From the NCBI GenBank assembly GCA_902790015.1, contig CADAQF010000019.1, forward strand, positions 1-64,000: 64,000 nt of DNA, written 5' to 3'. Each line of letters begins with the position of its first letter. Position 1 is the first letter of the stretch. Positions 1 through 64,000 of this stretch are shown piece after piece. The DNA comes from an uncultured Eubacteriales bacterium (GTDB lineage Bacteria; Bacillota; Clostridia; Christensenellales; Aristaeellaceae). The translations under genes and the position numbers were made by a program. The notes under the pieces are model-generated. The model was not told the DNA's origin and did no database searches. It was given only the letters and a program-made list of their open reading frames with translations.

Positions 1-99
1 GATTTTGCAAGAGATAAACGTTTGGATTTCCAATAGTTTCAATGGGTTTCAGATGTCCACACTAGGACTTCATAGTGTTGTGTTCCGGGAATCTAGGTT

Positions 100-157
100 A
101 AAAAGGGGCTGCCTCTTGTGCCAAATCTTTCTTTGGCGTTTTGAGACAGCCCCTTTT
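100..157. terminator. Large terminator-like inverted repeat
   Basis: An AAAAAGGGGCTGCCTC arm (100-115) pairs with a GAGACAGCCCCTTTT arm (about 143-157), and the loop holds a second small hairpin (GCC/GGC). It may be the bidirectional terminator of a gene to the left of the window. GGGGCTGTCTC-type ends also occur at some insertion-sequence termini, so a mobile-element end cannot be excluded. Nothing else is seen in bases 1-246. Confidence 0.5.
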
Positions 158-246
158 ATCGTTTTTACTGTATGTACTTATCCATTATTCTTAGAAACAA
201 TCAGCTGATACTTCCCCAAATAATTTCAATTCATTCGCCGATTTCT

Positions 247-915
247 TTATATGTCTTTGTCAATTGAGTTTTTCCTTTGAGCGTCTTCATCGGCAAAAGA
301 CTGCAGTATAGTATTCATCTCTTTCTCAGTGAGGTATTTATAATTCATTGAAATCTGATGACTATTTTTACTGTATGATCCTACTACATCACATAACACA
401 TATCCTGATTCGAATTGAAGCAACCATTGAGCATAATCTGAAAGTGTAAATACACTAGGAAAATAATCCCACGCTCGGCCTTCGATAGAAAATATATCTC
501 CATCATTGAAATGTATTGGCTGCTGGTACTTATTTGTCAGAGCAGAAACAATATCGTTAAAGGCGCTTTTATACTGAGATGACGAATCATAATAACCAAA
601 CCAGTAATACAATTCAATAAACCGGTTGTTCTCATCAAAGTAATACGTTACATTATCTTGAGTTTCTGCACATCTTCCGATTGATACTCCAGCAATATAT
701 TCTTCTTTTAAAGATAATGTATTGTATTCACTTTTAATGTTCCTTCTTGTTGTTCCATTTGCCGCTTCAATTGCATCAATCTCTTCGATCGACATGCCAA
801 ATTGAGCACCACCTCTTATTGTAAATACTCCTTTCTGCTTTATTTCTACAGCTTTTACTGGAATCACAATAATCTGTACGATTACCAGTAATATCAACGC
901 AAATGTCTTTTTCAT
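247..915 (-). CDS. Secreted protein of unknown function
   Basis: 222 residues. An N-terminal signal peptide is clear (MKKTF, then a hydrophobic stretch ending near VKA at about residue 22). The rest is soluble and polar with many aromatic residues. A motif near residue 38 (FGMSIEEIDAIE) resembles the helix that opens small clostridial stress or lipoprotein-like domains, but no family is assigned. It lies 48 bp downstream of another secreted unknown on the same strand, so the two are probably co-transcribed. The gene is AT-rich compared with most of the window. Confidence 0.7.
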   Translation of the reverse strand: MKKTFALILLVIVQIIVIPVKAVEIKQKGVFTIRGGAQFGMSIEEIDAIEAANGTTRRNIKSEYNTLSLKEEYIAGVSIGRCAETQDNVTYYFDENNRFIELYYWFGYYDSSSQYKSAFNDIVSALTNKYQQPIHFNDGDIFSIEGRAWDYFPSVFTLSDYAQWLLQFESGYVLCDVVGSYSKNSHQISMNYKYLTEKEMNTILQSFADEDAQRKNSIDKDI

Positions 916-963
916 TCGGCATCTCCTTCTTTCTATACTCCTTCGGAAATACCTTTAGGAGAT

Positions 964-1425
964 TTAAGGAACAGAGATTGTAAACTCTTGCGTGTAGTAA
1001 ATTGGATTATCAACGTCGTCATCCAAGATTACACCTGCAGAAATAATAAAACTGTATCTTTTACTTCCCAAATACTGGAAATCCTGAATTGCACTATCCT
1101 CAGGCAGTTCGAAGCTAACTTTGCTATATCCATATTTTTTTGCTGCACTTTTCCATTCTGCTTCGTCAAGGCCCAAATCAACATCGCCGGACCTTACAAT
1201 TTGTCCAGAAGACATCTTTTTAACATAGATAGTAACAAAAAAAGTTCCGTCTTTGTGCTTATCCAAGCCAAAAATTGCTACACCATATTTTCCATCATCT
1301 GAAATATACCAATCATCCAGTTTTCTCGTTGTTGTTTTTCTTTCCGTCGAAAGCGCAAATGCAAACGACGAAAGACTTAACACAGTACACATAATCAAAA
1401 CCACGGCAACAGTTTTTTTCAACAT
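964..1425 (-). CDS. Small secreted protein of unknown function
   Basis: 153 residues with a signal peptide (MLKKTVAVVLIMCTVLSLSSFAFA, cleavage near residue 24). The mature part looks all-beta, with alternating charged and aromatic residues such as KYGVAIFGLDKHKDGTFFVTIY. No family is recognised. It is the first gene of a two-gene unit with 247-915, read from a strong sigma-A promoter at 1570-1598. That promoter lies between two operator-like palindromes and faces the XRE repressor gene, which suggests repressor control. Confidence 0.7.
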   Translation of the reverse strand: MLKKTVAVVLIMCTVLSLSSFAFALSTERKTTTRKLDDWYISDDGKYGVAIFGLDKHKDGTFFVTIYVKKMSSGQIVRSGDVDLGLDEAEWKSAAKKYGYSKVSFELPEDSAIQDFQYLGSKRYSFIISAGVILDDDVDNPIYYTQEFTISVP

Positions 1426-1545
1426 AATAGACTCCTTTCAATAGTACATGTCAGCATATGGAATACAAATGAAAAACATATTATCAATGAACATCAGTCG
1501 TACTTAATTAATTACCTCCTTTACATTACTTGGCCTTCCCATATT

Positions 1546-1561
1546 ATAACCATATGGTTAT
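1546..1561. promoter_or_regulatory. Operator-like palindrome 1
   Basis: ATAACCATATGGTTAT is a perfect 16-bp palindrome. It matches the site at 1600-1615 (ATAATCATTCGGTTAT) in 13 of 16 positions. The centres are 54 bp apart, about five helical turns. Both sites flank the promoter of the secreted-protein pair and lie just upstream of the XRE regulator gene. Confidence 0.65.
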
Positions 1562-1569
1562 TTTTCTGC

Positions 1570-1598
1570 ATATTACCACTTTTTTGCATTATTGTCAA
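1570..1598 (-). promoter_or_regulatory. Sigma-A promoter of the 247-1425 gene pair
   Basis: On the minus strand there is a perfect TTGACA -35 (1593-1598), a 17-bp spacer and a TAATAT -10 (1570-1575). Confidence 0.7.
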
Positions 1599-1599
1599 T

Positions 1600-1615
1600 A
1601 TAATCATTCGGTTAT
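1600..1615. promoter_or_regulatory. Operator-like palindrome 2
   Basis: ATAATCATTCGGTTAT is a degenerate copy of the perfect palindrome at 1546-1561. It overlaps a TATAAT hexamer (1599-1604) and sits 20 bp before the XRE start codon, which suits autoregulation. Confidence 0.6.
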
Positions 1616-1635
1616 TGACAAGGTGGTGCTTTCTT

Positions 1636-1848
1636 GTGGCTCAATACAAGAGAATTCGAGATCTTCGTGAAGACCATGATCTTACACAGTCACAAGTTGC
1701 TAAGATGCTTGGAATGAAGCAACCGCAATATTTTCGATATGAACAGGGCTACCGAGACATTCCGACAGACATCCTGATTAAATTAGCAGATTATTACCAA
1801 GTTTCAGTAGACTATCTTCTTGGAAGAACTGATCACTCCGACTTTTAG
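1636..1848 (+). CDS. XRE-family transcriptional repressor
   Basis: 70 residues, essentially one HTH_3/XRE DNA-binding domain. The helix-turn-helix is SQVAKMLGMKQPQYFRYEQG, followed by a helix with the family's usual DILIKLADYYQVSVDYLLGR. GTG at 1636 is chosen because AAGGTGG (1620-1626) is well spaced for it; an upstream TTG at 1615 overlaps the operator. It is the likely ligand of the paired palindromes 1546-1561 and 1600-1615 and would control both itself and the divergent secreted genes. This is inferred from position. Confidence 0.85.
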   Translation: MAQYKRIRDLREDHDLTQSQVAKMLGMKQPQYFRYEQGYRDIPTDILIKLADYYQVSVDYLLGRTDHSDF

Positions 1849-2048
1849 TAAATAAGTCTTCATAATTCCCCAAATCTGCCTTTTGAACTTTTTTTCTGAG
1901 ATTCCCAATGTAATCGGAATTAGAATATGGACTGACTATTGTTTCAAAAAACTGGTCAAAATACCTTTAAAGTGCAAAATAGATTAGAGTGCCAAAGTCA
2001 ACATCTTTATATTGTGAGATGCATAAACCATCCAAAAGTTGTAAGATA

Positions 2049-2078
2049 TTGACACCCCCTTTTCCCCGGTGATACAAT
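2049..2078 (+). promoter_or_regulatory. Sigma-A promoter of the YcxB-like gene
   Basis: TTGACA (2049-2054), an 18-bp spacer and TACAAT (2073-2078), 40 bp before the start codon. The rest of 1849-2117 holds no recognisable gene. Confidence 0.6.
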
Positions 2079-2117
2079 ATTTGTCAGAAAATCCTCAATG
2101 ACCCGGAGGAACCGTCT

Positions 2118-2642
2118 ATGCCCAAGGAGATCCGGATCGACGTCCGGCTGGATGCCGGAACCTTCCGCCGTTTTGCCCTGTTCGACATGCTGAAGCTCAG
2201 GAAAAAGGCCCGAAAGCCCCTGGTATTCGCGCTGATATTCATCGCCTTCGCCGTCGTCGCCATGCTGTTCAGGCGGCAGGAGAGCGCCCTGCTGGCAAGC
2301 GTGCTGCTGGCCGTGGGGCTGGCGCTGCCGCTGGTTTACTTCGGCACCTTTTTATCCCAGGTGAACCTGCAGGCGGAAAAGCAGAAGCTTAAACCTCCCC
2401 GCCGGGTGTACCTGATCACGCTGGGGCCCGAGGGCGTGACGGCCGAAAACACCAGCCGCAAGGAGGAACCCCAGTTCCTTCCCTGGGAGAAGGTGCCCGC
2501 CGCCTACAGCCGAAAAGGCTGCGTCTACCTGTATGTTTCCCCCGCCCGGGCCTGGCTCCTTCCGGCCGGGCAGGCCGACGCGCCGGACGATATCGTCCGG
2601 CAGTACCTCAAATCCCATCTCCGCGAACGCGCCCGCTTCTGA
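2118..2642 (+). CDS. YcxB-like membrane protein
   Basis: 174 residues. A short N-terminal region (RIDVRLDAGTFRRFALFDMLK) is followed by two adjacent transmembrane segments (about 36-53 and 59-78). A C-terminal soluble beta domain contains ITLGPEGVTAEN and FLPWEKVPAAYSRKGCVYLYVS. This layout is typical of the YcxB-like family, where the last domain resembles a bacterial PH-like fold; the function is not established. GGAGG at 2104-2108 supports the start. It precedes the uxuAB genes by 43 bp and may share their transcript, but no functional link is evident. Confidence 0.65.
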   Translation: MPKEIRIDVRLDAGTFRRFALFDMLKLRKKARKPLVFALIFIAFAVVAMLFRRQESALLASVLLAVGLALPLVYFGTFLSQVNLQAEKQKLKPPRRVYLITLGPEGVTAENTSRKEEPQFLPWEKVPAAYSRKGCVYLYVSPARAWLLPAGQADAPDDIVRQYLKSHLRERARF

Positions 2643-2685
2643 TTCCTCTTTCCCCTTCCATCCATATAAAAAAGGAGAATGACTT

Positions 2686-3759
2686 ATGAAAATGACCTTC
2701 CGCTGGTACGGCAGTCAGTCCGATCCTATCCCCCTCAAGTACGTCAAACAGATCCCCGGCATGACCGGCCTGATGGGCCTGCTGGACAAGCCCGCCGGCG
2801 TGGACTGGCCGGAAGACGAATTCCGGGCCCTTAAAAAGGAAGTGAACGACGCCGGGCTTGCGATCGAGGTCATCGAGTCCGTGAACGTCCACGAGGACAT
2901 CAAGCTGGGCGTCCCCTCCCGGGACGAATATATCGACAACTATATCTCCACCCTGAAAATGCTGGGCCGCAACGGCGTGAAGGTGGTCATCTACAACTTC
3001 ATGCCCGTGTTCGACTGGCTGCGGACCGACCTGGCCCGCGTCATTCCCGAAGACGGCAGCAACAGCCTCTACTTTGACGAAAAGGACCTGGGCGAGATGG
3101 GCCCGCTGGAGATCGTGAAAAAGACCGCCGAAGGCTCCCAGGGCTTCACCCTGCCCGGCTGGGAGCCCGAGCGCCTGGCGCTGCTTGAAAAAACGCTCAA
3201 GCAGTATGAGGGCGTCACCGGGGACGACCTGAGGAAGCATTATAAGTATTTCCTGGATGCCGTCATTCCCGTCTGTGAGGAAACGGGCATCCGCATGGCC
3301 TGCCATCCGGACGATCCGGCCTGGCCCATTTTCGGCCTGCCCCGCATCGCCCACAGCATGGACGATTTTGACAGGATCGTGAAGCTGCACGACTCCCCCG
3401 CCAACACCGTGTGCCTGTGCACCGGCTCCCTGGGCAGCAACCCGGATAACGACGTGGTCGCCTGCATCCGCCACTTCGGCACCATGAACCGCATCGGCGC
3501 CATGCACGTGCGCAATATCAAATTCCTCGGCTATCACCACTTCAGGGAAGCCTCCCACCTGTCCGCGGACGGCAGCCTGGACATGTACGCCATCATGAAG
3601 GCCATCTACGACACCTGCCCGGACACCTATGTCCGCCCCGACCACGGCCGCATGATCTGGGACGAAAAAGGCCGTCCCGGCTACGGCCTGTACGACCGCG
3701 CCCTGGGCGCCGCCTATCTGAACGGCGTCTGGGAAGCCATCTGCAGGGAAAATGCCTGA
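2686..3759 (+). CDS. uxuA: Mannonate dehydratase
   Basis: 357 residues, the usual UxuA length. It converts D-mannonate to 2-keto-3-deoxy-D-gluconate in glucuronate catabolism (EC 4.2.1.8). It starts with the family's MKMTFRWYG and keeps [23 protein letters not shown] and [11 protein letters not shown], which hold metal-binding and catalytic residues in the xylose-isomerase-like TIM barrel. A strong site (AAAAAGGAG) precedes the ATG. It is followed 25 bp later by uxuB, giving a two-step pathway operon. No isomerase (uxaC), kinase or GntR-type regulator is nearby, so those genes must be elsewhere. Confidence 0.93.
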
Positions 3760-3784
3760 TCTGCATGAAAGGAGCGTCAGTATC

Positions 3785-5407
3785 ATGAAACTGTCCTATG
3801 AAGGCATCAAAGACGCCGCCCCGTGGCAGGCCGCCGGGATCGCCCTGCCCCGATACGACTGGAAGGACATGGCCGCGCGCACCGAGGAAAACCCCGTGTG
3901 GCTGCACTTCGGCGCCGGCAACATATTCCGCGGGTTTATCGCGGGCCTCCAGCAGCGCCTGCTGAACCAGGGCCTGGCCGACCGCGGCATCCTGGCGGCG
4001 GAAACCTTCGACTATGAGATCATCGACCAGATCTACGACCCCCACGATGCCATGACCCTGATGGTCACCCTGAAGGCCGACGGCCATACCGACAAGGAAG
4101 TCATCGCCTCCATCGCGCGGGGCATCCGCGCAAGCGTGAGTCAAAAGGACGAATGGGCCCGCCTGGTACAGGCATTCAGAAGCCCGTCGCTGCAGATGGT
4201 GTCCTTCACCATCACCGAAAAGGGCTATTCCCTCAGGGGCCTGAACGGGGAATACCTGCCCGTCGCCCAGGCTGACCGGCAGGAAGGCCCTCTGTCCGCC
4301 CGCCACGCCATGAGCGTGGTGACCGCGCTCATGTACGAGCGCTATCAGGCGGGCCGTCTGCCCATCGCCCTGGTCAGCATGGACAACTGCTCCCACAACG
4401 GCGAAAAGCTGCGCGCGTCCGTCATGGACATCGCCGGGGCCTGGCTTGAAGGGGGCTTCGTTCCTGCCGATTTCGTGGCCTATCTGAGCGACGAGACGAC
4501 CGTCTCCTTCCCCTGGACGATGATCGACAAGATCACCCCCCGCCCCGCTCCGGAGATCGAAAGGGAGCTGACCGCGCTGGGGCTTGAGGACATGGCCCCG
4601 GTCGTGACCTCCAAAAAGACCTTTATCGCCCCCTTCGTCAACGCCGAGGGCCCCCAGTACCTCGTCGTGGAGGACCGCTTCCCCAACGGCCGGCCGCCGC
4701 TGGATAAGGCCGGCGTCTACCTGACCGACCGGGACACCGTGAACCGCACCGAGCGCATGAAGGTGACCACGTGTCTCAACCCCCTGCACACCGCCCTGGC
4801 CGTATACGGCTGCCTGCTGGGCTATCAGAAGATCGCCGACGAAATGAGCGACCCGCAGCTGTCCGCCCTGGTGAACCTGATCGGCTACCAGGAGGGCCTG
4901 CCCGTGGTCACCGACCCCGGCATCATCAGCCCCCGCGCCTTCATCGACGAGGTCGTGCACGAGCGGCTGCCCAACGCCTTCCTGCCCGATACCCCCCAGC
5001 GCATCGCCACCGACACCAGCCAGAAGATCCCCGTCCGCTTCGGCGAAACGCTCAAGAGCTACGCGGCGGACCCGGCGCTTCATCCCGAAACCCTGACCGG
5101 CATCCCGCTGGCCATCGCCGGGTGGCTGCGCTACCTGCTGGGCGTGGACGACGAAGGCCGGGAAATGCCCGTATCCGCCGACCCGATGCTGGAAACCCTC
5201 CGGCAGGCCCTGGCGGGCGTCACCGTGGGCGACCCGGACTCCGTTTCGGGCAAGCTGGACGGCATCCTGCACAACCCCGTCCTCTTCGGGGTGGACCTGG
5301 CTGACGTCGGCCTGGCCGGCAAGGTGGAAGCCTTCCTGCGCGAGGAACTGGCCGGCCCCGGAGCCGTCCGCGGCACACTGCAAAAATATCTCGCGCCTCA
5401 GGCATAA
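3785..5407 (+). CDS. uxuB: D-fructuronate reductase (mannitol dehydrogenase family)
   Basis: 540 residues. It reduces D-fructuronate to D-mannonate with NADH (EC 1.1.1.57), the step before UxuA. The N-terminal Rossmann part has FGAGNIFRGF, and the C-terminal helical domain carries the family's Lys...Asn..His set in MKVTTCLNPLHTALA. Other conserved stretches are SMDNCSHNG and FPWTMIDKITPRP. ATG 3785 is chosen because AAAGGAG stands 9 bp upstream; an upstream in-frame ATG (3752) inside uxuA has no such site. The gene ends at a strong intrinsic terminator. Confidence 0.9.
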   Translation: MKLSYEGIKDAAPWQAAGIALPRYDWKDMAARTEENPVWLHFGAGNIFRGFIAGLQQRLLNQGLADRGILAAETFDYEIIDQIYDPHDAMTLMVTLKADGHTDKEVIASIARGIRASVSQKDEWARLVQAFRSPSLQMVSFTITEKGYSLRGLNGEYLPVAQADRQEGPLSARHAMSVVTALMYERYQAGRLPIALVSMDNCSHNGEKLRASVMDIAGAWLEGGFVPADFVAYLSDETTVSFPWTMIDKITPRPAPEIERELTALGLEDMAPVVTSKKTFIAPFVNAEGPQYLVVEDRFPNGRPPLDKAGVYLTDRDTVNRTERMKVTTCLNPLHTALAVYGCLLGYQKIADEMSDPQLSALVNLIGYQEGLPVVTDPGIISPRAFIDEVVHERLPNAFLPDTPQRIATDTSQKIPVRFGETLKSYAADPALHPETLTGIPLAIAGWLRYLLGVDDEGREMPVSADPMLETLRQALAGVTVGDPDSVSGKLDGILHNPVLFGVDLADVGLAGKVEAFLREELAGPGAVRGTLQKYLAPQA

Positions 5408-5418
5408 AACACATATAG

Positions 5419-5462
5419 CAAAAAGGGGATCAGGATCGTGATGATCCTGGTTCCCCTTTTTT
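5419..5462. terminator. Bidirectional terminator between uxuB and the aminopeptidase gene
   Basis: AAAAAGGGGATCAGGATC pairs with GATCCTGGTTCCCCTTTTT, with A-runs and T-runs on both sides. It serves the convergent genes on each flank. Confidence 0.85.
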
Positions 5463-5467
5463 TGCCT

Positions 5468-6709
5468 TTATTCCCTGTTCTCCGCCATGAACCGCTCGAT
5501 CTCGTCCGGTTCCCGGATGATGTCCCGGCTCAGGTACTCGCAGCCGTTTTCGGTGATCAGCAGGTCATCCTCGATGCGGATGCCGATGCTTTCCTCGTCG
5601 ATATAAAGCCCCGGCTCGTCGCTGACGATCCAGCCGGGCTGAAGGACGTCCCCGGCGAAATCGGCGTCGTGGGTGTCAATGCCGATGGAATGGCTGACGG
5701 AATGCATATAGTATTTCCCGACGTCCTTCTTGTCCTGGATCAGGCCCATTTGGACCAGCCCTTCGCCCAGCACGTCCTTAGCCGCGTCGTTCAGCTCCCG
5801 CAGGGTCACGCCGGGGCGGGCGAAGGCGGCCACGGCCTTGTTGGCCTTAAGCACCAGCTCGTATACCTCCCGCTGGCGGGGAGAATAGCGGCCGTTGGCG
5901 GGATAGGTGCGGGTGATGTCGCTGCAGTAATTGCCGTATTTGGCCCCCAGGTCCAAAAGGAGCAGGTCGCCGTCCCTGATCTCGTCCCGGTTGGTCACGT
6001 AGTGCATCATGCAGCCGTTTTTGCCCGCGCCGGCGATCGTGGTGAAGGCTAGCTTTTCCGCCCCCAGGGCCTTGCAGGTGTATTCGAAGCGGGCCTGCGC
6101 CTGGTATTCCTTCATGCCTGGCGTAAGCGTCCGCAGGACGCTTTCAAGGCCCTGGCGGGTGATGTCCACCGCCTGGCGGACGCGGGCGATCTCGTCTTCG
6201 TCCTTGACCTCCCGCAGGGGAACGCAGGCGGCGCGCAGGTCCCGCAGGGTAACGCCGGGGTATTTGTCGCGGAATGCCCTGGCCTCCAGCGCGCTGTAAT
6301 CCGGCAGGTCGCTTTCCCCGCAGCGGTACAGGTCAAAATAGGCGTATTCCACCCGGCAGCGGCCCATGATGCGCCCCACGGCCGCGCTCCAGTCCGTCAG
6401 ATAGCGGACGTCCCCGATGCCGGAAACGGCGGAGGCCTCTTCCCTGGTGGGCATCCGGCCCGTCCAGCGCTCCTGCAGGGGATCGGCCTGCTCTATGAAC
6501 AGCGTTTCGGTGGTCTTCCCGCCTGACTTGAAGGCCAAAAAGCGCATATTCTCCCTTTCGAGCCCTGTCAGATAAAAAAACTGGCTGTTGACCTCGAAAT
6601 GACAGTAATCGTCCTCATTGGTATGCAGCGGCACGCCGGCGTAGCTCAGTATCACGCTGTGGTCCGGCATGGTTTCGTAGAGCCTTGAGCGGTGTTCAGA
6701 AAAAGACAT
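5468..6709 (-). CDS. pepP: Xaa-Pro aminopeptidase, M24B family
   Basis: 413 residues. It removes an N-terminal residue that precedes proline, acting as a cytoplasmic dinuclear metallopeptidase. The N-terminal creatinase-like domain (about 1-175) starts with HRSRLYETMPDHSVIL. The C-terminal pita-bread domain keeps the metal ligands: two Asp in LDLGAKYGNYCSDITRTY, His in HSVSHSIGIDTHD, and Glu in DEPGLYI and IRIEDD. GGAGG lies 6 bp before the ATG. It is a single gene convergent with uxuB. Confidence 0.9.
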   Translation of the reverse strand: MSFSEHRSRLYETMPDHSVILSYAGVPLHTNEDDYCHFEVNSQFFYLTGLERENMRFLAFKSGGKTTETLFIEQADPLQERWTGRMPTREEASAVSGIGDVRYLTDWSAAVGRIMGRCRVEYAYFDLYRCGESDLPDYSALEARAFRDKYPGVTLRDLRAACVPLREVKDEDEIARVRQAVDITRQGLESVLRTLTPGMKEYQAQARFEYTCKALGAEKLAFTTIAGAGKNGCMMHYVTNRDEIRDGDLLLLDLGAKYGNYCSDITRTYPANGRYSPRQREVYELVLKANKAVAAFARPGVTLRELNDAAKDVLGEGLVQMGLIQDKKDVGKYYMHSVSHSIGIDTHDADFAGDVLQPGWIVSDEPGLYIDEESIGIRIEDDLLITENGCEYLSRDIIREPDEIERFMAENRE

Positions 6710-6899
6710 GCATAGCCTCCTTGCGCAGTGATGATAAAAGGGATCATCCAGCCCGGTCCATTATAAGCGTTTTGCAGGGCGGAATCAAGGGACCGCAAAG
6801 GACGAAAATCAGTCCGGCCGCCGTCTTTTCTTCTGTCTTTGGCGCAGGCGGAACGAAAATTGGTTTTTCCTCCTCCGCGTCAGGCGGGACAGAAAAAAA

Positions 6900-6918
6900 T
6901 CCCGCCGGATCGGCGGGA
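6900..6918 (-). terminator. Likely terminator of the glycine-rich secreted protein gene
   Basis: TCCCGCCG and CGGCGGGA form an 8-bp perfect stem with a 3-base loop, flanked by A-runs that read as T-runs on the minus strand. It lies 137 bp after the stop at 7055. A weaker inverted repeat (CCTGTTCT/AGAACAGG, about 6988-7013) lies between. No gene is seen in 6710-7054. Confidence 0.6.
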
Positions 6919-7054
6919 AAAATCGGACATATGTGCCTGTGTCTTCATTCGCGGAAGGGTGGGAGAACTACGCGTATCGGCTAATCCCTGTTCTTCTGTC
7001 GGGACAGAACAGGCATGAAACCGTCCCATCGGGCCGTTCCCACACACCGTTCGC

Positions 7055-9619
7055 TCAGTCGATCATCGCGCTGTACCCCTCGGGCACTTCCTCCTGCAGC
7101 GTGATACCGGTGAAATCGGCCGGAACAATGACGGTCTTTTCCCAGACGTCCGGGTCAGCAGAGGAGGCGTCAGCCGGGGTCAGCGTCACGGTGACCGTGT
7201 AGTCTTCCCCGCCTTTTTTGCCGGACAGGGTGATGACGGCCTTATCCGGGCGGGTGCGGCGGGCGTTATGGTTGTCCTGCCAGGTTTTGCGGACGATGAT
7301 TTTGACGCCCCGCAGGAAGGTGTTCTGGACGGTGATCTGATCCGTCCACTGGGTGGGCGAGATGGTGGCGTTGTTGTCGCCCTCAGTGCCGTGAACGGTA
7401 GCGATGGATACCAGCATATAATCGCCTATCGAGTACCCCACGGAAATCTTCTCTCCGTTTTCGTCGATCTCCCACAGGTCGTAGGTCTTATCCTCCACAT
7501 TTATGAAATAACCCTTGTTCTGCGGGATGCCGCCAGCCACTTCGATGGTTTCTACGAGCATATTTCCGTCTTCATCCACCACATAATCGCCCGTGTCCTT
7601 TTCCTGCAGGGCAAAATGGAAGGCGGCGTCAAGCCCGGTCAGGTCGGTCCCTTCGAACGGGAGGACCTCCTTTTCAACCACGACGGTCTTGACCGGGTAA
7701 AGATAGAAATTGTCGGACAGCTCGTTCTCCCCGGCCCGGTAAAGGACGTTTTTCTCGGTCACGTACTCTTCTGCGTAAACGTCCCTGGAGCATACGGCGA
7801 AATAGCGTCCCTCGCCCTGGCCGATGTCCGGGTCGTCCGTATAGACGGTGTACTGGCCGGGAGCGGAAACATCCGTCGCGAAGGAGCGGTACTGGGCGGG
7901 CATCAGGGTCAGTTCCCTGGACTCCCCGGAGCCGTCCCCGGTGATGACGATGGAGCTGAGGCCCTCAGGGTTCTGGTCATAATCGCCGATGACGCCGGCG
8001 TGGACGAAGGTGCCCTGCAGGACGGAGCCGGTGACGTTCCGCCCCTCGGTCACAGAGGTGGTGGTGCCGTCGGCGTTCACCTGACGGGTGTCAATGGCGA
8101 ACTTGGTGCCGTCGGCGTAGGCCTGGACGGCGGCCTGGGAAAAGTCCATCGTGATGGTTTCGGCCATTTTATTGGCCGCTCCGGACCCTATGCCCGCCGC
8201 GCCCCAGCCGCCCACGGCGATGACGGAGCCGCCGGTCACGGTCACGTTGGTCAGGGTGTCGGCCATATAATTGGCTTCTAAGACGAAGGCGTTGAACCCG
8301 GAGCCGATGCCCGCGCCGCCGCGCATCTGCACATCATCTGATTTAGCGCCCAGGGCCGTGACTTCGCCGCCGGAAATGGCGATATCCGCCCGGTCCGCCC
8401 CGACGCCGCCGCCGATGCCCGCGCCGCCCTTTTCGCCTCCGGTGGCGGTGACGGTGCCGCCGGAAATGGCGACTGAAGTGTATTTGCAGGTGGTCTCGCC
8501 GCTGCGCCGGCTGCTTCCGCGGGCTTCCTCGCTGTTGGGCGCCCCGCCGGAGCCGATGCCGGCCGCCGCACCGCCGCCGACGGCGGTAACGTCGCCCCCG
8601 GTGATGGAGACCTCGGCGTGGCCCAGATAGCCGCCGCCGATGCCCGCGCCGCCGTGGTGGTAGTTATTGCTCTGATAATTGCCGGTGGCGACGACCGTAC
8701 CGCCGGTGATGGTCACCAGAGCGTCCGCATACATGCCGCCGCCGATCCCGGCGCCGTTGGCCCCGCTGTTGGCCGATGCGGTCACCGTGCCGCCGTTGAT
8801 GGTGACGTCGGCAAAGTAGTAGCCCGGACCCTTCTTGTTTTCATTATCGGGCTTGCTGCTGCCAAGGCCGGAGCCGATGCCGGAGTATCCGTTGGCGGTC
8901 ACCGTGCCGCCGTTGATCACGATATGGCCGGAATCCGAATGGTTGCCGCCGCCGATACCGGCGCCCGTGCCGGAGGCGGAAGCGGTGACGGATCCGCCGT
9001 TTATCGTGATATCGCCCCATCGATCCTCTATGTACTTATAGGAACCGTCGGACGCTCCCGCGCGGGGATTTTCCGAGGTGCCCAGGGCGGCGGCGTTTCC
9101 GCCCGCGGTGAGGTTCAGCGTACCGGAGGCTATGGTGATGGCGCCGTGTACCCCGGTGTTGCTCTTGCTGCCGCCGATGGCGGCGGAATTGGCGCCGCCC
9201 GCCGCAGTAAGCTTCCCCTCGCCGCTGACGGTCAGGGAGGACAGATTGCCCTTTTCGTAGGCCGGCTCCACGGCGGCAAAGCTGCCCTGACTGGACAGGG
9301 TGTTTTCACTGCCCTCCGCCAGAATGATCGAAGCGGACACGCCGGGGTTGATCAGCACGGCCGGGCCGTTCGCGGCGCTGATGGCGACCCCGTCCAGCGT
9401 GACGGAGGCGTCCTGCGCGACCACAATGCGCTGAGCCGTTTCAGAAACGCCGTCCGCCAGGGTGACGGAGGCGTCTCCCGTCAGCGTCAGCACACCGGTT
9501 TCCGCGTCAAAGACCGCGGGACCGCCGGTTACCGAAAAATCCCCCAGGGTTTCCGAAAGCGCGGAGGGAAAGGCCAGCAGCGCCAGGCATACGAGCAGCG
9601 GCAATAAAAGCTTTTTCAT
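7055..9619 (-). CDS. Large secreted glycine-rich repeat protein with terminal Cna-B domain
   Basis: 854 residues with a signal peptide (MKKLLLPLLVCLALLAFPSALS). Residues of about 25-530 are an array of short strands repeating a pattern like ITGGTVTA..G..GAGIGGG, which predicts a right-handed beta-helix or solenoid. A middle domain (about 620-755) contains VVEKEVLPFEG and LDAAFHFALQEK, typical of SpaA/Cna-type pilin domains. The last 90 residues form a Cna-B repeat (VRKTWQDNHNARRTRP) that stops at EVPEGYSAMID, before the usual final strand. No LPxTG motif, hydrophobic tail or other anchor follows, so the protein is either released or truncated. A surface adhesin or glycan-binding role is inference. 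Confidence 0.8.
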   Translation of the reverse strand: MKKLLLPLLVCLALLAFPSALSETLGDFSVTGGPAVFDAETGVLTLTGDASVTLADGVSETAQRIVVAQDASVTLDGVAISAANGPAVLINPGVSASIILAEGSENTLSSQGSFAAVEPAYEKGNLSSLTVSGEGKLTAAGGANSAAIGGSKSNTGVHGAITIASGTLNLTAGGNAAALGTSENPRAGASDGSYKYIEDRWGDITINGGSVTASASGTGAGIGGGNHSDSGHIVINGGTVTANGYSGIGSGLGSSKPDNENKKGPGYYFADVTINGGTVTASANSGANGAGIGGGMYADALVTITGGTVVATGNYQSNNYHHGGAGIGGGYLGHAEVSITGGDVTAVGGGAAAGIGSGGAPNSEEARGSSRRSGETTCKYTSVAISGGTVTATGGEKGGAGIGGGVGADRADIAISGGEVTALGAKSDDVQMRGGAGIGSGFNAFVLEANYMADTLTNVTVTGGSVIAVGGWGAAGIGSGAANKMAETITMDFSQAAVQAYADGTKFAIDTRQVNADGTTTSVTEGRNVTGSVLQGTFVHAGVIGDYDQNPEGLSSIVITGDGSGESRELTLMPAQYRSFATDVSAPGQYTVYTDDPDIGQGEGRYFAVCSRDVYAEEYVTEKNVLYRAGENELSDNFYLYPVKTVVVEKEVLPFEGTDLTGLDAAFHFALQEKDTGDYVVDEDGNMLVETIEVAGGIPQNKGYFINVEDKTYDLWEIDENGEKISVGYSIGDYMLVSIATVHGTEGDNNATISPTQWTDQITVQNTFLRGVKIIVRKTWQDNHNARRTRPDKAVITLSGKKGGEDYTVTVTLTPADASSADPDVWEKTVIVPADFTGITLQEEVPEGYSAMID

Positions 9620-9907
9620 GATGATCCCTTTTCTGTGACAATGTCGTTTAAAAAAAGCCTGCAGGAAGCATCCACATCATAACACAAAAACGAGAAAAAA
9701 AACACCCGTCTCCGCTATTTTTTTACAGAATTATGACGTATTTTTTAAGCCGCCGCCACTTATTGGCCCGGTCTGCCGTGTCTCTCCCGGGCTTTAGACA
9801 AGGGGAACTTTATTTCCCTTTTTGACACAATTCCGGATTGCTTTTTCGGCCTGTTTGTGGTATCGTATTCGGGCAGGTTAAATTATTCAAACCGGAGGTG
9901 ACCCGCT

Positions 9908-10318
9908 GTGAAGATCATGAAATCCGCGGAAGATTATCTGGAAGCCATGCTGATGATGAGGGAAAAGCATGGATATATCCGTTCGGTGGATATCGCGGGG
10001 CAGCTGGGCGTGTCCAAGCCTTCGGTGAGCTATGCCACCAAAAGGCTGCGCGAAAACGGCTATATCGACATGGCGGAGGACGGGCGGATCACCCTGCTCC
10101 CTCAGGGACTGGAGATCGCCCAGCGCATCTACGAGCGCCACATGGTGCTGACCAGGCTTTTCATGGACCTCGGCGTGGACGAAAAAACCGCCGCGGACGA
10201 CGCCTGCAAGGTCGAGCACGACTTAAGCGAAACGACCTTCGCCGCCATCAAGGCCCACACCCAGCGGCTGGCCGGCTGCAGGACCGCCTGCCCCGAAAAA
10301 GACACCCAGGGGGAATAA
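9908..10318 (+). CDS. DtxR/MntR-family metal-dependent repressor
   Basis: 136 residues. An N-terminal winged helix (about 1-62, recognition region GVSKPSVSYATKRL) is followed by the helical dimerisation and metal-binding domain; there is no SH3 domain. Likely ligands are Asp9, Glu12, His78, Cys100, Glu103 and His104. MntR of Bacillus has Glu where Cys100 sits, while DtxR/IdeR iron regulators have Cys in the same ACxxEH context. The site is therefore a hybrid of the two classes and iron sensing is plausible. GTG 9908 is chosen for the GGAGGTG 7 bp upstream. It is monocistronic, and no metal transporter lies beside it. Confidence 0.88.
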   Translation: MKIMKSAEDYLEAMLMMREKHGYIRSVDIAGQLGVSKPSVSYATKRLRENGYIDMAEDGRITLLPQGLEIAQRIYERHMVLTRLFMDLGVDEKTAADDACKVEHDLSETTFAAIKAHTQRLAGCRTACPEKDTQGE

Positions 10319-10331
10319 ACAGCTGAATTTC

Positions 10332-10366
10332 AGGACCTCCGCCGCGGCAAAAACGGCGGAGGTCCT
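10332..10366. terminator. Terminator after the DtxR-type regulator
   Basis: AGGACCTCCGCCG pairs perfectly with CGGCGGAGGTCCT (13 bp) around a 9-base loop, followed by TATTATTG. It also lies just past the stop of the convergent frameshifted gene. Confidence 0.8.
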
Positions 10367-10397
10367 TATTATTGCCCTGCCCAAGCGCATATATCCG

Positions 10398-12044
10398 TTA
10401 TTGTTCCCCGGCCGTCCTCCTGAATATCACCTCTGTACAGTTTTTCGGGTGGACCCGGGGCGTCTGCAGGTAGTAGGTCTTCTGGTATACATAGCTGTAC
10501 CATTCCTGCAGGGTCAACGCTCCGTCCCCGTTTCCGTTTTCAGTATCCGCGGGCATGGGGCCGCTCTCGCCTACGCCCCGGGTCAGCCACACGGGGAACA
10601 GATTATACTGGTCCCGGCCTTCGAACATATAGGTCGTTTCCAGGTAGTCTCCCGCGGTCATGACGAGAAATTTATCCTCGGTCACGAATTTGCTGACATT
10701 TTTATTGGGCTGCAGCGCGTCCTGCGGGAGATCGGCGGAGCGGTAAACGCTGATGCCCGGATCCGCCTGAATGAAGGGCGTCAGCAGCCATTCGCCGTCA
10801 TCGGGCTGCGGGGCGGAGGATTTCGCCGTCTCTCCGTCACCGCTGTTGAATTCCACCAGCGCCGCTCCCGGCCCGCAGGATTCAAGCAGTACGATCACGC
10901 GCCCTTTGACCCGCGCAAGGGCATCCGCCAGTTCGGGCAAAAGGATATGCGTCGCGCGGTTCTTGCAGGCCAGCGCCCCGGCAGTCATATAATTCCTGGA
11001 ATAACGATCCCCGTGGATGGCGATGAAAAACAGGGAGACGTCACCTTCCCGGGAAGGGATCTCCAGCTGCTGGGTGATCTTATCGTATATCTCGGGCGCC
11101 GAAAGATCGTCAAAATCGGACAATATATACCTGCCGCCGTCGGGACCTGTGACGGAGGCCAGCATCGCCTTCATCAGGCGGACGTCGCCGCGGTTGCGCT
11201 GAATGACCTCGGTAGCGGTATATACCCCCGTAGCTTTCTGAGAAGGTGGACTCCGAAAAGAGCACAGCCCGGTAATTCGCCTGCACGACGACAGGGATGC
11301 TGGCGCTGACGCCGCCGTCCTTCGCCGAAACGGTCAGCACCGCCCGGCCCGGATACTGCCCGAAGACCACGCCGTTCTGATCCACGGTGAATATGACCTC
11401 GTCGCTGCTGGACCAGGCCAGCCGGGAAGCGGGCACCTGCGCCGGCAGCGTCTCCAACTGAACGGAGACGCTCCCGCCGTTTTTGACCGTCAATTCGCTT
11501 TCTGAAAAAAGGATCTGCGCTATTGCTCCTTCGGCATAACAGCGGATGCCGTGCTCCAGGCACCAGCTGAACGCGTAGCTGTCCTGCGGCGCTATGACCT
11601 CCACCCCCGCGCAGCCCTCAAAGGCGCTTTCATCTATTTTCTGAAGGCTTCGGGGCAGGCGGATCAGCCGGACGGAGCTTTGGGCAAAGGCGCGGGGGCC
11701 GATATACTGGACGCCCAGCGGCAAAATCACCTCATCCAGGGAGAGGTCGCCGAAAAAACCCTCGGCCTCGATGCGGACCAGGCCCTGCGGAAACGAAAGT
11801 ATCCGGAAGGCGTTTGCGTTGGGGCCGGCGTCGGCGCGGGAAATACAGCCGGCTCCGGGGAGGGCTTCGGGGTGGCTTCGGGTGTCGGCGTCGGCGTCCT
11901 CAGATAAAAGCCGCCTTCGCCGGTGAAATAGGAGAACTGATCGCCCTGCCCGACGGCGGGGGAAGACAGCGTGTCGGCGCCGGCCGCCGGCAGCAGCAGG
12001 CACAGCCAGACCGTCAAACAGATAAGTACACAGCGTTTATCCAT
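10398..12044 (-). pseudogene. Secreted LRR_5 / Ig-like / caspase-like protein, two frameshifts
   Basis: 549 codons in three frame blocks. Block 1 (12044 to about 11810) has a signal peptide (MDKRCVLICLTVWLCLLLPAAGA) and a TPTPTPEATPKPSPEP linker. Block 2 (to about 11229) has BspA-type leucine-rich repeats (LVRIEAEGFFG, LDEVILPLGVQYIG, RSLQKIDESAFEGC) and a BIG_2-like Ig domain (LAWSSSDEVIFTVDQNGVV). Block 3 is a clan-CD caspase-like domain with the His-Gly of FFIAIHGDRYS and the Cys-Gly of IVLLESCGPG. The breaks lie near 11795-11820 and in a five-C run (11225-11229, G on the coding strand). They cancel out, so blocks 1 and 3 share a frame. Decay, sequencing error or programmed slippage are all possible. 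GGAGG stands 6 bp before the start. Confidence 0.75.
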
Positions 12045-12242
12045 ACCGTTTCCTCCCGGATTCCGTTGCGTGGCTTTTCATTTCAGCCTGATTATACACG
12101 GCATCCGGCGCTTCGGCAATCCGCTGCGGGCAAATGTCGGGAAAAGGTAACACTCTTTTCATTTTTGCGGAAACTTTTTTCATTTTTATCAGGTAAGCCG
12201 TGCATGCCGGAGGCATTCCGATAAAAGCCCAATAAAAACAGC

Positions 12243-12282
12243 GCCGTGAGGACGATCCGCCTCAGGCGGTTCTCATCACGGC
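12243..12282. terminator. Branched hairpin in the 12045-12443 spacer
   Basis: GCCGTGAG and TCACGGC enclose an inner CCGCC/GGCGG hairpin, followed by CCCTTTTCC. It stands alone between two divergent genes, so it could end an unseen transcript or act in the leader of the prephenate dehydratase gene. No gene is seen in this spacer. Confidence 0.4.
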
Positions 12283-12443
12283 CCTTTTCCGTCTGACCCT
12301 GTAATTTCCTGTTCGATTCTTGTATTATACACGCTTTGTATGGTATCATGCTCAATATAATAAAACCATTATTTCTTATGTATCCTCACCGTATCTTTCA
12401 GCATTCACTTCGTATCACGCCCTCACATGAAAAGGAGCCTTCC

Positions 12444-13334
12444 ATGCGCAGAAAAATCCTGAACACTCTTTTGGCCGTACTGCTTATGCTGCCGCTGTCC
12501 GCTTCGGCGTCCTCTCCTGCCCGGGTCAGCTACCTCGGCCCGGCGGGCACCTATACTGAGGAGGCTGCCCGATTCTTCTTTCAGAACGGGGAGACCCTGA
12601 TCCCCCTGGATACGGTGGACAAGGCCATCGCCGCCGTATTGAACGGCGAGGCGGACTATGCCGTCATCCCGCAGGAAAACACGCTGGGCGGCGCGGTGGC
12701 CGCTTATGTGGACGCACTCATCGGAGCCAGGGAGGCCTTCGTGGTCGGCGAGGTGGTGCTGCCCATCAGCCAGACGCTGATGGGACTGCCCGGGGCAAAG
12801 CTTCAGGATATCCGGACGGTGTACTCCCACACCCAGGGACTGACGCAGAGCGCCCGCTGGCGGACGGAAAACCTGCCGGACGCCCGGGCCGTCGAAATGG
12901 GCAGCACCGCCGCCGCGGCCAGCTTCGTCGCCCAGAGCGGGGATAAGACGATCGCCGCCGTGGCCGCGCCGGGAGCCGCTCAGCTGTACGGCCTGGAGGT
13001 CCTGGCCGAAAACGTGCAGCTGAGCTCCGCCAACAAGACACGGTTTTACGTGCTGTCCAAAGCGCTGATTAACGAGCCCGGCCTCCCCCGCGCCCTGTTC
13101 CTGATCACCTGCACGGCGGACTGGATAGACGATATCCTCATCGACCTTCATAACGCCGGCCTGGAGCTGGTGACGCTCCACGACCGCCCCGAGGGCAGCC
13201 GCCTGGGCTCCTATCATTACCAGGTCGAGGTAGAATGTGCGGACGGCATTACCCCGGAACAGATCGCCCTGGCATGCTCCTGGGAAGGCGTGCGCTTCGC
13301 GGGATGCTTCCGGGCGGCAGAAAAGACCAACTGA
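12444..13334 (+). CDS. Prephenate dehydratase with an export signal
   Basis: 296 residues. The catalytic domain (about 26-205) matches PheA-type prephenate dehydratases: YLGPAGTYTEEAA, IPQENTLGG, QTLMG, YSHTQGL and the diagnostic TRF triplet at 199-201 (NKTRFYVLS). A C-terminal ACT domain (about 216-292) keeps a DRPEGSR version of the ESRP phenylalanine-binding motif. The first 24 residues, MRRKILNTLLAVLLMLPLSASASS, form a clear signal peptide, which is unusual for this cytosolic enzyme. The ATG has AAAAGGAGCC upstream. The enzyme would make phenylpyruvate from prephenate outside the membrane, or the leader could be a membrane anchor. No other aromatic-pathway gene is nearby. Confidence 0.85.
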   Translation: MRRKILNTLLAVLLMLPLSASASSPARVSYLGPAGTYTEEAARFFFQNGETLIPLDTVDKAIAAVLNGEADYAVIPQENTLGGAVAAYVDALIGAREAFVVGEVVLPISQTLMGLPGAKLQDIRTVYSHTQGLTQSARWRTENLPDARAVEMGSTAAAASFVAQSGDKTIAAVAAPGAAQLYGLEVLAENVQLSSANKTRFYVLSKALINEPGLPRALFLITCTADWIDDILIDLHNAGLELVTLHDRPEGSRLGSYHYQVEVECADGITPEQIALACSWEGVRFAGCFRAAEKTN

Positions 13335-13507
13335 GCGAATTACCCGGAAACCGCTCAGCACCGAAGCCGAACAGCCGTTTCTTTCGGATGCGCAGAACGC
13401 CCTCGGCAGAAAGGTTCGCCCGCTGCGCCGAACGACGATAAATGACTTTTATGCTTTATCCCCAGCTCCCCGCAAAACGCGGTGAACACGCCCTTTTCCT
13501 GTTGCTG

Positions 13508-13537
13508 TTGACAAACCTGTGCGGCCGGCTGTATGAT
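13508..13537 (+). promoter_or_regulatory. Promoter of the glycosidase-like / aldo-keto reductase pair
   Basis: TTGACA (13508-13513), an 18-bp spacer and TATGAT (13532-13537), 64 bp before the start codon. Nothing else is recognised in 13335-13601. Confidence 0.6.
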
Positions 13538-13601
13538 TTGCCTGCGTACAGAAATGGTACTATTTTTCCCCGCCCGGTATTTCCGTCAAGGAGGTCAAAC
13601 G

Positions 13602-15341
13602 ATGTCCAACTACCGTCATTTCAGCCTGGCCGCCTATTTCGTGGCGCACGCGGCGGCGCGCGTCACGCGGGAGGAGCTTGAAAAGCAGCTGGCCTTCATG
13701 GAAAGGTATATCCGCCTGGACAAGGTGTATCTGGAGCCCTGGCGGGGGGAGCTGGTGCCAAGGGAACAGATCGCGCTGTGCCGGTCCGTCCTGTCAGCGC
13801 ACGGGATCGAAGTGGCGGGGGGACTTACCACGGTCATTCCCACCCCCGAGGGAGACGCCCCCAAGCAGCGCCTGTTCGGCACCTTCTGCTATAACGACGC
13901 GAAAATGCGGCAAAGACTCAGGGAAATCAGCGCTTATACAGCCTCCCTTTTCGACGAATTCCTGATCGACGACTTCTTTTTTACCAACTGTACCTGCGCG
14001 GCCTGCATACAGGCGCGGGACGAATTCAACCGCGCGCACGGCATCAAAAGCGGCTGGCAAAGCTACCGGCTGGACCTCATGCGCCGCGTCAGCGAAGAAG
14101 ACGTGATCGCCCCGGCCAAGGCCGCCAACCCCAACTGCCGGGTGATCATCAAATACCCCAACTGGGCGGAAAGCTATCAGGAAACCGGCTATAATCCGGC
14201 GGAACAGCGCGGGCTTTTTGACGGCCTGTACACCGGCACCGAAACGCGGGATCCGGTGACCACCGACCAGCACCTGCCCCGCTACCTGAGCTTTTCCCTG
14301 ATGACCTATTTTGAAAACATGTGGCCGGGCCACAACGGCGGCGGCTGGTTTGACAACTTTGACACCCATATTACGGAGCACTATCTGGAGCAGGCCTACC
14401 TGACCGCGTTTTCCAGGCCGAAGGAGCTGATGCTGTTCTGCTTCCAGTCCCTGTACGACCATATGTATGTTCCCGCTCTGGGCTTTCAGCTGGACAAGCT
14501 GGACAGCCTGCTGGATTACGCGGGCAAGCCTGCCGGCATCGCCTGTTTCCTGCCCGACAACGCCCAGGGCGAGGACAACGTGCAGGATTATCTGGGCATG
14601 GCCGGCCTGCCGGTGGTCTGTACGCCGTATTTTCCTCAGGACGCTTCACAGATCCTTTTGACCGCCTCCTCCGCATATGATCCGGATATCCTGGAAAAGC
14701 TCCGCGCCTATCTGGCGAGCGGCAAAAAGACGGCCCTGGTCACCACGGGCTTTTGGGAAGCGGTCAAAGACCGCGGCTATGAGGACCTGACCTCGATCCG
14801 CGTAAGCGCCCGGCGCGTCACCGCGCGGCGCTACCGGGTGGAGGAAAGGCAGAACGTCTGCGTGTTCCCCGAGGGCGCGCGGCCGGTCACCCTGCCCGCG
14901 CCGGAGTTCCGCAACAACAGCACCTGGGCGCTGGTGAAAGCGTCCTTTGGGGAGGAAAGCAGCGCGATCCTTTTGCGCGACGCCTATAAGGACAGTGCGC
15001 TTTTTACCCTGTCCGTCCCCGACGCCCGGCCCGACATCTATCATTTGCCCGCCCCGGTGCTGAGCGCCGTGCGCCGGCACCTGCCCGTAAACGGCGTGTG
15101 GCTGGAAGGTCCGGCGCGGATCAGCCTGTTCGTGTATGACAACGACACGGTGATCCTCTATCCCTACGTGATGGAGGGAGTCCAGCGCGGGCGGGTGATG
15201 CTGCACGTCAGGGGCGCCCGCGCCCTGTGCTCCCGTCCCGCCGGGCGTACGGTACAGCCTTTGTATGTGCGGGACGGAGAGGCCGTCTTCGACCTGCCCG
15301 CCGAGCCTGGGCGGTATACGCTTTATCAGATCATACGCTGA
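13602..15341 (+). CDS. Putative TIM-barrel glycoside hydrolase with GATase-like C-terminal region
   Basis: 579 residues, no signal peptide, so cytoplasmic. The N-terminal half looks like a glycosidase TIM barrel: DKVYLEPW, GIEVAGGLTTVIPT, then an acidic strand end EFLIDDFFFTNCTC, VIIKYPNW and DGLYTGTETRD. The middle contains VVCTPYFPQDASQILLT and a Rossmann-like stretch where residues LRAYLASGKKTALVTTGF recall the class I glutamine-amidotransferase-like domain following the barrel in GH42 and related families. A small beta domain ends the protein. I cannot name a family or substrate. AAGGAGG lies 7 bp before the ATG. It is 12 bp upstream of an aldo/keto reductase, suggesting sugar metabolism. 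Confidence 0.6.
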   Translation: MSNYRHFSLAAYFVAHAAARVTREELEKQLAFMERYIRLDKVYLEPWRGELVPREQIALCRSVLSAHGIEVAGGLTTVIPTPEGDAPKQRLFGTFCYNDAKMRQRLREISAYTASLFDEFLIDDFFFTNCTCAACIQARDEFNRAHGIKSGWQSYRLDLMRRVSEEDVIAPAKAANPNCRVIIKYPNWAESYQETGYNPAEQRGLFDGLYTGTETRDPVTTDQHLPRYLSFSLMTYFENMWPGHNGGGWFDNFDTHITEHYLEQAYLTAFSRPKELMLFCFQSLYDHMYVPALGFQLDKLDSLLDYAGKPAGIACFLPDNAQGEDNVQDYLGMAGLPVVCTPYFPQDASQILLTASSAYDPDILEKLRAYLASGKKTALVTTGFWEAVKDRGYEDLTSIRVSARRVTARRYRVEERQNVCVFPEGARPVTLPAPEFRNNSTWALVKASFGEESSAILLRDAYKDSALFTLSVPDARPDIYHLPAPVLSAVRRHLPVNGVWLEGPARISLFVYDNDTVILYPYVMEGVQRGRVMLHVRGARALCSRPAGRTVQPLYVRDGEAVFDLPAEPGRYTLYQIIR

Positions 15342-15353
15342 AGGAGGTACCCT

Positions 15354-16547
15354 ATGCAGTACCGTCTGGACAGGCAGGGAGAAAAAATATCCGCCCTGGG
15401 CTTTGGCTGTATGCGCTTTCAGCGCAAAAACGGCCTTATCGACCAGCAGGAGACCGAAAAGGAGATCCTGCGCGCGGTGGAGCTGGGCGTCAATTACTTT
15501 GACACCGCCTACATCTATCCCGGCAGCGAGGCGAGCCTGGGCGAGGCGCTGCAAAAGTACGGCCTGCGCGGAAAGGTCCATATCGCCACCAAGCTGCCCC
15601 AGTACCTGATCCGCAGCCGCCAGGGCATCGACCGGTATTTTGACGAGCAGCTGGCCCGGCTCAAAACAGACTATGTGGATTATTACCTCATGCATATGCT
15701 GACTGATCCGGCGGCGTGGGAGCACCTGGTTTCCCTGGGTATCCGGGACTGGATCGACGAAAAAAAGAAGTCCGGCCAGATACGCCAGATAGGCTTCTCC
15801 TTCCACGGCCGGACGGAGACGTTTCTGGATATCCTGAACGCCTACGACTGGGACTTTTGCCAGATACAGTACAACTACATCGACGAAACCAGCCAGGCGG
15901 GCCGCAGGGGACTGGAAGCGGCGCAAAAAAAGGGTATTCCCGTCATCATCATGGAGCCGCTCAGAGGCGGCAAGCTGGTGAGTCTTCTGCCCAAAGAGGC
16001 CAGGGCCCTTGTGGCAGCGGATAAAAAGGGCCGCAGCGCCGCGGAACTGGCGTTCCGCTGGCTGTGGAATCAACAGGGGGTCACCTGCGTGCTGTCCGGC
16101 ATGAATTCCGTGGCGATGCTGGAGGAAAACTGCCGCGTGGCCGAAGACGCCCTGCCCGGTCATCTGGACGAAAGCGATCTCGCCCTCATCGCCCGCCTGC
16201 GGGACGCCGTCAACGGCAGCATGAAGGTGGGATGCACGGGCTGCGGCTACTGCATGCCCTGTCCCCAGGGGGTGGACATTCCCGGCACCTTCGCCTGCTA
16301 CAACAAGACCGCCACCGAAAGCGTCTCCTCCGCCCGGCGGGACTATATGCAGACCGTCGCCCTGCGCAAAAACCCCGTCGCTCCCTCCCAGTGCGTGGCC
16401 TGCGGCCGCTGCGAGAGCCACTGCCCCCAGCACCTCCCGATCATCGAAAAGCTGAAGGAGGCGGATAAGGTGCTCCGCCCGGCCTATGTGAAGGCAGGAG
16501 TAGCCGTGGCCCGCTGGTGGCTGTTCGGACGGGGAAAGAAGGGCTGA
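15354..16547 (+). CDS. Aldo/keto reductase with two C-terminal 4Fe-4S motifs
   Basis: 397 residues. The barrel domain (about 1-285) has the catalytic tetrad Asp50, Tyr53 (NYFDTAYIYP), Lys80 (HIATKLPQ) and His114 (YYLMHML). A ferredoxin-like tail carries cysteine sets at 294/297/300/303 (CTGCGYCMPC) and 347/350/353/357 (CVACGRCESHC). This architecture is common in anaerobes and probably lets the enzyme exchange electrons with Fe-S partners while reducing a carbonyl or sugar substrate. It is in one operon with the glycosidase-like gene (12-bp gap) and has GGAGG upstream. Confidence 0.9.
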   Translation: MQYRLDRQGEKISALGFGCMRFQRKNGLIDQQETEKEILRAVELGVNYFDTAYIYPGSEASLGEALQKYGLRGKVHIATKLPQYLIRSRQGIDRYFDEQLARLKTDYVDYYLMHMLTDPAAWEHLVSLGIRDWIDEKKKSGQIRQIGFSFHGRTETFLDILNAYDWDFCQIQYNYIDETSQAGRRGLEAAQKKGIPVIIMEPLRGGKLVSLLPKEARALVAADKKGRSAAELAFRWLWNQQGVTCVLSGMNSVAMLEENCRVAEDALPGHLDESDLALIARLRDAVNGSMKVGCTGCGYCMPCPQGVDIPGTFACYNKTATESVSSARRDYMQTVALRKNPVAPSQCVACGRCESHCPQHLPIIEKLKEADKVLRPAYVKAGVAVARWWLFGRGKKG

Positions 16548-16612
16548 AGCCTGACCGGGGCGGACGCCGCGACGCCCGGCGCGCCCCGTGGCCGCAGGAA
16601 AAGAGCATATAA

Positions 16613-16644
16613 CGAGGGGCTGTTGTTTTTGCAACAGCCCCTCG
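16613..16644. terminator. Strong bidirectional terminator
   Basis: CGAGGGGCTGTTG and CAACAGCCCCTCG form a 13-bp perfect stem with a TTTTTG loop, 65 bp after the aldo/keto reductase stop. It also lies downstream of the convergent mgl operon. Nothing else is seen in 16548-16790. Confidence 0.8.
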
Positions 16645-16790
16645 TTTATGCCCGAATACAGCAGCAGTTAAAGCCGATTATACGGATCGCGAACAGAAAT
16701 TGTTCTTTTCCGGACGGGATCTTTCGGTCCGGCGGACGATTTCAGCGGGGACAGGGGCAGCCGGCGCCTTCCCTGTCATTCCGCTTCAGC

Positions 16791-17051
16791 TCAAAGCCTG
16801 AATATCCCCGCGGCTTCCAGTATGATCAGTACGGCGACGATGCCCAGCAGCGCCCACACAACGGCGATGATGATGTTCATCTGCCTGACGCTGAGCTTCA
16901 CCTTGTCGTACCACTGCTCTTTTTTGGCCTGAACCGCCTGCGAAAGAGGATCCAGCCGCCTTTCCCGCTTCTCCAGCTCCTTTTCCCGCGCCTGCAGCGC
17001 CTCTTCCCTGGCCTTCAGTTCCTTTTCCTTTTCGGCAGCATCCATACGCAT
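16791..17051 (-). CDS. Small coiled-coil, single-pass membrane protein
   Basis: 86 residues. Residues 4-35 are a highly charged heptad-like helix (EKEKELKAREEALQAREKEL) predicting a coiled coil. Residues of about 58-82 form one transmembrane helix (NIIIAVVWALLGIVAVLIIL) with a very short tail, so the coiled coil should face the cytoplasm. It lies 6 bp downstream of mglC on the same strand, so it is co-transcribed with the galactose importer. No family is recognised; an accessory or scaffold role for the transporter is only a positional guess. Confidence 0.65.
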   Translation of the reverse strand: MRMDAAEKEKELKAREEALQAREKELEKRERRLDPLSQAVQAKKEQWYDKVKLSVRQMNIIIAVVWALLGIVAVLIILEAAGIFRL

Positions 17052-17057
17052 TGGCCC

Positions 17058-18071
17058 TTACTTCTTGGCTATGTACTTGCGGATGTCCAGCGAGACGGCC
17101 AGCACGATGACCAGGCCCTGCACCACGTAGTTATAATAGGGGTTGACGCCGAGGAACTGCAGGATGATCTTCAGCAGCTCAAACACCAGCACGCCCACCA
17201 GGATGCCCGGCACGGTGCCGATACCGCCTGTTGTGGAAACACCGCCTATCGTGCAGCCCGCGATGGCCTCCAGTTCATAGCCCTGTCCCATGGAGGCCGA
17301 GGCGCCGCCCGATTTGGCAGCCAGCAGATAGCCGGCGATGGCGTACATGACGCCGGCTGTGGCATAGATCCTCACCAGCGTTTTGGTCGTATTGACGCCG
17401 GATACCTCCGCTGCCACCTCGTTGCCGCCGATGGCGTACATGTATTTGCCGTGGCGCGTCTTATTGTAAATAAACCAGAACAGCAGGCCGAACAGCACCG
17501 CCACAAAGAACAGGTAAGGCAGATGGAAGCCCTTGTTGCTGCCGAGGCGCCCGTTGATCAGCGTTGTATAGATCTTTTGGAAGCCGCCGATGGGCTGCGC
17601 GTCTGAAATCACCAGCGAAATGCCGTAGATGATGGTCTGCGTGCCCAGTGTCGCGATGAACGGCGGCACGTGCAGCTTGGTAACGATAAAACCGTTGATC
17701 AGGCCCCACACCAGGCCCATGACGATAACGATCAGGAAAACCACGCCGATGGGCATTTCGGGCGCCCATTTCCACAGCCGCCCGTTATAGTCCCCGCGCT
17801 GGCAGAGAATGCCCGCCACGACCGCCGCGAAGCCCACCTGGCGGCCGGCGGAAAGATCCGTCCCCTTGGTGATCAGGCAGCCGGACACGCCCAGCGCGAT
17901 CAGAAAGCGGACGGCCGTGTTGCTGATCAGGTTGCTCAGGTTGGCCCAGGAGAAAAAGTTGTTTGTCACGCAGCCCACGACGATCGCGGCGATGATCAGC
18001 AGGAATACGATCGGGTTGCCGGATACCAGTTTCCACGTCTTCTTCATAAAGCTGTCGTTATTTTTCTGCAT
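17058..18071 (-). CDS. mglC: Galactose/methyl-galactoside ABC importer permease
   Basis: 337 residues, a BPD_transp_2 family permease with about ten hydrophobic segments. It keeps the ribose/galactose permease patterns GTDLSAGRQVGFAAVVAGIL, FIATLGTQTIIYG, YAIGGNEVAAEVSGVNT and TIGGVSTTGGIGTVPGILVG. It forms the membrane channel used with MglA and MglB. Gene order (minus strand) is mglB-mglA-mglC, with 15 bp between mglA and mglC. Confidence 0.92.
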   Translation of the reverse strand: MQKNNDSFMKKTWKLVSGNPIVFLLIIAAIVVGCVTNNFFSWANLSNLISNTAVRFLIALGVSGCLITKGTDLSAGRQVGFAAVVAGILCQRGDYNGRLWKWAPEMPIGVVFLIVIVMGLVWGLINGFIVTKLHVPPFIATLGTQTIIYGISLVISDAQPIGGFQKIYTTLINGRLGSNKGFHLPYLFFVAVLFGLLFWFIYNKTRHGKYMYAIGGNEVAAEVSGVNTTKTLVRIYATAGVMYAIAGYLLAAKSGGASASMGQGYELEAIAGCTIGGVSTTGGIGTVPGILVGVLVFELLKIILQFLGVNPYYNYVVQGLVIVLAVSLDIRKYIAKK

Positions 18072-18086
18072 TGCGGTTCCTCCCCC

Positions 18087-19598
18087 TTATTCAAACTGGG
18101 TAGCCAGCGCCATGATGTTTTCCTGCGTGGCGTCCTTGCCGTCTATAAAGCCGGTCACACGGCCGTCGCACATCACCATGATCCGGTCGGACATGCCGAT
18201 CAGCTCGCTCATTTCGGAGCTGATCATGATAATGCTCTTCCCGCTGCGGGCCAGCTCCTCAATGATGCAGTATATTTCATATTTCGCGCCTACGTCGATG
18301 CCGCGGGTGGGCTCGTCCAGTATCAGCACGTCCGGATTATTGGCCAGCCACCGGCCAACCAGCACCTTTTGCTGGTTGCCGCCCGACAGGGACTTGATCT
18401 GCGTCCTGGACGAGGGCGTTTTGATGTTCATCTTGTGGACGTTGTCCTGCACCAGACGCTCCACCTTTTTGCTGTTGATGCAGAACCCGTAATCCAGATA
18501 CTGATTCAGGGAGGATATGGAAATATTGTCCGCCACGCTGAGCACGCCCATGATGCCGCTGCCGCGCCTGTCCTCCGTCAGCATGGCGATGCCCTGGTCG
18601 ATGGCGTCCTTGGGGCGGTTGATCGTAAGCTCCCTGCCTTTGTACATGATCTGCCCCGAGGAATGCGAGCGGATGCCGAACAGGCCCTCCATCAGCTCCG
18701 TGCGCTGCGCGCCCACCAGGCCGCCCACGCCCAGTATCTCGCCCTTGCGCAGCTGGAAGTTGACGTGGCGGAAGGAGCGGGGGTTGATGGAGGTGAAATC
18801 CTTCACCTCAAACACGACCTCGCCGGGCACGTTGTTCTTGGGCGGGTACAGGTTGGTCAGCTCCCGGCCCACCATCTGGGTGATGATCTTTTCGGTCGTC
18901 AGCTCCCGGGCGTCCCAGGTGCCAATGTATCTCCCGTCGCGCATGATGGTGACCTCGTCGCCGATGCGCAGTATCTCGTCCATCTTGTGGGAAATGTACA
19001 CGATCGCGACGTTATCCGCCTTCAGGTCCTCTATGATGCGGAAAAGCGCCTCCACCTCGTTGGAGGTAAGCGAGGACGTGGGCTCATCCAGTATAAGCAC
19101 CCGGCAGTTGGCTGAAACCGCTTTGGCAATTTCGACGCTCTGCATCTGGCTGACGCTCAGGTCGCCGACCTTCTGCCGGGGGTCAAAGCTCATGCGGACC
19201 TTTTTAAGCAGCGCCGCCGTATCCTCGTACATTTTTTTGTGGTCGACCATGGGAATAAAGCCCAGGGCCTTTTTGAGCGGATAACGGCCCAAGAATATAT
19301 TTTCGCCGACCGTCCGGGCGGGAATCGGCTGCAGCTCCTGGTGCACCATGGCGATGCCCTTTTTTAGCGCGTCCATAGGGTCGCTGATGGTAACCGGTTT
19401 TCCGTCGATCATGATCTGACCCTCGTCCATTTTGTAAATGCCGAACATGCATTTCATCAAAGTGGACTTGCCGGCTCCGTTTTCTCCCATCAGCGCGTGC
19501 ACCTTGCCGGGACGGAGCTTCAGCTGAACATGATCCAGTGCCTTCACGCCCGGAAAGGATTTGCTGACATTCGTCATTTCCAGCACGTATTCGGACAT
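18087..19598 (-). CDS. mglA: Galactose/methyl-galactoside ABC importer ATP-binding protein
   Basis: 503 residues with two tandem ABC ATPase domains, as in the sugar CUT2 class. The first has Walker A GENGAGKSTLMK, signature LSVSQMQ and Walker B VLILDEPTSS. The second has the degenerate Walker A GGLVGAQRTEL, signature SLSGGNQQK and Walker B VLILDEPTRG, typical of Mgl/Rbs ATPases. ATG 19598 is chosen because AAAGGAGAT lies 8 bp upstream; longer in-frame versions read into the hairpin region. It energises sugar uptake through MglC. Confidence 0.93.
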   Translation of the reverse strand: MSEYVLEMTNVSKSFPGVKALDHVQLKLRPGKVHALMGENGAGKSTLMKCMFGIYKMDEGQIMIDGKPVTISDPMDALKKGIAMVHQELQPIPARTVGENIFLGRYPLKKALGFIPMVDHKKMYEDTAALLKKVRMSFDPRQKVGDLSVSQMQSVEIAKAVSANCRVLILDEPTSSLTSNEVEALFRIIEDLKADNVAIVYISHKMDEILRIGDEVTIMRDGRYIGTWDARELTTEKIITQMVGRELTNLYPPKNNVPGEVVFEVKDFTSINPRSFRHVNFQLRKGEILGVGGLVGAQRTELMEGLFGIRSHSSGQIMYKGRELTINRPKDAIDQGIAMLTEDRRGSGIMGVLSVADNISISSLNQYLDYGFCINSKKVERLVQDNVHKMNIKTPSSRTQIKSLSGGNQQKVLVGRWLANNPDVLILDEPTRGIDVGAKYEIYCIIEELARSGKSIIMISSEMSELIGMSDRIMVMCDGRVTGFIDGKDATQENIMALATQFE

Positions 19599-19617
19599 AC
19601 GGCCTGATCTCCTTTCT

Positions 19618-19676
19618 AACACTGTCTGGCAGTGTTTTCATCTGCGCTTTCACTCAAAAAACGCAGATGAAAACAC
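19618..19676 (-). promoter_or_regulatory. Competing hairpins just upstream of mglA
   Basis: AACACTG/CAGTGTT (19618-19624 with 19630-19636) overlaps by five bases with a perfect 15-bp inverted repeat, GTGTTTTCATCTGCG (19632-19646) with CGCAGATGAAAACAC (19662-19676). The two stems cannot form together. Lying between mglB and the mglA ribosome site, they could tune mglA expression or protect mglB mRNA. Confidence 0.55.
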
Positions 19677-19695
19677 GCCCCGCTTAAAAGGTAAA

Positions 19696-19734
19696 GGAAG
19701 GCGGGTGAGCCAGGATATGGCCCACCCGCCTTCC
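19696..19734 (-). promoter_or_regulatory. Intercistronic hairpin after mglB
   Basis: GGAAGGCGGGTGAGCC pairs with GGCCCACCCGCCTTCC over 16 positions with one mismatch, 38 bp after the mglB stop. There is no downstream T-run on the minus strand. It looks like an mRNA-stabilising or partial-attenuation hairpin that favours excess binding protein over the ATPase and permease. Confidence 0.6.
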
Positions 19735-19771
19735 AGGACTCATGAATCAGTCTATCGTCCTTCAAGTACGC

Positions 19772-20830
19772 TTACTGGGCGTCCACATAAGCCTTGTTGA
19801 CCTTGACGTAGTCAACCCAGTAGTAGTTTTCGATCGCTTCGCCGTTCAGCAGCTTGATGGCGACGTCCACCGCGGCGTGGGACTGGCCGATGTGGTCGTT
19901 CAGCACGGTACCGGTCATTTCGCCGTCCTTGACCAGCTGCACAGCCTCTTCCAGCGCGTCGACACCCAGCAGATACAGCTGCACAGCCTCTTCCAGCGCG
20001 TCGACACCCAGCAGATAGATGTCCTCGCCCACGGTGCGGCCCGCGGTCACGATGGCGGTCGCGGCGCCCAGCGCCATAGCGTCATTATTGCAGAAAACCA
20101 CTTCGACCGCGTCGCCGTACTTGGTCAGCGCGTTCGCGCACAGCTCCTGGCCCTTGGTCTGGTCCCAGTTGCCTACCTGGTCATCCAGGCATTCCACGGC
20201 ATAGCCGGCATCCGTCAGCGCCTTCACAGAGAACTCAGTGCGGTACTGCGCGTCGATGTTTTCCGGGTCGCCCTCGATCATGACGTAGGAGATCTTACCG
20301 TCGCCGTTGATGTCGCCGTGGTTGTCCAGCTCGGCCACCATTTCGCCCTGGAAGGTGCCGGACTGACGGGCGTCAGCGCCGACATAGCAAACCTGCGCGT
20401 TGTTCAGGATGCCTTCATAGGACTCGTCCAGCGTCTTGCCGTCCGCGTCGTAGGCCAGCGGCTCGCGGTTGATCAGCACCAGCGGGATGCCGGCGTCGAC
20501 GATCATGTCGATCAGCACGTCGGCGGAGGAGGTCTGCACCAGGTTCAGGATGATGACGTCCATGCCCTGGGTGATGAAGTTCTGCACCTGGTTGGTCTGC
20601 TCGGCCATGTCGTTCTTGCCGTCGGCCATGGTGATTTCATACTTCACGGTGTCGGTCTCGAGGGACTTGAAATAGCTCTCGATTTCGTTGCGGTACAGGG
20701 TCATGAAGTTGTCGGTGAACTGATAGATGGATACGCCGATCTTGTAGGTCTTGACGTCATCCGCGCCGGCCACGGAGGCCATGCCCAGCACCATCATCGC
20801 AGCGAGAACCAGAGCGAGCAGCTTTTTCAT
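19772..20830 (-). CDS. mglB: Galactose/glucose-binding protein with an internal duplication
   Basis: 352 residues. The signal peptide is MKKLLALVLAAMMVLGMASVAGA with an AxA-type site and no lipobox Cys. The periplasmic-binding-protein I fold keeps IGVSIYQFTDNFM, NREPL, CYVGADARQSG, FCNNDAMALGA and GTVLNDHIGQ. The stretch YLLGVDALEEAVQL occurs twice in tandem from an exact 42-bp duplication (19934-19975, 19976-20017). This segment corresponds to the FGVDALPEAL strand of E. coli MglB, which contains a sugar-contacting Asp. ATG 20830 follows AAAAAAGGAG; the longer ORF start is unlikely. Confidence 0.9.
   Translation of the reverse strand: MKKLLALVLAAMMVLGMASVAGADDVKTYKIGVSIYQFTDNFMTLYRNEIESYFKSLETDTVKYEITMADGKNDMAEQTNQVQNFITQGMDVIILNLVQTSSADVLIDMIVDAGIPLVLINREPLAYDADGKTLDESYEGILNNAQVCYVGADARQSGTFQGEMVAELDNHGDINGDGKISYVMIEGDPENIDAQYRTEFSVKALTDAGYAVECLDDQVGNWDQTKGQELCANALTKYGDAVEVVFCNNDAMALGAATAIVTAGRTVGEDIYLLGVDALEEAVQLYLLGVDALEEAVQLVKDGEMTGTVLNDHIGQSHAAVDVAIKLLNGEAIENYYWVDYVKVNKAYVDAQ
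19934..20017 (-). repeat. Exact 42-bp tandem duplication inside mglB
   Basis: Two identical 42-bp units (19934-19975 and 19976-20017) add 14 residues in frame. Identity with no third-position changes indicates a very recent event or an assembly artefact. Confidence 0.9.
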
Positions 20831-20879
20831 GGGAATACACACTCCTTTTTTATTCCGGAACGCCCGGTTATTTTCCCAT

Positions 20880-20908
20880 ATTTTATATCATATTTGTCGT
20901 TTTGTAAA
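20880..20908 (-). promoter_or_regulatory. Promoter of the mgl operon
   Basis: TTTACA (20903-20908), a 17-bp spacer and TAAAAT (20880-20885) on the minus strand, about 50 bp before mglB. Confidence 0.55.
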
Positions 20909-21000
20909 GCTTTTTTTGCCCGATTTTCCAAAAACAGAAGCTGTCCTGTGAAATCACGGGGTAATGCGGGCTTTTCCTGTCCGTCCGCCAAAGCGCCGGT

Positions 21001-22230
21001 TTATTCGCGCCACACAAAGCAGTAGCGGTTGCCCAGTATATCGGTGATCAGCGCGGCCGGCGCGCCGCTTAGGAGCGGCATCTGCAGCGTGCGGGCCAGT
21101 GCGGGGGTCTTCTGCGTGCGGGCAGCGTCGGCCTGCGCCAGGAACACCCCGTCCTTGAGCCAGCCGATGGACCACTGATCCACCCCGTCCAGCCCGGTGA
21201 TGCCGTCCGGCCAGGGGGCGAGGGGGGCAAAGTCGTCCAGACACACGTCTATATAGGCGATGCCCGGGAACTGGCGCAGGGATGCCCTGGCCGGCGTCTT
21301 TTCGCAGGGCGCCTCCAAATCAAACGGAATGCCCTGCGACACCAGGCGCTTGCGGGTGACCGAAACGGCCGGCTTCCCGCTGTCCGACACCAGAAAGCGC
21401 CTCCCGGTCAGCGCGGCGGCCACGGCGGTGGTGCCGCTGCCGCAGCAAAGGTCGGCCACGATGTCCCCCGGCTCAGTGACCGGCAGGAGCACCCTGCGCA
21501 GCAGGGACTCGGGCTTTTGGGTGTCATAGCCGGTGCGCTGCGGGTCCTTCTGCTGCAGGTGGCTCACGTCCGCCCAGACGTCGCTGGGATAGACCGGGTC
21601 GTCGTCGTAATACACATAGGTCTTCCCGCCGGAGCGGATCGTGCGGCAGGGCCTGCCGTTTTCGTCCACCGTGCGGCGCATGTGGTTCTGGCGGTTCTCG
21701 TCCCGGGGGATGGGGACGTGGGTGATGTCAAAATGCAGCTTGCCGGTCTTGCGGTAAAAGAAGATCACGTCGTGCTTGCGGGAAAAATGCTTGAGAGACC
21801 GCCCGCCGGACTGGTAGGCCCATATGAGCTGGTTTACAAAGTTCCTTTCGTTGAACATATCGTCCAAAAGCAGGCGGACGTGGGCGTCCTCCCGGGTATC
21901 CACGTGGACGAACAGCGCGCCCGCGTCGCTTAAAAGCTTCCTGGCCGTGGCGGCCAGCATACGGATCAGCGCCAGATAGGCCTCCCGTGTCTCAAAACGG
22001 TCCGAATAGGCTTCCAGCCTGAGCGTGCGCTTGCCGGTTTTCCAGCCGTCCTCGCCCACGCGCTGGTTGAAATTGAACAGCTCCCCTGTGTAAAACGGGG
22101 GGTCGATATACACGCAGGACACCTTTCCAAGATAGGGCTCCCAGTCCAGCTGATCGGGGCTGCCCAGCCGGATCAGGCCCGCCGGGGCCTGGCGGGTCTC
22201 TTTTTCGCAGGATATTTGCTGCCAGCTCAT
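21001..22230 (-). CDS. Beta-class DNA adenine (or N4-cytosine) methyltransferase
   Basis: 409 residues. Motif IV DPPFYTG (43-49) comes before motif I VADLCCGSGTTA (258-269), the order of beta-class amino-methyltransferases. A region containing IWAYQSGGRSLKHFSRKHD follows motif IV, and a target-recognition part lies between about 165 and 235. It should methylate an exocyclic amino group in duplex DNA using S-adenosylmethionine. No restriction or specificity subunit is nearby, so it looks orphan. The C-terminal 90 residues are not needed for the core fold and are unassigned. ATG 22230 overlaps the upstream stop (ATGA), suggesting translational coupling. Confidence 0.85.
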   Translation of the reverse strand: MSWQQISCEKETRQAPAGLIRLGSPDQLDWEPYLGKVSCVYIDPPFYTGELFNFNQRVGEDGWKTGKRTLRLEAYSDRFETREAYLALIRMLAATARKLLSDAGALFVHVDTREDAHVRLLLDDMFNERNFVNQLIWAYQSGGRSLKHFSRKHDVIFFYRKTGKLHFDITHVPIPRDENRQNHMRRTVDENGRPCRTIRSGGKTYVYYDDDPVYPSDVWADVSHLQQKDPQRTGYDTQKPESLLRRVLLPVTEPGDIVADLCCGSGTTAVAAALTGRRFLVSDSGKPAVSVTRKRLVSQGIPFDLEAPCEKTPARASLRQFPGIAYIDVCLDDFAPLAPWPDGITGLDGVDQWSIGWLKDGVFLAQADAARTQKTPALARTLQMPLLSGAPAALITDILGNRYCFVWRE

Positions 22231-22721
22231 AAGGCCTCCTTGAAAGATCGGATGAGGGTGTGCAGCGCGGTCAAAAAGGCGCGGTGCTCGGGGCAGGCAT
22301 ACAGGTATTCCCCCGCCCGGCACACAGCCCGGCAAAACGCCGGGTCAAACGCGGACAGGCCCTGCGGCAGAAGGGGGCAGACGATGAACCCCCGCCTGTC
22401 CCGTACGGCTGTCACCCGCCCGTCCTTTTCCCTGGGCAGCAGCGGGAACAGCCTGCACGACAGCGGGCGGACCGCCCTTGCACAGGTGCCGCCGCAGGTC
22501 AGAAGCAGCGCGCCCGGGATTTCCGCAGCCGGCGCGATCGAAAAGCCTTCGGGCAGCTTTTCATACAGCGTTTCCTCCCCCGGAAACAAAAGCATGCCGC
22601 CCCGCCCGTCCTCGTCGGGCAGGCAGCAGGCGCCCCCGCACACCCGCCCGCAGTCTGTCTTCAGGGGGGTGACGTTTTCCAGCGCCTCTCGGGCTCTCAA
22701 AAGCGCGTCGATCCGGTCCAT
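22227..22721 (-). CDS. CxxCxxCC-like cysteine-rich protein
   Basis: 164 residues. Two cysteine clusters, DCGRVCGGACC (residues of about 22-32) and CGGTCARAVRPLSCRLFPL (about 77-95), plus later cysteines (VCPLL, FCRAVC), match the YkgJ-like family proposed to bind zinc or an Fe-S cluster. The ATG at 22721 has GGGAGG 6 bp upstream; an earlier ATG (22742) has none. It overlaps the methyltransferase start by 4 bp, so the two proteins are probably made together. Whether they act together is unknown. Confidence 0.7.
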   Translation of the reverse strand: MDRIDALLRAREALENVTPLKTDCGRVCGGACCLPDEDGRGGMLLFPGEETLYEKLPEGFSIAPAAEIPGALLLTCGGTCARAVRPLSCRLFPLLPREKDGRVTAVRDRRGFIVCPLLPQGLSAFDPAFCRAVCRAGEYLYACPEHRAFLTALHTLIRSFKEAL

Positions 22722-22824
22722 GTGCGCCCTCCCGGGGTTCATTTATATGTCTCTTTTATTGTAACATGAGAAAAAGAGCGAGGCAAGGAAAAAAACGGGA
22801 AAACCGCGGTACAAAAACAAAAAA

Positions 22825-22845
22825 CACCCGGGGAAAAACCGGGTG
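22825..22845 (-). terminator. Terminator of the SH3-type secreted protein gene
   Basis: CACCCGG/CCGGGTG stem followed on the minus strand by TTTTTTGTTTTTG. A second GC-rich inverted repeat (GGCCGGCCGC with GCGGCCGGGCC, from about 22859) lies between it and the stop codon. Confidence 0.75.
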
Positions 22846-22978
22846 CCTGACCGCCTGCGGCCGGCCGCGCTTTGCGGCCGGGCCTGCGGTTTCGTTTGGT
22901 CCGTTACTGCCTTAATGGCCTGAGGATATGATCCTGTTCAGGAAGCCTGCTGCCCCTGCGGGAACTGTCAGGCGCGCC

Positions 22979-23923
22979 TTATTCCGCCGTTTCTTCTGCG
23001 GCTTCCTCAGCCCCGGCCGCTGCTTCCTCTTCAGCCAGACGCTTTGCTTCCTCCTCCGCCAGGCGTTTTGCTTCTTCTTCGGCCAGGCGCTGCGCCTCTT
23101 CCTCGGCTAGCCTTGCCATCAGCTGCTCCGGGGTTTCCTCGGGGGAGGCCAGAGAGAAGGCGTTTTCGTCCATCACCAGCCAGGTGCCGCCTTTATTGTT
23201 CACGTTGTTAAGATAGCCGTGCAGGCCATCCTCTGTTTCCACCTCGGCCCAGCCGTTTTCCTTGATCTGCAGCACCGTCAGCGGCCGCAGGGTGGGGTAC
23301 TGCTTCAGGCGCACGCCGCTGGTGCGGTCCGCCGAGCGGATATTGACGGTCGTGCGGCGGGCGGGATTGTTCGGATCCTGCAGGACGGCCTTTTCCACCG
23401 GCGTCTGCCATACGTCCCTGAAGGACAGGCAGTCGTTCTGCAGGTAACCCTCATATCTGCCGTACCGGGCCAGGGAAAAATCGTCTCCCCTTTCCAGTAT
23501 TACCACATACTGCCCGTCGGGCACCTTGGTGACGTTTTTGGATTTGGTGCTGGGCTCCCTGTGCATCGGCAGGCTCTTGCTGCGCTGCAGGAAGACGATG
23601 GCCAGCTGGTTTCCGTAGGGCGCGTCGCTGAAGGACAGATTGTACGTGCGGATGTACCGCTTGCCCTGCACGCCTTCCTGCGCAATGCAGCACCAGCCCA
23701 GGCCCAGCGTTTTGATCTCCACCTCGGCCAGGAAGGGAAGCGCTCCTACCGGGGCCTTCCGTTCATCAAAATCGTCGTATACGTAGGCGCCTTCCTCCGC
23801 CACCACCACCGCGGTGATTTTCCCCTGTATATACTCAGGCGCCACCGGCTGATCCACCGCCAGCGCGCCCGCCGCCGGCATCAGCAGGGCCAGCGCCAGG
23901 ATGAGGCATATCGTTTTCCGCAT
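22979..23923 (-). CDS. Secreted SH3-like domain protein with RLAEEEAK tail
   Basis: 314 residues. After the signal peptide (MRKTICLILALALLMPAAGALA) come three beta-rich segments resembling bacterial SH3 domains: GAYVYDDFDERKAPVGALPF, LPMHREPSTKSKNVTKVPDG and NIRSADRTSGVRLKQYPTLR with WAEVETEDGLHGYL. The C-terminus (about 272-314) is a charged helix of four RLAEEEA(K/Q/A) octads, likely coiled coil. Cell-wall association is suggested by the SH3 domains, but no enzymatic domain is present. GGAGGAG precedes the ATG; the longer ORF start lies before the promoter-proximal spacer. Confidence 0.75.
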   Translation of the reverse strand: MRKTICLILALALLMPAAGALAVDQPVAPEYIQGKITAVVVAEEGAYVYDDFDERKAPVGALPFLAEVEIKTLGLGWCCIAQEGVQGKRYIRTYNLSFSDAPYGNQLAIVFLQRSKSLPMHREPSTKSKNVTKVPDGQYVVILERGDDFSLARYGRYEGYLQNDCLSFRDVWQTPVEKAVLQDPNNPARRTTVNIRSADRTSGVRLKQYPTLRPLTVLQIKENGWAEVETEDGLHGYLNNVNNKGGTWLVMDENAFSLASPEETPEQLMARLAEEEAQRLAEEEAKRLAEEEAKRLAEEEAAAGAEEAAEETAE

Positions 23924-24036
23924 ATCCCCGCTCCTCCTTTCGGGTAAATCCTTTTTTATTGTACACGCCCTGTCCGACATTTGTCAATTACGGGTGTGTT
24001 ACGGGGATGTAAAATAGTGTGTTGCGGGGATGAAAA

Positions 24037-24093
24037 AAGTCCCCTCAAAGCCTGCGGCGTTACAGGCATTTCAGGGGTCCTGAACGGGGACTT
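24037..24093. promoter_or_regulatory. Nested alternative hairpins in the 23924-24219 spacer
   Basis: CCCCT...AGGGG (24041-24045 with 24073-24077) encloses GCCTG/CAGGC (24050-24054 with 24063-24067). The same left arm, as AAGTCCCC, can instead pair with GGGGACTT (about 24086-24093). It lies between divergent genes upstream of the 24151-24179 promoter. Its role is unknown. Confidence 0.4.
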
Positions 24094-24150
24094 ATGACCA
24101 TGGTCTGCCGGCCCGCGGGACCTCCCGTGCGTAAATTTACGTTCCGAAGC

Positions 24151-24179
24151 TTGTCAGGCATTCCGGAACATTGTATAAT
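24151..24179 (+). promoter_or_regulatory. Promoter of the 24220 gene
   Basis: TTGTCA (24151-24156), a 17-bp spacer and TATAAT (24174-24179), 40 bp before the start codon. Confidence 0.7.
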
Positions 24180-24219
24180 CTTGCTGCGCCCTGGGGCGCG
24201 GAAAGACAGGTTGATCACA

Positions 24220-24945
24220 ATGAAAAGATCGTTGCGGACTGTGGCGTTATTCCTCCTCACGGCGCTGTGCGTTCATTTGGCCGTTCCCTTCTCCTCCGCG
24301 GAGGAAGCCCTGACCCCCCGGGAGCAGATGATCGAGGACATCCTGGCCGCCGCCAAAGCGGAATACGACGCGGCCGGCGGCAGGCTCAAAAGGGCCCATT
24401 ACGCCAGCGATATCTATGTATGCAAGAATTTCACCGTCTACTGCTTCAAGGAGGCGGCAGGCCGTTACCGCATGGCCGAATACCCGGACGTGAAGCTGGT
24501 GATCCCGGACAATCTGCCCGCCAAGCAATGCACCGACCCCGCCTACGGCGCCCTGTGGAAGGATATTTCCGCCGCCGACGGCAACCCCTTTTACGCCGTG
24601 GAAACGTTTGTGTACGACGCCAAACAGTCCAAGGAAGAAAACCGGGAACGCGCGCGGGCCTTCCTGCGAAAGGCCCAAAAAGGCGATTTTTTCCAGATGC
24701 GGGCCAATTATTATTACGGCGTCGGCGCCCACAGCATGATTTTTTCCGCCGATTATGACCCGGAGACGGACACCGTCACCTGGTGCGACAGCAACATGAA
24801 GGGCGAAAAGAAAAACGGCATCCGCTACGCCCTTTTGCAGTGGGACGCCAATAAGCCCATCGACTGGTTCGTGGACGCCTTCTGCCGGAAAAAATACGGC
24901 GCCACCATCTATCGCCTGAGGGATGACATCATCCCGGCCGAATAA
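24220..24945 (+). CDS. Secreted papain-like / NlpC-like protein
   Basis: 241 residues with a signal peptide (MKRSLRTVALFLLTALCVHLAVPFSSA). The mature part has a Cys near a helix start (DIYVCKNFTVYCFKEA) and a His at a strand start (YGVGAHSMIFSADYDPETDTVTWCDSN), the order and context of NlpC/P60- or amidase-type cysteine peptidases. The assignment is from pattern only. A peptidoglycan-directed activity would fit export. It is followed by a GNAT gene 20 bp later. ATG 24220 is chosen for the signal peptide and promoter; the longer ORF would include the promoter. Confidence 0.6.
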   Translation: MKRSLRTVALFLLTALCVHLAVPFSSAEEALTPREQMIEDILAAAKAEYDAAGGRLKRAHYASDIYVCKNFTVYCFKEAAGRYRMAEYPDVKLVIPDNLPAKQCTDPAYGALWKDISAADGNPFYAVETFVYDAKQSKEENRERARAFLRKAQKGDFFQMRANYYYGVGAHSMIFSADYDPETDTVTWCDSNMKGEKKNGIRYALLQWDANKPIDWFVDAFCRKKYGATIYRLRDDIIPAE

Positions 24946-24965
24946 ACGAAAAGGGGGTTCTGCCC

Positions 24966-25493
24966 ATGAAACTGACCCTGGAAACGGAACGCCTGCTGCT
25001 GCGCCCTTTTTCCCCGGACGACGCGCAGGCCATGTTCGACGGCTGGGCCAACGACCCTGAGGTCACGCGCTATGTTACCTGGGGCCCCCACGGCACCGTC
25101 GAAACGACCCGGGCGCTTCTTTCGTACTGGATCCGGGAATACGAAAAGCCCGAGCGTCTGAACTTCGCCATCGAGCTTAAAGCAGACGGCCGTCTGATCG
25201 GCGGGATCGACGTGGTCGGGTATCTGGGGGGCGTTAAGGGGACGCCGGTCATCGGCTATGCGCTGAGCAAAGCGCACTGGAATCACGGCTACATGACCGA
25301 GGCCTGCCAAAGGCTCCTGGATCATCTTTTTTCCCTGGGTTACAAAGAGGTCAGGATCGACGCGATGCCGGAAAACACAGGCTCCGTCCGCGTGATCGAA
25401 AAATGCGGCGGCCAGTTCCTCTGCGCCGAAACAGAAGAGCGCCCTCTCAAAGGCGACCGGGTGCTGGTCAACCGCTACGTGGTAAAACGATAG
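24966..25493 (+). CDS. GNAT-family N-acetyltransferase (RimJ/RimL type)
   Basis: 175 residues. It begins LTLETERLLLRPFSPDDA, the hallmark of the Acetyltransf_3/RimJ-RimL group, and has the acetyl-CoA pocket around GYALSKAHWNHGYMTEA and the terminal VRVIEKCGGQF. It probably acetylates a protein N-terminus or small amine; the substrate is unknown. A ribosome site (AAAGGGGGT) precedes the ATG. Confidence 0.85.
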   Translation: MKLTLETERLLLRPFSPDDAQAMFDGWANDPEVTRYVTWGPHGTVETTRALLSYWIREYEKPERLNFAIELKADGRLIGGIDVVGYLGGVKGTPVIGYALSKAHWNHGYMTEACQRLLDHLFSLGYKEVRIDAMPENTGSVRVIEKCGGQFLCAETEERPLKGDRVLVNRYVVKR

Positions 25494-25538
25494 GCTGTGA
25501 ACCTGAAGGAACGGTTTTTTGATCCCGTCCTGAGTGAA

Positions 25539-25567
25539 CGCCCCGGAACCGATAGGGCTCCGGGGCG
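25539..25567. terminator. Bidirectional terminator
   Basis: CGCCCCGGA and TCCGGGGCG form a 9-bp perfect stem between convergent genes, followed by CTTCTTTTC on the plus strand. Confidence 0.7.
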
Positions 25568-25584
25568 CTTCTTTTCATGCTCTT

Positions 25585-26331
25585 TTACACGCTCAGCTTC
25601 CTTTCCATGATCTGCACGGTGACCAGGTACATCACCGCGGAAAGGCCCATGGCGATGGCTGCATCGACCAGGAAGACGGTCCGGACGGCCTCGATCGGGG
25701 CTGTGCCCTTCAGCTGGATGAAGCCCGTGAGCCACAGCAGCGCCAGGATGATCAGGAAGCTTACGAAGCCGCTCCAGCGCCGCCCGCTGAACAGCGCCGT
25801 GGAGATGACCACCCCCAGATACGCGCAGGAAACCGTCGAGATCCAGGTGGCCAGTATGTTTGCCGTCAGCGCGAGCATCGTGGGATAGTCCAGCGTGATG
25901 CGGCTGTCGATGGTCTGAAGCATCTCCCTGAGGGTGTTCCACAGCTCATTCAGCAGGCCCTGCCTGCCGAACAAAAGCGTAATGTCCAGCGCGCCCAGCG
26001 CGAAGAAAAACGCGCCGCACAGCAGGATGGACAGGCCGTTTTCCAGCATCTTGGCTCCCAGGATCTTGTAGCTGCTGTTGGGGGTCATAAAGAGCATGTA
26101 GCTCTGCTTGGTGTTCATGTCCCGGTGCAGTATCACCACGCTCGCCAGACCTATCACCGTGATCCCGCCGAACGCCAGCAATGTAAGCAGCACTACGCCT
26201 GCGGCCAGCACGCGTTCGTTGTCCCCGTACAGGCCGATCAGGAATGCGATCTGCGCCATGGCCGTCAAGCCCAGCACCATCAGCTTGGTGAACAGCGTTT
26301 TTCTGAATTCGTATTTCATCAGGTTTTTCAT
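25585..26331 (-). CDS. ABC-2 type transporter permease
   Basis: 248 residues with about six transmembrane helices, starting MKNLMKYEFRKTLFTKLMVLG as in ABC-2 membrane subunits next to YtrA-type regulators. It overlaps the ATPase gene by 4 bp (ATGA), so it is coupled to it. It probably forms an exporter for a peptide antibiotic or cell-envelope stressor, by analogy with the ytr operon. Confidence 0.8.
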   Translation of the reverse strand: MKNLMKYEFRKTLFTKLMVLGLTAMAQIAFLIGLYGDNERVLAAGVVLLTLLAFGGITVIGLASVVILHRDMNTKQSYMLFMTPNSSYKILGAKMLENGLSILLCGAFFFALGALDITLLFGRQGLLNELWNTLREMLQTIDSRITLDYPTMLALTANILATWISTVSCAYLGVVISTALFSGRRWSGFVSFLIILALLWLTGFIQLKGTAPIEAVRTVFLVDAAIAMGLSAVMYLVTVQIMERKLSV

Positions 26332-27032
26332 GCCCGCACCTCCGTGTGTCCGTATATCTCGCGGTATCTGTCCGCCATGGACAGGCCGCGTTCAGTCCGC
26401 AGCGCTTCAAGATCCGCTTCTTCCGCCAGCCTGCCATCCTTGATAAAGAGCGCCGTGTCGGCGATCGCTTCCATCTCTTCCACCAGATGGCTGGACAGCA
26501 TCATCGTTTTGTCCTCCCCCGCCCTTTCCAGGATGGTTTGACGGATCTCGTCGCGGGCCAGGAGGTCTATGCCGTTGAAGGGTTCGTCCAGCAGGTACAC
26601 CCTCGCGTCCCTGGCCAGGGTCACCGCTATCTTCATTTTCGCCATCATGCCGGAGGAAAGGGAGCGGGTCTTCATTTCCGGCCTGAGCTCCATGCGCTCC
26701 AGCAGCGAAAGATAGCTGTCCATGTGAAAATCCTCAAAAAAGTCCGCGTAATACCGCCCCGCGTCCCCGGCCGTCATCCAGGTGTAAAAGTAGGGCTCGG
26801 TGGACATATAGGTGATATGCTTCCGGCTTTCAATGCCCACAGGCGTCCCTTCGTACAGCATTTCTCCGGAGGTGGGCTTGATAAGCCCCGCGGCCATTTT
26901 CATCCAGGTCGTCTTGCCCGAGCCGTTGGGGCCGAGCATGGCGTACACGCGGCCCGGCGACAGCTTTACGGAAATGCCGTCCACGGCGGTCTTGTTCAGA
27001 AATTTCTTAACGATGTTCCTGCTTTCAAGCAT
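26328..27032 (-). CDS. ABC exporter ATP-binding protein
   Basis: 234 residues with Walker A GPNGSGKTTWMK, signature SLSSGMMAKMK (degenerate, as in ABC-2 exporters), Walker B VYLLDEPFNGID and switch-region SSHLVEEME. It lies 3 bp after the GntR regulator gene and overlaps the permease gene. Together they form a regulator-ATPase-permease operon. Confidence 0.9.
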   Translation of the reverse strand: MLESRNIVKKFLNKTAVDGISVKLSPGRVYAMLGPNGSGKTTWMKMAAGLIKPTSGEMLYEGTPVGIESRKHITYMSTEPYFYTWMTAGDAGRYYADFFEDFHMDSYLSLLERMELRPEMKTRSLSSGMMAKMKIAVTLARDARVYLLDEPFNGIDLLARDEIRQTILERAGEDKTMMLSSHLVEEMEAIADTALFIKDGRLAEEADLEALRTERGLSMADRYREIYGHTEVRA

Positions 27033-27035
27033 GCT

Positions 27036-27389
27036 TTATTCCTCCTGCTTCCACAATAACGCTGATATTTCCGCCGGGGACAGGCCCAGCGTTTCCATAC
27101 GGTTCAGAAAATCCCGCGCCGCGTTTTGCGCAAGCTCCATGCGCAAAGCCCTGATGCGCGTCTGATCCTCCGTGACATAGGTTCCCAGGCCCCGCCTTGT
27201 TTCGCACAGGCCGGCCTTTTCCAGTTCCTGGTAAACGCGGGCGGCGGTGTTGGGGTTGATCGAATAATGCAGCGCCAACTCTCTTCCGCCCGGCAGCTTG
27301 TCCCCCGGCGGCCGGCGGCCGGTGACGATGTCCGTTTCCAGCGCGTTCATTACCTGCAGCCAAATCGGCCTGTTCGGTTCAAAGTCCAT
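27036..27389 (-). CDS. GntR-family repressor, YtrA subgroup
   Basis: 117 residues. An N-terminal winged helix (PIWLQVMNALETDIVTGRRPPGDKLPGGRELALHYSINPNTAARVYQELE) is followed by a short helical tail (about 75-117) without a ligand-binding domain, as in YtrA. It is the first gene of the ABC exporter operon and probably binds the 28-bp palindrome over its own promoter. Confidence 0.9.
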   Translation of the reverse strand: MDFEPNRPIWLQVMNALETDIVTGRRPPGDKLPGGRELALHYSINPNTAARVYQELEKAGLCETRRGLGTYVTEDQTRIRALRMELAQNAARDFLNRMETLGLSPAEISALLWKQEE

Positions 27390-27407
27390 ACGTCCTCCCT
27401 CAAAGCG

Positions 27408-27435
27408 TTAGTGCACTATGGCAATAGTACACTAA
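27408..27435. promoter_or_regulatory. GntR/YtrA-type operator
   Basis: TTAGTGCACTAT and ATAGTACACTAA are near-perfect inverted half-sites around a short centre. The palindrome covers the -10 box of the regulator promoter, so occupancy should block transcription. Confidence 0.8.
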
Positions 27436-27452
27436 GACAATAAATATGTCAA
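27424..27452 (-). promoter_or_regulatory. Promoter of the GntR-ABC operon
   Basis: Perfect TTGACA (27447-27452), a 17-bp spacer and TACTAT (27424-27429) on the minus strand, overlapping the operator. Confidence 0.75.
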
Positions 27453-27553
27453 GGGCTTTTTTGATATTTTTTTGTTGCTTTATCTCAAATGCTGTCATTA
27501 TGTTCTGCAATCAGGTCATTCATCACAAAAGGCTTCCGTTTGACGTCAAAAAA

Positions 27554-27571
27554 GACCGGCCAAAGCCGGTC
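27554..27571. terminator. Hairpin in the 27453-27735 spacer
   Basis: GACCGGC/GCCGGTC stem with a CAAA loop and A/T runs on both sides. It probably ends the AI-2E family gene transcript, which runs leftward. Nothing else is recognised in this spacer. Confidence 0.55.
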
Positions 27572-27735
27572 AAAAAGGCGTCTGCCGGAATCCGGAAGGA
27601 TTACGGTACATGATGTATGATGTACTGATTTCAGACCAGGCCGGGCATGACCTCGGAGAAATCCTTTTGCGCATATCGCTTTCGCCCGGCAATGCCGTCG
27701 CTCAGCTGAAGCGGCCGGAGGCCGCGGTCCAAACG

Positions 27736-28974
27736 TTATACTGAATTCCTTTTTCTCCCCGCGCCCGTCCCGGCGGGCTTTTTGCCCGCTGCCGCTTTGG
27801 GCGCCGGCTTTTCCGCCGTTTGGATCCCGGGCGCCGGCGCTTTTTCTTCCCGGCTGTTTTCACGCTGTTTTGCGGGCCCCAGGAAGCGGCTCATCCAGAC
27901 GGCGGTTTCTTTCAGGTCCTCCCGCGCCGCGTCAAAAAAGCCGCTCTTCCACGACGTCTGCAGCACCACCATCACGATGGGAGACAGCGTCATACCCACC
28001 ACCCCGCCGGTCTGCAGGCCTACGTACATGCTGATCAGGGAAAGCACGGGATTCAGCCCCATCTGCTTATTCATCACGCGGGGCTCGGTCACCTTGCGGG
28101 TCACATACAGGATCAGGTGGACGCCCAGCGTCACAAAGGCGGTATGGTAATCCCTGATCAGAAAGCAGATGATAATCATCGGCACGTACAGCGTGCCGTT
28201 TCCAAACAGCGGCAGGAATTCAAGCAGCGCCGCCAGGCTGGCCAGCAGGAAACCGTAGGGCACGCCGAAGATGGTGAAACCGGCGGCGGACACCGTCAGC
28301 ACGAAAATCGTGTAGATCACCTGCATCCGGATATAGCCGGCGACCGCCTCGGCCGCGGAACGGCGCATCTGCATGCTGGGAGAAAGCGGCCCCCTTGTTT
28401 CTTTTCTGGGAAACAGCTTGCTGAAGTCTCTGGTCAGAAAAAAGGAGCCCAGCAGCAGGAAGTTGGCGAATATCAGCACGCTCGGCAGGGAAAACGCCAC
28501 GTTGACCGTCGTCCCGACCAGGCTGCCGGCGGTCGTCGTAGCCCAGGAGGTCAGCTCCTGATACGCCCGGTTCATCAGGGAATCCATCTGCTCCAGCCGG
28601 TCGGATTCCTCAAACATTTTCGTAATCCAGGCGCGGAAACGCTGATAAATATCGTTGATGCCCTGCAGCCACAGCGGCGCGTTCTGAAGCGCGCTGATGG
28701 CCTGCCTGACCACAAAGGAGGTAAACCAGTACACCAATAGCGCTATGACCGCGTATACCAGCACCAGCAGCAGCAGCGTGGAAACCGAGCGGTTCACGCG
28801 CAGCCTGTCCAGTCTGCGGATGGCAGGCTGCAGGGCGGCGGCCAGCGCCAGCGCCACGATGAACGGCCCCAGCACTTTCCATAAAAACGGGGTCCAGTAA
28901 AACACCGCCGTCACCACAAGGCCCAGCAGCAAAAGCCGGAGCATGTTCCGCTGCCACAGCAATTTAGCGTTCAT
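27736..28974 (-). CDS. AI-2E family (PerM/YtvI-like) membrane transporter
   Basis: 412 residues. Seven to eight transmembrane helices run from about residue 8 to 345, with the family's FLPLFGNGTLYVPMII and GLQTGGVVGMTLSPIVMVV near the C-terminal half. The last 55 residues are a Lys/Pro/Ala-rich cytoplasmic tail (KPAPKAAAGKKPAGTGAGRK) that is longer than usual. The transported substrate of such proteins is mostly unknown. Its start is 14 bp from the BirA-type operator of the divergent bioY. Confidence 0.85.
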   Translation of the reverse strand: MNAKLLWQRNMLRLLLLGLVVTAVFYWTPFLWKVLGPFIVALALAAALQPAIRRLDRLRVNRSVSTLLLLVLVYAVIALLVYWFTSFVVRQAISALQNAPLWLQGINDIYQRFRAWITKMFEESDRLEQMDSLMNRAYQELTSWATTTAGSLVGTTVNVAFSLPSVLIFANFLLLGSFFLTRDFSKLFPRKETRGPLSPSMQMRRSAAEAVAGYIRMQVIYTIFVLTVSAAGFTIFGVPYGFLLASLAALLEFLPLFGNGTLYVPMIIICFLIRDYHTAFVTLGVHLILYVTRKVTEPRVMNKQMGLNPVLSLISMYVGLQTGGVVGMTLSPIVMVVLQTSWKSGFFDAAREDLKETAVWMSRFLGPAKQRENSREEKAPAPGIQTAEKPAPKAAAGKKPAGTGAGRKRNSV

Positions 28975-28987
28975 GAGGCGCCTCCAA

Positions 28988-29017
28988 TGTAAACTATAAA
29001 ATAAAATATGGTTTACA
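28988..29017. promoter_or_regulatory. BirA-type biotin operator
   Basis: TGTAAAC (28988-28994) and GTTTACA (29011-29017) are exact inverted half-sites 16 bp apart. This matches the known BirA operator half-site. The right half overlaps the bioY -35 box. Confidence 0.85.
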
Positions 29018-29040
29018 ATCAGCCGATCCGGTGGTAGAAT
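29012..29040 (+). promoter_or_regulatory. bioY promoter
   Basis: TTTACA (29012-29017), a 17-bp spacer and TAGAAT (29035-29040), 35 bp before the start codon. Confidence 0.75.
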
Positions 29041-29075
29041 ATACAGGAAAGATACATTTTCCGAGGTGTTATGCG

Positions 29076-29615
29076 ATGAAACGTTTTTCTGTCCGGGATC
29101 TGACGCTGATGGCTTTTTTCGCGGCCCTATTGGCCGTGTGCAGCTGGCTTTCCATACCGGCCGCAGTACCCTTCACCCTGCAGACTTTCGCCGTGTTTCT
29201 GACCCTGCTGCTGCTGCCGGCGGCGCAGGGCATCGGGGCGATAGCGGTCTATCTGCTGCTGGGAGCGGTGGGGCTGCCGGTATTTTCGGGGTTCAGGGGC
29301 GGCATAGCGGCCCTGCTGGGCCCTACGGGCGGGTACCTGACCGGGTTCCTGGTCACGGGGCTTTGCTGCCTGCTGGCAGAAAAGCTTCACCAAAACACCC
29401 TGCCCCGCCGCGCGGCGTTCCTGGTCGTCGGCCTTCTGTTATGCTATGCCCTGGGCACGGTCTGGTTTGTCAGAACCTACACCGCCGCGCCGATGACGTT
29501 CGGCAAAGCGCTTTCCATGTGCGTGTTTCCCTTCCTTTTGCCCGACGCCGTCAAGCTGGCCCTGGCCGTGGTCCTGAGCCTGCGCCTGCGTCCCGTGCTC
29601 TTGAAGCTGCGGTAA
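29076..29615 (+). CDS. bioY: Biotin transporter BioY
   Basis: 179 residues with six hydrophobic segments. It has the BioY motifs VPFTLQTFAVFL, LLLGAVGLPVFSGFRGG and GPTGGYLTGF. It is the substrate-specific S component of an ECF-type biotin importer; the shared ECF ATPases are not in this window. ATG 29076 follows GAGGTG 8 bp upstream. Control by BirA is supported by the operator at its promoter. Its 3' end overlaps the convergent acyltransferase gene by 65 bp. Confidence 0.93.
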   Translation: MKRFSVRDLTLMAFFAALLAVCSWLSIPAAVPFTLQTFAVFLTLLLLPAAQGIGAIAVYLLLGAVGLPVFSGFRGGIAALLGPTGGYLTGFLVTGLCCLLAEKLHQNTLPRRAAFLVVGLLLCYALGTVWFVRTYTAAPMTFGKALSMCVFPFLLPDAVKLALAVVLSLRLRPVLLKLR

Positions 29616-30804
29616 TGCTGCGCAGGAGCCTTCTTTGAACGGGCAGCTCATACCCGTAGGTCAGGACGGCGGCTATCAGCAAGGACAACCCGAAGCATAA
29701 AAGCACATACGGCCACTGCCAGCTCAGTTCCCCGTCCGCCCAGGGCTGGGTGGACTTAGCGGGAGGGATCCCCCAGTCCTTCAGATGCAGGGTGACCATC
29801 TGATGCCACAGATAATACTGGTAGCTGACCGAGGCCAGAAACCGCATCGCCCTGTTGCCGAACAGGAACCGGGCCGCCGGCAGGGAAAAGCACAGCCCCA
29901 CGGCCGTCAGGGTGAAGCCGATGCCCAGCATGAATCGCCGGTTCATCTGGCCTAAGCGGATGGCCTCTATCCCGTTGGACGCCGCCTGCTCCCGCGCCGT
30001 CTGCGTCAATAACCACAGCCCCACCCCGGCGCAGAGGGTGAAAAACACCTTTTCCCGCGCCGTCTGGCCGTTGAACCGGCTGCGCAGCGCGCGGATGGCC
30101 GTGGCGGACATGAAGCCCAGCGCGTAGATGTCCAGGAAGGCCGGCAGCTGGTTGATATAAAGCGACGTATCCTGAAACCCCGCAGCCCAGGCGCGGTAGG
30201 CGAATGCCGCCGCCGTCATGCTCCCCGCCGTCCAGACGGGGTGCTTTTGGTACAGCCGGCATAAAAGCGGGAACAGGATATAAAACTGCACCTCCACCGC
30301 CAGCGTCCATAAGACCCCGTTGAGCGGGGATCCCGTGTAGGAAAAGGGAAAAAGCGTATGCGTGAAGGTCAGATGGGCCAGCAGGTCCCGTATCATTTCC
30401 CAGGCTGTCTGATACCGGTGGGACGGCAGCGCGTCCAGCAGCAGGGAAACAACCAGCACCAGCAGATACCCCGGCAGCACGCGGATGAGCCTCTTTTTAT
30501 AAAACGGAACCGCCGCCGGCGCTTTTGCTCCTTCCCGGGCATGAGGGTACATCAGCAGCAGCCCGCTTAAAAAGATCAGCCCGTCCACGGCGATATACCC
30601 GCAGCGGGGGATAAAGTCCAGGTTGAAAAAGACCGGGCCCACATAGCCGATGGGCATCAGCCAGCTCTGCTGCCAGATGTGGAACCAGCTCACCACGAAC
30701 ATCATCAGCACCCGGAAGCCGTCCAGCACGTCCAGTTGCCTTTCGTCTATATCGCCCCGATACCGCGCCGGCGCCCGGCTGACCGGTTTTTTTGTTTGAC
30801 TCAT
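29551..30804 (-). CDS. Membrane acyltransferase family 3 (OafA-like)
   Basis: 417 residues, about ten transmembrane helices. It opens with QLDVLDGFRVLMMFVVSWFHIWQQSW, containing the family's catalytic His, and continues with a GYIAVDGLIFLSGLLLMYP loop and a KKRLIRVLPGYLLV motif. Such enzymes O-acylate extracytoplasmic polysaccharide or peptidoglycan. ATG 30804 is preferred to the adjacent GTG because of AAAGGA upstream. It is divergent from the first leader-LysM gene, and its 5' end was copied together with that region (see 33180-33310). Confidence 0.85.
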   Translation of the reverse strand: MSQTKKPVSRAPARYRGDIDERQLDVLDGFRVLMMFVVSWFHIWQQSWLMPIGYVGPVFFNLDFIPRCGYIAVDGLIFLSGLLLMYPHAREGAKAPAAVPFYKKRLIRVLPGYLLVLVVSLLLDALPSHRYQTAWEMIRDLLAHLTFTHTLFPFSYTGSPLNGVLWTLAVEVQFYILFPLLCRLYQKHPVWTAGSMTAAAFAYRAWAAGFQDTSLYINQLPAFLDIYALGFMSATAIRALRSRFNGQTAREKVFFTLCAGVGLWLLTQTAREQAASNGIEAIRLGQMNRRFMLGIGFTLTAVGLCFSLPAARFLFGNRAMRFLASVSYQYYLWHQMVTLHLKDWGIPPAKSTQPWADGELSWQWPYVLLCFGLSLLIAAVLTYGYELPVQRRLLRSITAASRARDAGAGSGPRPGPA

Positions 30805-30944
30805 CACAGGTCCTTTCCGTCCTCTTGTCGGGCCCGCCGCTCAAGCGCCGTCCGCCCCCGTTTCCCCATTATACCATGAGTTGGCCTGATGGGAAAACGA
30901 TCCTGAAAAAATTCTTGAAAACCTTCCTGCCACCCCTTCTTCTG

Positions 30945-30989
30945 CCCCGTATCAATAGATGTGAACGCCACAGAGCGTTCCGGAACAAA
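30945..30989 (+). repeat. Hairpin element A, upstream of LysM gene 1
   Basis: CCCCGTATCAATAGATGTGAACGC leads into a GAACGC/GCGTTC stem (30963-30968 with 30975-30980) and CGGAACAAA. It is one of five related copies, all upstream of leader-LysM genes. Confidence 0.65.
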
Positions 30990-31033
30990 GATAAAAAAAC
31001 AACAGGCGCTGAAACGCGGAAGGAGATAAAACA

Positions 31034-31264
31034 ATGTCTGAAGCTCTTAACTACATCATGAACGAAGTTACTGTCGATGAACTGGCCAACGCCGCGGGCG
31101 GGGCTTCCGATTATCGCCGCATCGTGTACACCGTGAAAAAGGGCGACACCCTGATCAAGATCGCCAGGCGTTACGGCGTCACCGTGGATAACCTTGTCCA
31201 CTGGAACGGCATCAAAAACCGCCGCCTGATCATCGTGGGTCAGAAGCTGATCATCGTCAAGTAA
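31034..31264 (+). CDS. Leader-LysM peptide 1 (double-glycine leader plus LysM)
   Basis: 76 residues. Residues 12-23, VTVDELANAAGG, match the LSxxELxxIxGG consensus of double-glycine leaders at -12, -11, -8, -7, -2 and -1. Such leaders are cut by C39 peptidase ABC exporters. The rest (about 30-76) is one complete LysM domain (YTVKKGDTLIKIARRYGVTV...VGQKLIIV). The predicted 53-residue mature peptide is strongly basic (12 Lys/Arg against 3 Asp). AAGGAGAT stands upstream of the ATG. No C39 exporter is in the window. The leader-LysM pairing is seen directly; export and peptidoglycan binding are family-based inference. Confidence 0.85.
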   Translation: MSEALNYIMNEVTVDELANAAGGASDYRRIVYTVKKGDTLIKIARRYGVTVDNLVHWNGIKNRRLIIVGQKLIIVK

Positions 31265-31340
31265 GCGGCTTTTGAGCCTCCGGCCCCGATTGAACCGGGG
31301 CACCTGAAAAAAACCGAAAAAAATACCGGCAGTCCGCTGC

Positions 31341-31400
31341 CGCCGGGGAAACAGCCCCGTATAAACAGATGAGAACGCCGCAGCGCGTTCCTGAACAGGA
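31341..31400 (+). repeat. Hairpin element B, between LysM genes 1 and 2
   Basis: Two hairpins in series: CGGGG/CCCCG (31344-31348 with 31355-31359) and GAACGC/GCGTTC (31373-31378 with 31385-31390), joined by GTATAAACAGATGA. The linker is the best-conserved part among the copies. A GCCCCG/CGGGGC stem at 31283-31301 follows LysM gene 1 but has no T-run. Confidence 0.65.
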
Positions 31401-31440
31401 AACAGGCCATCAGAGCCTGATCAGATATAAAACCCAAGTC

Positions 31441-31496
31441 AATGCCGCCGGGGAAACGGCCCCCTGATAATAGATGGAAACGCGAAAGCGTTCAAC
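31441..31496 (+). repeat. Hairpin element C, upstream of LysM gene 2
   Basis: GGGG/CCCC (31450-31453 with 31460-31463), linker TGATAATAGATGG, then AACGC-GAAA-GCGTT (31479-31492), a stem capped by a GNRA tetraloop. Sequence changes between copies keep the stems, which suggests RNA structure. Confidence 0.65.
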
Positions 31497-31556
31497 AGAA
31501 ATATACGAACGGAACAAAAACAATAAGCGAAAAATAAGCGTAAAGGAGATAAAACA

Positions 31557-31787
31557 ATGTCTGAGGAAATGAAGAACACCATGAACGAAGTATCCGCCGA
31601 GGAACTGTCCGGCGCGGCCGGCGGCGCTGCCGCCAGCGGCTATGTCACCTACAAGGTCGTCAAGGGAGATACCCTCTTTAAGATCGGCAAGCGCTTCGGC
31701 GTCACCGTGGACCAGCTGGTAGCTTGGAACAACATCAAGAACCGCGACCTGATCCTGGTCGGCCAGGTGCTCAAGATCTATCTGTAA
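31557..31787 (+). CDS. Leader-LysM peptide 2 (double-glycine leader plus LysM)
   Basis: 76 residues. The leader MSEEMKNTMNEVSAEELSGAAGG ends in a double glycine at 22-23 and fits LSxxELxxIxGG (V12, S13, E16, L17, G22, G23). The mature part is one LysM domain (YKVVKGDTLFKIGKRFGVTV...VGQVLKIYL). It is almost identical to peptide 3 in the LysM part but differs in the spacer after GG. AAAGGAGAT lies before the ATG. It ends at a strong terminator. Confidence 0.85.
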   Translation: MSEEMKNTMNEVSAEELSGAAGGAAASGYVTYKVVKGDTLFKIGKRFGVTVDQLVAWNNIKNRDLILVGQVLKIYL

Positions 31788-31809
31788 AAAACCTGAAAAC
31801 GTATGCAGT

Positions 31810-31841
31810 CAGGCCGCAGCGGGAAACCCCGCTGCGGCCTG
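31810..31841 (+). terminator. Terminator after LysM gene 2
   Basis: CAGGCCGCAGCGGG and CCCGCTGCGGCCTG form a 14-bp perfect stem followed by GATTATTT. It also serves the convergent gene whose stop is at 31848, and it resembles the hairpin after LysM gene 3. Confidence 0.8.
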
Positions 31842-31847
31842 GATTAT

Positions 31848-32750
31848 TTACAGGTCATCCGGCACAAGCTGCGGATAATAGCTGATTATTTCCTCCAATT
31901 GCGGGTCTGTGGAATAAGGATGTTCCTTCAGCCATTCTCTGTATAAGGGTATCTGTTCATCAAGCAATTGCTTGATATCCTCCTCGGAATATTCATTGAT
32001 GTTTTGAGTAATACTTCTAATTACATTATGTTTTTCCCATTTTTTCGCATCCCTTTCAGGTCCGAATGCATATTTGTCAAATTCTTCATTGGGAATGGTA
32101 TATGTTGTAAAATCCTGTTCAGCGGATACAAGACTCATCAGTTCTCCACGATAAGTGTATGCCGCTTTCCAAACCAGCTCTTCTTTGAAATATACATTGA
32201 CAAGCCAGACCGGCACTTTTGACGTATTATAATCTGCAGCAAAACAGGGATGGAGCTTAAATCTGGCCTCATATTCATACGCTTCTGTATCTGAAATCGA
32301 ATATTTATTTTGCAGGTCACAGGCTATTTTTTGTAAGATCTCTGTTTGCTGGGCATCCGTTTCGGCAGGAACGATCTCTGTTCCCATGCTCATTATATCC
32401 GGATACAATTCATTATATGCATGGTAATGCGCCGACCATTCGATCAGGTCGCCATATAATGACAGGGTTATCCAATGGTGTCCTCCATGTTCGTTATATG
32501 GTTTGGCAAAACGTAAGAATTCGACAGTCCACTCAGTGCTCTTTTTATACGTTTTTATTCTTGATTTAAGTATCACCTCCCTGGGTATCCCACATTTGAT
32601 CGAAAAAACATCTGCAGCGATGCTGATAGCTTGCTTTTTTGTGATCTTCTTCGCCTTATTATTGGTTTCAGCAAAGCTTGGACCGCATAGCAATACTATA
32701 ATCAGTACAATTGACAAAAGCATTGAATTGTCAGACAGTTTGTTCTTCAC
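31848..32750 (-). CDS. Secreted PepSY-like protein
   Basis: 300 residues with a signal peptide (DNSMLLSIVLIIVLLCGPSFA). After it, ITKKQAISIAADVFSIKCGIP and a second ILQKIACDLQNKYSISDTEAYEYEARF region resemble PepSY-type repeats, followed by strands such as VPVWLVNVYFKEELVWKAAYTY and an acidic C-terminal helix. The function is unknown; PepSY domains often inhibit proteases or bind the wall. GTG 32750 is chosen because GGGAGG stands 9 bp upstream; a TTG at 32777 has no such site. The gene is AT-rich. A deleted copy of its 3' part lies at 33864-33945. Confidence 0.7.
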   Translation of the reverse strand: MKNKLSDNSMLLSIVLIIVLLCGPSFAETNNKAKKITKKQAISIAADVFSIKCGIPREVILKSRIKTYKKSTEWTVEFLRFAKPYNEHGGHHWITLSLYGDLIEWSAHYHAYNELYPDIMSMGTEIVPAETDAQQTEILQKIACDLQNKYSISDTEAYEYEARFKLHPCFAADYNTSKVPVWLVNVYFKEELVWKAAYTYRGELMSLVSAEQDFTTYTIPNEEFDKYAFGPERDAKKWEKHNVIRSITQNINEYSEEDIKQLLDEQIPLYREWLKEHPYSTDPQLEEIISYYPQLVPDDL

Positions 32751-32888
32751 CTGTTTATTCCTCCCATAACAGAACAAATCTTCTTTTTCAGGTATCGCCC
32801 CTGTTCAGAGATCAAGAGTATGTTACCCTGATTGGGTCAGGAAAAAACTGCTTAGTTTTACACTGGATATTTCGGCATGACTATCAGC

Positions 32889-32912
32889 AATCATAATCAT
32901 AATCATAATCAT
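32889..32912. repeat. Hexanucleotide tandem repeat
   Basis: AATCAT occurs four times in tandem upstream of the PepSY-like gene. It is a short simple repeat that could vary in length; no gene reads through it. Confidence 0.7.
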
Positions 32913-32999
32913 AAAGATGTAGCTTTTGCAAAAAGACGACTTTTGCAGGCAATCGTTTTTGTTCATCATGGTTCTATTCTATTAATGGTAATGAACTAA

Positions 33000-33232
33000 A
33001 TGGGTAAAATGAATAATGACAGTATCATTATTCGCGTTCCGGACTTTCCTTTCCATGACATAGCTTTTTGATTCTTTGCCAAATAATCCGTCACTCATTA
33101 AAAAATTGGCTGATTGAAAGGCTCTCAGAGCTTTTTCTGTATTTGGTTGGTAAATACCATCGCAATCGTCTTCCGTTTCTAAAAACCGTCGTCCCTGTAC
33201 CGCGCCAGCGCCCCGCCGGCCGGTTTTTTTGT
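33000..33232 (-). pseudogene. Remnant: acyltransferase 5' end joined to a PG-binding-like fragment
   Basis: About 33180-33310 copies the start of the acyltransferase gene and its upstream region (compare about 30735-30870). On the minus strand an ATG at 33232 begins MSQTKKP and keeps ALARYRD, then meets a stop. Beyond the junction near 33190, another frame encodes DGIYQPNTEKALRAFQSANF and SDGLFGKESKSYVM, a recognisable piece of a PG_binding_1 domain. Neither piece has an intact gene around it. It marks an old duplication and rearrangement. Confidence 0.65.
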
Positions 33233-33375
33233 TTGACTCATCACAGGCCCTTTCCTTCATTGTCCGGCCGGCGCGTAACCTGCGCCTGCCGCTTCCTGCC
33301 TCCATTATATCATGACTTGACCGTGTGGAAAACGCCCCAGAAAAAATTTATGCTTTCCCGCTGCCGCCTCCGCCG

Positions 33376-33420
33376 GAAGCTCTGTATCAATAAGCGAGAA
33401 CGCGATGCAGCGTTCCGGAA
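33376..33420 (+). repeat. Hairpin element D, upstream of LysM gene 3
   Basis: CTGTATCAATAAGCGA leads into GAACGC/GCGTTC (33398-33403 with 33410-33415) and CCGGAACAAAAG, nearly the same as element A. Confidence 0.65.
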
Positions 33421-33460
33421 CAAAAGCAACAGCCGGAAAGCAATTTCCGCTTACCACTGC

Positions 33461-33515
33461 CACCGGGAACACAGTCCCGTATACATAAATGGGGAACGCG
33501 AGGAAGCGCCCCGGA
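33461..33515 (+). repeat. Hairpin element E, upstream of LysM gene 3
   Basis: CGGGA/TCCCG (33464-33468 with 33475-33479), linker GTATACATAAATG, then GGGG-AA-CGC paired with GCGCCCC (33491-33512) with an AA bulge. It is the most divergent of the five copies but keeps the two-hairpin layout. Confidence 0.6.
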
Positions 33516-33570
33516 AAAAACAAAACCAAATGAAACACGAAACACCTGAAAGTGAAGGGAGATAAACAAA

Positions 33571-33801
33571 ATGTCCGAGGAAATGAAGAACAACATGAAC
33601 GAAATCAGCACTGAAGAGATGGGCAGCGCCGCCGGCGGCGCCGCCTCCGGCAGCTACGTCACCTACCAGGTCGTCAAGGGAGATACCCTCTTTAAGATCG
33701 GCAAGCGCTTCGGCGTCACCGTGGACCAGCTGGTAGCCTGGAACAACATCAAGAACCGCGACCTGATCCTGGTCGGCCAGATACTTAAGATCTACCTTTA
33801 A
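33571..33801 (+). CDS. Leader-LysM peptide 3 (double-glycine leader plus LysM)
   Basis: 76 residues. The leader MSEEMKNNMNEISTEEMGSAAGG ends in GG at 22-23; I12, S13, E16, M17, G22 and G23 fit the double-glycine consensus. The LysM part differs from that of peptide 2 by only a few conservative changes (YQVVKGD, VGQILKIYL). GGGAGAT precedes the ATG. It lies in the duplicated copy of the locus and remains intact while its neighbours decayed, which suggests selection for the peptide. Confidence 0.85.
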   Translation: MSEEMKNNMNEISTEEMGSAAGGAASGSYVTYQVVKGDTLFKIGKRFGVTVDQLVAWNNIKNRDLILVGQILKIYL

Positions 33802-33818
33802 TAATCAAAACATATATG

Positions 33819-33857
33819 CGCAGGCCGTGGCGGATAATCATTCCCCCGCGGCCTGCG
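33819..33857 (+). terminator. Terminator after LysM gene 3
   Basis: CGCAGGCCG (33819-33827) pairs with CGGCCTGCG (33849-33857), followed by AGGTTTTTATAGG. It is homologous to the terminator after LysM gene 2. Confidence 0.7.
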
Positions 33858-33863
33858 AGGTTT

Positions 33864-33945
33864 TTATAGGTCATCCGGCACTAAATGCAGATAATAACTG
33901 ATCATTTTTCCAAACCAGCTCTTCTTATAATTTTACATTTGTGTA
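33864..33945 (-). pseudogene. Deleted copy of the secreted PepSY-like gene
   Basis: TAGGTCATCCGGCAC and the following bases copy the 3' end of the gene at 31848-32750 (still reading ..LVPDDL stop). They then jump to TTCCAAACCAGCTCTTCTT, which copies about 32165-32185 of the same gene (EELVWK). About 270 bp between are missing and the frame is lost. Confidence 0.7.
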
Positions 33946-34002
33946 GGCCATGAAAAGAGCAGGCCGCCCCGGTTTCCCGCGGTGGCCTGCCTGCCAAAAT
34001 CT

Positions 34003-34023
34003 GTCCGGCCGCAACAGCCGGAC
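34003..34023 (-). terminator. gdhA terminator
   Basis: GTCCGGC/GCCGGAC stem followed on the minus strand by AGATTTTGG, 12 bp after the gdhA stop. A second stem (GCAGGCC/GGCCTGC, about 33959-33990) lies beyond it. Confidence 0.6.
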
Positions 34024-34034
34024 CAATTTGTTTA

Positions 34035-35375
<1,341 letters not shown>

Positions 35376-35427
35376 TCAAGACTCCTTTCGTTGGGACAAT
35401 GCTGAACGCATCCGATTCTCAGCGGAT

Positions 35428-35464
35428 ATTGTATACCAAGCAAAAACCGGGCGCAAGCGCCCGG
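35428..35464 (-). promoter_or_regulatory. gdhA promoter overlapping a terminator hairpin
   Basis: TTGCGC (35451-35456), a 17-bp spacer and TACAAT (35428-35433) on the minus strand. The -35 lies in a CCGGGCGC/GCGCCCGG hairpin (35447-35464) with T-runs on both sides, which may end degV transcription. The rest of 35465-35691 contains no recognisable gene. Confidence 0.5.
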
Positions 35465-35691
35465 CTGTTTTTTGCGTGCACTTTTGGGCCGCGCACACGG
35501 CCGTTTCGTCCGCGCGGGGACACGGTTCTTCATTCGCGGGCGTCCGGCGCTGTACGCGCTTTACGCCGGCAGACGAAGGCCGCCCCGTCCGTTGCCGGCG
35601 CGATGCCTTCCCTCGCAGAATAAAGGTATCCGTTACGCTGTCCTTATCACGGTTTTTGTCTTGGCCGGTGAGGGCCTGTATCGAAAGGCGT

Positions 35692-36582
35692 TCAGTCTTT
35701 CCGCTCGTCCCCGAAGAAGAACAGGGCCACCGTGCCGGGGCCGGTATGGCTGCCGATGGTGGTGCCGATGGAATTGATCAGCACTTTGCCGTTGAGCTTT
35801 GGAAAGCGCTGCTCCACCAGGTCCGCCACCTGGCGGGCATCCTCCATGCAGGCGGACATGCTGATGAAGCATTTGCCGGCGTAATCAAGGCCGCTTTCGG
35901 CATGCTCCTCCATTTTATCGACGATGCGGGCGATGACCTTTTTCTTGGTGCGGATCTTTTCCCGGGGGATCAGGCGGCCCAGGTTGTCCATATTGAGCAG
36001 CGGGCAGATGCGCAAGAGCGTGCCCATGAACCCGGCCGTCTTGGTGATGCGGCCGCCCTTGACGTAAAAAGACAGGTCGGTCGAAAAGAACCAGTGGTGG
36101 ACGCGCAGCTTATTGCGCTCCGTCCAATCCTTCAGGGCGTCGATGTCCATGCCCTCGTCCCGTTTGTCCGCCATGGCGTCCATCAGCAGGCCGTAGCCGG
36201 ACGACGCGCCTAGGGAATCGATGATGTACAGCTTCCGCTCCGGGTATTTGGCCCTGAGCTGCTCAGCGGCGGCGTTGGCGGAATTGAGGGTGCCCGAGAT
36301 CCCGCTGGACAGCGTCACGTGAATGATATCCCTGCCCGCCTGCAAAAAGGGTTCGAAATAGGCGATATATTCGTCCGTGTTCACCTGGCTGGTGCGGGTG
36401 TCAGCCCCGTCCGCCATGGCCTGATAAAACTGATCAAAGGGCATCGTCTGCCCCAGGTCGTCCGGCATATCCTTCCCGTTGAGCTGAAAATGGAAGCAGA
36501 TATAGTGAATGCCCCTTTTTTCAAAATGTTCTTTGGAAAGGTCGGCAGTGGAGCAGCAGCTGATCACGTAGTTGGAATCCAT
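35692..36582 (-). CDS. DegV-family fatty-acid-binding protein
   Basis: 296 residues with the DegV two-domain pattern: an N-terminal YVISCCSTADLSKEHF, then RTSQVNTDEYIAYFEPFLQAG, VTLSSGISGTLNSA and YIIDSLGASSGYGLL, and a C-terminal KGGRITKTAGFMG and SIGTTIGSHTGPGTVALFFFG. Family members bind acyl chains and some (FakB) present them to a fatty-acid kinase for phosphorylation. No fakA is nearby. Confidence 0.88.
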   Translation of the reverse strand: MDSNYVISCCSTADLSKEHFEKRGIHYICFHFQLNGKDMPDDLGQTMPFDQFYQAMADGADTRTSQVNTDEYIAYFEPFLQAGRDIIHVTLSSGISGTLNSANAAAEQLRAKYPERKLYIIDSLGASSGYGLLMDAMADKRDEGMDIDALKDWTERNKLRVHHWFFSTDLSFYVKGGRITKTAGFMGTLLRICPLLNMDNLGRLIPREKIRTKKKVIARIVDKMEEHAESGLDYAGKCFISMSACMEDARQVADLVEQRFPKLNGKVLINSIGTTIGSHTGPGTVALFFFGDERKD

Positions 36583-36737
36583 AACACACCTCTGAATTTT
36601 CCTCCTGCGGCCCGACGGCGCGAAGAGGAGCTTGGTTTTACGCTTGATTTATCCCGCCGTCCTGCGTTTCAGTCAAACGGCAGACAGCACAAAGCCGTTC
36701 CCCGGCGTAAAGCGGGGAACGGCGCCACGAAACATCC

Positions 36738-36758
36738 GCCGGTATGTAAATACCGGCG
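36738..36758 (-). terminator. Hairpin after the ruvX-DUF1292 gene
   Basis: CGCCGGTA/TACCGGCG stem with a 6-base loop, 8 bp past the stop codon. The T-run is weak, so termination may be partial. Confidence 0.45.
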
Positions 36759-36765
36759 AAGACGC

Positions 36766-37524
36766 TCATTCAAAGTCCGCTTCGTCGACCATCTCCATGA
36801 ACTTTTCAAACACGGCGTCGGCCAGCTGGTCGTCCTCCAGGGAAACGTACATATCCTCCCCGTTTTCGTCCTGCTCGATCTTGAGGATCACGACGTTGCC
36901 GCCTTCCTCGTCCTCTTCGTCCTCGTCGGCCAGCATCAGCGCCACGTACAGTTCGCCCTCGTAGTCGATGGTGGTCATGTACTCAAACCGGGTGACGTTG
37001 CCGTCCTCGTCGGTCAGCTCTATGATTTCCGGCACCTCGTTTTCGTTTTCGCCGGCGTCTTCCATCCGCATTTTCTTTTCTTCGTCCGCCATGGGTTGCT
37101 CCTTTTCTGTTTCGTTTCGCTTAAGATCCAGCCAGGCCTGCAGGATGACCGCCGCGGCCACCTTGTCCACGTTTTCCCGGCGGTCCTCCCGGCGCATGCC
37201 GCCTTCTATCAGCGCGCGCTGGGCGGAGACGGTGGTCAGGCGTTCGTCGATCCATTCGACGGGAAAGCCCATATCCTCCACCACCCGCAGGAAATTCCGC
37301 ACCTTTTCAGCCTGGAAGCCCAGCGACCCATCCATATTGTAGGGAAGGCCGGATACGATCAGCTCCGCGCCGGTCTCACGCATGATGTCGGCTATCTTCC
37401 GGCTGTCCGGCCCCCAGCCCACCGAGTGGATCACGCAGTACGGGGAAGCGATCAGACGGGTTTCGTCGCTCAGCGCGACGCCTATGCGCTTATCGCCCAC
37501 GTCCAGCCCCAGCACACGGCCCAT
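36766..37524 (-). CDS. ruvX: RuvX/YqgF nuclease fused in frame to a DUF1292 domain
   Basis: 252 residues. Residues 1-138 are a complete YqgF domain (GLDVGDKRIGVALSD, IVSGLPYNMDGS, VEWIDERLTTVSAQ, NVDKVAAAVILQ), an RNase H-like enzyme that matures the 16S rRNA 5' end. Residues 145-252 are a DUF1292 domain (IIELTDEDGNVTRFEY, LMLADEDEED), which in Bacillus is a separate small gene (yrzB) in the same operon. No stop separates them. An internal ATG (37092) has AAAAGGAG 6 bp upstream, so free DUF1292 protein may also be made. The start shares one base with the ireB stop (TGATG). Confidence 0.88.
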   Translation of the reverse strand: MGRVLGLDVGDKRIGVALSDETRLIASPYCVIHSVGWGPDSRKIADIMRETGAELIVSGLPYNMDGSLGFQAEKVRNFLRVVEDMGFPVEWIDERLTTVSAQRALIEGGMRREDRRENVDKVAAAVILQAWLDLKRNETEKEQPMADEEKKMRMEDAGENENEVPEIIELTDEDGNVTRFEYMTTIDYEGELYVALMLADEDEEDEEGGNVVILKIEQDENGEDMYVSLEDDQLADAVFEKFMEMVDEADFE

Positions 37525-37787
37525 CAGTGAGAGAAATTCCCTTCCACGTAATAGCGCACCAGCTCCTCCAGTATCTCATCCCTTTCCAGGCGGCAGATGA
37601 GGCTGCGGGCGTTGTTGTGGCTGGTGATGTAGGTAGGGTCGCCCGTCAGGATAAAGCCTGTCAGCTGGGTGATAGGGTCGTACCCCTTGGCCTCCAGGGC
37701 GCTGTAAACGTGCGCCAGAATGACGCCGGCGGTCTCCTGTCCCTCCGTATAACGGGTGAACTTGGTGGTACCGTTCATTTCAGCCAT
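37524..37787 (-). CDS. ireB: IreB-family regulatory phosphoprotein
   Basis: 87 residues, the usual length (UPF0297/DUF965). The N-terminus contains the conserved threonines in [13 protein letters not shown], which are phosphorylated by the PASTA kinase IreK in Enterococcus. The rest is [30 protein letters not shown] and [10 protein letters not shown]. It leads the ireB-ruvX-DUF1292 operon, an order conserved in Bacillota. Confidence 0.93.
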
Positions 37788-37900
37788 GGGCGCTCATCTC
37801 CTTCCCGTACCGATCCTGTAAACAGTATACAACTAAAAAGGCTTTGCCGCAACCCTTGTTTTAAGCCAAAACGTACAAAAATCAGCCGCGGTCAGGGCGC

Positions 37901-37929
37901 TTGCAAACCTCGGCGGGTTTTTGTATAAT
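37901..37929 (+). promoter_or_regulatory. Promoter of the HAD-methyltransferase pair
   Basis: TTGCAA (37901-37906), a 17-bp spacer and a perfect TATAAT (37924-37929). Confidence 0.7.
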
Positions 37930-37971
37930 CGAAGGGAAAACACTAATCGCTTGGGAGGGACCTTGAACATC

Positions 37972-38634
37972 ATGCTGCCTTATAAAGCCATCATATTTGA
38001 CATGGACGGCGTTTTGTGCCGGACGGACCGGCTTCATTACGCCTCCTGGGTGCGCTTTACGGACAAATACCGCCTCCCCTTTTCGGAGGCGTTCTACGAA
38101 ACCATGCTGGGGCGCGGACGCGAGGCCAGCATGGACATGGTGCTGGGCGAATGGGGCAAGACCCTTTCCGCCGAGCAGAAGGACGCCCTGATCCTGGAAA
38201 AGAACGAAATATTCCTGTCCCTTCTTCGGGAGCTGACTCCCGACAGCGCCGCCCCGGGGGTGCGTGAAACGCTGACCGCGCTGCGCCAAAGCGGAGTGCG
38301 GCTGGCCCTGGGCTCTTCCAGCAAGAACGCCCCGGCGGTCATCCGGCAGATAGGGCTCGTGGATTTTTTCGAGGTCCGGGTGGACGGCACGATGATCAGC
38401 AATGCCAAACCCGCGCCCGATATCTTCCTGGCCGCCGCCCGGGGCCTGGGGCTTTCGCCCTCCGAATGCCTGGTGGTGGACGACGCGGCGGCCGGGGCGG
38501 AGGCTGCCTGCCGGGGCGGGTTTGACCTGGCCGGCATCGGCCCTTCCGCCAAAGATCCCCGCTGCCGCTGCCGCCTGAACACCTTTTCGGACCTGCTGAC
38601 CATATTTGACGAGGCCGCCCATGCCGTTGATTGA
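37972..38634 (+). CDS. HAD-superfamily phosphatase/phosphoglucomutase-like protein
   Basis: 220 residues. HAD motif I IIFDMDGVL (Asp10, Asp12), motif II LALGSSSKNA, a Lys in SNAKPAPDIF and motif IV VVDDAAAGAEAA. The cap domain follows motif I, as in beta-phosphoglucomutase-like enzymes. The substrate is a phosphorylated sugar or similar small molecule. The ATG at 37972 is chosen for its distance to motif I; a TTG at 37963 is closer to GGGAGG (37953-37958) and is a real alternative. Confidence 0.85.
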   Translation: MLPYKAIIFDMDGVLCRTDRLHYASWVRFTDKYRLPFSEAFYETMLGRGREASMDMVLGEWGKTLSAEQKDALILEKNEIFLSLLRELTPDSAAPGVRETLTALRQSGVRLALGSSSKNAPAVIRQIGLVDFFEVRVDGTMISNAKPAPDIFLAAARGLGLSPSECLVVDDAAAGAEAACRGGFDLAGIGPSAKDPRCRCRLNTFSDLLTIFDEAAHAVD

Positions 38635-39433
38635 GATCCCCTCCCTGCCCTTCCCGCAGGCGGATATGTTTTTTGCCCTAACGGACGCCCAGCTGCGCAG
38701 CCGCCAGACCCCCGAAAACGCCCTGGTGATCACCGAGGGCCCCCGGGTGACGGCCACCGCGCTGGACGCGGGGCTTGCCCCCCGCGCGCTGCTGATCCGC
38801 AGAAAGATGATCCCAGGCCCCGGCGCGCCGCTGATCGCCCGGTGCGGAAACATCCCCGTGTACACGGCGGAGGACGACGTGCTGGCCGCGCTTACAGGCT
38901 TTCGCCTGCAGCGCAGCTGGGTGCTGGGCGCCTTTTCCCGCCCGCCGGCCCTGTCTGTTTCTCAGGCGCTTGCAAACGCCCGGCGCGTGGCCGTGCTGGA
39001 GGGTATCACCGAGCCGTCCAACGTGGGCGCCATATTCCGTTCCGCCGCGGCCCTGGGGGCGGACGCCGTGCTTTTAACGCCCGACTGCTGCGACGTCTGG
39101 CACCGCCGCTCCGTGAGGGTGTGCATGGGGGCCGCCTTTTTCGTCCCCTGGGCCCGCACGGACGAAAACCTCGGCTTCCCGGAGCTTTCGGCAGCGGGCT
39201 TCCGCACGGTGGGTCTTGCCCTCAGGGATCATTCCCTTTCCCTGGACGACCCTTCCCTGCGCGCCTGCGAAAAGCTGGCCGTTTACCTGGGGCGGGAGGA
39301 TACCGGCCTTACCGGCCGTGTGACCGCCCAATGCGACGACGTCGTCACCATCCCCATGGCCCGCGGCATCGACTCCCTGAACGTCGCCGCCTGCGCGGCG
39401 GTGGCTTTTTGGGCGCTGAGAAAAGACAGTTGA
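38621..39433 (+). CDS. SpoU/TrmH-family RNA 2'-O-methyltransferase
   Basis: 270 residues. An N-terminal substrate-binding domain (about 1-105) is followed by the SPOUT domain with VLEGITEPSNVGAIFRSAAALGA (motif 1), VYLGREDTGLT (motif 2) and TIPMARGIDSLNVAACAAV (motif 3). It should methylate a ribose 2'-OH in rRNA or tRNA, acting as a knotted dimer. ATG 38621 overlaps the end of the HAD gene by 14 bp, giving translational coupling. Confidence 0.88.
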   Translation: MPLIEIPSLPFPQADMFFALTDAQLRSRQTPENALVITEGPRVTATALDAGLAPRALLIRRKMIPGPGAPLIARCGNIPVYTAEDDVLAALTGFRLQRSWVLGAFSRPPALSVSQALANARRVAVLEGITEPSNVGAIFRSAAALGADAVLLTPDCCDVWHRRSVRVCMGAAFFVPWARTDENLGFPELSAAGFRTVGLALRDHSLSLDDPSLRACEKLAVYLGREDTGLTGRVTAQCDDVVTIPMARGIDSLNVAACAAVAFWALRKDS

Positions 39434-39445
39434 CAACACATTTTA

Positions 39446-39480
39446 ACCCCCTCTCCCGATATAATCACGGAAGAGGGGGT
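39446..39480 (+). terminator. Terminator after the SpoU gene
   Basis: ACCCCCTCT and AGAGGGGGT form a 9-bp perfect stem, followed by CTAAAAC. It is at the edge of an AT-rich island. Confidence 0.6.
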
Positions 39481-39533
39481 CTAAAACTGGACACAGACCA
39501 ATGATGTTATAAAAACAAGAACGGTTTCTGGGC

Positions 39534-40421
39534 TTAATGCTGTTTCGGTTTGTTTATCACTCTTGGAGAAGGCTGCCCAAAGTTTGAAAGATCTATGTGT
39601 ATACGGTCCCGCTTTTTGCCTTTGCCGTAGTATTCAACCGTGTAATAATCCGTAGTTGTTACCTCAACCTCGACTCCGTCCCTTATTTCTTTTATCTTTT
39701 TAGTCTCTTCGTATGTAATCAAATATTTGTTTGGTGTTCCATCAGCGTTGTTCAGAAAATGAACCTCTACTTCCCTGATAAAATTGCCTTCTGGGTACTT
39801 AGTTGTGACCGATTCCACAAACCAAACATCGGTAACCCCTATTACAGTAGGAACAGGTATCATTTGATAATGTATGGTTGTGGATGCTCCTTTAATACCA
39901 GTGCAGAAATAATCTACATTATTTGTCATCTCGATATCCGTCGGTTCCCCCAAATGATCATATCGGACAGACAAATTATCCACATCAACGTAATACCGGG
40001 GCCTGCCAAGGTTTTCTTCAAACGGCTCAATCAAATAATCTACAGACACTTCACCGTAACCGGTATCATCGATTGGAATATGAACAGCATCCCCGGAAAA
40101 ATAGGGCTGGCCAGCAGAAACAGTTGCACCCCAGTCGAATTGGATACCAAAGTTGAAGAACATACTGCAATCATCTACCTTCTGAGAAAACTGCAATCGA
40201 ACCTTTCCTTCTGGATCCAAAATAACCGGACAGGGGTTTCCGATATCTATGGAATCGTAGATAACAGTAAGTGTAGGTATTTCAGGCTCTTCCGGAAGTC
40301 CCAGTTTTTTGATTTGAGTAGGAATAAAGACTGGTATTTCCGCCGCAGATGCTAAAGACGATAATACAAGAAACAGAACGACCAGGAGAGAAAAACAAAC
40401 TCTTTTCCTTCGCACCTTCAT
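39534..40421 (-). CDS. Secreted protein, paralogue 1 of a three-member family
   Basis: 295 residues, signal peptide RVCFSLLVVLFLVLSSLASAAE. The mature start IPVFIPTQIKKLGLPEEPEIP matches ITLFIPDHVEDLQLTEMPEIP of the neighbour at 40744. Both share CPVxxDPxG..xxQF. Later, VWFVESVTTKYPEGNFIREVEVHFLNN and YLITYEE match both other members. No enzymatic motif is seen. It is AT-rich, unlike its GC-rich paralogues, and is divergent from paralogue 2. Confidence 0.75.
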   Translation of the reverse strand: MKVRRKRVCFSLLVVLFLVLSSLASAAEIPVFIPTQIKKLGLPEEPEIPTLTVIYDSIDIGNPCPVILDPEGKVRLQFSQKVDDCSMFFNFGIQFDWGATVSAGQPYFSGDAVHIPIDDTGYGEVSVDYLIEPFEENLGRPRYYVDVDNLSVRYDHLGEPTDIEMTNNVDYFCTGIKGASTTIHYQMIPVPTVIGVTDVWFVESVTTKYPEGNFIREVEVHFLNNADGTPNKYLITYEETKKIKEIRDGVEVEVTTTDYYTVEYYGKGKKRDRIHIDLSNFGQPSPRVINKPKQH

Positions 40422-40652
40422 TGACCCTTTCCTTACAGTAATTACAGACAGGATATTATTGTTTTATTAACAAAAATACTCTCTATTGTCAATTGCTTTG
40501 CACTGCTTTGCCATACATTTTGTCTTTGCGCAATAAAAAAGAAATAAAATCGCAGTATTCATTAACATTTTATTCATCTTTTTCCTTTGTTTCCCATCCT
40601 TGCCGGTAAATAGTTTCCCATGTAACAATTTAGAAATATTTTCTTCACAGGA

Positions 40653-40681
40653 TTGACATTTTTGTGAATAAATCGTAAAAT
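40653..40681 (+). promoter_or_regulatory. Promoter of paralogue 2
   Basis: Perfect TTGACA (40653-40658), a 17-bp spacer and TAAAAT (40676-40681), 62 bp before the ATG. The remaining 40422-40652 is AT-rich with no recognisable gene. Confidence 0.75.
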
Positions 40682-40743
40682 AAACTGTATCCTTGCTCCG
40701 AGCGCAGATGCCGGGGCCGTTCACAAAAGGAGATGAGTTCCGG

Positions 40744-41856
40744 ATGAAGAAAGTATTTTGCCTGCTGCTGGCGGCAGTTTTATGCTGTGGCGCCCTGCCG
40801 GTATTCGCCGCGGCGGATCCGTGGAAGGACATCACCCTGTTCATTCCGGACCATGTAGAGGACCTGCAGCTGACCGAGATGCCCGAGATCCCCGAGCTGG
40901 ACGTTCCCGTCCTTCACTGCTGGATGGACACTTTGGGCGACGGCACGACCTGCCCGGTCGTGGCCGACCCGGACGGCGATTTCCATGTCCAGTTTGACAC
41001 CCCGGTGGACTCCTGTGAAGTGGACGACTACCCCGTCATCCTGGACGAAAACGGTTACGGTTCCATCGCCGCGGAGCTGACCGCCATGCAGATGATCATC
41101 GTCACCGCCACCGTCGGCGGCGCGACGTATGATTTCTATACCTCCGGCGCGCTGATGGGCGCGGAGATAGAGGAGGGCGGCACCACCTTCTATTATGACG
41201 AAAACGGCGTATGCTACTGGGTCGACGTGACGGAGCTGAATAAGGATTATTTCCGCTCCGGCTACGACGGCGTCCTTTCCTCGACCATGTGGGAGCGCAT
41301 CGTGTTGGAAAAGGTCACGACGCAGGGCAGAAAGACCGTCAAAAAGCAGGAGGCCGTCTGGTATGTTTCCAGCGTCACGGAGGATTATCCGGCCGGTTGC
41401 CCCCTTTACCGGGCCGGCGCCGATTATCTGAATACCGAAAAGCACGACCTGGAAAGATATTTCATCACCTATAACGTCGTCCCGCAGACTCCGGGCGGAA
41501 AAACCTACAAGCAGGAAATACCGGACCGCTACGCCATCTATTATACCGGGCATACCTATAAATGCGGCGATTCTAACTATGTGGAAGACCAGATCTTAAG
41601 CGGCCTGTATTCCGATATGAAGGATATCGTGCCGGACATGACGCTGAGCAAATTTGAAATCGACCTCGGCGTCGGCATCAAGCTTCAGTTCAAGATCACC
41701 TATACTTCCGGAACCGTCACCACATATGAAAACGGCTCCGGCCGGTACTTCGGCACCGACAAATGGGTCAAGCTCCGCGACGCCACCTTCTACAAGGGCA
41801 AGAAGCAGCTTCGCCGGCTGGACAGCTTCCCTTCCCTGCGCGTCAAAGAAAAATAA
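40744..41856 (+). CDS. Secreted protein, paralogue 2 of a three-member family
   Basis: 370 residues, signal peptide MKKVFCLLLAAVLCCGALPVFAA. It contains the N-terminal FIPDHVEDLQL box, a TTCPVVADPDGDFHVQF strand pair, a Tyr-rich middle (TTFYYDENGVCYWVDVTELN) and VWYVSSVTEDYPAGCPLYRAGADYLN. The end, KLRDATFYKGKKQLRRLDSFPSLRV, matches the last residues of paralogue 3 (ITAFPSPRV). The ATG follows AAAAGGAG. Function unknown; the whole family is secreted without an anchor. Confidence 0.75.
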   Translation: MKKVFCLLLAAVLCCGALPVFAAADPWKDITLFIPDHVEDLQLTEMPEIPELDVPVLHCWMDTLGDGTTCPVVADPDGDFHVQFDTPVDSCEVDDYPVILDENGYGSIAAELTAMQMIIVTATVGGATYDFYTSGALMGAEIEEGGTTFYYDENGVCYWVDVTELNKDYFRSGYDGVLSSTMWERIVLEKVTTQGRKTVKKQEAVWYVSSVTEDYPAGCPLYRAGADYLNTEKHDLERYFITYNVVPQTPGGKTYKQEIPDRYAIYYTGHTYKCGDSNYVEDQILSGLYSDMKDIVPDMTLSKFEIDLGVGIKLQFKITYTSGTVTTYENGSGRYFGTDKWVKLRDATFYKGKKQLRRLDSFPSLRVKEK

Positions 41857-41882
41857 GCCATTATCCTCTCTCTTTCTTCCTT

Positions 41883-41903
41883 CCCCCGTCAGCAGGACGG
41901 GGG
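41883..41903 (+). terminator. Terminator after paralogue 2
   Basis: CCCCCGTC/GACGGGGG with a 5-base loop and TTTTCTG. Confidence 0.85.
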
Positions 41904-42140
41904 TTTTCTGTTGGATGACCGCATGATGGGCGGCGCCGCTTTCGCGCCCGGCCGCTTCATACCGGCCCCTGTCCGCGGAGCGTGTGTCCATCGCCCGCGG
42001 CGGGCTGGCGGGATCGGCAGACCGTTCTGAACGGCGGCGCCCTGCCCCCCCGCGAACGGCGGGTTCCCCGGCCGGTTTACGGCTGTCCTTCCGGCAGGTC
42101 CGAAACAGCCTTCATCGTCCGTCTTCTCTGCACTAAAAAA

Positions 42141-42172
42141 CCCCGGGGCGGATGGGGTTTCCGTCCCGGGGG
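42141..42172 (-). terminator. Terminator after paralogue 3
   Basis: CCCCGGGGCGGA pairs with TCCGTCCCGGGG, and the minus strand continues with TTTTTT. Between 41904 and 42140 no gene or structure is recognised. Confidence 0.75.
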
Positions 42173-42196
42173 ATGAACTGACTATTTATCTGCCGG

Positions 42197-42973
42197 TCAC
42201 TGCACACGGGGGCTGGGGAAAGCGGTGATGGGCTTGAGGCCGCGCTTGTGGGACTTGGTAACGGAGCCGGTATAATAGTCCCACAGGAACCACTGCTTGT
42301 AGTTCTTGCCGCTGCCGGACTTCAGGCGCTCCTGGCCCTTGCACTCGTACCAGCCTTCCAGGATCTGATCCTGGTAGTAGCGGTGGAGGAACTGCTTCTG
42401 GGTGGCCGTCGGCTTGGCGATGGGCTTGCCGTCCCACTTCTGGAAGGTGATGTGGCGGAGCTTCTTTTCACCGGTGAGGGTCACGTCATAATCATGGGTT
42501 TCCAGGATAGTGGCGTTGGAGGCGGCGTAGCGGATGGTGTATTTTTCCGTTTCGCTGGTTTCGTAGGTGATCAGATAATCGATCAGGCTGCGGGCCGCGT
42601 CGTTGCGGTAACGGGCGACGATCTTGCGGATGTAGTTGCCTTCGGGATAAACCACGCGCACCTGGGGGATGTACAGGGTGTCATATTCGGCGTACTTTTC
42701 AACCTTGACGCCGTCTTCCATCACGAACTTGTGGCCGGCCACGGTGACCTCTTCCCAGTAGACGGTGGTCCTGCCGCCCTCCTGGCCGGTCTGGAACACA
42801 TCGCCGTCATAGGTGTAATCGCCAAAGTAGCCTTCGTCATATTCCGGCAGGTCCAGCTTGGTGACGCGGCCGGGGATATAGGCGGTAACATCCGCCGCCA
42901 TCGCGACGGAGGCGAGGGCCAGCAGGGAAAGCACAGCCAGGGTCAGGCCCAGCAGGCGCAGTGTTTTTTTCAT
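42197..42973 (-). CDS. Secreted protein, paralogue 3 of a three-member family
   Basis: 258 residues, signal peptide MKKTLRLLGLTLAVLSLLALASVAMAA. The mature protein starts DVTAYIPGRVTKLDLPEYDEG, matching the FIP..V..L box of paralogues 1 and 2, but lacks the CPV..DP domain. It keeps VRVVYPEGNYIRKIVARYRND, DYLITYETSETEKYTI and the C-terminal ITAFPSPRV. Tyr-rich and beta-rich. Function unknown. Confidence 0.75.
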   Translation of the reverse strand: MKKTLRLLGLTLAVLSLLALASVAMAADVTAYIPGRVTKLDLPEYDEGYFGDYTYDGDVFQTGQEGGRTTVYWEEVTVAGHKFVMEDGVKVEKYAEYDTLYIPQVRVVYPEGNYIRKIVARYRNDAARSLIDYLITYETSETEKYTIRYAASNATILETHDYDVTLTGEKKLRHITFQKWDGKPIAKPTATQKQFLHRYYQDQILEGWYECKGQERLKSGSGKNYKQWFLWDYYTGSVTKSHKRGLKPITAFPSPRVQ

Positions 42974-43101
42974 AAGATATTCCTTCCTTTCAGCTATGAT
43001 GACCTGAGTACGGTTTTATTCTACCGCATTTGGGGCCGGAAAACAATGCCGGATCGGCTTATTTCATTACATTTTTCTATCGATTTATGGAAAAAAGGGT
43101 T

Positions 43102-43593
43102 TCAGCTTTTTCCGGCGCCGGGGCAGGGAATGGTTTCCCCGTCCAGCACGCACCTGACAAGCGCCCCGCCCGGGGCGTAGACGAGCTTTAGCTCAAAGCA
43201 CTCCGTCCTGCTTTTCAGCAGGGGCAAAAACACCCGGTCTCCCTCCCACAGCGGCAGGGAGGGAACCTCGTCCCAGGGCACCCAGCGCAAAACGCCCTCC
43301 CAGCAGTCACCGGTCAGTTCTCCGTCTGCCGCCGCGGTATACAGAAAGGTCAGTTCGTCCCCCCAATCGGGCAGAATAAACGTGATGACGCCCCGCAGGC
43401 GGCAGTCCCTCAGGCGCAGCCCCGTTTCCTCCAGGGTTTCGCGGCGTATGCACTCGTCCGGGGATTCCCCCGGCTCCATATGGCCGCCCACGCCGATCCA
43501 TTTGCCCTCGTTCTCGTCATGCTTCTTCCTGACCCGGTGCAGCATGAGCACGCGGTCTTCTTTTTCGATGTAGCACAGGGTGGTCAGCCGCAT
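43102..43593 (-). CDS. NUDIX hydrolase, MutT/8-oxo-dGTPase-like
   Basis: 163 residues with a complete Nudix box starting at GGHMEPGESPDECIRRETLE and ending in ETGL (residues of about 37-60, pattern Gx5Ex7REUxEExGU). It begins RLTTLCYIEKEDRVLMLHRVRKK, as in clostridial proteins annotated as 8-oxo-dGTP diphosphatase. It cleaves nucleoside diphosphate-linked substrates; the specific one is not shown. ATG 43593 is chosen because CGGAG stands upstream. Confidence 0.85.
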   Translation of the reverse strand: MRLTTLCYIEKEDRVLMLHRVRKKHDENEGKWIGVGGHMEPGESPDECIRRETLEETGLRLRDCRLRGVITFILPDWGDELTFLYTAAADGELTGDCWEGVLRWVPWDEVPSLPLWEGDRVFLPLLKSRTECFELKLVYAPGGALVRCVLDGETIPCPGAGKS

Positions 43594-43662
43594 ATCACAA
43601 AGCTCCGTTCCTTTTATAATCAAAAGGGACGCGTTTTACGCGTCCCCTCAGGGTGACGGACG

Positions 43663-44370
43663 TTATTGTTCCTCTTCGAACAGGTCCGTCGAATCGTCCA
43701 GTATCTTCTGCTGGCCGGTAAGGAGGGCCTGCAGGCGGGTGCGGTAATCGGCAGCGGAGGAACGGAGGGTCTTGATGCTCTTTTCAAGCTCGGTCTTTTC
43801 GTCTATCAGGCGGGTATTCCGATCCTTCAGGGAGGCTTCTGCCTCCTTCACGATGCGGTCGGCCTCGTCCTGGGCCGCCTGTACCTTTTCGTCATACAGC
43901 TTCTTGGCCTCGGCCACGGTCTGGTCGTAAATATGCTGGGCCTTGGACAGGATCTGGGCGGCGTCCACAGCCACGGTGCTGGGCTGGGGGTCGGGCTCGG
44001 GCTGCTTTTCGGCCTCCGGCCGCCTGTCCTGACGGACGGGCGCGGCGGGACGGGTCGTCTGCTGGACGGGCTTTTCCTTTTGTGCCGGTTCCTCCTCTTC
44101 CACCTCGTCGCTGACCACCTCAATGGGGGCGGGCACCATCGGCTGGGCTGCGGGAGACGGAGCGGGCACGGCGCCGGGGCGGCCCTTGAACACCTGGGTC
44201 TGGCCCTGGCCGGCCTTGCTCAGCCGCATCTGCAGCTGGGCGATCTCCTCGTGCAGCCTGTCCATTTCGTCACAGATCTCGTCCAGGAATTCGTCGACCT
44301 CCTTGCGCTTGTAGCCCATCGCGGCGACGCTGAATTCCTTGCTTTCAATCATCTGTACGGTCAGTGCCAT
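43663..44370 (-). CDS. divIVA: DivIVA-domain protein
   Basis: 235 residues. The N-terminal lipid-binding region (MIESKEFSVAAMGYKRKEVDEFLDEICDEMDRLHEEI) is the DivIVA/GpsB signature. A Pro/Glu/Gln-rich linker follows (about 65-135), then a long coiled coil (about 138-210). It is expected at curved membrane at the septum or poles. It sits next to sepF, as in the usual Bacillota division cluster. Confidence 0.88.
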   Translation of the reverse strand: MALTVQMIESKEFSVAAMGYKRKEVDEFLDEICDEMDRLHEEIAQLQMRLSKAGQGQTQVFKGRPGAVPAPSPAAQPMVPAPIEVVSDEVEEEEPAQKEKPVQQTTRPAAPVRQDRRPEAEKQPEPDPQPSTVAVDAAQILSKAQHIYDQTVAEAKKLYDEKVQAAQDEADRIVKEAEASLKDRNTRLIDEKTELEKSIKTLRSSAADYRTRLQALLTGQQKILDDSTDLFEEEQ

Positions 44371-44467
44371 GGCGGTTCCTCCTGTGTCGGTCAGAAGATC
44401 ATGCTGATCAAGTGTATATAACGCTCAGCCGCGGGCCTTTTGGGGCAAAGGCCGGCATTTTTCCGGC

Positions 44468-45487
44468 TTACAGCGCCTGCGCGTCCGCCTCGTGATCCGG
44501 AGCGTAGCCCGCGCCGCGCTCCTGCGCTTCAAAAGGGGGCTGCTCGGGCACCGGCTGGGGCTGACGGGCGTAGAATTCCTGCCCGCCCTGGGCGAAAGGC
44601 TGCTGGACATAGTCCGGCTGGCGGCTTTCCTGGGCCTGCTGGTAGGACGGCTGCTGGCCCGCGTAATCCAGCCCCTGGAAAGCCCGGTAATTGGGCTGGG
44701 GAGCGGCGGCGCGGCCGGCAGAGGCGCGGCGGGAGGAGCTGTTGTTCATCTGGTTCACGGCCGGATCCGCCCATACGCTGACAGCGGAGGGCGCCGCCAG
44801 ATAAGAGCCGTGGCGGGACACCTTCGTGATGGAGGCGGAAAGGGAGAAGCACGCGCCGGCCATCATGTCCACATAGCGGCGCATCTCGGCCTGGTCCTGG
44901 ATGCCATCCATCACCACCAGCAATATCTCCCCGCTGCGCAGGTAGGAAATGGCGCTGCGGCAGTCGTTGAAGCCGCGGATGGTGATGATGCGCACGCTGG
45001 AAGGCCGGCCTTCCTGGGGCGCCTCGCCGTTATAGCTGCCCGGGAAAGGCACCACCTTCGGGGGCTCCTGCTGGGCCTGCTGGGGGTTGCGCGCGCGGGT
45101 CTCCTCCACCTGGGCGGCATACTGGGTCACCGGGGGCTGATAGCCGCCCTGGACCGGCTGCTGCTGGTAGACGGGCTGCTGCGGCTGATATCCCTGCTGC
45201 GGGGCGTAGGTCTGCTGATAAGGCTGCTGCTGGTAGCCCTGCTGGTACATCATCTGCGGGTCCATCGCCTGTTCCTGCGCGGGCTGCTGGTCATAGCGCT
45301 CCTCGCGGTACTGGCCGCGGCGGCGGCGGCGCTGCTGCTGCTCGGGCTCATAGGGAGGGTCGTTGGCTTCATAGACCGCGCCGCTTCCGTAGCCGTAGCC
45401 GCTGTCCCTTTCGCCGTACAGGAACTTGCTGACGGTGCGGGACGCGGAATCCTTGAAGCGCCTGAAAAAATTATCCTTCGCGGGCAT
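44468..45487 (-). CDS. sepF: SepF with long Gln-rich arms
   Basis: 339 residues, about twice the usual 150. The N-terminal amphipathic helix (MPAKDNFFRRFKDSASRTVS) should bind the membrane. The SepF core (about 163-240) has VRIITIRGFNDCRSAISYLR, EILLVVMDGIQDQAEMRRYVD and the final strand SITKVSRHGSYLAAP. It is flanked by disordered Gln/Tyr/Pro-rich arms (about 48-145 and 255-325, e.g. YQQGYQQQPYQQTYAPQQGY). SepF anchors FtsZ at the septum. AGGAGG lies 8 bp before ATG 45487; the longer ORF start is rejected. Confidence 0.9.
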   Translation of the reverse strand: MPAKDNFFRRFKDSASRTVSKFLYGERDSGYGYGSGAVYEANDPPYEPEQQQRRRRRGQYREERYDQQPAQEQAMDPQMMYQQGYQQQPYQQTYAPQQGYQPQQPVYQQQPVQGGYQPPVTQYAAQVEETRARNPQQAQQEPPKVVPFPGSYNGEAPQEGRPSSVRIITIRGFNDCRSAISYLRSGEILLVVMDGIQDQAEMRRYVDMMAGACFSLSASITKVSRHGSYLAAPSAVSVWADPAVNQMNNSSSRRASAGRAAAPQPNYRAFQGLDYAGQQPSYQQAQESRQPDYVQQPFAQGGQEFYARQPQPVPEQPPFEAQERGAGYAPDHEADAQAL

Positions 45488-45669
45488 AGGCAGATCCTCC
45501 TGGGTGATTCGGGTTATGATGGCCGGGTTTTGGAGCCGCGGCCGCCGGTTCTGAATAAACACAAAACCACACATTGCATTATAAACCGATTATTTCGATT
45601 TTGCAACCGTTTCTGTTCACTTTTTCAAAATAATTGTCACAGATTCGTCATATTTCCCCAAAATAATGC

Positions 45670-45698
45670 TTGCTTTTTTCTTTGAATAAGACTATAAT
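45670..45698 (+). promoter_or_regulatory. rpsF operon promoter
   Basis: TTGCTT (45670-45675), a 17-bp spacer and a perfect TATAAT (45693-45698). Confidence 0.75.
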
Positions 45699-45715
45699 AC
45701 CTAATTGGCACATCC

Positions 45716-45742
45716 TTGCGCCGTCCAATTGCGAGGCGGCGC
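45716..45742 (+). promoter_or_regulatory. Hairpin in the rpsF leader
   Basis: GCGCCG and CGGCGC form a stem in the 70-nt leader around the loop TCCAATTGCGAGG. Many bacteria autoregulate this operon through an S6:S18-binding leader hairpin. The position fits, but I could not confirm that motif's conserved nucleotides. Confidence 0.4.
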
Positions 45743-45768
45743 CATACGTCCATGAGGAGGTGAAAGTC

Positions 45769-46176
45769 ATGAACAAGTACGAACTGGTGTACATCATCAC
45801 GCCTGACATCGAAGAGGAGGCCCGCAACGCCGTCCACACCCGTGTACAGGACCTGATCGCTCAGAATGGCGGTGAGGTGACCAAGGTTGACGATTGGGGC
45901 AAGCGCCGTCTGGCGTATGCCATCAATGACCGGACCGAGGGCTGGTATGTTCTGGTGAACTTCAACGCCGAGAGCGCGATTCCCCGTGAGATCGAACGTA
46001 ACCTGGGCAACATGGATGCCGTCCTGCGTTACCAGATCATCCACGTGCTGGAAAAGCGTTCCGCCGTGAAGCCCCGTCCCGTCCGCACCGCGCCCGCTGC
46101 CGAAGCGGCCCCCGCGCCCGAAAAGGCCGAGGAAGCCCCTGCAGCCGAAGCGCCCGCGGAAGCTCCTGCCGAATAA
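45769..46176 (+). CDS. rpsF: 30S ribosomal protein S6
   Basis: 135 residues. The core matches S6 (MNKYELVYIITPDIEEE, WGKRRLAYAINDRTEGWYVLVNFN, REIERNLGNMDAVLRYQIIHVLE). A 35-residue Ala/Pro/Glu tail follows (APAAEAAPAPEKAEEAPAAE), longer than average. GAGGAGGTG precedes ATG 45769. It is followed by ssb and rpsR, the classic order. Confidence 0.97.
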   Translation: MNKYELVYIITPDIEEEARNAVHTRVQDLIAQNGGEVTKVDDWGKRRLAYAINDRTEGWYVLVNFNAESAIPREIERNLGNMDAVLRYQIIHVLEKRSAVKPRPVRTAPAAEAAPAPEKAEEAPAAEAPAEAPAE

Positions 46177-46188
46177 GGGGAGAGCGTC

Positions 46189-46623
46189 ATGAACAAACTG
46201 TTTATCGTCGGCAATCTCACCAGAGACCCCGAACTGCGCACCACTTCCACGGGGATTTCCGTCTGCACCTTCACCGTCGCGGTCAACCGCCGGCGTTCGG
46301 GCAGCAGCAATCCCGGCCAGCCTGAGGCTGATTTCTTCCGCGTTTCCGCCTGGCGCGCGCTGGGCGAAAACTGCCAGAAGTATCTGGCCAAGGGCCGCAA
46401 GGTCGCGGTGACGGGCGCCGTCAGCGTATCCACCTACCAGGGCAACGACGGGCAGACCCGCGCTTCCCTCGAGGTCAACGCGGACGACGTGGAATTCCTG
46501 TCTCCCAAGGGCGAAGGCGGCGCTCCCGCCCCCGACGCCGGCGGCAGCAGCTATTCCGGCCAGGCCGCTGTCCCCCAGGGCAGCAGCTATGTGCAGGTCG
46601 ATGAAGAGGAACTGCCCTTCTGA
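46189..46623 (+). CDS. ssb: Single-stranded DNA-binding protein
   Basis: 144 residues. The OB fold has MNKLFIVGNLTRDPELRTT, FTVAVNRR and FRVSAWRALGENCQKYLAKG. A Gly/Ser-rich linker leads to the acidic protein-interaction tip DEEELPF. It lies 12 bp after rpsF, linking replication and translation genes in one transcript. Confidence 0.96.
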   Translation: MNKLFIVGNLTRDPELRTTSTGISVCTFTVAVNRRRSGSSNPGQPEADFFRVSAWRALGENCQKYLAKGRKVAVTGAVSVSTYQGNDGQTRASLEVNADDVEFLSPKGEGGAPAPDAGGSSYSGQAAVPQGSSYVQVDEEELPF

Positions 46624-46663
46624 GCCCCGCTCAGAATCATTCTGAAACAAGGAGGATGTACAT

Positions 46664-46927
46664 ATGTCTGAAGATCGCGGCGAACGGAAGCCCCGTCCGC
46701 ATGGCGGCGCCCGCCGCCGTCCGCGCCGCAAGGTGTGTGACTTCTGCGTAGGCAAGATCGAATATATCGATTACAAGGACGCCGGCCGGCTGCATCGTTA
46801 CATCAACGAGCGCGGCAAGATCCTGCCCCGTCGTGTGACCGGCAACTGCGCCAAGCATCAGCGCCAGCTGTCCGAGGCCATCAAGCGCGCCCGTGCCATC
46901 GCGCTGCTGCCCTACACGGTGGAATAA
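46664..46927 (+). CDS. rpsR: 30S ribosomal protein S18
   Basis: 87 residues with a basic N-terminus, [53 protein letters not shown]. The Cys pair (CDFC) and a later Cys suggest the zinc-binding (C+) paralogue type. It ends the rpsF-ssb-rpsR operon. Confidence 0.96.
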
Positions 46928-46941
46928 TATTATAGTGCCAG

Positions 46942-46962
46942 CGCGCCCGGTTTCCGGGCGCG
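46942..46962 (+). terminator. Terminator of the rpsF-ssb-rpsR operon
   Basis: CGCGCCCGG-TTT-CCGGGCGCG followed by TTTTTG. Confidence 0.9.
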
Positions 46963-47105
46963 TTTTTGATTGGCCCCGTGCAGGACGCGGGGTTTTCCTC
47001 TGTCCAAAGAAGGATAAAACCCATTCAGTCGCCGCGCTGCCCCGGCCCTTATTTCATCTTTCGCCTCTGTTTGCGAAAAAAATATCCCGATTTCTCATTT
47101 TATTA

Positions 47106-47134
47106 TTGACAAAAACGCGGGTCTGGTTTATTAT
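47106..47134 (+). promoter_or_regulatory. cysK promoter
   Basis: Perfect TTGACA (47106-47111), a 17-bp spacer and TATTAT (47129-47134). Confidence 0.75.
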
Positions 47135-47142
47135 ACCCCCAT

Positions 47143-47163
47143 AACATACCGGGTTGGTGTGTT
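47143..47163. promoter_or_regulatory. Candidate operator just downstream of the cysK promoter
   Basis: AACATACC and GGTGTGTT are inverted half-sites (7 of 8 matching) 5 bp apart, close to the expected transcription start. Rrf2-family sulfur regulators such as CymR commonly control cysK, so such a repressor is plausible, but the match to a CymR box is not established. Confidence 0.5.
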
Positions 47164-47238
47164 AATGATCTTCGGCTCATCCCGCCGTTTTCAAAAGGGC
47201 GGAACCGGAAACAGCAATTAAAAACAGGAGGTATCCCC

Positions 47239-48171
<933 letters not shown>

Positions 48172-48180
48172 ATCAGCAGG

Positions 48181-48217
48181 CCCCGGTTTCCTCTGCCCTA
48201 AGCGGAAGAAACCGGGG
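48181..48217 (+). terminator. cysK terminator
   Basis: CCCCGGTTTC pairs with GAAACCGGGG, followed by ACTGCTTTTTCCC. Confidence 0.8.
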
Positions 48218-48319
48218 ACTGCTTTTTCCCACACACCTGAAACGGGGCACTGTCTCCCCATGCATCGATTAAAGCGGCTGTAAACGGGCCTGATTGGCCT
48301 GGACAGCCGCTATACTCAT

Positions 48320-49171
48320 TTAAAACTCTGCTGCTTCCCAGGTCAGTACGCCGTAATGATCCGATATCTGCGGGTGGTTGACGCCGTCAAATATCACACG
48401 GGAGCGCAGCGTGCGCCCGGGCTGGCGGGCCATGCAGTAATCCATCCTGAGGCCGTCCACCCGGCTTTCGCGCCAGCCGTCTATCTGGCCGGGCACGGTG
48501 ACGCCTCCGTCCCGATCCTCCGCGCGGGCGAAGCAGTCCTCCCAGCCGTCCAAAAGCATCCGGTCGTAGCCTTCCGCGCGGGTCTGGGCCGGACAGTTGA
48601 AATCTCCCATGACGTAGCAGGGGCCCTTCAGTGTCCCCGTGAAGGCCTTCAGCCGTTCCCACTGGCCGATAAAGGGGTCGATCTCGTCCCCCCACCAGCC
48701 CATGTGCGTGGAACAGAACCAGCCCCCTGCCGTTCCCAGGGCCAGCGCGCGCCTGCGCCGCCAGCTGTCCTGCGGCAGGTCGGGGCTGGATATGTCCGCG
48801 CAGCGGACAGCGCGGACCGGGTCCCTGCAGAACACCGCTACGCCCTCCGCCCAGGTCTTATAGCCCAGGTGGGTGAAGGCCCAGCTCCACTGGTAGGGCA
48901 GTCCCGCGTCACGCAGACGCTCCGCCAGGCACAAAGCCCAGTTCCTGTCCGCCACGGCAAAGCCGCCGTCCAGCCAGCCGCTGGCCGCCAGTCTCGCGGG
49001 GTCCGCCAGGGGGGCCTTTTCCGGCTGGTTGATTTCCTGCAGGGCGATCACGTCGGGCTGTTCCTTTAGGATCGCCTCCGCCGCACAGCGCAGGCAGGAG
49101 GCGTTGTCCGCCTCCTGCCAGCTGTGGGTATTGAGCGTCAGCAGGATAAGCTTATCCTTTGACCGCGCCAT
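48320..49171 (-). CDS. Endonuclease/exonuclease/phosphatase family protein
   Basis: 283 residues with the EEP fold motifs: LTLNTHSW, IALQEIN (metal-binding Glu), MGDFNCPA (Asp/Asn) and ISDHYGVLTW (catalytic His). No signal peptide, so cytoplasmic. The start overlaps the end of a sugar-transport permease gene by 20 bp with GGAGG upstream, so it belongs to the same operon. A phosphoester-cleaving role linked to sugar use is inference. Confidence 0.82.
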   Translation of the reverse strand: MARSKDKLILLTLNTHSWQEADNASCLRCAAEAILKEQPDVIALQEINQPEKAPLADPARLAASGWLDGGFAVADRNWALCLAERLRDAGLPYQWSWAFTHLGYKTWAEGVAVFCRDPVRAVRCADISSPDLPQDSWRRRRALALGTAGGWFCSTHMGWWGDEIDPFIGQWERLKAFTGTLKGPCYVMGDFNCPAQTRAEGYDRMLLDGWEDCFARAEDRDGGVTVPGQIDGWRESRVDGLRMDYCMARQPGRTLRSRVIFDGVNHPQISDHYGVLTWEAAEF

Positions 49172-49991
49172 TGGTAAGGCCTCCGATGATCTGCTTTTGC
49201 ATGAAGCAGTACAGGACGATGATGGGCAGGGACGCGATGACCAGGCACGAGAAGGCCAGGTTGTAGTCCACGTTGAACTCGCTCTGGAAGTTGTACTGGA
49301 AAAGCGTCAGCGTCCACATGGTGTTGGAACGGTTCAGGCACAGCAGGGGCAGCATGTAGTCGTTCCAGATGGCCAGACCCTCGCGGATCATGACCGTGGC
49401 CAGTATGGGCTTCATCAACGGCAGGATGATCCTGTAGAAGGTCTGAACGGTGGTGGCGCCGTCGATATAGGCGGCCTCCTCCAGGGAGGGAGAGACGCTG
49501 GTCAGATAGCCCACATACAGGAACATGCTCTCACACGTGGCGTGGGCCAGGTACAAAAGCACCATGCCGGTGGGGTTCATCATGTTAAGCGCGCTCAGGA
49601 GCTTCACCAACGGCATCATGCGCACCTGGAAGGGCAGGAAGATGCCCAGCAGGAAGAAGAAATACAGCCCCTTGAACACCTTGCTGCCGTGCAGCATGCC
49701 GCGGCTCAGCGCGAACGACATGGGCGGCATGACCAGAAGCTCCAGCAGCAGGGAAAACACGGTGATGTAGATGGTATTGCCGTAGGCGTACCAGAGGGTG
49801 GAGTTCTTCAGCACCGTCTCATAGTTGCCCAGGAAAAAGGACCTGGGCAGGGTGAAAAAGCTGCTGGCGCTCTCGCCTGAGGTCTTGAAGGTGGTGATCA
49901 CCGTGATATACAGCGGGAACAGGATCAGCAGAGCGCCCAGTATCAGGATCACGTACGCCAGCGCGTTCATATTGCGTTTGCTCTGTCTCAC
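49152..49991 (-). CDS. Carbohydrate ABC importer permease, MalG type
   Basis: 279 residues, six transmembrane helices, with the EAA loop EEAAYIDGATTVQTFYRIILPLMKP that docks the ATPase. It begins immediately after the upstream permease gene (adjacent, no gap). It forms a CUT1 sugar channel with the product of 49992-50900. Confidence 0.92.
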   Translation of the reverse strand: MRQSKRNMNALAYVILILGALLILFPLYITVITTFKTSGESASSFFTLPRSFFLGNYETVLKNSTLWYAYGNTIYITVFSLLLELLVMPPMSFALSRGMLHGSKVFKGLYFFFLLGIFLPFQVRMMPLVKLLSALNMMNPTGMVLLYLAHATCESMFLYVGYLTSVSPSLEEAAYIDGATTVQTFYRIILPLMKPILATVMIREGLAIWNDYMLPLLCLNRSNTMWTLTLFQYNFQSEFNVDYNLAFSCLVIASLPIIVLYCFMQKQIIGGLTNGAVKG

Positions 49992-50900
49992 TTACTCCAC
50001 CTTCCTGTCATTGGTAAATTTAATCTGGATGAAGGAGATCACAGCGATGATCAAACCGGTGATCACAGCCTGCGCGATGGCGTAGCTGAAGCGGTTGCGC
50101 TCCCAGGCGTTCTGCCAGATCAGCATGGCGATGGAGGTGGTGGCGCCGCCGGGGCCGCCCTTGGTCATGGCGTTGATATAGTCGAACACGTTCAGTCCCT
50201 GCTTGACGGCCAGCACCAGCACAACGCTCAGGGTGGGCAGGATGTAGGGAACGGTGATCGACTTGAACTGATGCCAGGCGTTGGCGCCGTCGATGGAGGC
50301 CGCCTCATACAGATCGACCGGGATGGTCTGAAGGCCGGACAGGAACAGCAGCGTGGGCAGCGCCACGCCCTGCCACAGATGGACGAACAGAATGCCGTAT
50401 ATGGCCAGCTTGCGGTCCGCTATGATGTTTTCAGAAAGTACCTTGCTTCCGACGGCCTGGCCGATGGAGGGCAGCACATAGAAGTAGACCTGCTTGAACA
50501 CCAGGGCGATGGTGATCATGGACAGCACAGCGGGCATAAAATACAGCGTGCGGAAGAAGCTGCGGCCCTTCATTTCACGGTTCAGCAGCATGGCCAGTAT
50601 GAAGCCGATGACCACGATGCCGGCCACCAGGAACAACGAATAGCGCAGGTTGAACAGCAGCGCGTTGCCGAAGCGCTTGTCGTTGGTGAATACCTTGACG
50701 TAGTTATCCAGGCCGATGAAATTGAAATTGGTGCCGATGCCTGTCCAGTCGGTCAGGGAATAATAGATACCCATCAGGATCGGCAGGATCAGAAACACGC
50801 AGTACAGGATCAGGCCCGGGAGCGTCATCAGCAGATAGGTGACCCACTGCTCCCTGCGCATCAGCGCGTGGGGCTTGGGTTTGCTCGGTAGGGCGGACAT
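49992..50900 (-). CDS. Carbohydrate ABC importer permease, MalF type
   Basis: 302 residues, six transmembrane helices (YLLMTLPGLILYCVFLILPI first), with EAA loop YEAASIDGANAWHQFKSITVPYILP. It partners the MalG-type gene directly downstream. No ATPase lies in this operon; a shared MsmX-type ATPase, perhaps 56146 or 58475, probably powers it. Confidence 0.92.
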   Translation of the reverse strand: MSALPSKPKPHALMRREQWVTYLLMTLPGLILYCVFLILPILMGIYYSLTDWTGIGTNFNFIGLDNYVKVFTNDKRFGNALLFNLRYSLFLVAGIVVIGFILAMLLNREMKGRSFFRTLYFMPAVLSMITIALVFKQVYFYVLPSIGQAVGSKVLSENIIADRKLAIYGILFVHLWQGVALPTLLFLSGLQTIPVDLYEAASIDGANAWHQFKSITVPYILPTLSVVLVLAVKQGLNVFDYINAMTKGGPGGATTSIAMLIWQNAWERNRFSYAIAQAVITGLIIAVISFIQIKFTNDRKVE

Positions 50901-50932
50901 ACCGGTTCATCTCCTTTATTATGATAAAAACA

Positions 50933-50958
50933 GGGCCGCTGCCGCGCGGCAGCGGCCC
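50933..50958 (-). promoter_or_regulatory. Intercistronic hairpin between binding-protein and permease genes
   Basis: GGGCCGCTGCC-GCGC-GGCAGCGGCCC is an 11-bp perfect stem, 21 bp after the binding-protein stop, with no downstream T-run on the minus strand. It would stabilise the binding-protein message relative to the permeases. Confidence 0.65.
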
Positions 50959-50979
50959 CTTCTCCGGGGTTATCCGTGA

Positions 50980-52194
50980 TCAGTTGTTGTAATAGTCCTC
51001 GATGGTCAGCTGGGCCTCGTCATAGAAGGCTTCCAGGTCGCCGTCCAGGATCAGGTTGGTGGCGGCGTCGCCCAGGGCCTTGCGCAGGCCGGAGGGCCAG
51101 ATGGCGTTCAGGCTCAGCGCGGTCTTGCCGGCGCTCATGGCCTCGTTGATCTTTTCCAGCTGGCTGACGCTGTAGTGGACGCCCTGGATGACGTTGGGGC
51201 TGCCTTCGATGTCGGTGTAGGTCTGGGCGGTATCGGTCTGGGCCAGGAAGGCCAGGAACTTCAGGCACTCCTCGGGGTGCTTGGTGGTGGCGGAGATGCA
51301 GAAGCTGGTGTCGATGGAGACGATGACGTTGCTCTTTTCGTCATCCACGGGGTTGGGCAGCGGGATCATGGCCACGGGCAGGTCGGGGTTGAAGCCCAGC
51401 AGGGTGCCCAGGGACCACTGGCCGTTGATGGTCATGGCCGCGCCGTCGTTGAGGAAAAGCTGGTAGGACTCGTCATAGCCCGCGCCCTTGGACTGGGGGT
51501 TGGTGTACTTGGCGATGTCCAGGGAAGCCTCGGCATAGCCCTTGAGGACCGTGGACTCACGGGGGTCCAGCTCGCCGGCAGCGATGGCCTTGAATTCGTC
51601 GTCATTGTCGGACAGCATGGACATCATGCGCTCCATGCGCTGATAGACCATGTCCTTGTCCGGCAGGCCGAAGGGATAGATGCCGGCAGCCTGCAGCTTT
51701 TCGCAAGCGGCCATGAGCTCGGCCCAGGTGGTGGGCAGCGCGATGCCCTGCTGCTCAAAGATATCGGTGCGGACGTAGAGGCCGTAGCAGCTCAGGCTGT
51801 AGGGCATACGGTAGATCTTGCCCTGATAGCCGGAAAGCGCGAGGGTGGAAGGAGCGATGTTGTTCAGGAATTCCTGGCCGGTCAGGTCCATGATCAGGCC
51901 GCTTTCGAACATCAGCTCATAGGTGGTGGAGGTGGTGCAGCCGAACATATCGGGCAGGTCGTTCTGGGTGGCGCGGGTCTGAAGCACGGTGGCCGCGTCG
52001 GGGATCTGGACGAAATTGACTTTAATGCCGGGGTTGGCGGCGTTGAACTGGTCGATCACCGTCTGCATGGCCTTGATCGCGTCGGTCTCAGACTTATGAT
52101 AGAGGAATTCCAGCTCCACGTCTTCCGCGTGCGCGAAGGAAGCCAGGGACAGCAGCATCACGGCCGCCAGCAAAAATGCGACAAATTTTTTCAT
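50980..52194 (-). CDS. Extracellular sugar-binding protein (solute-binding family 1)
   Basis: 404 residues. Signal peptide MKKFVAFLLAAVMLLSLASFAHAED with an AxA-type site and no lipobox. The mature protein has the family 1 pattern: FLYHKSETDAIKAMQTVIDQFNAANPGIKV, ADMFGC-like DMFGCTTS, and DGAAMTINGQWSLGTL. It captures an oligosaccharide for the MalF/MalG pair. A divergent alpha-glucosidase suggests an alpha-linked glucoside. First gene of the operon. Confidence 0.92.
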   Translation of the reverse strand: MKKFVAFLLAAVMLLSLASFAHAEDVELEFLYHKSETDAIKAMQTVIDQFNAANPGIKVNFVQIPDAATVLQTRATQNDLPDMFGCTTSTTYELMFESGLIMDLTGQEFLNNIAPSTLALSGYQGKIYRMPYSLSCYGLYVRTDIFEQQGIALPTTWAELMAACEKLQAAGIYPFGLPDKDMVYQRMERMMSMLSDNDDEFKAIAAGELDPRESTVLKGYAEASLDIAKYTNPQSKGAGYDESYQLFLNDGAAMTINGQWSLGTLLGFNPDLPVAMIPLPNPVDDEKSNVIVSIDTSFCISATTKHPEECLKFLAFLAQTDTAQTYTDIEGSPNVIQGVHYSVSQLEKINEAMSAGKTALSLNAIWPSGLRKALGDAATNLILDGDLEAFYDEAQLTIEDYYNN

Positions 52195-52227
52195 AAAAAC
52201 ATCCTCCTGTTTTTATTGGATGGAAAT

Positions 52228-52256
52228 ATTTTATTATATTATTCCCAATATGTCAA
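52228..52256 (-). promoter_or_regulatory. Promoter of the sugar-binding protein operon
   Basis: TTGACA (52251-52256), a 17-bp spacer and TAAAAT (52228-52233) on the minus strand. Confidence 0.75.
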
Positions 52257-52264
52257 TATCCTCA

Positions 52265-52293
52265 TTGACAGATACCCGCAAGTTTGCTATAAA
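52265..52293 (+). promoter_or_regulatory. Promoter of the alpha-glucosidase gene
   Basis: TTGACA (52265-52270), a 17-bp spacer and TATAAA (52288-52293). The two divergent -35 boxes are only 8 bp apart, so one bound regulator could affect both operons. Confidence 0.75.
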
Positions 52294-52328
52294 AGAGTTA
52301 CCATTATATATAAAGCAGGATGAATGCC

Positions 52329-53969
52329 ATGAAGAATTTTTCCCATCAGGTCGTATATCAGATCTACCCCAAATCCTTCCGCGACAGCGACGGCGACGGC
52401 GTAGGCGACCTGCGCGGCGTGACGGAGAAGCTGGACTATATCCGGGACCTGGGCGCGGACTGGATCTGGCTTACGCCGTTTTTCCCGTCTCCCCAGCGGG
52501 ACAACGGCTACGACGTGGCGGATTACTGCGGCGTGGACCCCAGGTTCGGAACCATGGAGGACGCCGAAGAGCTTTTGCGGGAGGCGGAAAAGCGCGGCAT
52601 CGGCCTGATGCTGGACATGGTGTTCAACCACACCTCCACCGCGCACGAATGGTTCAGGCGCGCGCTGCGGGGAGAAAAAAAGTACCGGGACTATTATATT
52701 TTCAGGGACGGGCCCGCCGACCGGCCGCCCACCAACTGGCAGTCCAAGTTCGGCGGCAGCGCCTGGGAGTACGTGCCCGCCCTGGGCCAATGGTACCTGC
52801 ACCTTTTTGACGTCACCCAGGCTGACCTCAACTGGGACAACCCGGCGGTGCGGGAGGAGCTCAAAAACGTGATCCGCTTCTGGAAGGACAAGGGCGTGCG
52901 CGCCTTCCGATTTGACGTGGTGAACCTGATCTCCAAACCCGATATCTTCCGGGACGACCCGGCGGGCGACGGACGGAGCTTTTATACCGACGGGCCGCGC
53001 GTACACGAGTATTTACAGGAGCTCGCCAGGGATACCGGGCTTGACGAGGCGGTGACGGTGGGTGAAATGTCCTCCACCTCCCTTGAGCACTGCGTCCGCT
53101 ACACCCGCCCCGAAAACCGGGAGCTTTCCATGTCCTTCAGCTTTCACCACCTGAAGATCGACTATAAGGGCGGCGACAAATGGCAGCTCCAGCCGCCGGA
53201 TCTTTCCCGCCTGCGCGAACTGTTTTGTACCTGGCAGGAGGGCATGCTGGCCGGCGGCGGGTGGAACGCGCTGTTTTGGTGCAACCACGACCAGCCCCGC
53301 GTCGTATCCCGCCTGGGCGACGATACGCGTTACTGGAAGGAATCAGCCAAAATGCTGGCCCTGTGCGTCCACCTGATGCGGGGCACGCCCTATGTCTATC
53401 AGGGCGAGGAGCTGGGCATGACCAACGCGTATTTTGATTCCATCAGCCGCTACCGGGACGTGGAAAGCATCAACTACTACCGCATTTTAACTGAAAAGGG
53501 CCTGCCCGCCGCCGAGGTCATGAAAGTGCTTGCCGCCCGCTCGCGGGACAACAGCCGCACCCCCATGCAGTGGGACGACGGCCCTTGTGCCGGCTTCAGC
53601 GCCGGCAAGCCCTGGATCGACGTCCCCTCCCGCAGGCCCGGCGCCAACGCCGCCGCCGAGGAAAAGGATCCTTCCTCCATCCTGCATTTCTACCGCCGCC
53701 TGATCCGCCTGCGCAAGGAAATGCCCGTCGTCGCCCGGGGCGATATCCGTTTCATACTCCCCGACGTCCCCGGCCTCATCGCCTACGAAAGGCGGCTGAA
53801 CGATGAAACGCTGACGGTCCTGTGCAATTTCACCGCCGAGCCCCTCCGCGTCCCCCGGGAAGGCGCTCCCTCCTGCCTGCTGGACAGCTATGAGACCCCG
53901 CCCTCCTTTGACGGCGAAGCCCTGACCCTCCGGCCCTATGAAGGGACGGCTGGGATGACGCGCGAATAA
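52329..53969 (+). CDS. GH13 alpha-glucosidase (oligo-1,6-glucosidase/trehalose-6-P hydrolase group)
   Basis: 546 residues, no signal peptide, so intracellular. It opens VVYQIYPKSFRDSDGDGVGDLRG. The four GH13 regions are DMVFNHTS, FRFDVVNL (nucleophile Asp), VGEMSS (acid/base Glu) and NHDQPR (Asp). It removes glucose from alpha-linked oligosaccharides brought in by the divergent importer. Exact bond specificity cannot be read here. ATG 52329 is preferred because AGG stands 9 bp upstream; an in-frame ATG at 52320 is directly next to it. Confidence 0.92.
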   Translation: MKNFSHQVVYQIYPKSFRDSDGDGVGDLRGVTEKLDYIRDLGADWIWLTPFFPSPQRDNGYDVADYCGVDPRFGTMEDAEELLREAEKRGIGLMLDMVFNHTSTAHEWFRRALRGEKKYRDYYIFRDGPADRPPTNWQSKFGGSAWEYVPALGQWYLHLFDVTQADLNWDNPAVREELKNVIRFWKDKGVRAFRFDVVNLISKPDIFRDDPAGDGRSFYTDGPRVHEYLQELARDTGLDEAVTVGEMSSTSLEHCVRYTRPENRELSMSFSFHHLKIDYKGGDKWQLQPPDLSRLRELFCTWQEGMLAGGGWNALFWCNHDQPRVVSRLGDDTRYWKESAKMLALCVHLMRGTPYVYQGEELGMTNAYFDSISRYRDVESINYYRILTEKGLPAAEVMKVLAARSRDNSRTPMQWDDGPCAGFSAGKPWIDVPSRRPGANAAAEEKDPSSILHFYRRLIRLRKEMPVVARGDIRFILPDVPGLIAYERRLNDETLTVLCNFTAEPLRVPREGAPSCLLDSYETPPSFDGEALTLRPYEGTAGMTRE

Positions 53970-54055
53970 ACAAAAGATGACAAATGAAATCCTGTCATAC
54001 AGTTCAGCCGGGAAGTGAGACCATCCTCTGTTCTTTTCTTCACGGAATCCCTGAG

Positions 54056-54298
54056 TCCGCCGATTTATTCGGCGGATGGCGCAGCCACCCGCAGGGGTGA
54101 GGAGGGCCCGGAAAACAGGCCGGTGGCCTGTTTTCACCGACGATAAGGGCCGGCAGGCCCTGGGTTACTTGGCTTAACGCATTCTTTGCAGCTTTGCCGC
54201 CCGCTAGGACCGAAGGTCCGACAGGCAAAGCTGAATAGGGGAAGCGCTGGGAGGGGGAAGGATTCCTCCTCCCAGCGCTCACGCATTCACGCGTGAGC
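54056..54298. other. Array of six hairpins between convergent genes
   Basis: Stems in order: TCCGCCGA (54056-54063/54069-54076); an 11-bp GAAAACAGGCC stem with a 3-base loop (54111-54135); AGGGCC (54146-54161); CAGCTTTGCC/GGCAAAGCTG (54189-54233) enclosing GGACC-GAA-GGTCC; AGCGCTGGGAGG (54243-54254/54268-54279); GCTCACGC/GCGTGAGC (54277-54298), which overlaps the previous stem by 3 bases. No ORF is likely in 53970-54314. It may combine terminators, or be an unrecognised structured RNA or repeat. Confidence 0.6.
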
Positions 54299-54314
54299 AC
54301 TGGCCCCGTTTTGC

Positions 54315-55211
54315 TCAGTACCAGAAAAAATAATAATAGTTGTTTTCTTCCCCCAGCAGGAAGCTGTTGATCATGACCGCGTACCTGGCGGGGGACATTT
54401 CCTCCTCCGTATACGTGAACACATATTTGCTCACGGCTTCCCAGCCGGTGTCTTGCGGGCACAGCGCCATTGCCTCAGTGACCAGTCCGTTCTGCCTGGT
54501 CACCTCAAACAGATCCTGCGCGCCGTCCGGGCCTCTGCGGAAAACCGCCGAGGTGCTGACGGCAATGCCGTCCGCGTCATATATGACCGTATACGTGCCG
54601 TTAAAACGCAGCCATTCCTTCTTCGTTTCGCCGCCCCAGTGGGCGTACATGCCCGTGTTGACCGTGTGGACCGGCAGGCCGTTGCTGACGGTGACGGAAA
54701 CGGCGTGCGCCTCCTCGGCGTGGTCTTCCACATCCGGATTGTCGGGGTCCGTGGCGTTGTACTCATGCAGTACCAGGGTGAACCATCCGTCGCCGTTGGC
54801 ATACTGGAAATAGTCCGTGCCGACGGCGTTTCCGTTCCCAAAGCGCCTGGTAATGACATAGGGCCATCCGTTCAGGTATTCCACGCTCGTCACACAGTTG
54901 TCCTCCCCGTCGTACGTTTCCCGCGCAACGGGTACTCCGTTTTCAAAGACGTATTTGTGCGTGGTGAAGAAATGCGCGTCCAGATAGTATTCCAGGCAGT
55001 CCACCCGCACCGGGTATCCGTTTTCACAGGTATAGGTCCACTGCCTGATGGGCACCCATTCCTTCGTTTCATAGTTTACGCCGTATTCCGTCACCGTCCG
55101 CGGCAGGCGCGGCGTAAGCCCCGGCACATTTTTCTCCGCGCGGGCCGGCGGCACGATAAGCAGCGCGGCCAGCGTCAGCGCCGTACATAAAAGCCTGCTC
55201 CATTTTTTCAT
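54315..55211 (-). CDS. Secreted protein of unknown function
   Basis: 298 residues with a signal peptide (MKKWSRLLCTALTLAALLIVPPARA). The mature protein is rich in Tyr/Trp/Asn with repeated strand pairs (WTYTCENGYPVRVDCLEYYLD, YVFENGVPVARETYDGED, VEYLNGWPYVITRRFGNG). It resembles tandem YD- or MORN-like beta hairpins but no family is certain. GGAGAAAG stands before the ATG. Confidence 0.65.
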   Translation of the reverse strand: MKKWSRLLCTALTLAALLIVPPARAEKNVPGLTPRLPRTVTEYGVNYETKEWVPIRQWTYTCENGYPVRVDCLEYYLDAHFFTTHKYVFENGVPVARETYDGEDNCVTSVEYLNGWPYVITRRFGNGNAVGTDYFQYANGDGWFTLVLHEYNATDPDNPDVEDHAEEAHAVSVTVSNGLPVHTVNTGMYAHWGGETKKEWLRFNGTYTVIYDADGIAVSTSAVFRRGPDGAQDLFEVTRQNGLVTEAMALCPQDTGWEAVSKYVFTYTEEEMSPARYAVMINSFLLGEENNYYYFFWY

Positions 55212-55312
55212 ACTCTTTCTCCTTACAGCCTTTCAGCGTTATCTGATGCGGCCGTTTTGCTTTTTCCGCCTTCGCATCCCGCGTTTTCGTACGCGCTTCT
55301 CCCGTTTTTGCC

Positions 55313-56047
55313 TCAGCCGAGGAGGGAATGGATGTTGCCCGCGATCAGCATGGCCCCGCAAAATATCAGCACCACCGCCGTGCAGGCGCGGACGGTCTGT
55401 TCCCTGAGCCTCCCCACGCAGCGAAAGCCCGCCCACAGGCCCAGCCCCATCGCCGGATACAGCGAAAACGCCCGCAGCAGCACGTCCCCGGTCAGCAGCC
55501 CTGTTGCGATGTACATGATCAGCGTCACCACGTTGCCGGTCACGAACATGGCGGTGATGTTGGCCTTCAGTACCTTCGTATCGTGGATCACCCGGCCCAT
55601 CACGGCGGCCAGCAGCACCCCTATGCCAAACAGGCTGTTGATCACCCCGGATACGGCGATCAGCGTCAGCGTAAGCCACTCCGGGGGCGGGTCTCCGCCG
55701 TCCTTCCTTCGCGCCAGCATATCGACCCCCAGCAGCAGTATGACGACCCCGCACACCACCTTGAGCGTCCTGCTGTCCGTGTTCTTCAGCAGCAGTGCCC
55801 CCGGCACCGCCGTCAGCGCCGTGATGACCGCTCCGGGCACCCAGAGCTTTTTGTCCAGGTATTTCCGGTATTTGATCAGCAGCGTCACGTTGGCCGGCAC
55901 CGTCAATACGAAGTCCACCGGCGTCAGGTCCGCGTTGTTCTTGCTCAGCGCCATGATGCCGGTGTGGATGGGCGAATTGCCGAAGCCCGCCACGGCTTTG
56001 ACGAAATACGCCGCCACGATCACGATAAACCAGAGAATATATTCCAT
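55313..56047 (-). CDS. TauE/SafE-family sulfite/anion exporter
   Basis: 244 residues, about seven to eight transmembrane helices. It has the family's AVAGFGNSPIHTGIMAL and GVINSLFGIGVLLAAVMGR repeat motifs. It probably moves a sulfur oxyanion or organic anion; the substrate is unknown. ATG 56047 has GGGGTG upstream; a GTG three codons earlier is the alternative. Confidence 0.85.
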   Translation of the reverse strand: MEYILWFIVIVAAYFVKAVAGFGNSPIHTGIMALSKNNADLTPVDFVLTVPANVTLLIKYRKYLDKKLWVPGAVITALTAVPGALLLKNTDSRTLKVVCGVVILLLGVDMLARRKDGGDPPPEWLTLTLIAVSGVINSLFGIGVLLAAVMGRVIHDTKVLKANITAMFVTGNVVTLIMYIATGLLTGDVLLRAFSLYPAMGLGLWAGFRCVGRLREQTVRACTAVVLIFCGAMLIAGNIHSLLG

Positions 56048-56091
56048 ATAACGCACCCCTGCCGCATTTTCCGGGTGTCAAAAATTCCTTA

Positions 56092-56126
56092 AAAAGCCCT
56101 GTCCCGCATAATGGAACAGGGCTTTT
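56092..56126. terminator. Bidirectional-looking terminator
   Basis: AAAAGCCCTGT and ACAGGGCTTTT form an 11-bp stem with A/T runs on both sides. It ends the long leftward sugar-transport operon. Confidence 0.8.
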
Positions 56127-56145
56127 ATATTACCCGGACAGGGCT

Positions 56146-57240
56146 TTATTTATCTTTGTATTCCGTCAGCACCTTTTCGCTCTCGGCGTCGAAGAGATAC
56201 ACGCTCTCATACGGCACGCTGAAGGTCAGCTGCTGATCCGTCGCCGGGATCTCGTGCGGCGTCACCTTGAGGATGGCGCGCTTGTCGCCGATGTTCATGT
56301 AGACGTTGGCGTTGTCGCCCAGCATCTCGGTCAGCTCCACCTGGCCGGTGATGTGATAGGCGTTTTCCTTTTCACCCAGCGAGACGGCCTCGGGCCGGAA
56401 CCCGAAGACGATAGGCTTGCCGTTATAGCTGCCGATCTTGTCCGGCAGGACCCTGCTCAGATCGATCTTCGCGCCGTTGAGCGTGACGGCGCCGTTTTCC
56501 ACGGGCAGGGTCATGAAGTTCATCGGCGGTTCGCCGATGAAGCCGGCCACGAACACATTGCGGGGATGGAAATAGACGTCGTACGGCGTGCCGATCTGCT
56601 GGACGTAGCCGTCCTTCATGATGACGATGCGGTCAGCCAGCGTCATGGCCTCCGTCTGGTCGTGGGTCACGTAGATGGTCGTCGCCCCGGTCTGCCGGTG
56701 GATCTGGGCGATCTCGGCGCGCATGGTGACGCGCTGCTTGGCGTCCAGGTTGGAAAGCGGCTCGTCCATCAGGAAGATGCCGACCTTGCGGATGATGGCG
56801 CGGCCGATAGCCACGCGCTGGCGCTGGCCGCCGGACAGGGCGCGGGGCAGACGGTCCAGATAATCGGTCAGGCCCAGGATCCCGGCGGTCTTTTTGACGC
56901 GGGCGTCAATTTCTTCCTCGTCCACACCCATCAGCGTCAGACCGAAGGCGATGTTGTCATACACCGTCATCTGCGGATACAGGGCGTAGCTCTGGAACAC
57001 CATGGCCACCTGCCGCTGCTGGGGACCCCACTCGTTCGCCCGCTGGCCGTTGATCAGGAACTCACCGTTGGAAATATCCTCCAGCCCGGCGATCATCCGC
57101 AGGGTGGTGGACTTGCCGCACCCGGAGGGACCGACAAAGACGATAAACTCGCCCTTCTCGATATTCAGATTGAAATTATGCACCGCATGGAATCCGTTGG
57201 GATAGATCTTGTTGATTGCCCGCAGTGATAAATAGGCCAT
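56146..57240 (-). CDS. Sugar ABC importer ATPase 2 (UgpC/MsmX type)
   Basis: 364 residues. Walker A GPSGCGKSTTLR, Q-loop FQSYALYP, signature LSGGQRQRVA, Walker B IFLMDEPLSNLD and switch His in VTHDQTEAM. The C-terminal regulatory OB domains (about 235-364) are of the MalK/UgpC type. It is the last gene of the operon and a candidate shared ATPase for the orphan MalFG system. Confidence 0.95.
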   Translation of the reverse strand: MAYLSLRAINKIYPNGFHAVHNFNLNIEKGEFIVFVGPSGCGKSTTLRMIAGLEDISNGEFLINGQRANEWGPQQRQVAMVFQSYALYPQMTVYDNIAFGLTLMGVDEEEIDARVKKTAGILGLTDYLDRLPRALSGGQRQRVAIGRAIIRKVGIFLMDEPLSNLDAKQRVTMRAEIAQIHRQTGATTIYVTHDQTEAMTLADRIVIMKDGYVQQIGTPYDVYFHPRNVFVAGFIGEPPMNFMTLPVENGAVTLNGAKIDLSRVLPDKIGSYNGKPIVFGFRPEAVSLGEKENAYHITGQVELTEMLGDNANVYMNIGDKRAILKVTPHEIPATDQQLTFSVPYESVYLFDAESEKVLTEYKDK

Positions 57241-57272
57241 GAGGGTTCCTCCTTGATTCAGCGCGTTCCGTT

Positions 57273-57932
57273 TTATTGCCTTTTTCCTGTTCCTGCGTTT
57301 TTCGCATCCGACAGGATCTTTTGAAAGCCGTGCTTCATCCCGATCAGCATCAGGTCAAACGCCATGCACAACAGCCCAAACAGGATCGGCCCTACGCCCA
57401 GGGGCACGGCATCCCCCGGCAGGCCTCCAAGGGCGATCAGCATTCGGTTGAGCACGTTGTACGCCGTATACACCAGGAACATGATCACGCCCGCGTGCAG
57501 CACATTGAGCGGCAGACTCCAGAAGCCCTTTCGGGGATGCATGATCCAGCGGTCGTTCGCTCCTTTCGTTTTGGAAAGGAACCGCAGGACGTTGTTGGTC
57601 AGCAGATCGGTCACAAAGCCGAGCGCCAGGCCGGCGATGACCAGCTGATCCAGAACGTTAGGGACGAACGGCCCCAGCCCCCAGATGAAGAAGAAGCAGA
57701 CCGCCGCCGCAAACCACCACTTGACCAGCAGCAGCTTCACCCAGTCCGCCAGATGCAGGCGGCCGCCGCGCTCATTGGTATACTTCCGCAGTTCCCTGCG
57801 GGTGACCTTGGGGGAGTTTTCCTCCGTAGCGTTCAGCAGGTCGTCGACGGCGCCGGTCTTCAGATCATAGTAATCGGCGGCGCGAAAGTCTTCCTTTTTG
57901 GGCGGCGCTGATTTACGTTCCCTGCCGCTCAC
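57273..57932 (-). CDS. Four-helix membrane protein D of the sugar operon
   Basis: 219 residues. A hydrophilic N-terminus (1-65, with KVTRRELRKYTNERGG) is followed by four likely membrane helices (about 70-90, 93-112, 142-162, 175-197). No family recognised. It overlaps the upstream gene by 4 bp (ATGA) and lies 32 bp before ATPase 2, so it is translated with the transporter. Confidence 0.7.
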   Translation of the reverse strand: MSGRERKSAPPKKEDFRAADYYDLKTGAVDDLLNATEENSPKVTRRELRKYTNERGGRLHLADWVKLLLVKWWFAAAVCFFFIWGLGPFVPNVLDQLVIAGLALGFVTDLLTNNVLRFLSKTKGANDRWIMHPRKGFWSLPLNVLHAGVIMFLVYTAYNVLNRMLIALGGLPGDAVPLGVGPILFGLLCMAFDLMLIGMKHGFQKILSDAKNAGTGKRQ

Positions 57933-58471
57933 GCATCTTCCCCGGAAATATCAATAGTCTCCATCTCGCCGTTTTCTTCCACGCTGATCGACGTGTTGAT
58001 CCGCTTGATGGCGGGCGCGTAGACAGGCAGCAGGGCGGTCAGGCCCAGCCCGGCGATCACCATCCAGAAATGCACCTTGAGCATCGCCACGGACTCGGTG
58101 ATATAGCTGGTCGCGTCGGTGACGGCGATGACGTTCTCACTGCGCGTCAGGGCGTTGTCCACCAGGGAGATATACTTCCTGTCCGCAATCAACACGGCGA
58201 TGAAGAGGCAGAAGGTCAGCGCCAGCATGAACTTGTTGACCGGCTTCCTGTGCGGGAAGGTCCTCCCAAAGGAAACCAGGCCCAGCATGGAAAACAGCAT
58301 GATCACAAAACCGCACAGGCCCATGCCGGGGCCCTGGATCTTCGCGGTCGTGTTGGAGATAAGCGTCAGCCGCAGGCTGTACACCAGAAACGCGATCACC
58401 AGCACCACCAGGGGGATCATATGGGGCTTGCGCTTCAGGGCCACCAGGAACTTACGGAACTTTTCCTTCAC
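57929..58471 (-). CDS. Four-helix membrane protein C of the sugar operon
   Basis: 180 residues, four likely membrane helices (about 18-38, 48-68, 80-96, 132-150) and a short acidic cytoplasmic tail (SVEENGEMETIDISGED). No family recognised. It starts 3 bp after ATPase 1 and overlaps protein D. Confidence 0.7.
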   Translation of the reverse strand: MKEKFRKFLVALKRKPHMIPLVVLVIAFLVYSLRLTLISNTTAKIQGPGMGLCGFVIMLFSMLGLVSFGRTFPHRKPVNKFMLALTFCLFIAVLIADRKYISLVDNALTRSENVIAVTDATSYITESVAMLKVHFWMVIAGLGLTALLPVYAPAIKRINTSISVEENGEMETIDISGEDA

Positions 58472-58474
58472 AGC

Positions 58475-59557
58475 TCAGCCCTCCTTCCGGATCGCGCTGG
58501 TCGTTTCCGCGTCAAAGAAATGCTTGCGGGCAAAGCAGACGGACACATGGTCGCCGACCTTGTAGTCCTGCCAGCCCTTTAGCTTCGCGGCGATTTTCCG
58601 GTCCGCCGAAGAGGCGTCACCGATGTGGCCGTGTACCAGGGTGTTCATGCCCAGGTTTTCATTGTTGCTCACCAGGACGGTGACGTCGCTTCCCAGCTGG
58701 ATGTCCTCGGGACGAACGCCCAGGATGATCTCTTTCCCGGCGTAGGAAGAGAGCGTGCCCCGCTCCTTCTCGTTCAGCGGGCAGGTGAAGCCTGCCCCTT
58801 CCAGGAAGCCGTCGCGGACGCGGGCCTTCCAGGTGTTCATGGGCGGAAGGCCGATGAAGCCGGCCACAAAGAGGTTCGCCGGCTGATCATAAAGCTCCAG
58901 CGGAGTGCCCACCTGCTGGACGTGACCCATGCTCATGCAGACGATGCGGTCCGCCAGGGTCAGCGCCTCGGTCTGGTCGTGGGTGACGTAGAGCATGGTC
59001 GCCTGCAGGCGTTTGTGCAAAAGCAGGATCTCCCGCCGGGTCGCCCCGCGCAGCTTGGCGTCCAGGTTGGACAGGGGCTCGTCAAACAGGAACACCTTGG
59101 GGTTGCGGACGATGGAACGGCCCATGGCCACGCGCTGCCGCTGGCCGCCGGAAAGCTGGGACGGCTTCTTGTTGAGCTGGCTGGTGAGCCCCAGGATCTC
59201 CGCGGCGGCGAGCACCTTTTTGTGGATCACGTTGGGGTTTTCCTTGCGCAGGGTCAGCGAGAAGGCCATGTTCTCGTAGATGGTCATATGGCCGTACAGG
59301 GCGTAGTTCTGGAACACCATCGCCATATCCCTGTCCTTGGCCGGGGTCTGGGTGATGTCCTTCCCGTCCAGCAGCAGCTGGCCGCGGCTGATGTCCTCCA
59401 GGCCCGCCACCATGCGCAGGGTAGTGGACTTCCCGCACCCGGAGGGGCCGACCAGCACGATCAGTTCGCCGTCCTTCACATCCAGGTTGAAATCAAAGAC
59501 GGCCTGGACGTTGTTGTCATATATTTTATCGATATGCTTCAGGCTCAGCTCCGCCAT
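58475..59557 (-). CDS. Sugar ABC importer ATPase 1 (UgpC/MsmX type)
   Basis: 360 residues. Walker A GPSGCGKSTTLR, Q-loop FQNYALYG, signature LSGGQRQRVA, Walker B VFLFDEPLSNLD and VTHDQTEAL, then a MalK-type regulatory domain. It shares these motifs with ATPase 2 but differs in the C-terminal domain. Having two such ATPases in one operon is unusual. Confidence 0.95.
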   Translation of the reverse strand: MAELSLKHIDKIYDNNVQAVFDFNLDVKDGELIVLVGPSGCGKSTTLRMVAGLEDISRGQLLLDGKDITQTPAKDRDMAMVFQNYALYGHMTIYENMAFSLTLRKENPNVIHKKVLAAAEILGLTSQLNKKPSQLSGGQRQRVAMGRSIVRNPKVFLFDEPLSNLDAKLRGATRREILLLHKRLQATMLYVTHDQTEALTLADRIVCMSMGHVQQVGTPLELYDQPANLFVAGFIGLPPMNTWKARVRDGFLEGAGFTCPLNEKERGTLSSYAGKEIILGVRPEDIQLGSDVTVLVSNNENLGMNTLVHGHIGDASSADRKIAAKLKGWQDYKVGDHVSVCFARKHFFDAETTSAIRKEG

Positions 59558-59558
59558 C

Positions 59559-60056
59559 TTATGCGGCCTCCTTCGCTTCCAGGGTCTTCAGGTGTCCCGC
59601 CAGGGCGGCGCACTTGCGCTGGTTGATCAGGCCGGCGGCCAGCAGGCAGGCCGCGCTGCCAGCCAGATAAATGATCACCCGGATGAACTGCCCGTCTCCC
59701 ATCACGGCGACTTCCGCGCCGCCGACCTTGACCATGGCCTGATGGGCCTGAAGGGGGAGGATGAAAATCCGTGCGATCTGCCCGGCGCCCAGGGCGTACA
59801 GAAGTTTTGAATAGGATGCCTGGTAGTTCTTGACCCCCTCTGAGGAGAGAAAGGCCATCAGCATAAACAGCAGGTTGTACACGATGGAAGCCCCGATCAG
59901 GATCTGGTAATACCAGGAACCCACGTCGGACTTGTATATCGAAACGAAATAGAATACATTAAGCAGGATCGCCAGGTAGCAAAGCCGCGAGGAGGCGGTG
60001 TTTTTGACATACCGCATCCGGTCCAGACGGATTTCCTTTTCGTTGATGTCGCTCAT
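59559..60056 (-). CDS. Four-helix membrane protein B of the sugar operon
   Basis: 165 residues, four likely membrane helices (about 25-42, 50-70, 84-102, 124-145). No family recognised. ATG 60056 follows AAGGAGG and overlaps the stop of protein A (ATGA). One base separates it from the ATPase 1 start. Confidence 0.7.
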   Translation of the reverse strand: MSDINEKEIRLDRMRYVKNTASSRLCYLAILLNVFYFVSIYKSDVGSWYYQILIGASIVYNLLFMLMAFLSSEGVKNYQASYSKLLYALGAGQIARIFILPLQAHQAMVKVGGAEVAVMGDGQFIRVIIYLAGSAACLLAAGLINQRKCAALAGHLKTLEAKEAA

Positions 60057-60631
60057 GCGGCCGCCTCCTTCCCCCGGGCGATCAGGCCCTGTTCCTCTTT
60101 CATGAGTTTGCGTTTCCACAGGACGTTGAGGATCAGCAGCACGGTGCCGATCAAAAGCAGTCCGAACACCAGGTAATGGATGTCAAACCAGAAGGTCGAT
60201 TCCGTGTAAAGGGATTTGCGCTTGGACGCGTAGTCTGCCAGGGCCGCAAAGTCGATGCCCAGGAACTGGGCCTTGAAGCCCTCGATCATGCGGTGCGCCC
60301 AGACGCTGTAGACCACGCTGCCCGCGGAAAAGAGCCCCACCGCGCAATAGTTGCCGATGTAGTATCTCCTCCGATTATGCGTGCTGGTGATGAACAGAAC
60401 CAGGCAGAGCAGGATCATGCCGATGGACCCGTACAGAAGCGCTTTGTTGAAGCCCTGCATGTCGTTGTAGATTTCAGCTCCGGAAACGCTGGTCTTACCC
60501 CTGCGGAACGTTCCGTAGAGCGAATCGTACAGATCGGTCATAATTCCCAGGGAATACACGAACGCCAGCGCGCAGATGATGATCAGCGCGATGCATAGGA
60601 GCCTTTGCAGCTTCATCTGTTTTTTATACAT
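60053..60631 (-). CDS. Four-helix membrane protein A of the sugar operon
   Basis: 192 residues, four likely membrane helices (about 10-32, 64-83, 90-112, 148-172) with a Lys/Arg-rich end (WKRKLMKEEQ). No family recognised. ATG 60631 is the best start although its ribosome site (GGGGGTTGGA) is weak. Its 5' side is the TAATGCG-repeat element, so it may be translated poorly. Confidence 0.65.
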   Translation of the reverse strand: MYKKQMKLQRLLCIALIIICALAFVYSLGIMTDLYDSLYGTFRRGKTSVSGAEIYNDMQGFNKALLYGSIGMILLCLVLFITSTHNRRRYYIGNYCAVGLFSAGSVVYSVWAHRMIEGFKAQFLGIDFAALADYASKRKSLYTESTFWFDIHYLVFGLLLIGTVLLILNVLWKRKLMKEEQGLIARGKEAAA

Positions 60632-60673
60632 GATCCAACCCCCGAACCGATGCGCGGTCAGTCCGCGCATTAC

Positions 60674-60817
60674 TAATGCGTAATTCGTAATGCGTAATGC
60701 GTAATTATTCAGTGCTGCGATGCCGGACGCCCGAAGGATCACCGGGGCTTTCGGCGGCTCTGACGGCTGGTTTTACCGGCCGTCCTTAATTACGCATTAC
60801 GAATTACGCATTACGAA
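60674..60817. mobile_element. TAATGCG inverted-repeat element (MITE-like)
   Basis: Left arm 60674-60707 is made of TAATGCG/TAATTCG heptads; right arm 60786-60817 is its inverted copy with one heptad fewer. The 78-bp centre holds a GACGGC/GCCGTC stem. It could form a long hairpin in RNA. No transposase is present. It is inserted between the binding protein gene and membrane protein A. Confidence 0.65.
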
Positions 60818-60824
60818 CCCTTCA

Positions 60825-60854
60825 TCCGCGGAGGGGCCGAAGCCCCTCCGCGGA
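60825..60854 (-). promoter_or_regulatory. Very stable hairpin after the binding-protein gene
   Basis: TCCGCGGAGGGGC and GCCCCTCCGCGGA form a 13-bp perfect stem; on the minus strand the loop reads TTCG, a UUCG tetraloop. No T-run follows, so 3' protection of the upstream mRNA is more likely than termination. Confidence 0.7.
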
Positions 60855-60866
60855 AAATGAATCATC

Positions 60867-62859
60867 TTACTGTAAGGTCTCGTAGTAGTCCAGCAGTTCT
60901 TCCCAGGCGATCTCCTTGATGTCCAGGTACTGCTCGCCGCTCATGGCGTCCTTGACGTATGCGGCGGCTTCCTCGGGGCTGCCCATGCCTTCGGCCGTGA
61001 AGCCGGAAGCGATGATATCCACCAGGACGTTCTCCTGGCCCTTGCCGCTCTGGAACTTGGTGTTCAGCTCGTCATATCCGCCCAGCGCCTGGTTGTCTTC
61101 CTTGGTGGTGGGCAGGACGGTGGGAACAGAAGTGTACCAGGGGTTCTCGGTCACAGCCAGCAGCGGGTGCTTGATGGTGCCCAGGGCGATGGCGGTGGAA
61201 ATCTTGGCGGCGCCTTCCTTGCCGACTTCGTGCGTGCACTGATACTCGAAGGCCTGGCTCTTCATGAAGCTCAGGGTGGAGCCCAGGTAGTAGCGGGCGA
61301 AGTTGGTGTAGTTGCCCTTGCCCAGGGACCAGAGCAGTTCGTTGGTCACGTCGGCGATCACCGGCATTTCCTTGCCGTTGAACATGAAGGTCTCGCCTTC
61401 CTTGATGAACTGGGACGGGCCATAGCTCATCAGGATGGTGCCTTCTTCGGAGTAAGCGTAGTCGATCAGGGAGAGGGCGGCGTTCAGCTTGGCCTCGTTC
61501 CCGGCCACGCCGGCCACGGAGATGCCCCAGCCGTCGGTCTTGACGGAGCGCCAGCTCTCGGTAAAGCGCATGTAGGTGCCTTCTTCGGTGTCATACCACT
61601 TGGCCACGGGAACCATGACCGCCATGTACTTCTCGCCTTCCTGAAGCAGGGTGGCGTTGTGCAGGGTCTGGGTCTGGTTGTAGTCATAGTGCATGAAGCC
61701 CAGGTCGTTCTCCAGGTAGTTCTGGGTCTTGACGTCCTCGCCGGTTCATACGGGCCAGCGCTTCGTAGGTGGCGACTTCCTGACGGGCATCCTTGAGCAT
61801 GCCGTCGGTATCCACATACAGGTAATCCTGGCGGGATTCAAGGCCGCGCACGCCGAAGAGGTGACCGGCGAAGCGGAACATATCGACGCGGCGCTGGTTG
61901 TTGGCGTCCTCGCGGGTGAAGAGGCCCTGGATGGTGTCGGTGCCGTTCAGGGTCTGGGGGTTGGCAACCACGCAGCGCAGCAGAGCGACCAGCTCGTCAG
62001 CGTCCCAGGCGGCGTTCTGACCGATGAACAGATCAGCGCGCTCGGTGCCGTAGTAGCCGTTGTAAGCCTGGTCGATGTAGGTCCTGAGCATATTGACGGC
62101 CGTGACACCGTCGATCTCGCCGGCCTCGTTCATCTTGGCGACGATGTTGCCGGCAGCGTCATAGTCCTTGGTCACGATCTCGGTAGCGGTGCCGTCAGCG
62201 GTCGGGGTCTCGATCTCGACCTTGCCTTCAAGCGGCATGTAGGGGGTATAGACGGCGGGCTTCAGATTGTTGCAGGCTTCCGCGGTGAATTCGCCTTCGC
62301 CGTTCAGCAGCTTCTGAACCATGTCCACACGCATCAGCGGCATACGCTCGATGTCGTTCACGCCGTCGAAGTAGGGGCTGAAGTAGATAGCGCCGGTCTC
62401 GGTGTTGCCGGTGATGGACAGCTTGACGATGGGGTTTTCGTCCAGGTAGGCCTTGAAGTTCGGCATCTGATCCAGATAGGCGCCGATGTTGACCACCAGG
62501 CCCGCTTCGCCGGCTTCACTCAGCTTGGCGGCGGTACCGGACAGCATATCCACCTGATCCAGCTGCTCTTTCCAGTAGTCAAACTCAGCGGAGGCGCCGT
62601 GGCCCTGATACTTGTCTTCAAAGACAACGTTCAGCTTTTCCTGAACCGCCACCCAGGTGGGCTTGAGGTCGCCGGAATGGTAGACGGTGCCGGCCAGATC
62701 GACGCCTTCACCGGCGGTTTCCGGGTCAAAGAACAGACCGGTCTTGGCGTTGTTGTAGCCGGTCGCCATGCGCAGGACCACGGGCTCGTCCGCCACGGCT
62801 ACGCTCACGGCGGTCAGCGCCAGGATCAGCGCCAGCACAAGAGACAGATACCTTTTCAT
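60867..62859 (-). pseudogene. Extracellular sugar-binding protein, single frameshift
   Basis: About 664 codons. Signal peptide MKRYLSLVLALILALTAVSVAVADE, again without a lipobox. The first block runs to EVATYEALARMN (near 61743) and then goes out of frame. The second frame continues EDVKTQNYLENDLGFMHYDY through a long solute-binding domain ending ISWEEL-like IAWEELLDYYETLQ. Deleting one base near 61740-61746 restores a full LplA-type lipo-oligosaccharide/polysaccharide-binding protein. It may be a sequencing error or a young pseudogene. Confidence 0.8.
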
Positions 62860-62993
62860 CTTGAAGTATTCCTCCTTTTATAATATGCGGGCCCCCGGCC
62901 CGCGGGAAAGCAACTGTGGCCGCTGCGTTTGCAGCAGGGAGGAAGCGGATTTATCTGCTTCCTGCCCGCCCCGCTCTTTTCTCCTGTTCTTCC

Positions 62994-63884
62994 TTACTCC
63001 TTGACGCCGCCCGCGTTGGTTCCCTTGGCAAAATACTTCTGGATAAAGGGGTAGATGATCAGGATGGGGATGATGGAGCAGACGATCAGGGCGTAGATGA
63101 CAGAGTCGGACGCGTAGGGCTCGCTCCAGCCGGCGATCTGCTCAGGATCGGTGTACTGTTCCAGCTGAAGGCGGATAAACACCTGCAGGGGATGCTCGTT
63201 CTGGTTGGAGATCATCTGGCGGGCCCAGAAGTAGCCGTTCCAGCGGGAAATGGCGAAGAACAGGGCCACCGTGGCGATGGTGGACTTGCTCATCGGGATA
63301 TAGACCTTGCTCAGCACCTGGAACTCGGAAGCGCCGTCCACGATGGCTGCCTCTTCGATTTCGCCGGGCACGTTCTCAAAGGCGTTGCGCAGGAGGATGA
63401 TGTTCATGGCGGCCATACCCATGGCGATGACGACCAGCCATTTGTCGTCCATGATGCCCACGGCCCTGAACACCGTCTGCGTCTGCAGGTAGTTCAGGTA
63501 CTGCGGAATGATGCCGGCGCTGAACCACATGGTGAAAACGAGGAAGAAGTTGAAGGTCTTCCTGAACAGCAGGCGCTTTTTGCTCAGCGCATAGCCGCCC
63601 AGGATGGAGACGCCCATGGCCCACAGCGTTCCGTACAGGGTCAGGAACAGGGTGTTGGAATAGGCGTTCCAGAACATGTTATTCTGGAACATCCGGGCGA
63701 AGGCGTCAAACTGCACATCCTTGGGGAAGAGCACGACCTCGCTGTATTCCACCGCGTGCCGCCCGGACATGGAAGCGGACACCGCGTACACAAAGGGATA
63801 CAGGCAGCACAGGGCGAAGATGGTAAGCAGCAGATAGCTCAGGCCCTTGAATAGCTGTTCGGAGATTTCGAGCTTTCTTTTCAC
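62994..63884 (-). CDS. Carbohydrate ABC importer permease, YtcP/LplC type
   Basis: 296 residues, six transmembrane helices. It has the N-terminal KGLSYLLLTIFALCCLYPFVYAVSAS, SGRHAVEYSEVVLFPKDV and EAA loop EEAAIVDGASEFQVLSKVYIPMSKS, then WNGYFWARQMI. These are typical of the permease paired with LplB. The C-terminal ANAGGVKE is also characteristic. Confidence 0.92.
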   Translation of the reverse strand: MKRKLEISEQLFKGLSYLLLTIFALCCLYPFVYAVSASMSGRHAVEYSEVVLFPKDVQFDAFARMFQNNMFWNAYSNTLFLTLYGTLWAMGVSILGGYALSKKRLLFRKTFNFFLVFTMWFSAGIIPQYLNYLQTQTVFRAVGIMDDKWLVVIAMGMAAMNIILLRNAFENVPGEIEEAAIVDGASEFQVLSKVYIPMSKSTIATVALFFAISRWNGYFWARQMISNQNEHPLQVFIRLQLEQYTDPEQIAGWSEPYASDSVIYALIVCSIIPILIIYPFIQKYFAKGTNAGGVKE

Positions 63885-63900
63885 GCTGGTGACCCTCCTC

Positions 63901-64000
63901 TCAGTACAGCGAAGTGTTCGAGGCCTTGCGGGCGATGGTGTTCGCGCCGATCACCAGCAGCATGCCGACCACGTTGTTCATCATTTCAGCCGCGGAGGCG
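63901..64000 (-). CDS. Carbohydrate ABC importer permease, LplB type (C-terminal end only)
   Basis: Only the last 32 codons are in the window (start lies beyond 64000): EMMNNVVGMLLVIGANTIAR then KASNTSLY and stop. The final helix followed by a short basic tail ending SLY matches the end of LplB-type permeases, and the next gene is its usual YtcP/LplC partner. Confidence 0.75.
   Translation of the reverse strand, partial: ASAAEMMNNVVGMLLVIGANTIARKASNTSLY

Follow-up and report, generated by a model that had tools for sequence, protein, structure and literature searches.

Why would a bacterium send a prephenate dehydratase (PDT) out of the cell? PDT is an enzyme of the phenylalanine pathway that normally works inside, but the gene at 12444-13334 (+) of the window (the whole 64,000-nucleotide stretch of DNA analysed here), which starts with ATG and encodes 296 amino acids, appears to carry an export signal. 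Two features read from the sequence define its 5' end:

12431..12437 (+), Shine-Dalgarno sequence AAAGGAG, 6 bases 5' of the ATG
12444..12509 (+), Sec signal peptide, residues 1-22, with predicted cleavage after A-S-A

The leader, MRRKILNTLLAVLLMLPLSASA, has a charged n-region (RRK) followed by a hydrophobic core and the A-S-A site, and in the AlphaFold2 model residues 1-22 are the only ones with pLDDT below 50. A scan of the region of the window around the gene found no structured RNA leader. The simplest objection is that the start has been mis-annotated and the true protein is cytosolic, beginning near residue 26. Comparison of start sites among homologues, which the sequence-only reading had put forward as a check, showed that family conservation does set in at about residues 26-28. 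However, no start codon lies close to residue 26, the only in-frame starts between the ATG and the domain being TTG at residue 10 and ATG at residue 15, both within the hydrophobic core, and the Shine-Dalgarno sequence sits at the ATG. Moreover, all 84 exported members examined have a leader, these leaders are divergent in sequence, and in some relatives whole exported enzymes are fused before or after the PDT domain. A start-site error was therefore rejected, and we consider it extremely improbable. The description of the gene as a PDT with a signal peptide, made originally from the letters alone, is borne out by its match to PF00800, its A-S-A leader and its Shine-Dalgarno sequence.

At least 83 relatives share the export tag. 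Using our own rule-based script rather than SignalP, we detected an export signal in 84/84 members of the clade and in 0/26 cytosolic PDTs of relatives; by this test the protein and its homologues carry the signal that defines an exported aromatic-pathway enzyme. The leaders comprise 53 with a lipobox by a strict pattern, 30 that are signal-peptide-like, some of which show a lipobox that the strict pattern missed, and one with a hydrophobic segment only. Linkers accompany the lipoboxes. Export is thus strongly supported, as a prediction, by the clade-wide signal, the lipoproteins and the fusions to other exported enzymes.

In the phylogenetic tree the 84 exported PDTs form one group apart from the 26 cytosolic PDTs (SH-aLRT 100), on a long stem where, the tree program warns, long branches meet. 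Their submitter labels (Clostridia, Erysipelotrichia, Anaerolineae and Spirochaetia) change at least seven times on the tree, which is consistent with horizontal spread, though labels of metagenome-assembled genomes may be wrong. A mobile carrier was rejected, since no viral relative was found and the plasmid matches listed were all ordinary PDTs, at most about 35% identical. A scan with one genome per species recovered 80 loci, with best segments 56-72% identical. A ruminant host is named in the titles of 23 of these (21 RGIG bins, red deer and reindeer); a further 28 are isolates labelled RUG (rumen uncultured genome). The other 29, of unconfirmed host, are SRR, UBA, RUI and SIG bins plus two named strains, Oribacterium sp. 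C9 and Lachnospiraceae bacterium JC7. The exported PDT was present in 3 of 59 relatives, and at E 1e-60 in none of 390 other genomes of the class and none of 398 other genomes of the phylum, both evenly drawn. Most of the clade comes from Clostridia and Erysipelotrichia of the ruminant gut.

Is the exported protein still an enzyme? Its catalytic part contains the following:

12525..13061 (+), PDT catalytic domain PF00800, residues 28-206 (Pfam E 2.5e-55, with a fold match)
12672..12683 (+), active-site motif Q77-E78-N79-T80, invariant in the exported family
12825..12848 (+), active-site motif S128-H129-x-Q131-G-x-x-Q135; S128, H129 and Q135 invariant, Q131 in 83/84
13032..13046 (+), N197-K-T199-R200-F201, the catalytic TRF motif; N, T, R and F invariant

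The domain scores 187.6 bits against a Pfam gathering score of 25.2, and 186.3 bits against the NCBIfam equivalog cut-off of 219 for NF008865, which it does not reach. In the alignment the N, T, R and F of N-x-TRF are invariant in all 84 exported and all 26 cytosolic PDTs, and the residues common to working PDTs (E-N, S-H, Q135 and N-x-TRF) are retained in essentially all exported members; EqPdt, a secreted fungal PDT, requires the Thr of its TRF (PMC11980547). Between close pairs of exported PDTs the core has dN/dS of approximately 0.04-0.3, and the leaders diverge faster than the core at the protein level. With a fully conserved active site and a domain that, judged from these comparisons, is under strong purifying selection, the exported PDT very likely still catalyses, with prephenate as the default substrate. 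The AlphaFold2 model, built from 76 sequences (mean pLDDT 86.6), has as its best PDB matches the complete PDT+ACT enzymes 6vh5, 2qmx and 3mwb (TMq 0.76-0.79), with GqqA (7am0) likewise among the best and SsuA, TauA and methionine-binding proteins ranking lower.

The substrate could nevertheless have changed: candidates are arogenate, a different cyclohexadienyl acid or, following the example of GqqA, a signal molecule. Beside the catalytic Glu-Asn the exported clade has an invariant Gln, Q77, where cytosolic PDTs mostly have Ile, Leu, Phe or Val, and this could mean another substrate. Together with W139, R140, Y202 and a one-residue insertion at A91, also clade-specific and in or near the active-site motifs, it leaves room for shifted specificity. 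The long stem, the score below the equivalog cut-offs and the precedent of GqqA, a quorum-quenching PDT (PMC8192741) that is also a structural match, point the same way. Against this, the residues of working PDTs are kept in essentially every member, and GqqA targets signals of Gram-negative bacteria, so we regard a changed substrate as rather unlikely.

The C-terminal part departs further from the cytosolic enzymes:

13089..13322 (+), ACT-fold C-terminal domain, residues 216-293, from model secondary structure and PDB alignments
13179..13190 (+), HDRP, residues 246-249, replacing the phenylalanine-binding ESRP; H246 in 84/84, D247 in 81/84

Pfam gave no ACT match for the exported PDT; the fold is seen in the structure and PDB alignments, and its motif is divergent. 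Cytosolic PDTs have E in 18/26 and S in 25/26 at the ESRP positions. In the exported clade the phenylalanine-binding GALV motif is replaced as well, E241 (83/84) stands in place of the usual Asn ahead of ESRP, and C223, D229, D230 and E262 are near-invariant. The longer stretches PQENTLGG, in the catalytic domain, and HDRPEG are specific to the clade. Despite its ACT fold, the protein thus lacks the GALV and ESRP that mark an ACT domain of the PheA type. The earlier view of a complete catalytic domain with TRF and a C-terminal ACT domain stands, the latter by its fold. Since ESRP has become HDRP, GALV is lost and new C, D, D, E and H residues are conserved, ordinary phenylalanine feedback is unlikely; as a precedent EqPdt, with NSRP for ESRP, is active and uninhibited by Phe, Tyr or Trp (PMC11980547). 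The rebuilt site could possibly bind a new ligand or metal.

These changes also bear on whether the protein is a binding or sensor protein, in which a catalytic domain resembling periplasmic binding proteins and the ACT domain are reused to hold an aromatic ligand without catalysis. The PDT fold is indeed common to periplasmic binding proteins, as the lower-ranked matches illustrate, and many of the relatives resemble solute-binding proteins in being lipoproteins. However, the catalytic residues are fully conserved, the phenylalanine site of the ACT domain is lost, and comparison of the neighbourhoods of relatives revealed no conserved operon, transporter or histidine kinase beside the PDT gene. 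A transport or sensor operon was rejected on this last ground, and binding without catalysis is improbable. The suggestion that the protein senses phenylalanine is disfavoured in particular, because the clade as a whole has lost the ACT motifs that bind it and yet retains every catalytic residue.

In the carrier genomes searched, the exported enzyme exists beside a cytosolic one. The only other PDT of the source genome (2.62 Mb, 67 contigs, 92% complete) is joined to a chorismate mutase and leaderless (CM-PDT), and adjoins an aroC-like gene identified by eye; it is the second, leaderless pheA that the sequence-only reading had thought worth seeking. A cytosolic, leaderless CM-PDT was found in all four carrier genomes searched (G000, G004, G015 and G024), so that each has a separate enzyme for housekeeping synthesis. 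No exported chorismate mutase was found in these four genomes, which are 79-97% complete and contain only leaderless chorismate mutase domains, including the extra one of G015; this absence is not absolute, because one of them is only 79% complete. A partner exported chorismate mutase in a periplasmic overflow pathway was rejected for the four carriers on these grounds, implying that the prephenate must come from elsewhere.

What, then, does the enzyme work with? At least 13 of the 84 exported PDTs are fused to another enzyme behind the leader:

HAD phosphatase before the PDT: L004, L005 and L050
HAD phosphatase after the PDT: L043, L046 and L054
Histidine phosphatase (His_Phos_2): L074 (before the PDT) and L102 (after)
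Acetolactate decarboxylase, in lipoproteins: L059, L061 and L073
DHH/DHHA2: L057
GH3: L076

The partners in L004 and L054 were assigned partly from likeness to scanned members, and L048, L067 and L081 have additional domains without assignment. The HAD-PDT fusions of G004 and G015 are mirrored, unfused, in G024, where an exported HAD-containing gene on the 5' side stops 48 bases short of the PDT gene and has the same orientation. An acetolactate decarboxylase gene also lies near the exported PDT gene in L091, L093 and L104 (PF03306 was tested in L059 and L091). G007, which is related to the source genome but lacks an exported PDT, encodes in L137 (3181-6606, +) an exported-looking protein of 1141 amino acids in which two HAD phosphatase domains accompany a phytase/glucose-1-phosphatase-like one, and exported phosphatase modules look shuffled in this group.

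In the window itself the next gene 3' (13533-15341, +) encodes a 602-amino-acid protein with no Pfam match. On the other side lie a DtxR/MntR-type metal-dependent repressor (9908-10318, +), an exported-looking, adhesin-like protein of 854 amino acids that has beta-helix repeats and a weak match to Cna_B (7055-9619, -), and an exported-looking gene whose product combines BspA-type leucine-rich repeats with a Big_2 domain (10398-12044, -). Behind these domains comes a stretch that, judged by eye, resembles a caspase-like peptidase (no Pfam match); it is split over several reading frames, which we read as a frameshifted gene or a sequencing error.

Compared with known systems, the protein shares fold, domain order and catalytic motifs with cytosolic PheA/P-protein (PF00800 plus ACT), whose structures are the closest, but it is exported, lacks a chorismate mutase domain, has HDRP for ESRP and no GALV, and scores under the NCBIfam cut-offs. 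The nearest published bacterial case is that of the exported CM-CDT fusions, for which the authors doubt a biosynthetic role (PMC10520331). Like these and PheC, our protein is an exported phenylalanine-branch dehydratase beside a housekeeping cytosolic CM-PDT, and like the CM-CDTs it occurs in fusions of both orders; unlike them it is not accompanied by an exported chorismate mutase in any of the four genomes. PheC-type CDTs, a family of their own in Proteobacteria, descend from solute-binding proteins and have no ACT domain (PMC10520331), whereas the present PDT is of the PheA type with ACT. No domain of the PheC/solute-binding-protein family was found in it, PF00800 being the sole match and the ACT fold being present, and an identity as a PheC cyclohexadienyl dehydratase was rejected. 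EqPdt of powdery mildew is also a secreted PheA-type PDT with an altered ESRP, but it is fungal, has no signal peptide (unconventional secretion), carries NSRP rather than HDRP, and works inside plant cells alongside a secreted chorismate mutase (PMC11980547). GqqA has the same PDT+ACT fold and binds L-Phe at the ACT dimer interface, and no signal peptide is mentioned for it (PMC8192741).

Taken together, we think it likely that the exported PDT acts on external prephenate or a near analogue, as one of a set of exported enzymes that process metabolites. A competent PDT of the PheA type, exported by Sec, would be released or, as in the many relatives that are lipoproteins, kept at the cell surface. 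Its substrate would be prephenate, or a closely related cyclohexadienyl compound (arogenate, for example), that escapes when cells lyse or overflow. It would produce phenylpyruvate (or phenylalanine), to be taken up, reduced or shared, and would no longer be tuned by phenylalanine feedback. Extracellular phenylpyruvate formation, as proposed from the outset, fits the intact active site, and the repeated fusion of PDT to exported small-molecule enzymes suggests salvage or processing of external metabolites; we infer that the benefit may be phenylpyruvate salvage or an effect on the community. Against this reading count the lack of an exported chorismate mutase in the four carriers, the absence of a conserved operon or transporter next to the gene, and the clade-wide Gln at position 77. 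More tentatively, the rebuilt ACT site (C223, D229, D230, E241, H246, D247 and E262) of this PheA-derived family, centred on the ruminant gut, might bind a new effector or metal. The enzyme, exported phosphatases and acetolactate decarboxylase might then form a metabolite-processing module at the surface, one that would harvest or remove intermediates of biosynthesis that neighbours release.

Exported phenylalanine-branch enzymes are an unsolved oddity. In the literature covered, the bacterial ones are PheC-type dehydratases or chorismate mutases, chiefly from Proteobacteria and mycobacteria, and the literature searched contained no paper on an exported PDT of the PheA type. Here it is the PheA-type enzyme that a large, conserved and mainly ruminant-gut clade exports, shuffled with other exported enzymes and with its feedback site rewritten. 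The natural fusions, together with Oribacterium sp. C9 and Lachnospiraceae bacterium JC7, offer tests of why this step is outside the cell and of whether the exported PDT feeds aromatic acids to the rumen community.

Follow-up and report, generated by a model that had tools for sequence, protein, structure and literature searches.

A bacteriocin-type export route and a common genetic switch point to a secreted wall-coating system, in this bacterium as in many related ones. ORFs 1 to 3 of the window, the whole 64,000-nucleotide stretch of DNA analysed here, would be the precursors of secreted single-LysM mini-proteins, each made as a leader ending in Gly-Gly and one LysM domain (GG-LysM). On balance, the GG-LysM system is probably an ECF sigma regulon that exports these mini-proteins, which would then coat the cell wall. 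The three ORFs are as follows.

31034..31264, + strand: GG-leader LysM ORF 1, 76 aa; leader 31034-31102, predicted mature part of 53 aa starting at 31103
31557..31787, + strand: GG-leader LysM ORF 2, 76 aa; leader 31557-31625
33571..33801, + strand: GG-leader LysM ORF 3, 76 aa; leader 33571-33639; 86% identity to ORF 2

A good ribosome-binding site lies in front of each of these ORFs. The Pfam LysM profile (PF01476) matches residues 32-74 of all three over profile positions 1-42/43, with E values of 6.2e-19, 2.5e-17 and 1.4e-16; at 60.6-68.1 bits against a gathering cut-off of 20.9, these are whole domains of the LysM family. The first-pass annotation had described three 76-codon ORFs consisting of a leader and one LysM domain, which the coordinates and the near-complete profile matches bear out. 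It was likewise right about a cationic mature part of about 53 residues: the predicted length is 53, with charges of +9 in ORF 1 and +5 in ORF 2, counted by eye. The leader pattern given there, LSxxELxxIxGG, holds for the hydrophobic residue at -12, Ser/Thr at -11, Glu at -8, Leu/Met at -7 and Gly-Gly at -2/-1, but not for the isoleucine at -4, which is Ala in all three ORFs. The AlphaFold2 model of ORF 2 has a LysM fold, with the leader at low confidence. Structure comparison places it among peptidoglycan- and chitin-binding LysM structures, including those of the fungal LysM effectors Ecp6 and the Zymoseptoria single-LysM effector (6q40 chains). Values of dN/dS are 0.15-0.69 across fifteen paralogue pairs, and the frames are therefore under coding constraint.

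Eight intact GG-LysM paralogues are present in the genome, and of 308 genomes from its taxonomic family at least 43 have leader-inclusive matches. This is a lower bound, obtained by reading the match rows rather than by opening every one of the 43 genomes individually, and it counts matches that begin at profile position 10 or lower among the matches listed. The 129 listed matches include 4 with an in-frame stop. Conservation of the leader in homologues, on which the first-pass annotation had let its reading depend, is evident in two sets of sequences. A LysM-only model that does not require GG gave 44 matches (two of them identical proteins) among the short ORFs of the fetched stretches, 41 of which have a GG leader, a figure that is not blind because the stretches were retrieved by leader-inclusive queries; of the remaining three, two are double-LysM ORFs and one has decayed. 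Gly-Gly is also invariant in 33 out of 33 aligned sequences, with overall identity to ORF 2 down to 28%, this being a chosen set from which near-duplicates were removed, together with decayed copies and the double-LysM pair. Among 88 GG-selected sequences, the residue is E at -13 in 72, L at -12 in 62, E at -8 in 68, M or L at -7 in 85, and V, A or I at -4 in 85. The characteristics of a GG leader, hydrophobic residues at -12, -7 and -4 followed by Gly-Gly at -2/-1 and kept in homologues, are all present. The mature parts of these 88 sequences are basic (median +6) and 56 are without Cys.

An order-level search of 396 genomes identified G068 as the sole genome outside the family with leader-bearing short frames, among the matches listed. 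At class level (391 genomes), no short-frame leader-inclusive match was found outside the bacterium's own genome among the matches listed, which extend to E ~3e-14. In a LysM scan of genome contigs, no frame shorter than 130 aa was found among the 80 loci covered, out of 289 confirmed, and the six of these 80 that were opened are all parts of long LysM frames. The 8 loci found in viral contigs are all within frames of 275-348 aa. The GG-LysM ORFs were also considered as prophage cargo, a reading that was rejected. No description of a GG-leader LysM system was found in the open-access literature (open-licence papers, mostly judged from listings); excerpts of PMC10100652 and PMC3482391 concern other LysM proteins.

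The first-pass annotation had made export depend on a cognate C39 exporter in this genome. There are two C39-peptidase ABC exporters (PF03412 E 4.5e-36 and 4.5e-34), both over the TIGR03796 cut-off of 853.3 at 924.6 and 902.7 bits. The exporter peptidase has Cys, His and Asp stretches, which we take to be the catalytic motifs. The C11 copy scores 701.2 bits with TIGR03797, against a cut-off of 709.4. The HlyD-like proteins are below the TIGR03794 cut-off of 156.2 (36 bits for C11 and 20.6 bits for C15), being short and matching the first ~45 of 421 positions only. No Nif11 leader (TIGR03798) is over cut-off in this genome.

Across the 308 family genomes, a TIGR03796 exporter is among the matches listed in 38 of the 43 genomes with GG-LysM and in 103 of the 265 without (Fisher p 5e-10, although p values overstate independence because the genomes are related). 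The five GG-LysM genomes without a detected exporter are 57-87% complete, so that gaps are possible. At least 10 of the 129 listed matches, from at least 7 genomes, are within 10 kb of an exporter, where ~1.3 would be expected. All 10 are on the exporter's strand and downstream of the second ABC gene, and the seven genomes represent four genera. The GG-LysM genes of the bacterium itself are on contigs other than those of its exporters. Shared occurrence across genomes and neighbouring gene positions link the ORFs to the C39 exporter, and export is therefore well supported by inference. The precursors are very likely to be exported and, as predicted from the leader, cleaved by this exporter.

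Many of the scattered GG-LysM genes are preceded by a shared ECF-type promoter, CTGCC(A/G)-N14-16-CGTAT, which is mostly followed by a 5' stem-loop. The elements in front of ORFs 1 to 3 are listed below, with stem-loop z scores based upon simple letter shuffles as background.

30927..30955, + strand: ECF-type promoter match of ORF 1, CTGCCA-N15-CGTATCAA, 78 nt before the ATG
30963..30980, + strand: 5' stem-loop of ORF 1, directly past the -10 element, z -1.46
31337..31365, + strand: ECF-type promoter match of ORF 2, CTGCCG-N15-CGTATAAA, 191 nt before the ATG
31373..31390, + strand: 5' stem-loop of ORF 2, weak, z -0.56; degenerate second hairpin at 31479-31492
33457..33485, + strand: ECF-type promoter match of ORF 3, CTGCCA-N15-CGTATACA, 85 nt before the ATG
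33491..33512, + strand: 5' stem-loop of ORF 3, z -3.69; further hairpin copy upstream at 33398-33415

The promoter pattern occurs at 16 sites in the genome, against 0 for the reversed control. Seven of these lead GG-LysM ORFs and two lead other GG-leader ORFs; the eighth GG-LysM gene has a match to a relaxed pattern one gene upstream. A total of 488 sites were found in the 43 GG-LysM genomes, against 55 reversed, compared with 50 against 29 in 36 family genomes without GG-LysM (p 1.3e-9). The latter were hand-chosen as having no TIGR03796 match over cut-off and no listed GG-LysM match, and they lean slightly above their own reversed control (p 0.03). G068, with 1 site and 3 reversed, was searched and counted in neither group. 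Upstream matches are present for 50 of 86 GG-LysM ORFs (2 of the 88 being dropped for too short an upstream sequence) and for 9 of 843 long ORFs. Of the 36 ORFs lacking an exact match, some are second genes, sit within exporter operons or come from G068. In 8 of the 43 genomes, among them G340, G635 and G638, which have a divergent sigma, the pattern does not outnumber its reversed control.

An ECF sigma gene of 165 aa (Sigma70_r2 E 8e-18, r4 E 2e-11) is located inside the C15 exporter operon, in the order sigma, DUF218, HlyD-like, C39-ABC. VanZ is also found in the exporter operon of two relatives. Neither the promoter nor the sigma gene features in the first-pass annotation. The pattern is present 245-273 nt upstream of the sigma gene in five out of seven cases checked; it is absent before the bacterium's own sigma gene and before all 19 other exporter-operon gene starts checked. 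A 60-residue protein encoded just before sigma has a leader-like end, approximately ELxxDEMxFVAAAG. The operon's sigma factor has both region 2 and region 4, and a two-box promoter precedes dispersed targets, as is expected of an ECF regulon. These features suggest that the GG-LysM genes are very probably co-regulated by the ECF sigma.

The dedicated sigma from the exporter operon would activate the scattered genes through their common promoter. The acidic GG leader of ~23 residues would then dock on the C39 peptidase of the NHLM-like ABC exporter, which would cut after Gly-Gly and send the basic 53-residue LysM across the membrane. Outside, judging by fold and family, the domain would bind glycan containing N-acetylglucosamine, the cell's own peptidoglycan first; binding of the mature LysM to the producer's own wall is considered probable. 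The likeliest outcome would be a non-covalent coat, protecting or remodelling the wall within an envelope programme. By analogy such a protective or remodelling function is a tentative proposal, made plausible by the basic, Cys-poor mature parts, the DUF218 and VanZ genes in the operon, the lack of a recurring small partner family and the LysM fold. More speculatively, ECF sigma, scattered genes, bacteriocin-type exporter and LysM wall coat may form a self-contained envelope programme in which sigma activity is coupled to export. The 60-residue protein could in that case be an anti-sigma or pseudo-substrate that is sensed or removed by the exporter, like FlgM in flagella; we regard this as a long shot.

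The LysM proteins might instead be bacteriocins, the exported domain docking on competitors' walls and harming them in the manner of GG-leader class II bacteriocins. The leader and the exporter are of bacteriocin type, many divergent paralogues are present in each genome, the mature parts are basic, and G472 has a glycine-rich bacteriocin-like GG-leader ORF (L239) near a GG-LysM gene. This is nonetheless unlikely, as no immunity-type gene recurs: among 129 small non-LysM ORFs no more than 700 nt from 88 GG-LysM ORFs, no family extends beyond 3 of the fetched loci (BLASTP E 1e-4 over 700 nt on either side, a search that fast-evolving immunity genes could escape). The mature protein also has no part beyond the LysM domain, and its regulator is an ECF sigma beside DUF218 and VanZ genes rather than a pheromone system. 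A programmed envelope role is favoured over a free-standing bacteriocin because of the ECF-type promoter and the presence of sigma in the exporter operon.

Freed LysM domains could also face the host or the community, mopping up muropeptides or chitin oligomers and so hiding them from host receptors, or acting as signals. The fungal effectors among the fold neighbours are in keeping with this, and so is the part of PMC7337405 consulted, according to which Ecp6 sequesters chitin and Mg1LysM protects the cell wall; within 700 nt of the 88 GG-LysM ORFs, however, no recurring small partner gene was found, and such a role is judged quite improbable. Enzymatic modification of the LysM-like part prior to export, as in RiPP precursors, would fit the occurrence of NHLM exporters with NHLP and Nif11 RiPP precursors (excerpts of PMC2887384). 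It was rejected as very improbable, since Pfam identifies no RiPP enzyme among the 10 exporter neighbours scanned, 8 of them from this genome and 2 from relatives, most mature parts are without Cys, the LysM domain is complete and the genome has no Nif11 leader over cut-off. That these LysM proteins stay in the cytosol and have their GG by chance, with no export, is scarcely credible, and was rejected, given the invariant Gly-Gly, the association with the exporter in occurrence and position, and the promoter common to other GG-leader ORFs.

With a regulated, exported LysM wall coat, wall-binding domains would join antibiotics and pheromones as cargo of the C39/GG-leader route. The setting is a large bacterial family, here mostly known from draft genomes, in which much of the regulon can be recognised in the sequence by its promoter.

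One of the closest counterparts is the NHLM/NHLP export system (TIGR03794/03796/03797; Haft, Basu and Mitchell 2010, PMC2887384). As far as the consulted sections of that paper describe it, both have a peptidase-ABC, a second ABC and an HlyD-like gene, with GG-cleaved precursors (cleavage being predicted here) in multi-copy families that are often distant from the exporter. They differ in cargo, which is LysM here, and in the leader, which has ~23 residues here, whereas GG ends on average at ~83 in NHLP leaders and at ~70 in Nif11 leaders. The HlyD-like protein here is short, and RiPP enzymes are absent from the scanned neighbours. The EbfG1-4/PteB system of Synechococcus elongatus (PMC4997328) likewise has small GG-motif proteins, a C39 transporter and a surface function, in biofilm, rather than antibiotics; the excerpts of that paper mention no LysM domain or ECF sigma. 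Leader logic and exporter type are shared with class II bacteriocins and their C39 ABC exporters, but here no immunity gene recurs near the 88 ORFs examined, the cargo is a wall-binding domain and the promoter is ECF-type. Solved structural relatives of the exporter are 4ry2, presumably PCAT1, and ComA. The bacterial wall proteins LytE, AtlA and SafA have the LysM domain in common with the GG-LysM proteins, carried within larger wall enzymes or coat proteins, and to our knowledge a GG leader is not part of these families. Mg1LysM of Zymoseptoria tritici, according to the part of PMC7337405 consulted, is a secreted single-LysM protein that protects the cell wall from hydrolases. It is fungal and the analogy is functional only; if a coat is formed, the GG-LysM proteins would be a bacterial counterpart of such fungal single-LysM wall-protecting effectors.

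The three 76-codon ORFs of the window each consist of a double-glycine (GG) leader and one complete LysM domain (PF01476, E 1.4e-16 to 6.2e-19) with no further part, which bears out the description in the first-pass annotation. All have a strong ribosome-binding site.

31034-31264, + strand, GG-LysM ORF 1
31557-31787, + strand, GG-LysM ORF 2
33571-33801, + strand, GG-LysM ORF 3

Each leader has 23 residues and a C-terminal Ala-Ala-Gly-Gly. ORFs 2 and 3 share 86% identity and ORFs 1 and 2 share 58%, with dN/dS of 0.15-0.69 across 15 paralogue pairs. An AlphaFold2 model of ORF 2, with three sequences as input, has a mean pLDDT of 71.3; block means are 78-88 at residues 31-76 and 55 or less at residues 1-30. 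With E ~1e-3, Foldseek matches this model to LysM-containing structures that include Ecp6, a fungal effector, and the NlpC/P60 LysM domains of Thermus thermophilus.

Judging from direct repeats, the GG-LysM cassette and its flanks seem to have been duplicated. ORF 3 is flanked by decayed second copies of the 5' end of the acyltransferase gene and of parts of the convergent 309-aa gene. One frame, fused to the duplicated acyltransferase start, has a partial PG_binding_1 match (E 1.7e-5) and looks like a gene remnant.

30752-30821 and 33189-33258, direct-repeat pair
31847-31891 and 33863-33907, direct-repeat pair
32166-32198 and 33907-33939, direct-repeat pair
32982-33305, - strand, frame with the partial PG_binding_1 match

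The source genome (2.62 Mb, 67 contigs) contains eight intact GG-LysM ORFs, three on the window's contig, three on contig C44 and one each on C32 and C36. Two decayed copies are found on C44, one leaving the LysM frame early and the other with an internal deletion. A leader-only query recovered the intact and decayed copies, that on C36 excepted, and one weak match on C11. Relatives were searched stepwise, as 100 genomes and then 308 of the same taxonomic family, and at least 43 of these 308 have leader-inclusive matches; the genomes are mostly drafts and mutually related, and the listed matches give lower bounds. A genome from another family of the same order has seven such matches. Among the matches listed (E to ~3e-14) in a class-wide search of 391 genomes, no short-frame leader-inclusive match was found beyond the source genome. 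Leader conservation in homologues, proposed earlier as a test, was found: a LysM-only re-search placed the GG leader on 41 of 44 short matches, in stretches fetched with leader-inclusive queries and therefore not blind, and GG is invariant across the 33 sequences chosen for alignment. On this sequence evidence the GG-LysM ORFs are a family, not an accident.

A search of the source genome for C39 peptidases (E up to 1) gave two matches, on C15 and C11. Both are full-length ABC exporters above the TIGR03796 cut-off, so the cognate-type exporter that was to be looked for is present twice. Each is accompanied by a short HlyD-like gene and a second ABC gene. The peptidase has Cys, His and Asp stretches, which we take to be its catalytic motifs. 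The top scores of the C15 exporter by sequence are P-glycoprotein-type ABC halves, and it aligns nearly full length, peptidase included, with ComA and the ABC-type bacteriocin transporter 4ry2 (presumably PCAT1).

The exporter, scored at E 1e-180 or better (135 of 141 such genomes exceed the cut-off), is present in 38 of 43 GG-LysM genomes versus 103 of 265 others among the 308 (Fisher p 5e-10). Three genomes of the same genus as the source have neither. GG-LysM ORFs and exporters sit on separate contigs in the source genome. They lie within 10 kb of each other in seven genomes of four genera (10 of 129 listed matches, ~1.3 expected), the ORF having the exporter's orientation and a position downstream of the second ABC gene. 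It follows that gene immediately in G548 and G663; in G340, G635, G638, G649 and G650 the two are separated by an ECF sigma gene plus one or two further genes.

Near the GG-LysM ORF of genome G472, on fetched stretch L239, is a glycine-rich short GG-leader ORF (MNTNMKELTKDQMDMVNGG...) resembling a classical class II bacteriocin. One export route may serve both kinds. Short GG-leader ORFs, several with multiple Cys, also occur near NHLM-type exporters of relatives.

L179 12246-12458, short GG-leader ORF
L183 4716-4952, short GG-leader ORF
L183 7619-7843, short GG-leader ORF
L191 14449-14814, short GG-leader ORF

The sequence CTGCC(A/G)-N15-CGTAT, followed by a stem-loop, is found upstream of the window ORFs, with 3 in 64 kb versus 0.16 expected (1 of 100 shuffles reached three). 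A stricter form of this ECF-type promoter pattern has 16 sites in the source genome and none when reversed. Seven lead GG-LysM ORFs and two (C11 and C40) lead other short GG-leader ORFs, the C11 site standing ahead of the weak leader-only match. By eye, two of the remaining seven precede genes with Sec-type N-termini, three precede small membrane- or zinc-ribbon-type genes, and those on C1 and C9 are without a convincing target. The eighth GG-LysM copy, on C36, is the second gene downstream of a relaxed-pattern match.

Pattern sites number 488 versus 55 reversed in the 43 GG-LysM genomes, and 50 versus 29 in 36 genomes of the family that have neither the exporter nor a listed GG-LysM match (group difference p 1.3e-9); for eight of the GG-LysM genomes the reversed control is at least as common as the pattern. 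A match lies up to 300 nt upstream of 50/86 GG-LysM ORFs versus 9/843 long ORFs. Of 64 distinct sites in the fetched stretches, which are a biased sample, 44 stand ahead of a GG-leader ORF. Measured against letter shuffles, the sequence following the -10 box shows better folding (z below -1) for 42 of 49 sites (mean z -2.7), with varying stem sequences. Non-LysM short GG-leader ORFs also follow the pattern, on L272 (+66 and +574 from the promoter match), L281, L147 (7848) and L149 (7437), and the export regulon therefore has further cargo of another kind. A small membrane protein of ~80-95 aa, of MSERIASFLMTIGLIVWRVYDITRG type, recurs after the pattern on L144 (81), L156, L157 and L280; the type is a cluster of three loci, the likeness of L280 being judged by eye.

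The C15 operon has the order 60-aa ORF, ECF sigma (165 aa, regions 2 and 4), DUF218, short HlyD-like, C39-ABC and second ABC, with a VanZ-like gene lying between sigma and DUF218 in G007 and G015. The pattern lies 245-273 nt upstream of five of seven sigma genes checked; it is absent upstream of the other two (the source genome and G015) and at 19 of 19 other exporter-operon gene starts checked. The 60-aa ORF has 12 distinct forms, of which seven were read as lying just before the sigma gene, five of them pattern-led. It carries a leader-like end (~ELxxDEMxFVAAAG), and for two scanned forms NCBIfam gave no family, nor did Pfam above its cut-off. It is possibly an anti-sigma or a leader mimic. 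The family bears an LFDYQRF-like motif and on C36 immediately precedes the GG-LysM gene; loci include, among others:

L015 ~6010-6198, ~60-aa ORF
L020 7732-7914, ~60-aa ORF
L175 12973, ~60-aa ORF
L231 1102, ~60-aa ORF

Leader, domain, exporter, promoter pattern, sigma gene, co-occurrence and adjacency are established at the level of sequence. In the proposed mechanism the sigma factor would drive the promoter pattern, and the exporter would cleave after GG and secrete the LysM domain, which would bind GlcNAc-containing glycan. A coat on the wall of the producer itself is the likeliest use, given that the product has no part beyond the domain, that the mature parts, with a median charge of +6 and pI of 9.9, are strongly basic, that an ECF sigma and DUF218/VanZ genes, which have envelope links, accompany the system, and that in the neighbourhoods of 88 GG-LysM ORFs no family of small non-LysM ORFs spans more than three fetched loci.

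Searches of an open-access library listed no account of GG-leader LysM proteins. PMC7337405 describes a secreted single-LysM protein of the fungus Z. tritici that can protect a wall, and PMC4997328 describes C39-exported GG-motif proteins of Synechococcus that can serve surface life. These are precedents for wall protection and for C39 export in surface life, in systems not homologous to GG-LysM. Haft and colleagues (PMC2887384) noted that the NHLM exporter occurs more widely than the cargo first known for it, and that its precursors may be located at a distance. The exporter here would work likewise, and it belongs to NHLM by its main subunit. Since the HlyD-like genes here fall outside the HlyD model and no Nif11 precursor reached cut-off in the source genome, the system is called NHLM-like. 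It is rated as known export logic with a new cargo class and a regulon around that cargo.
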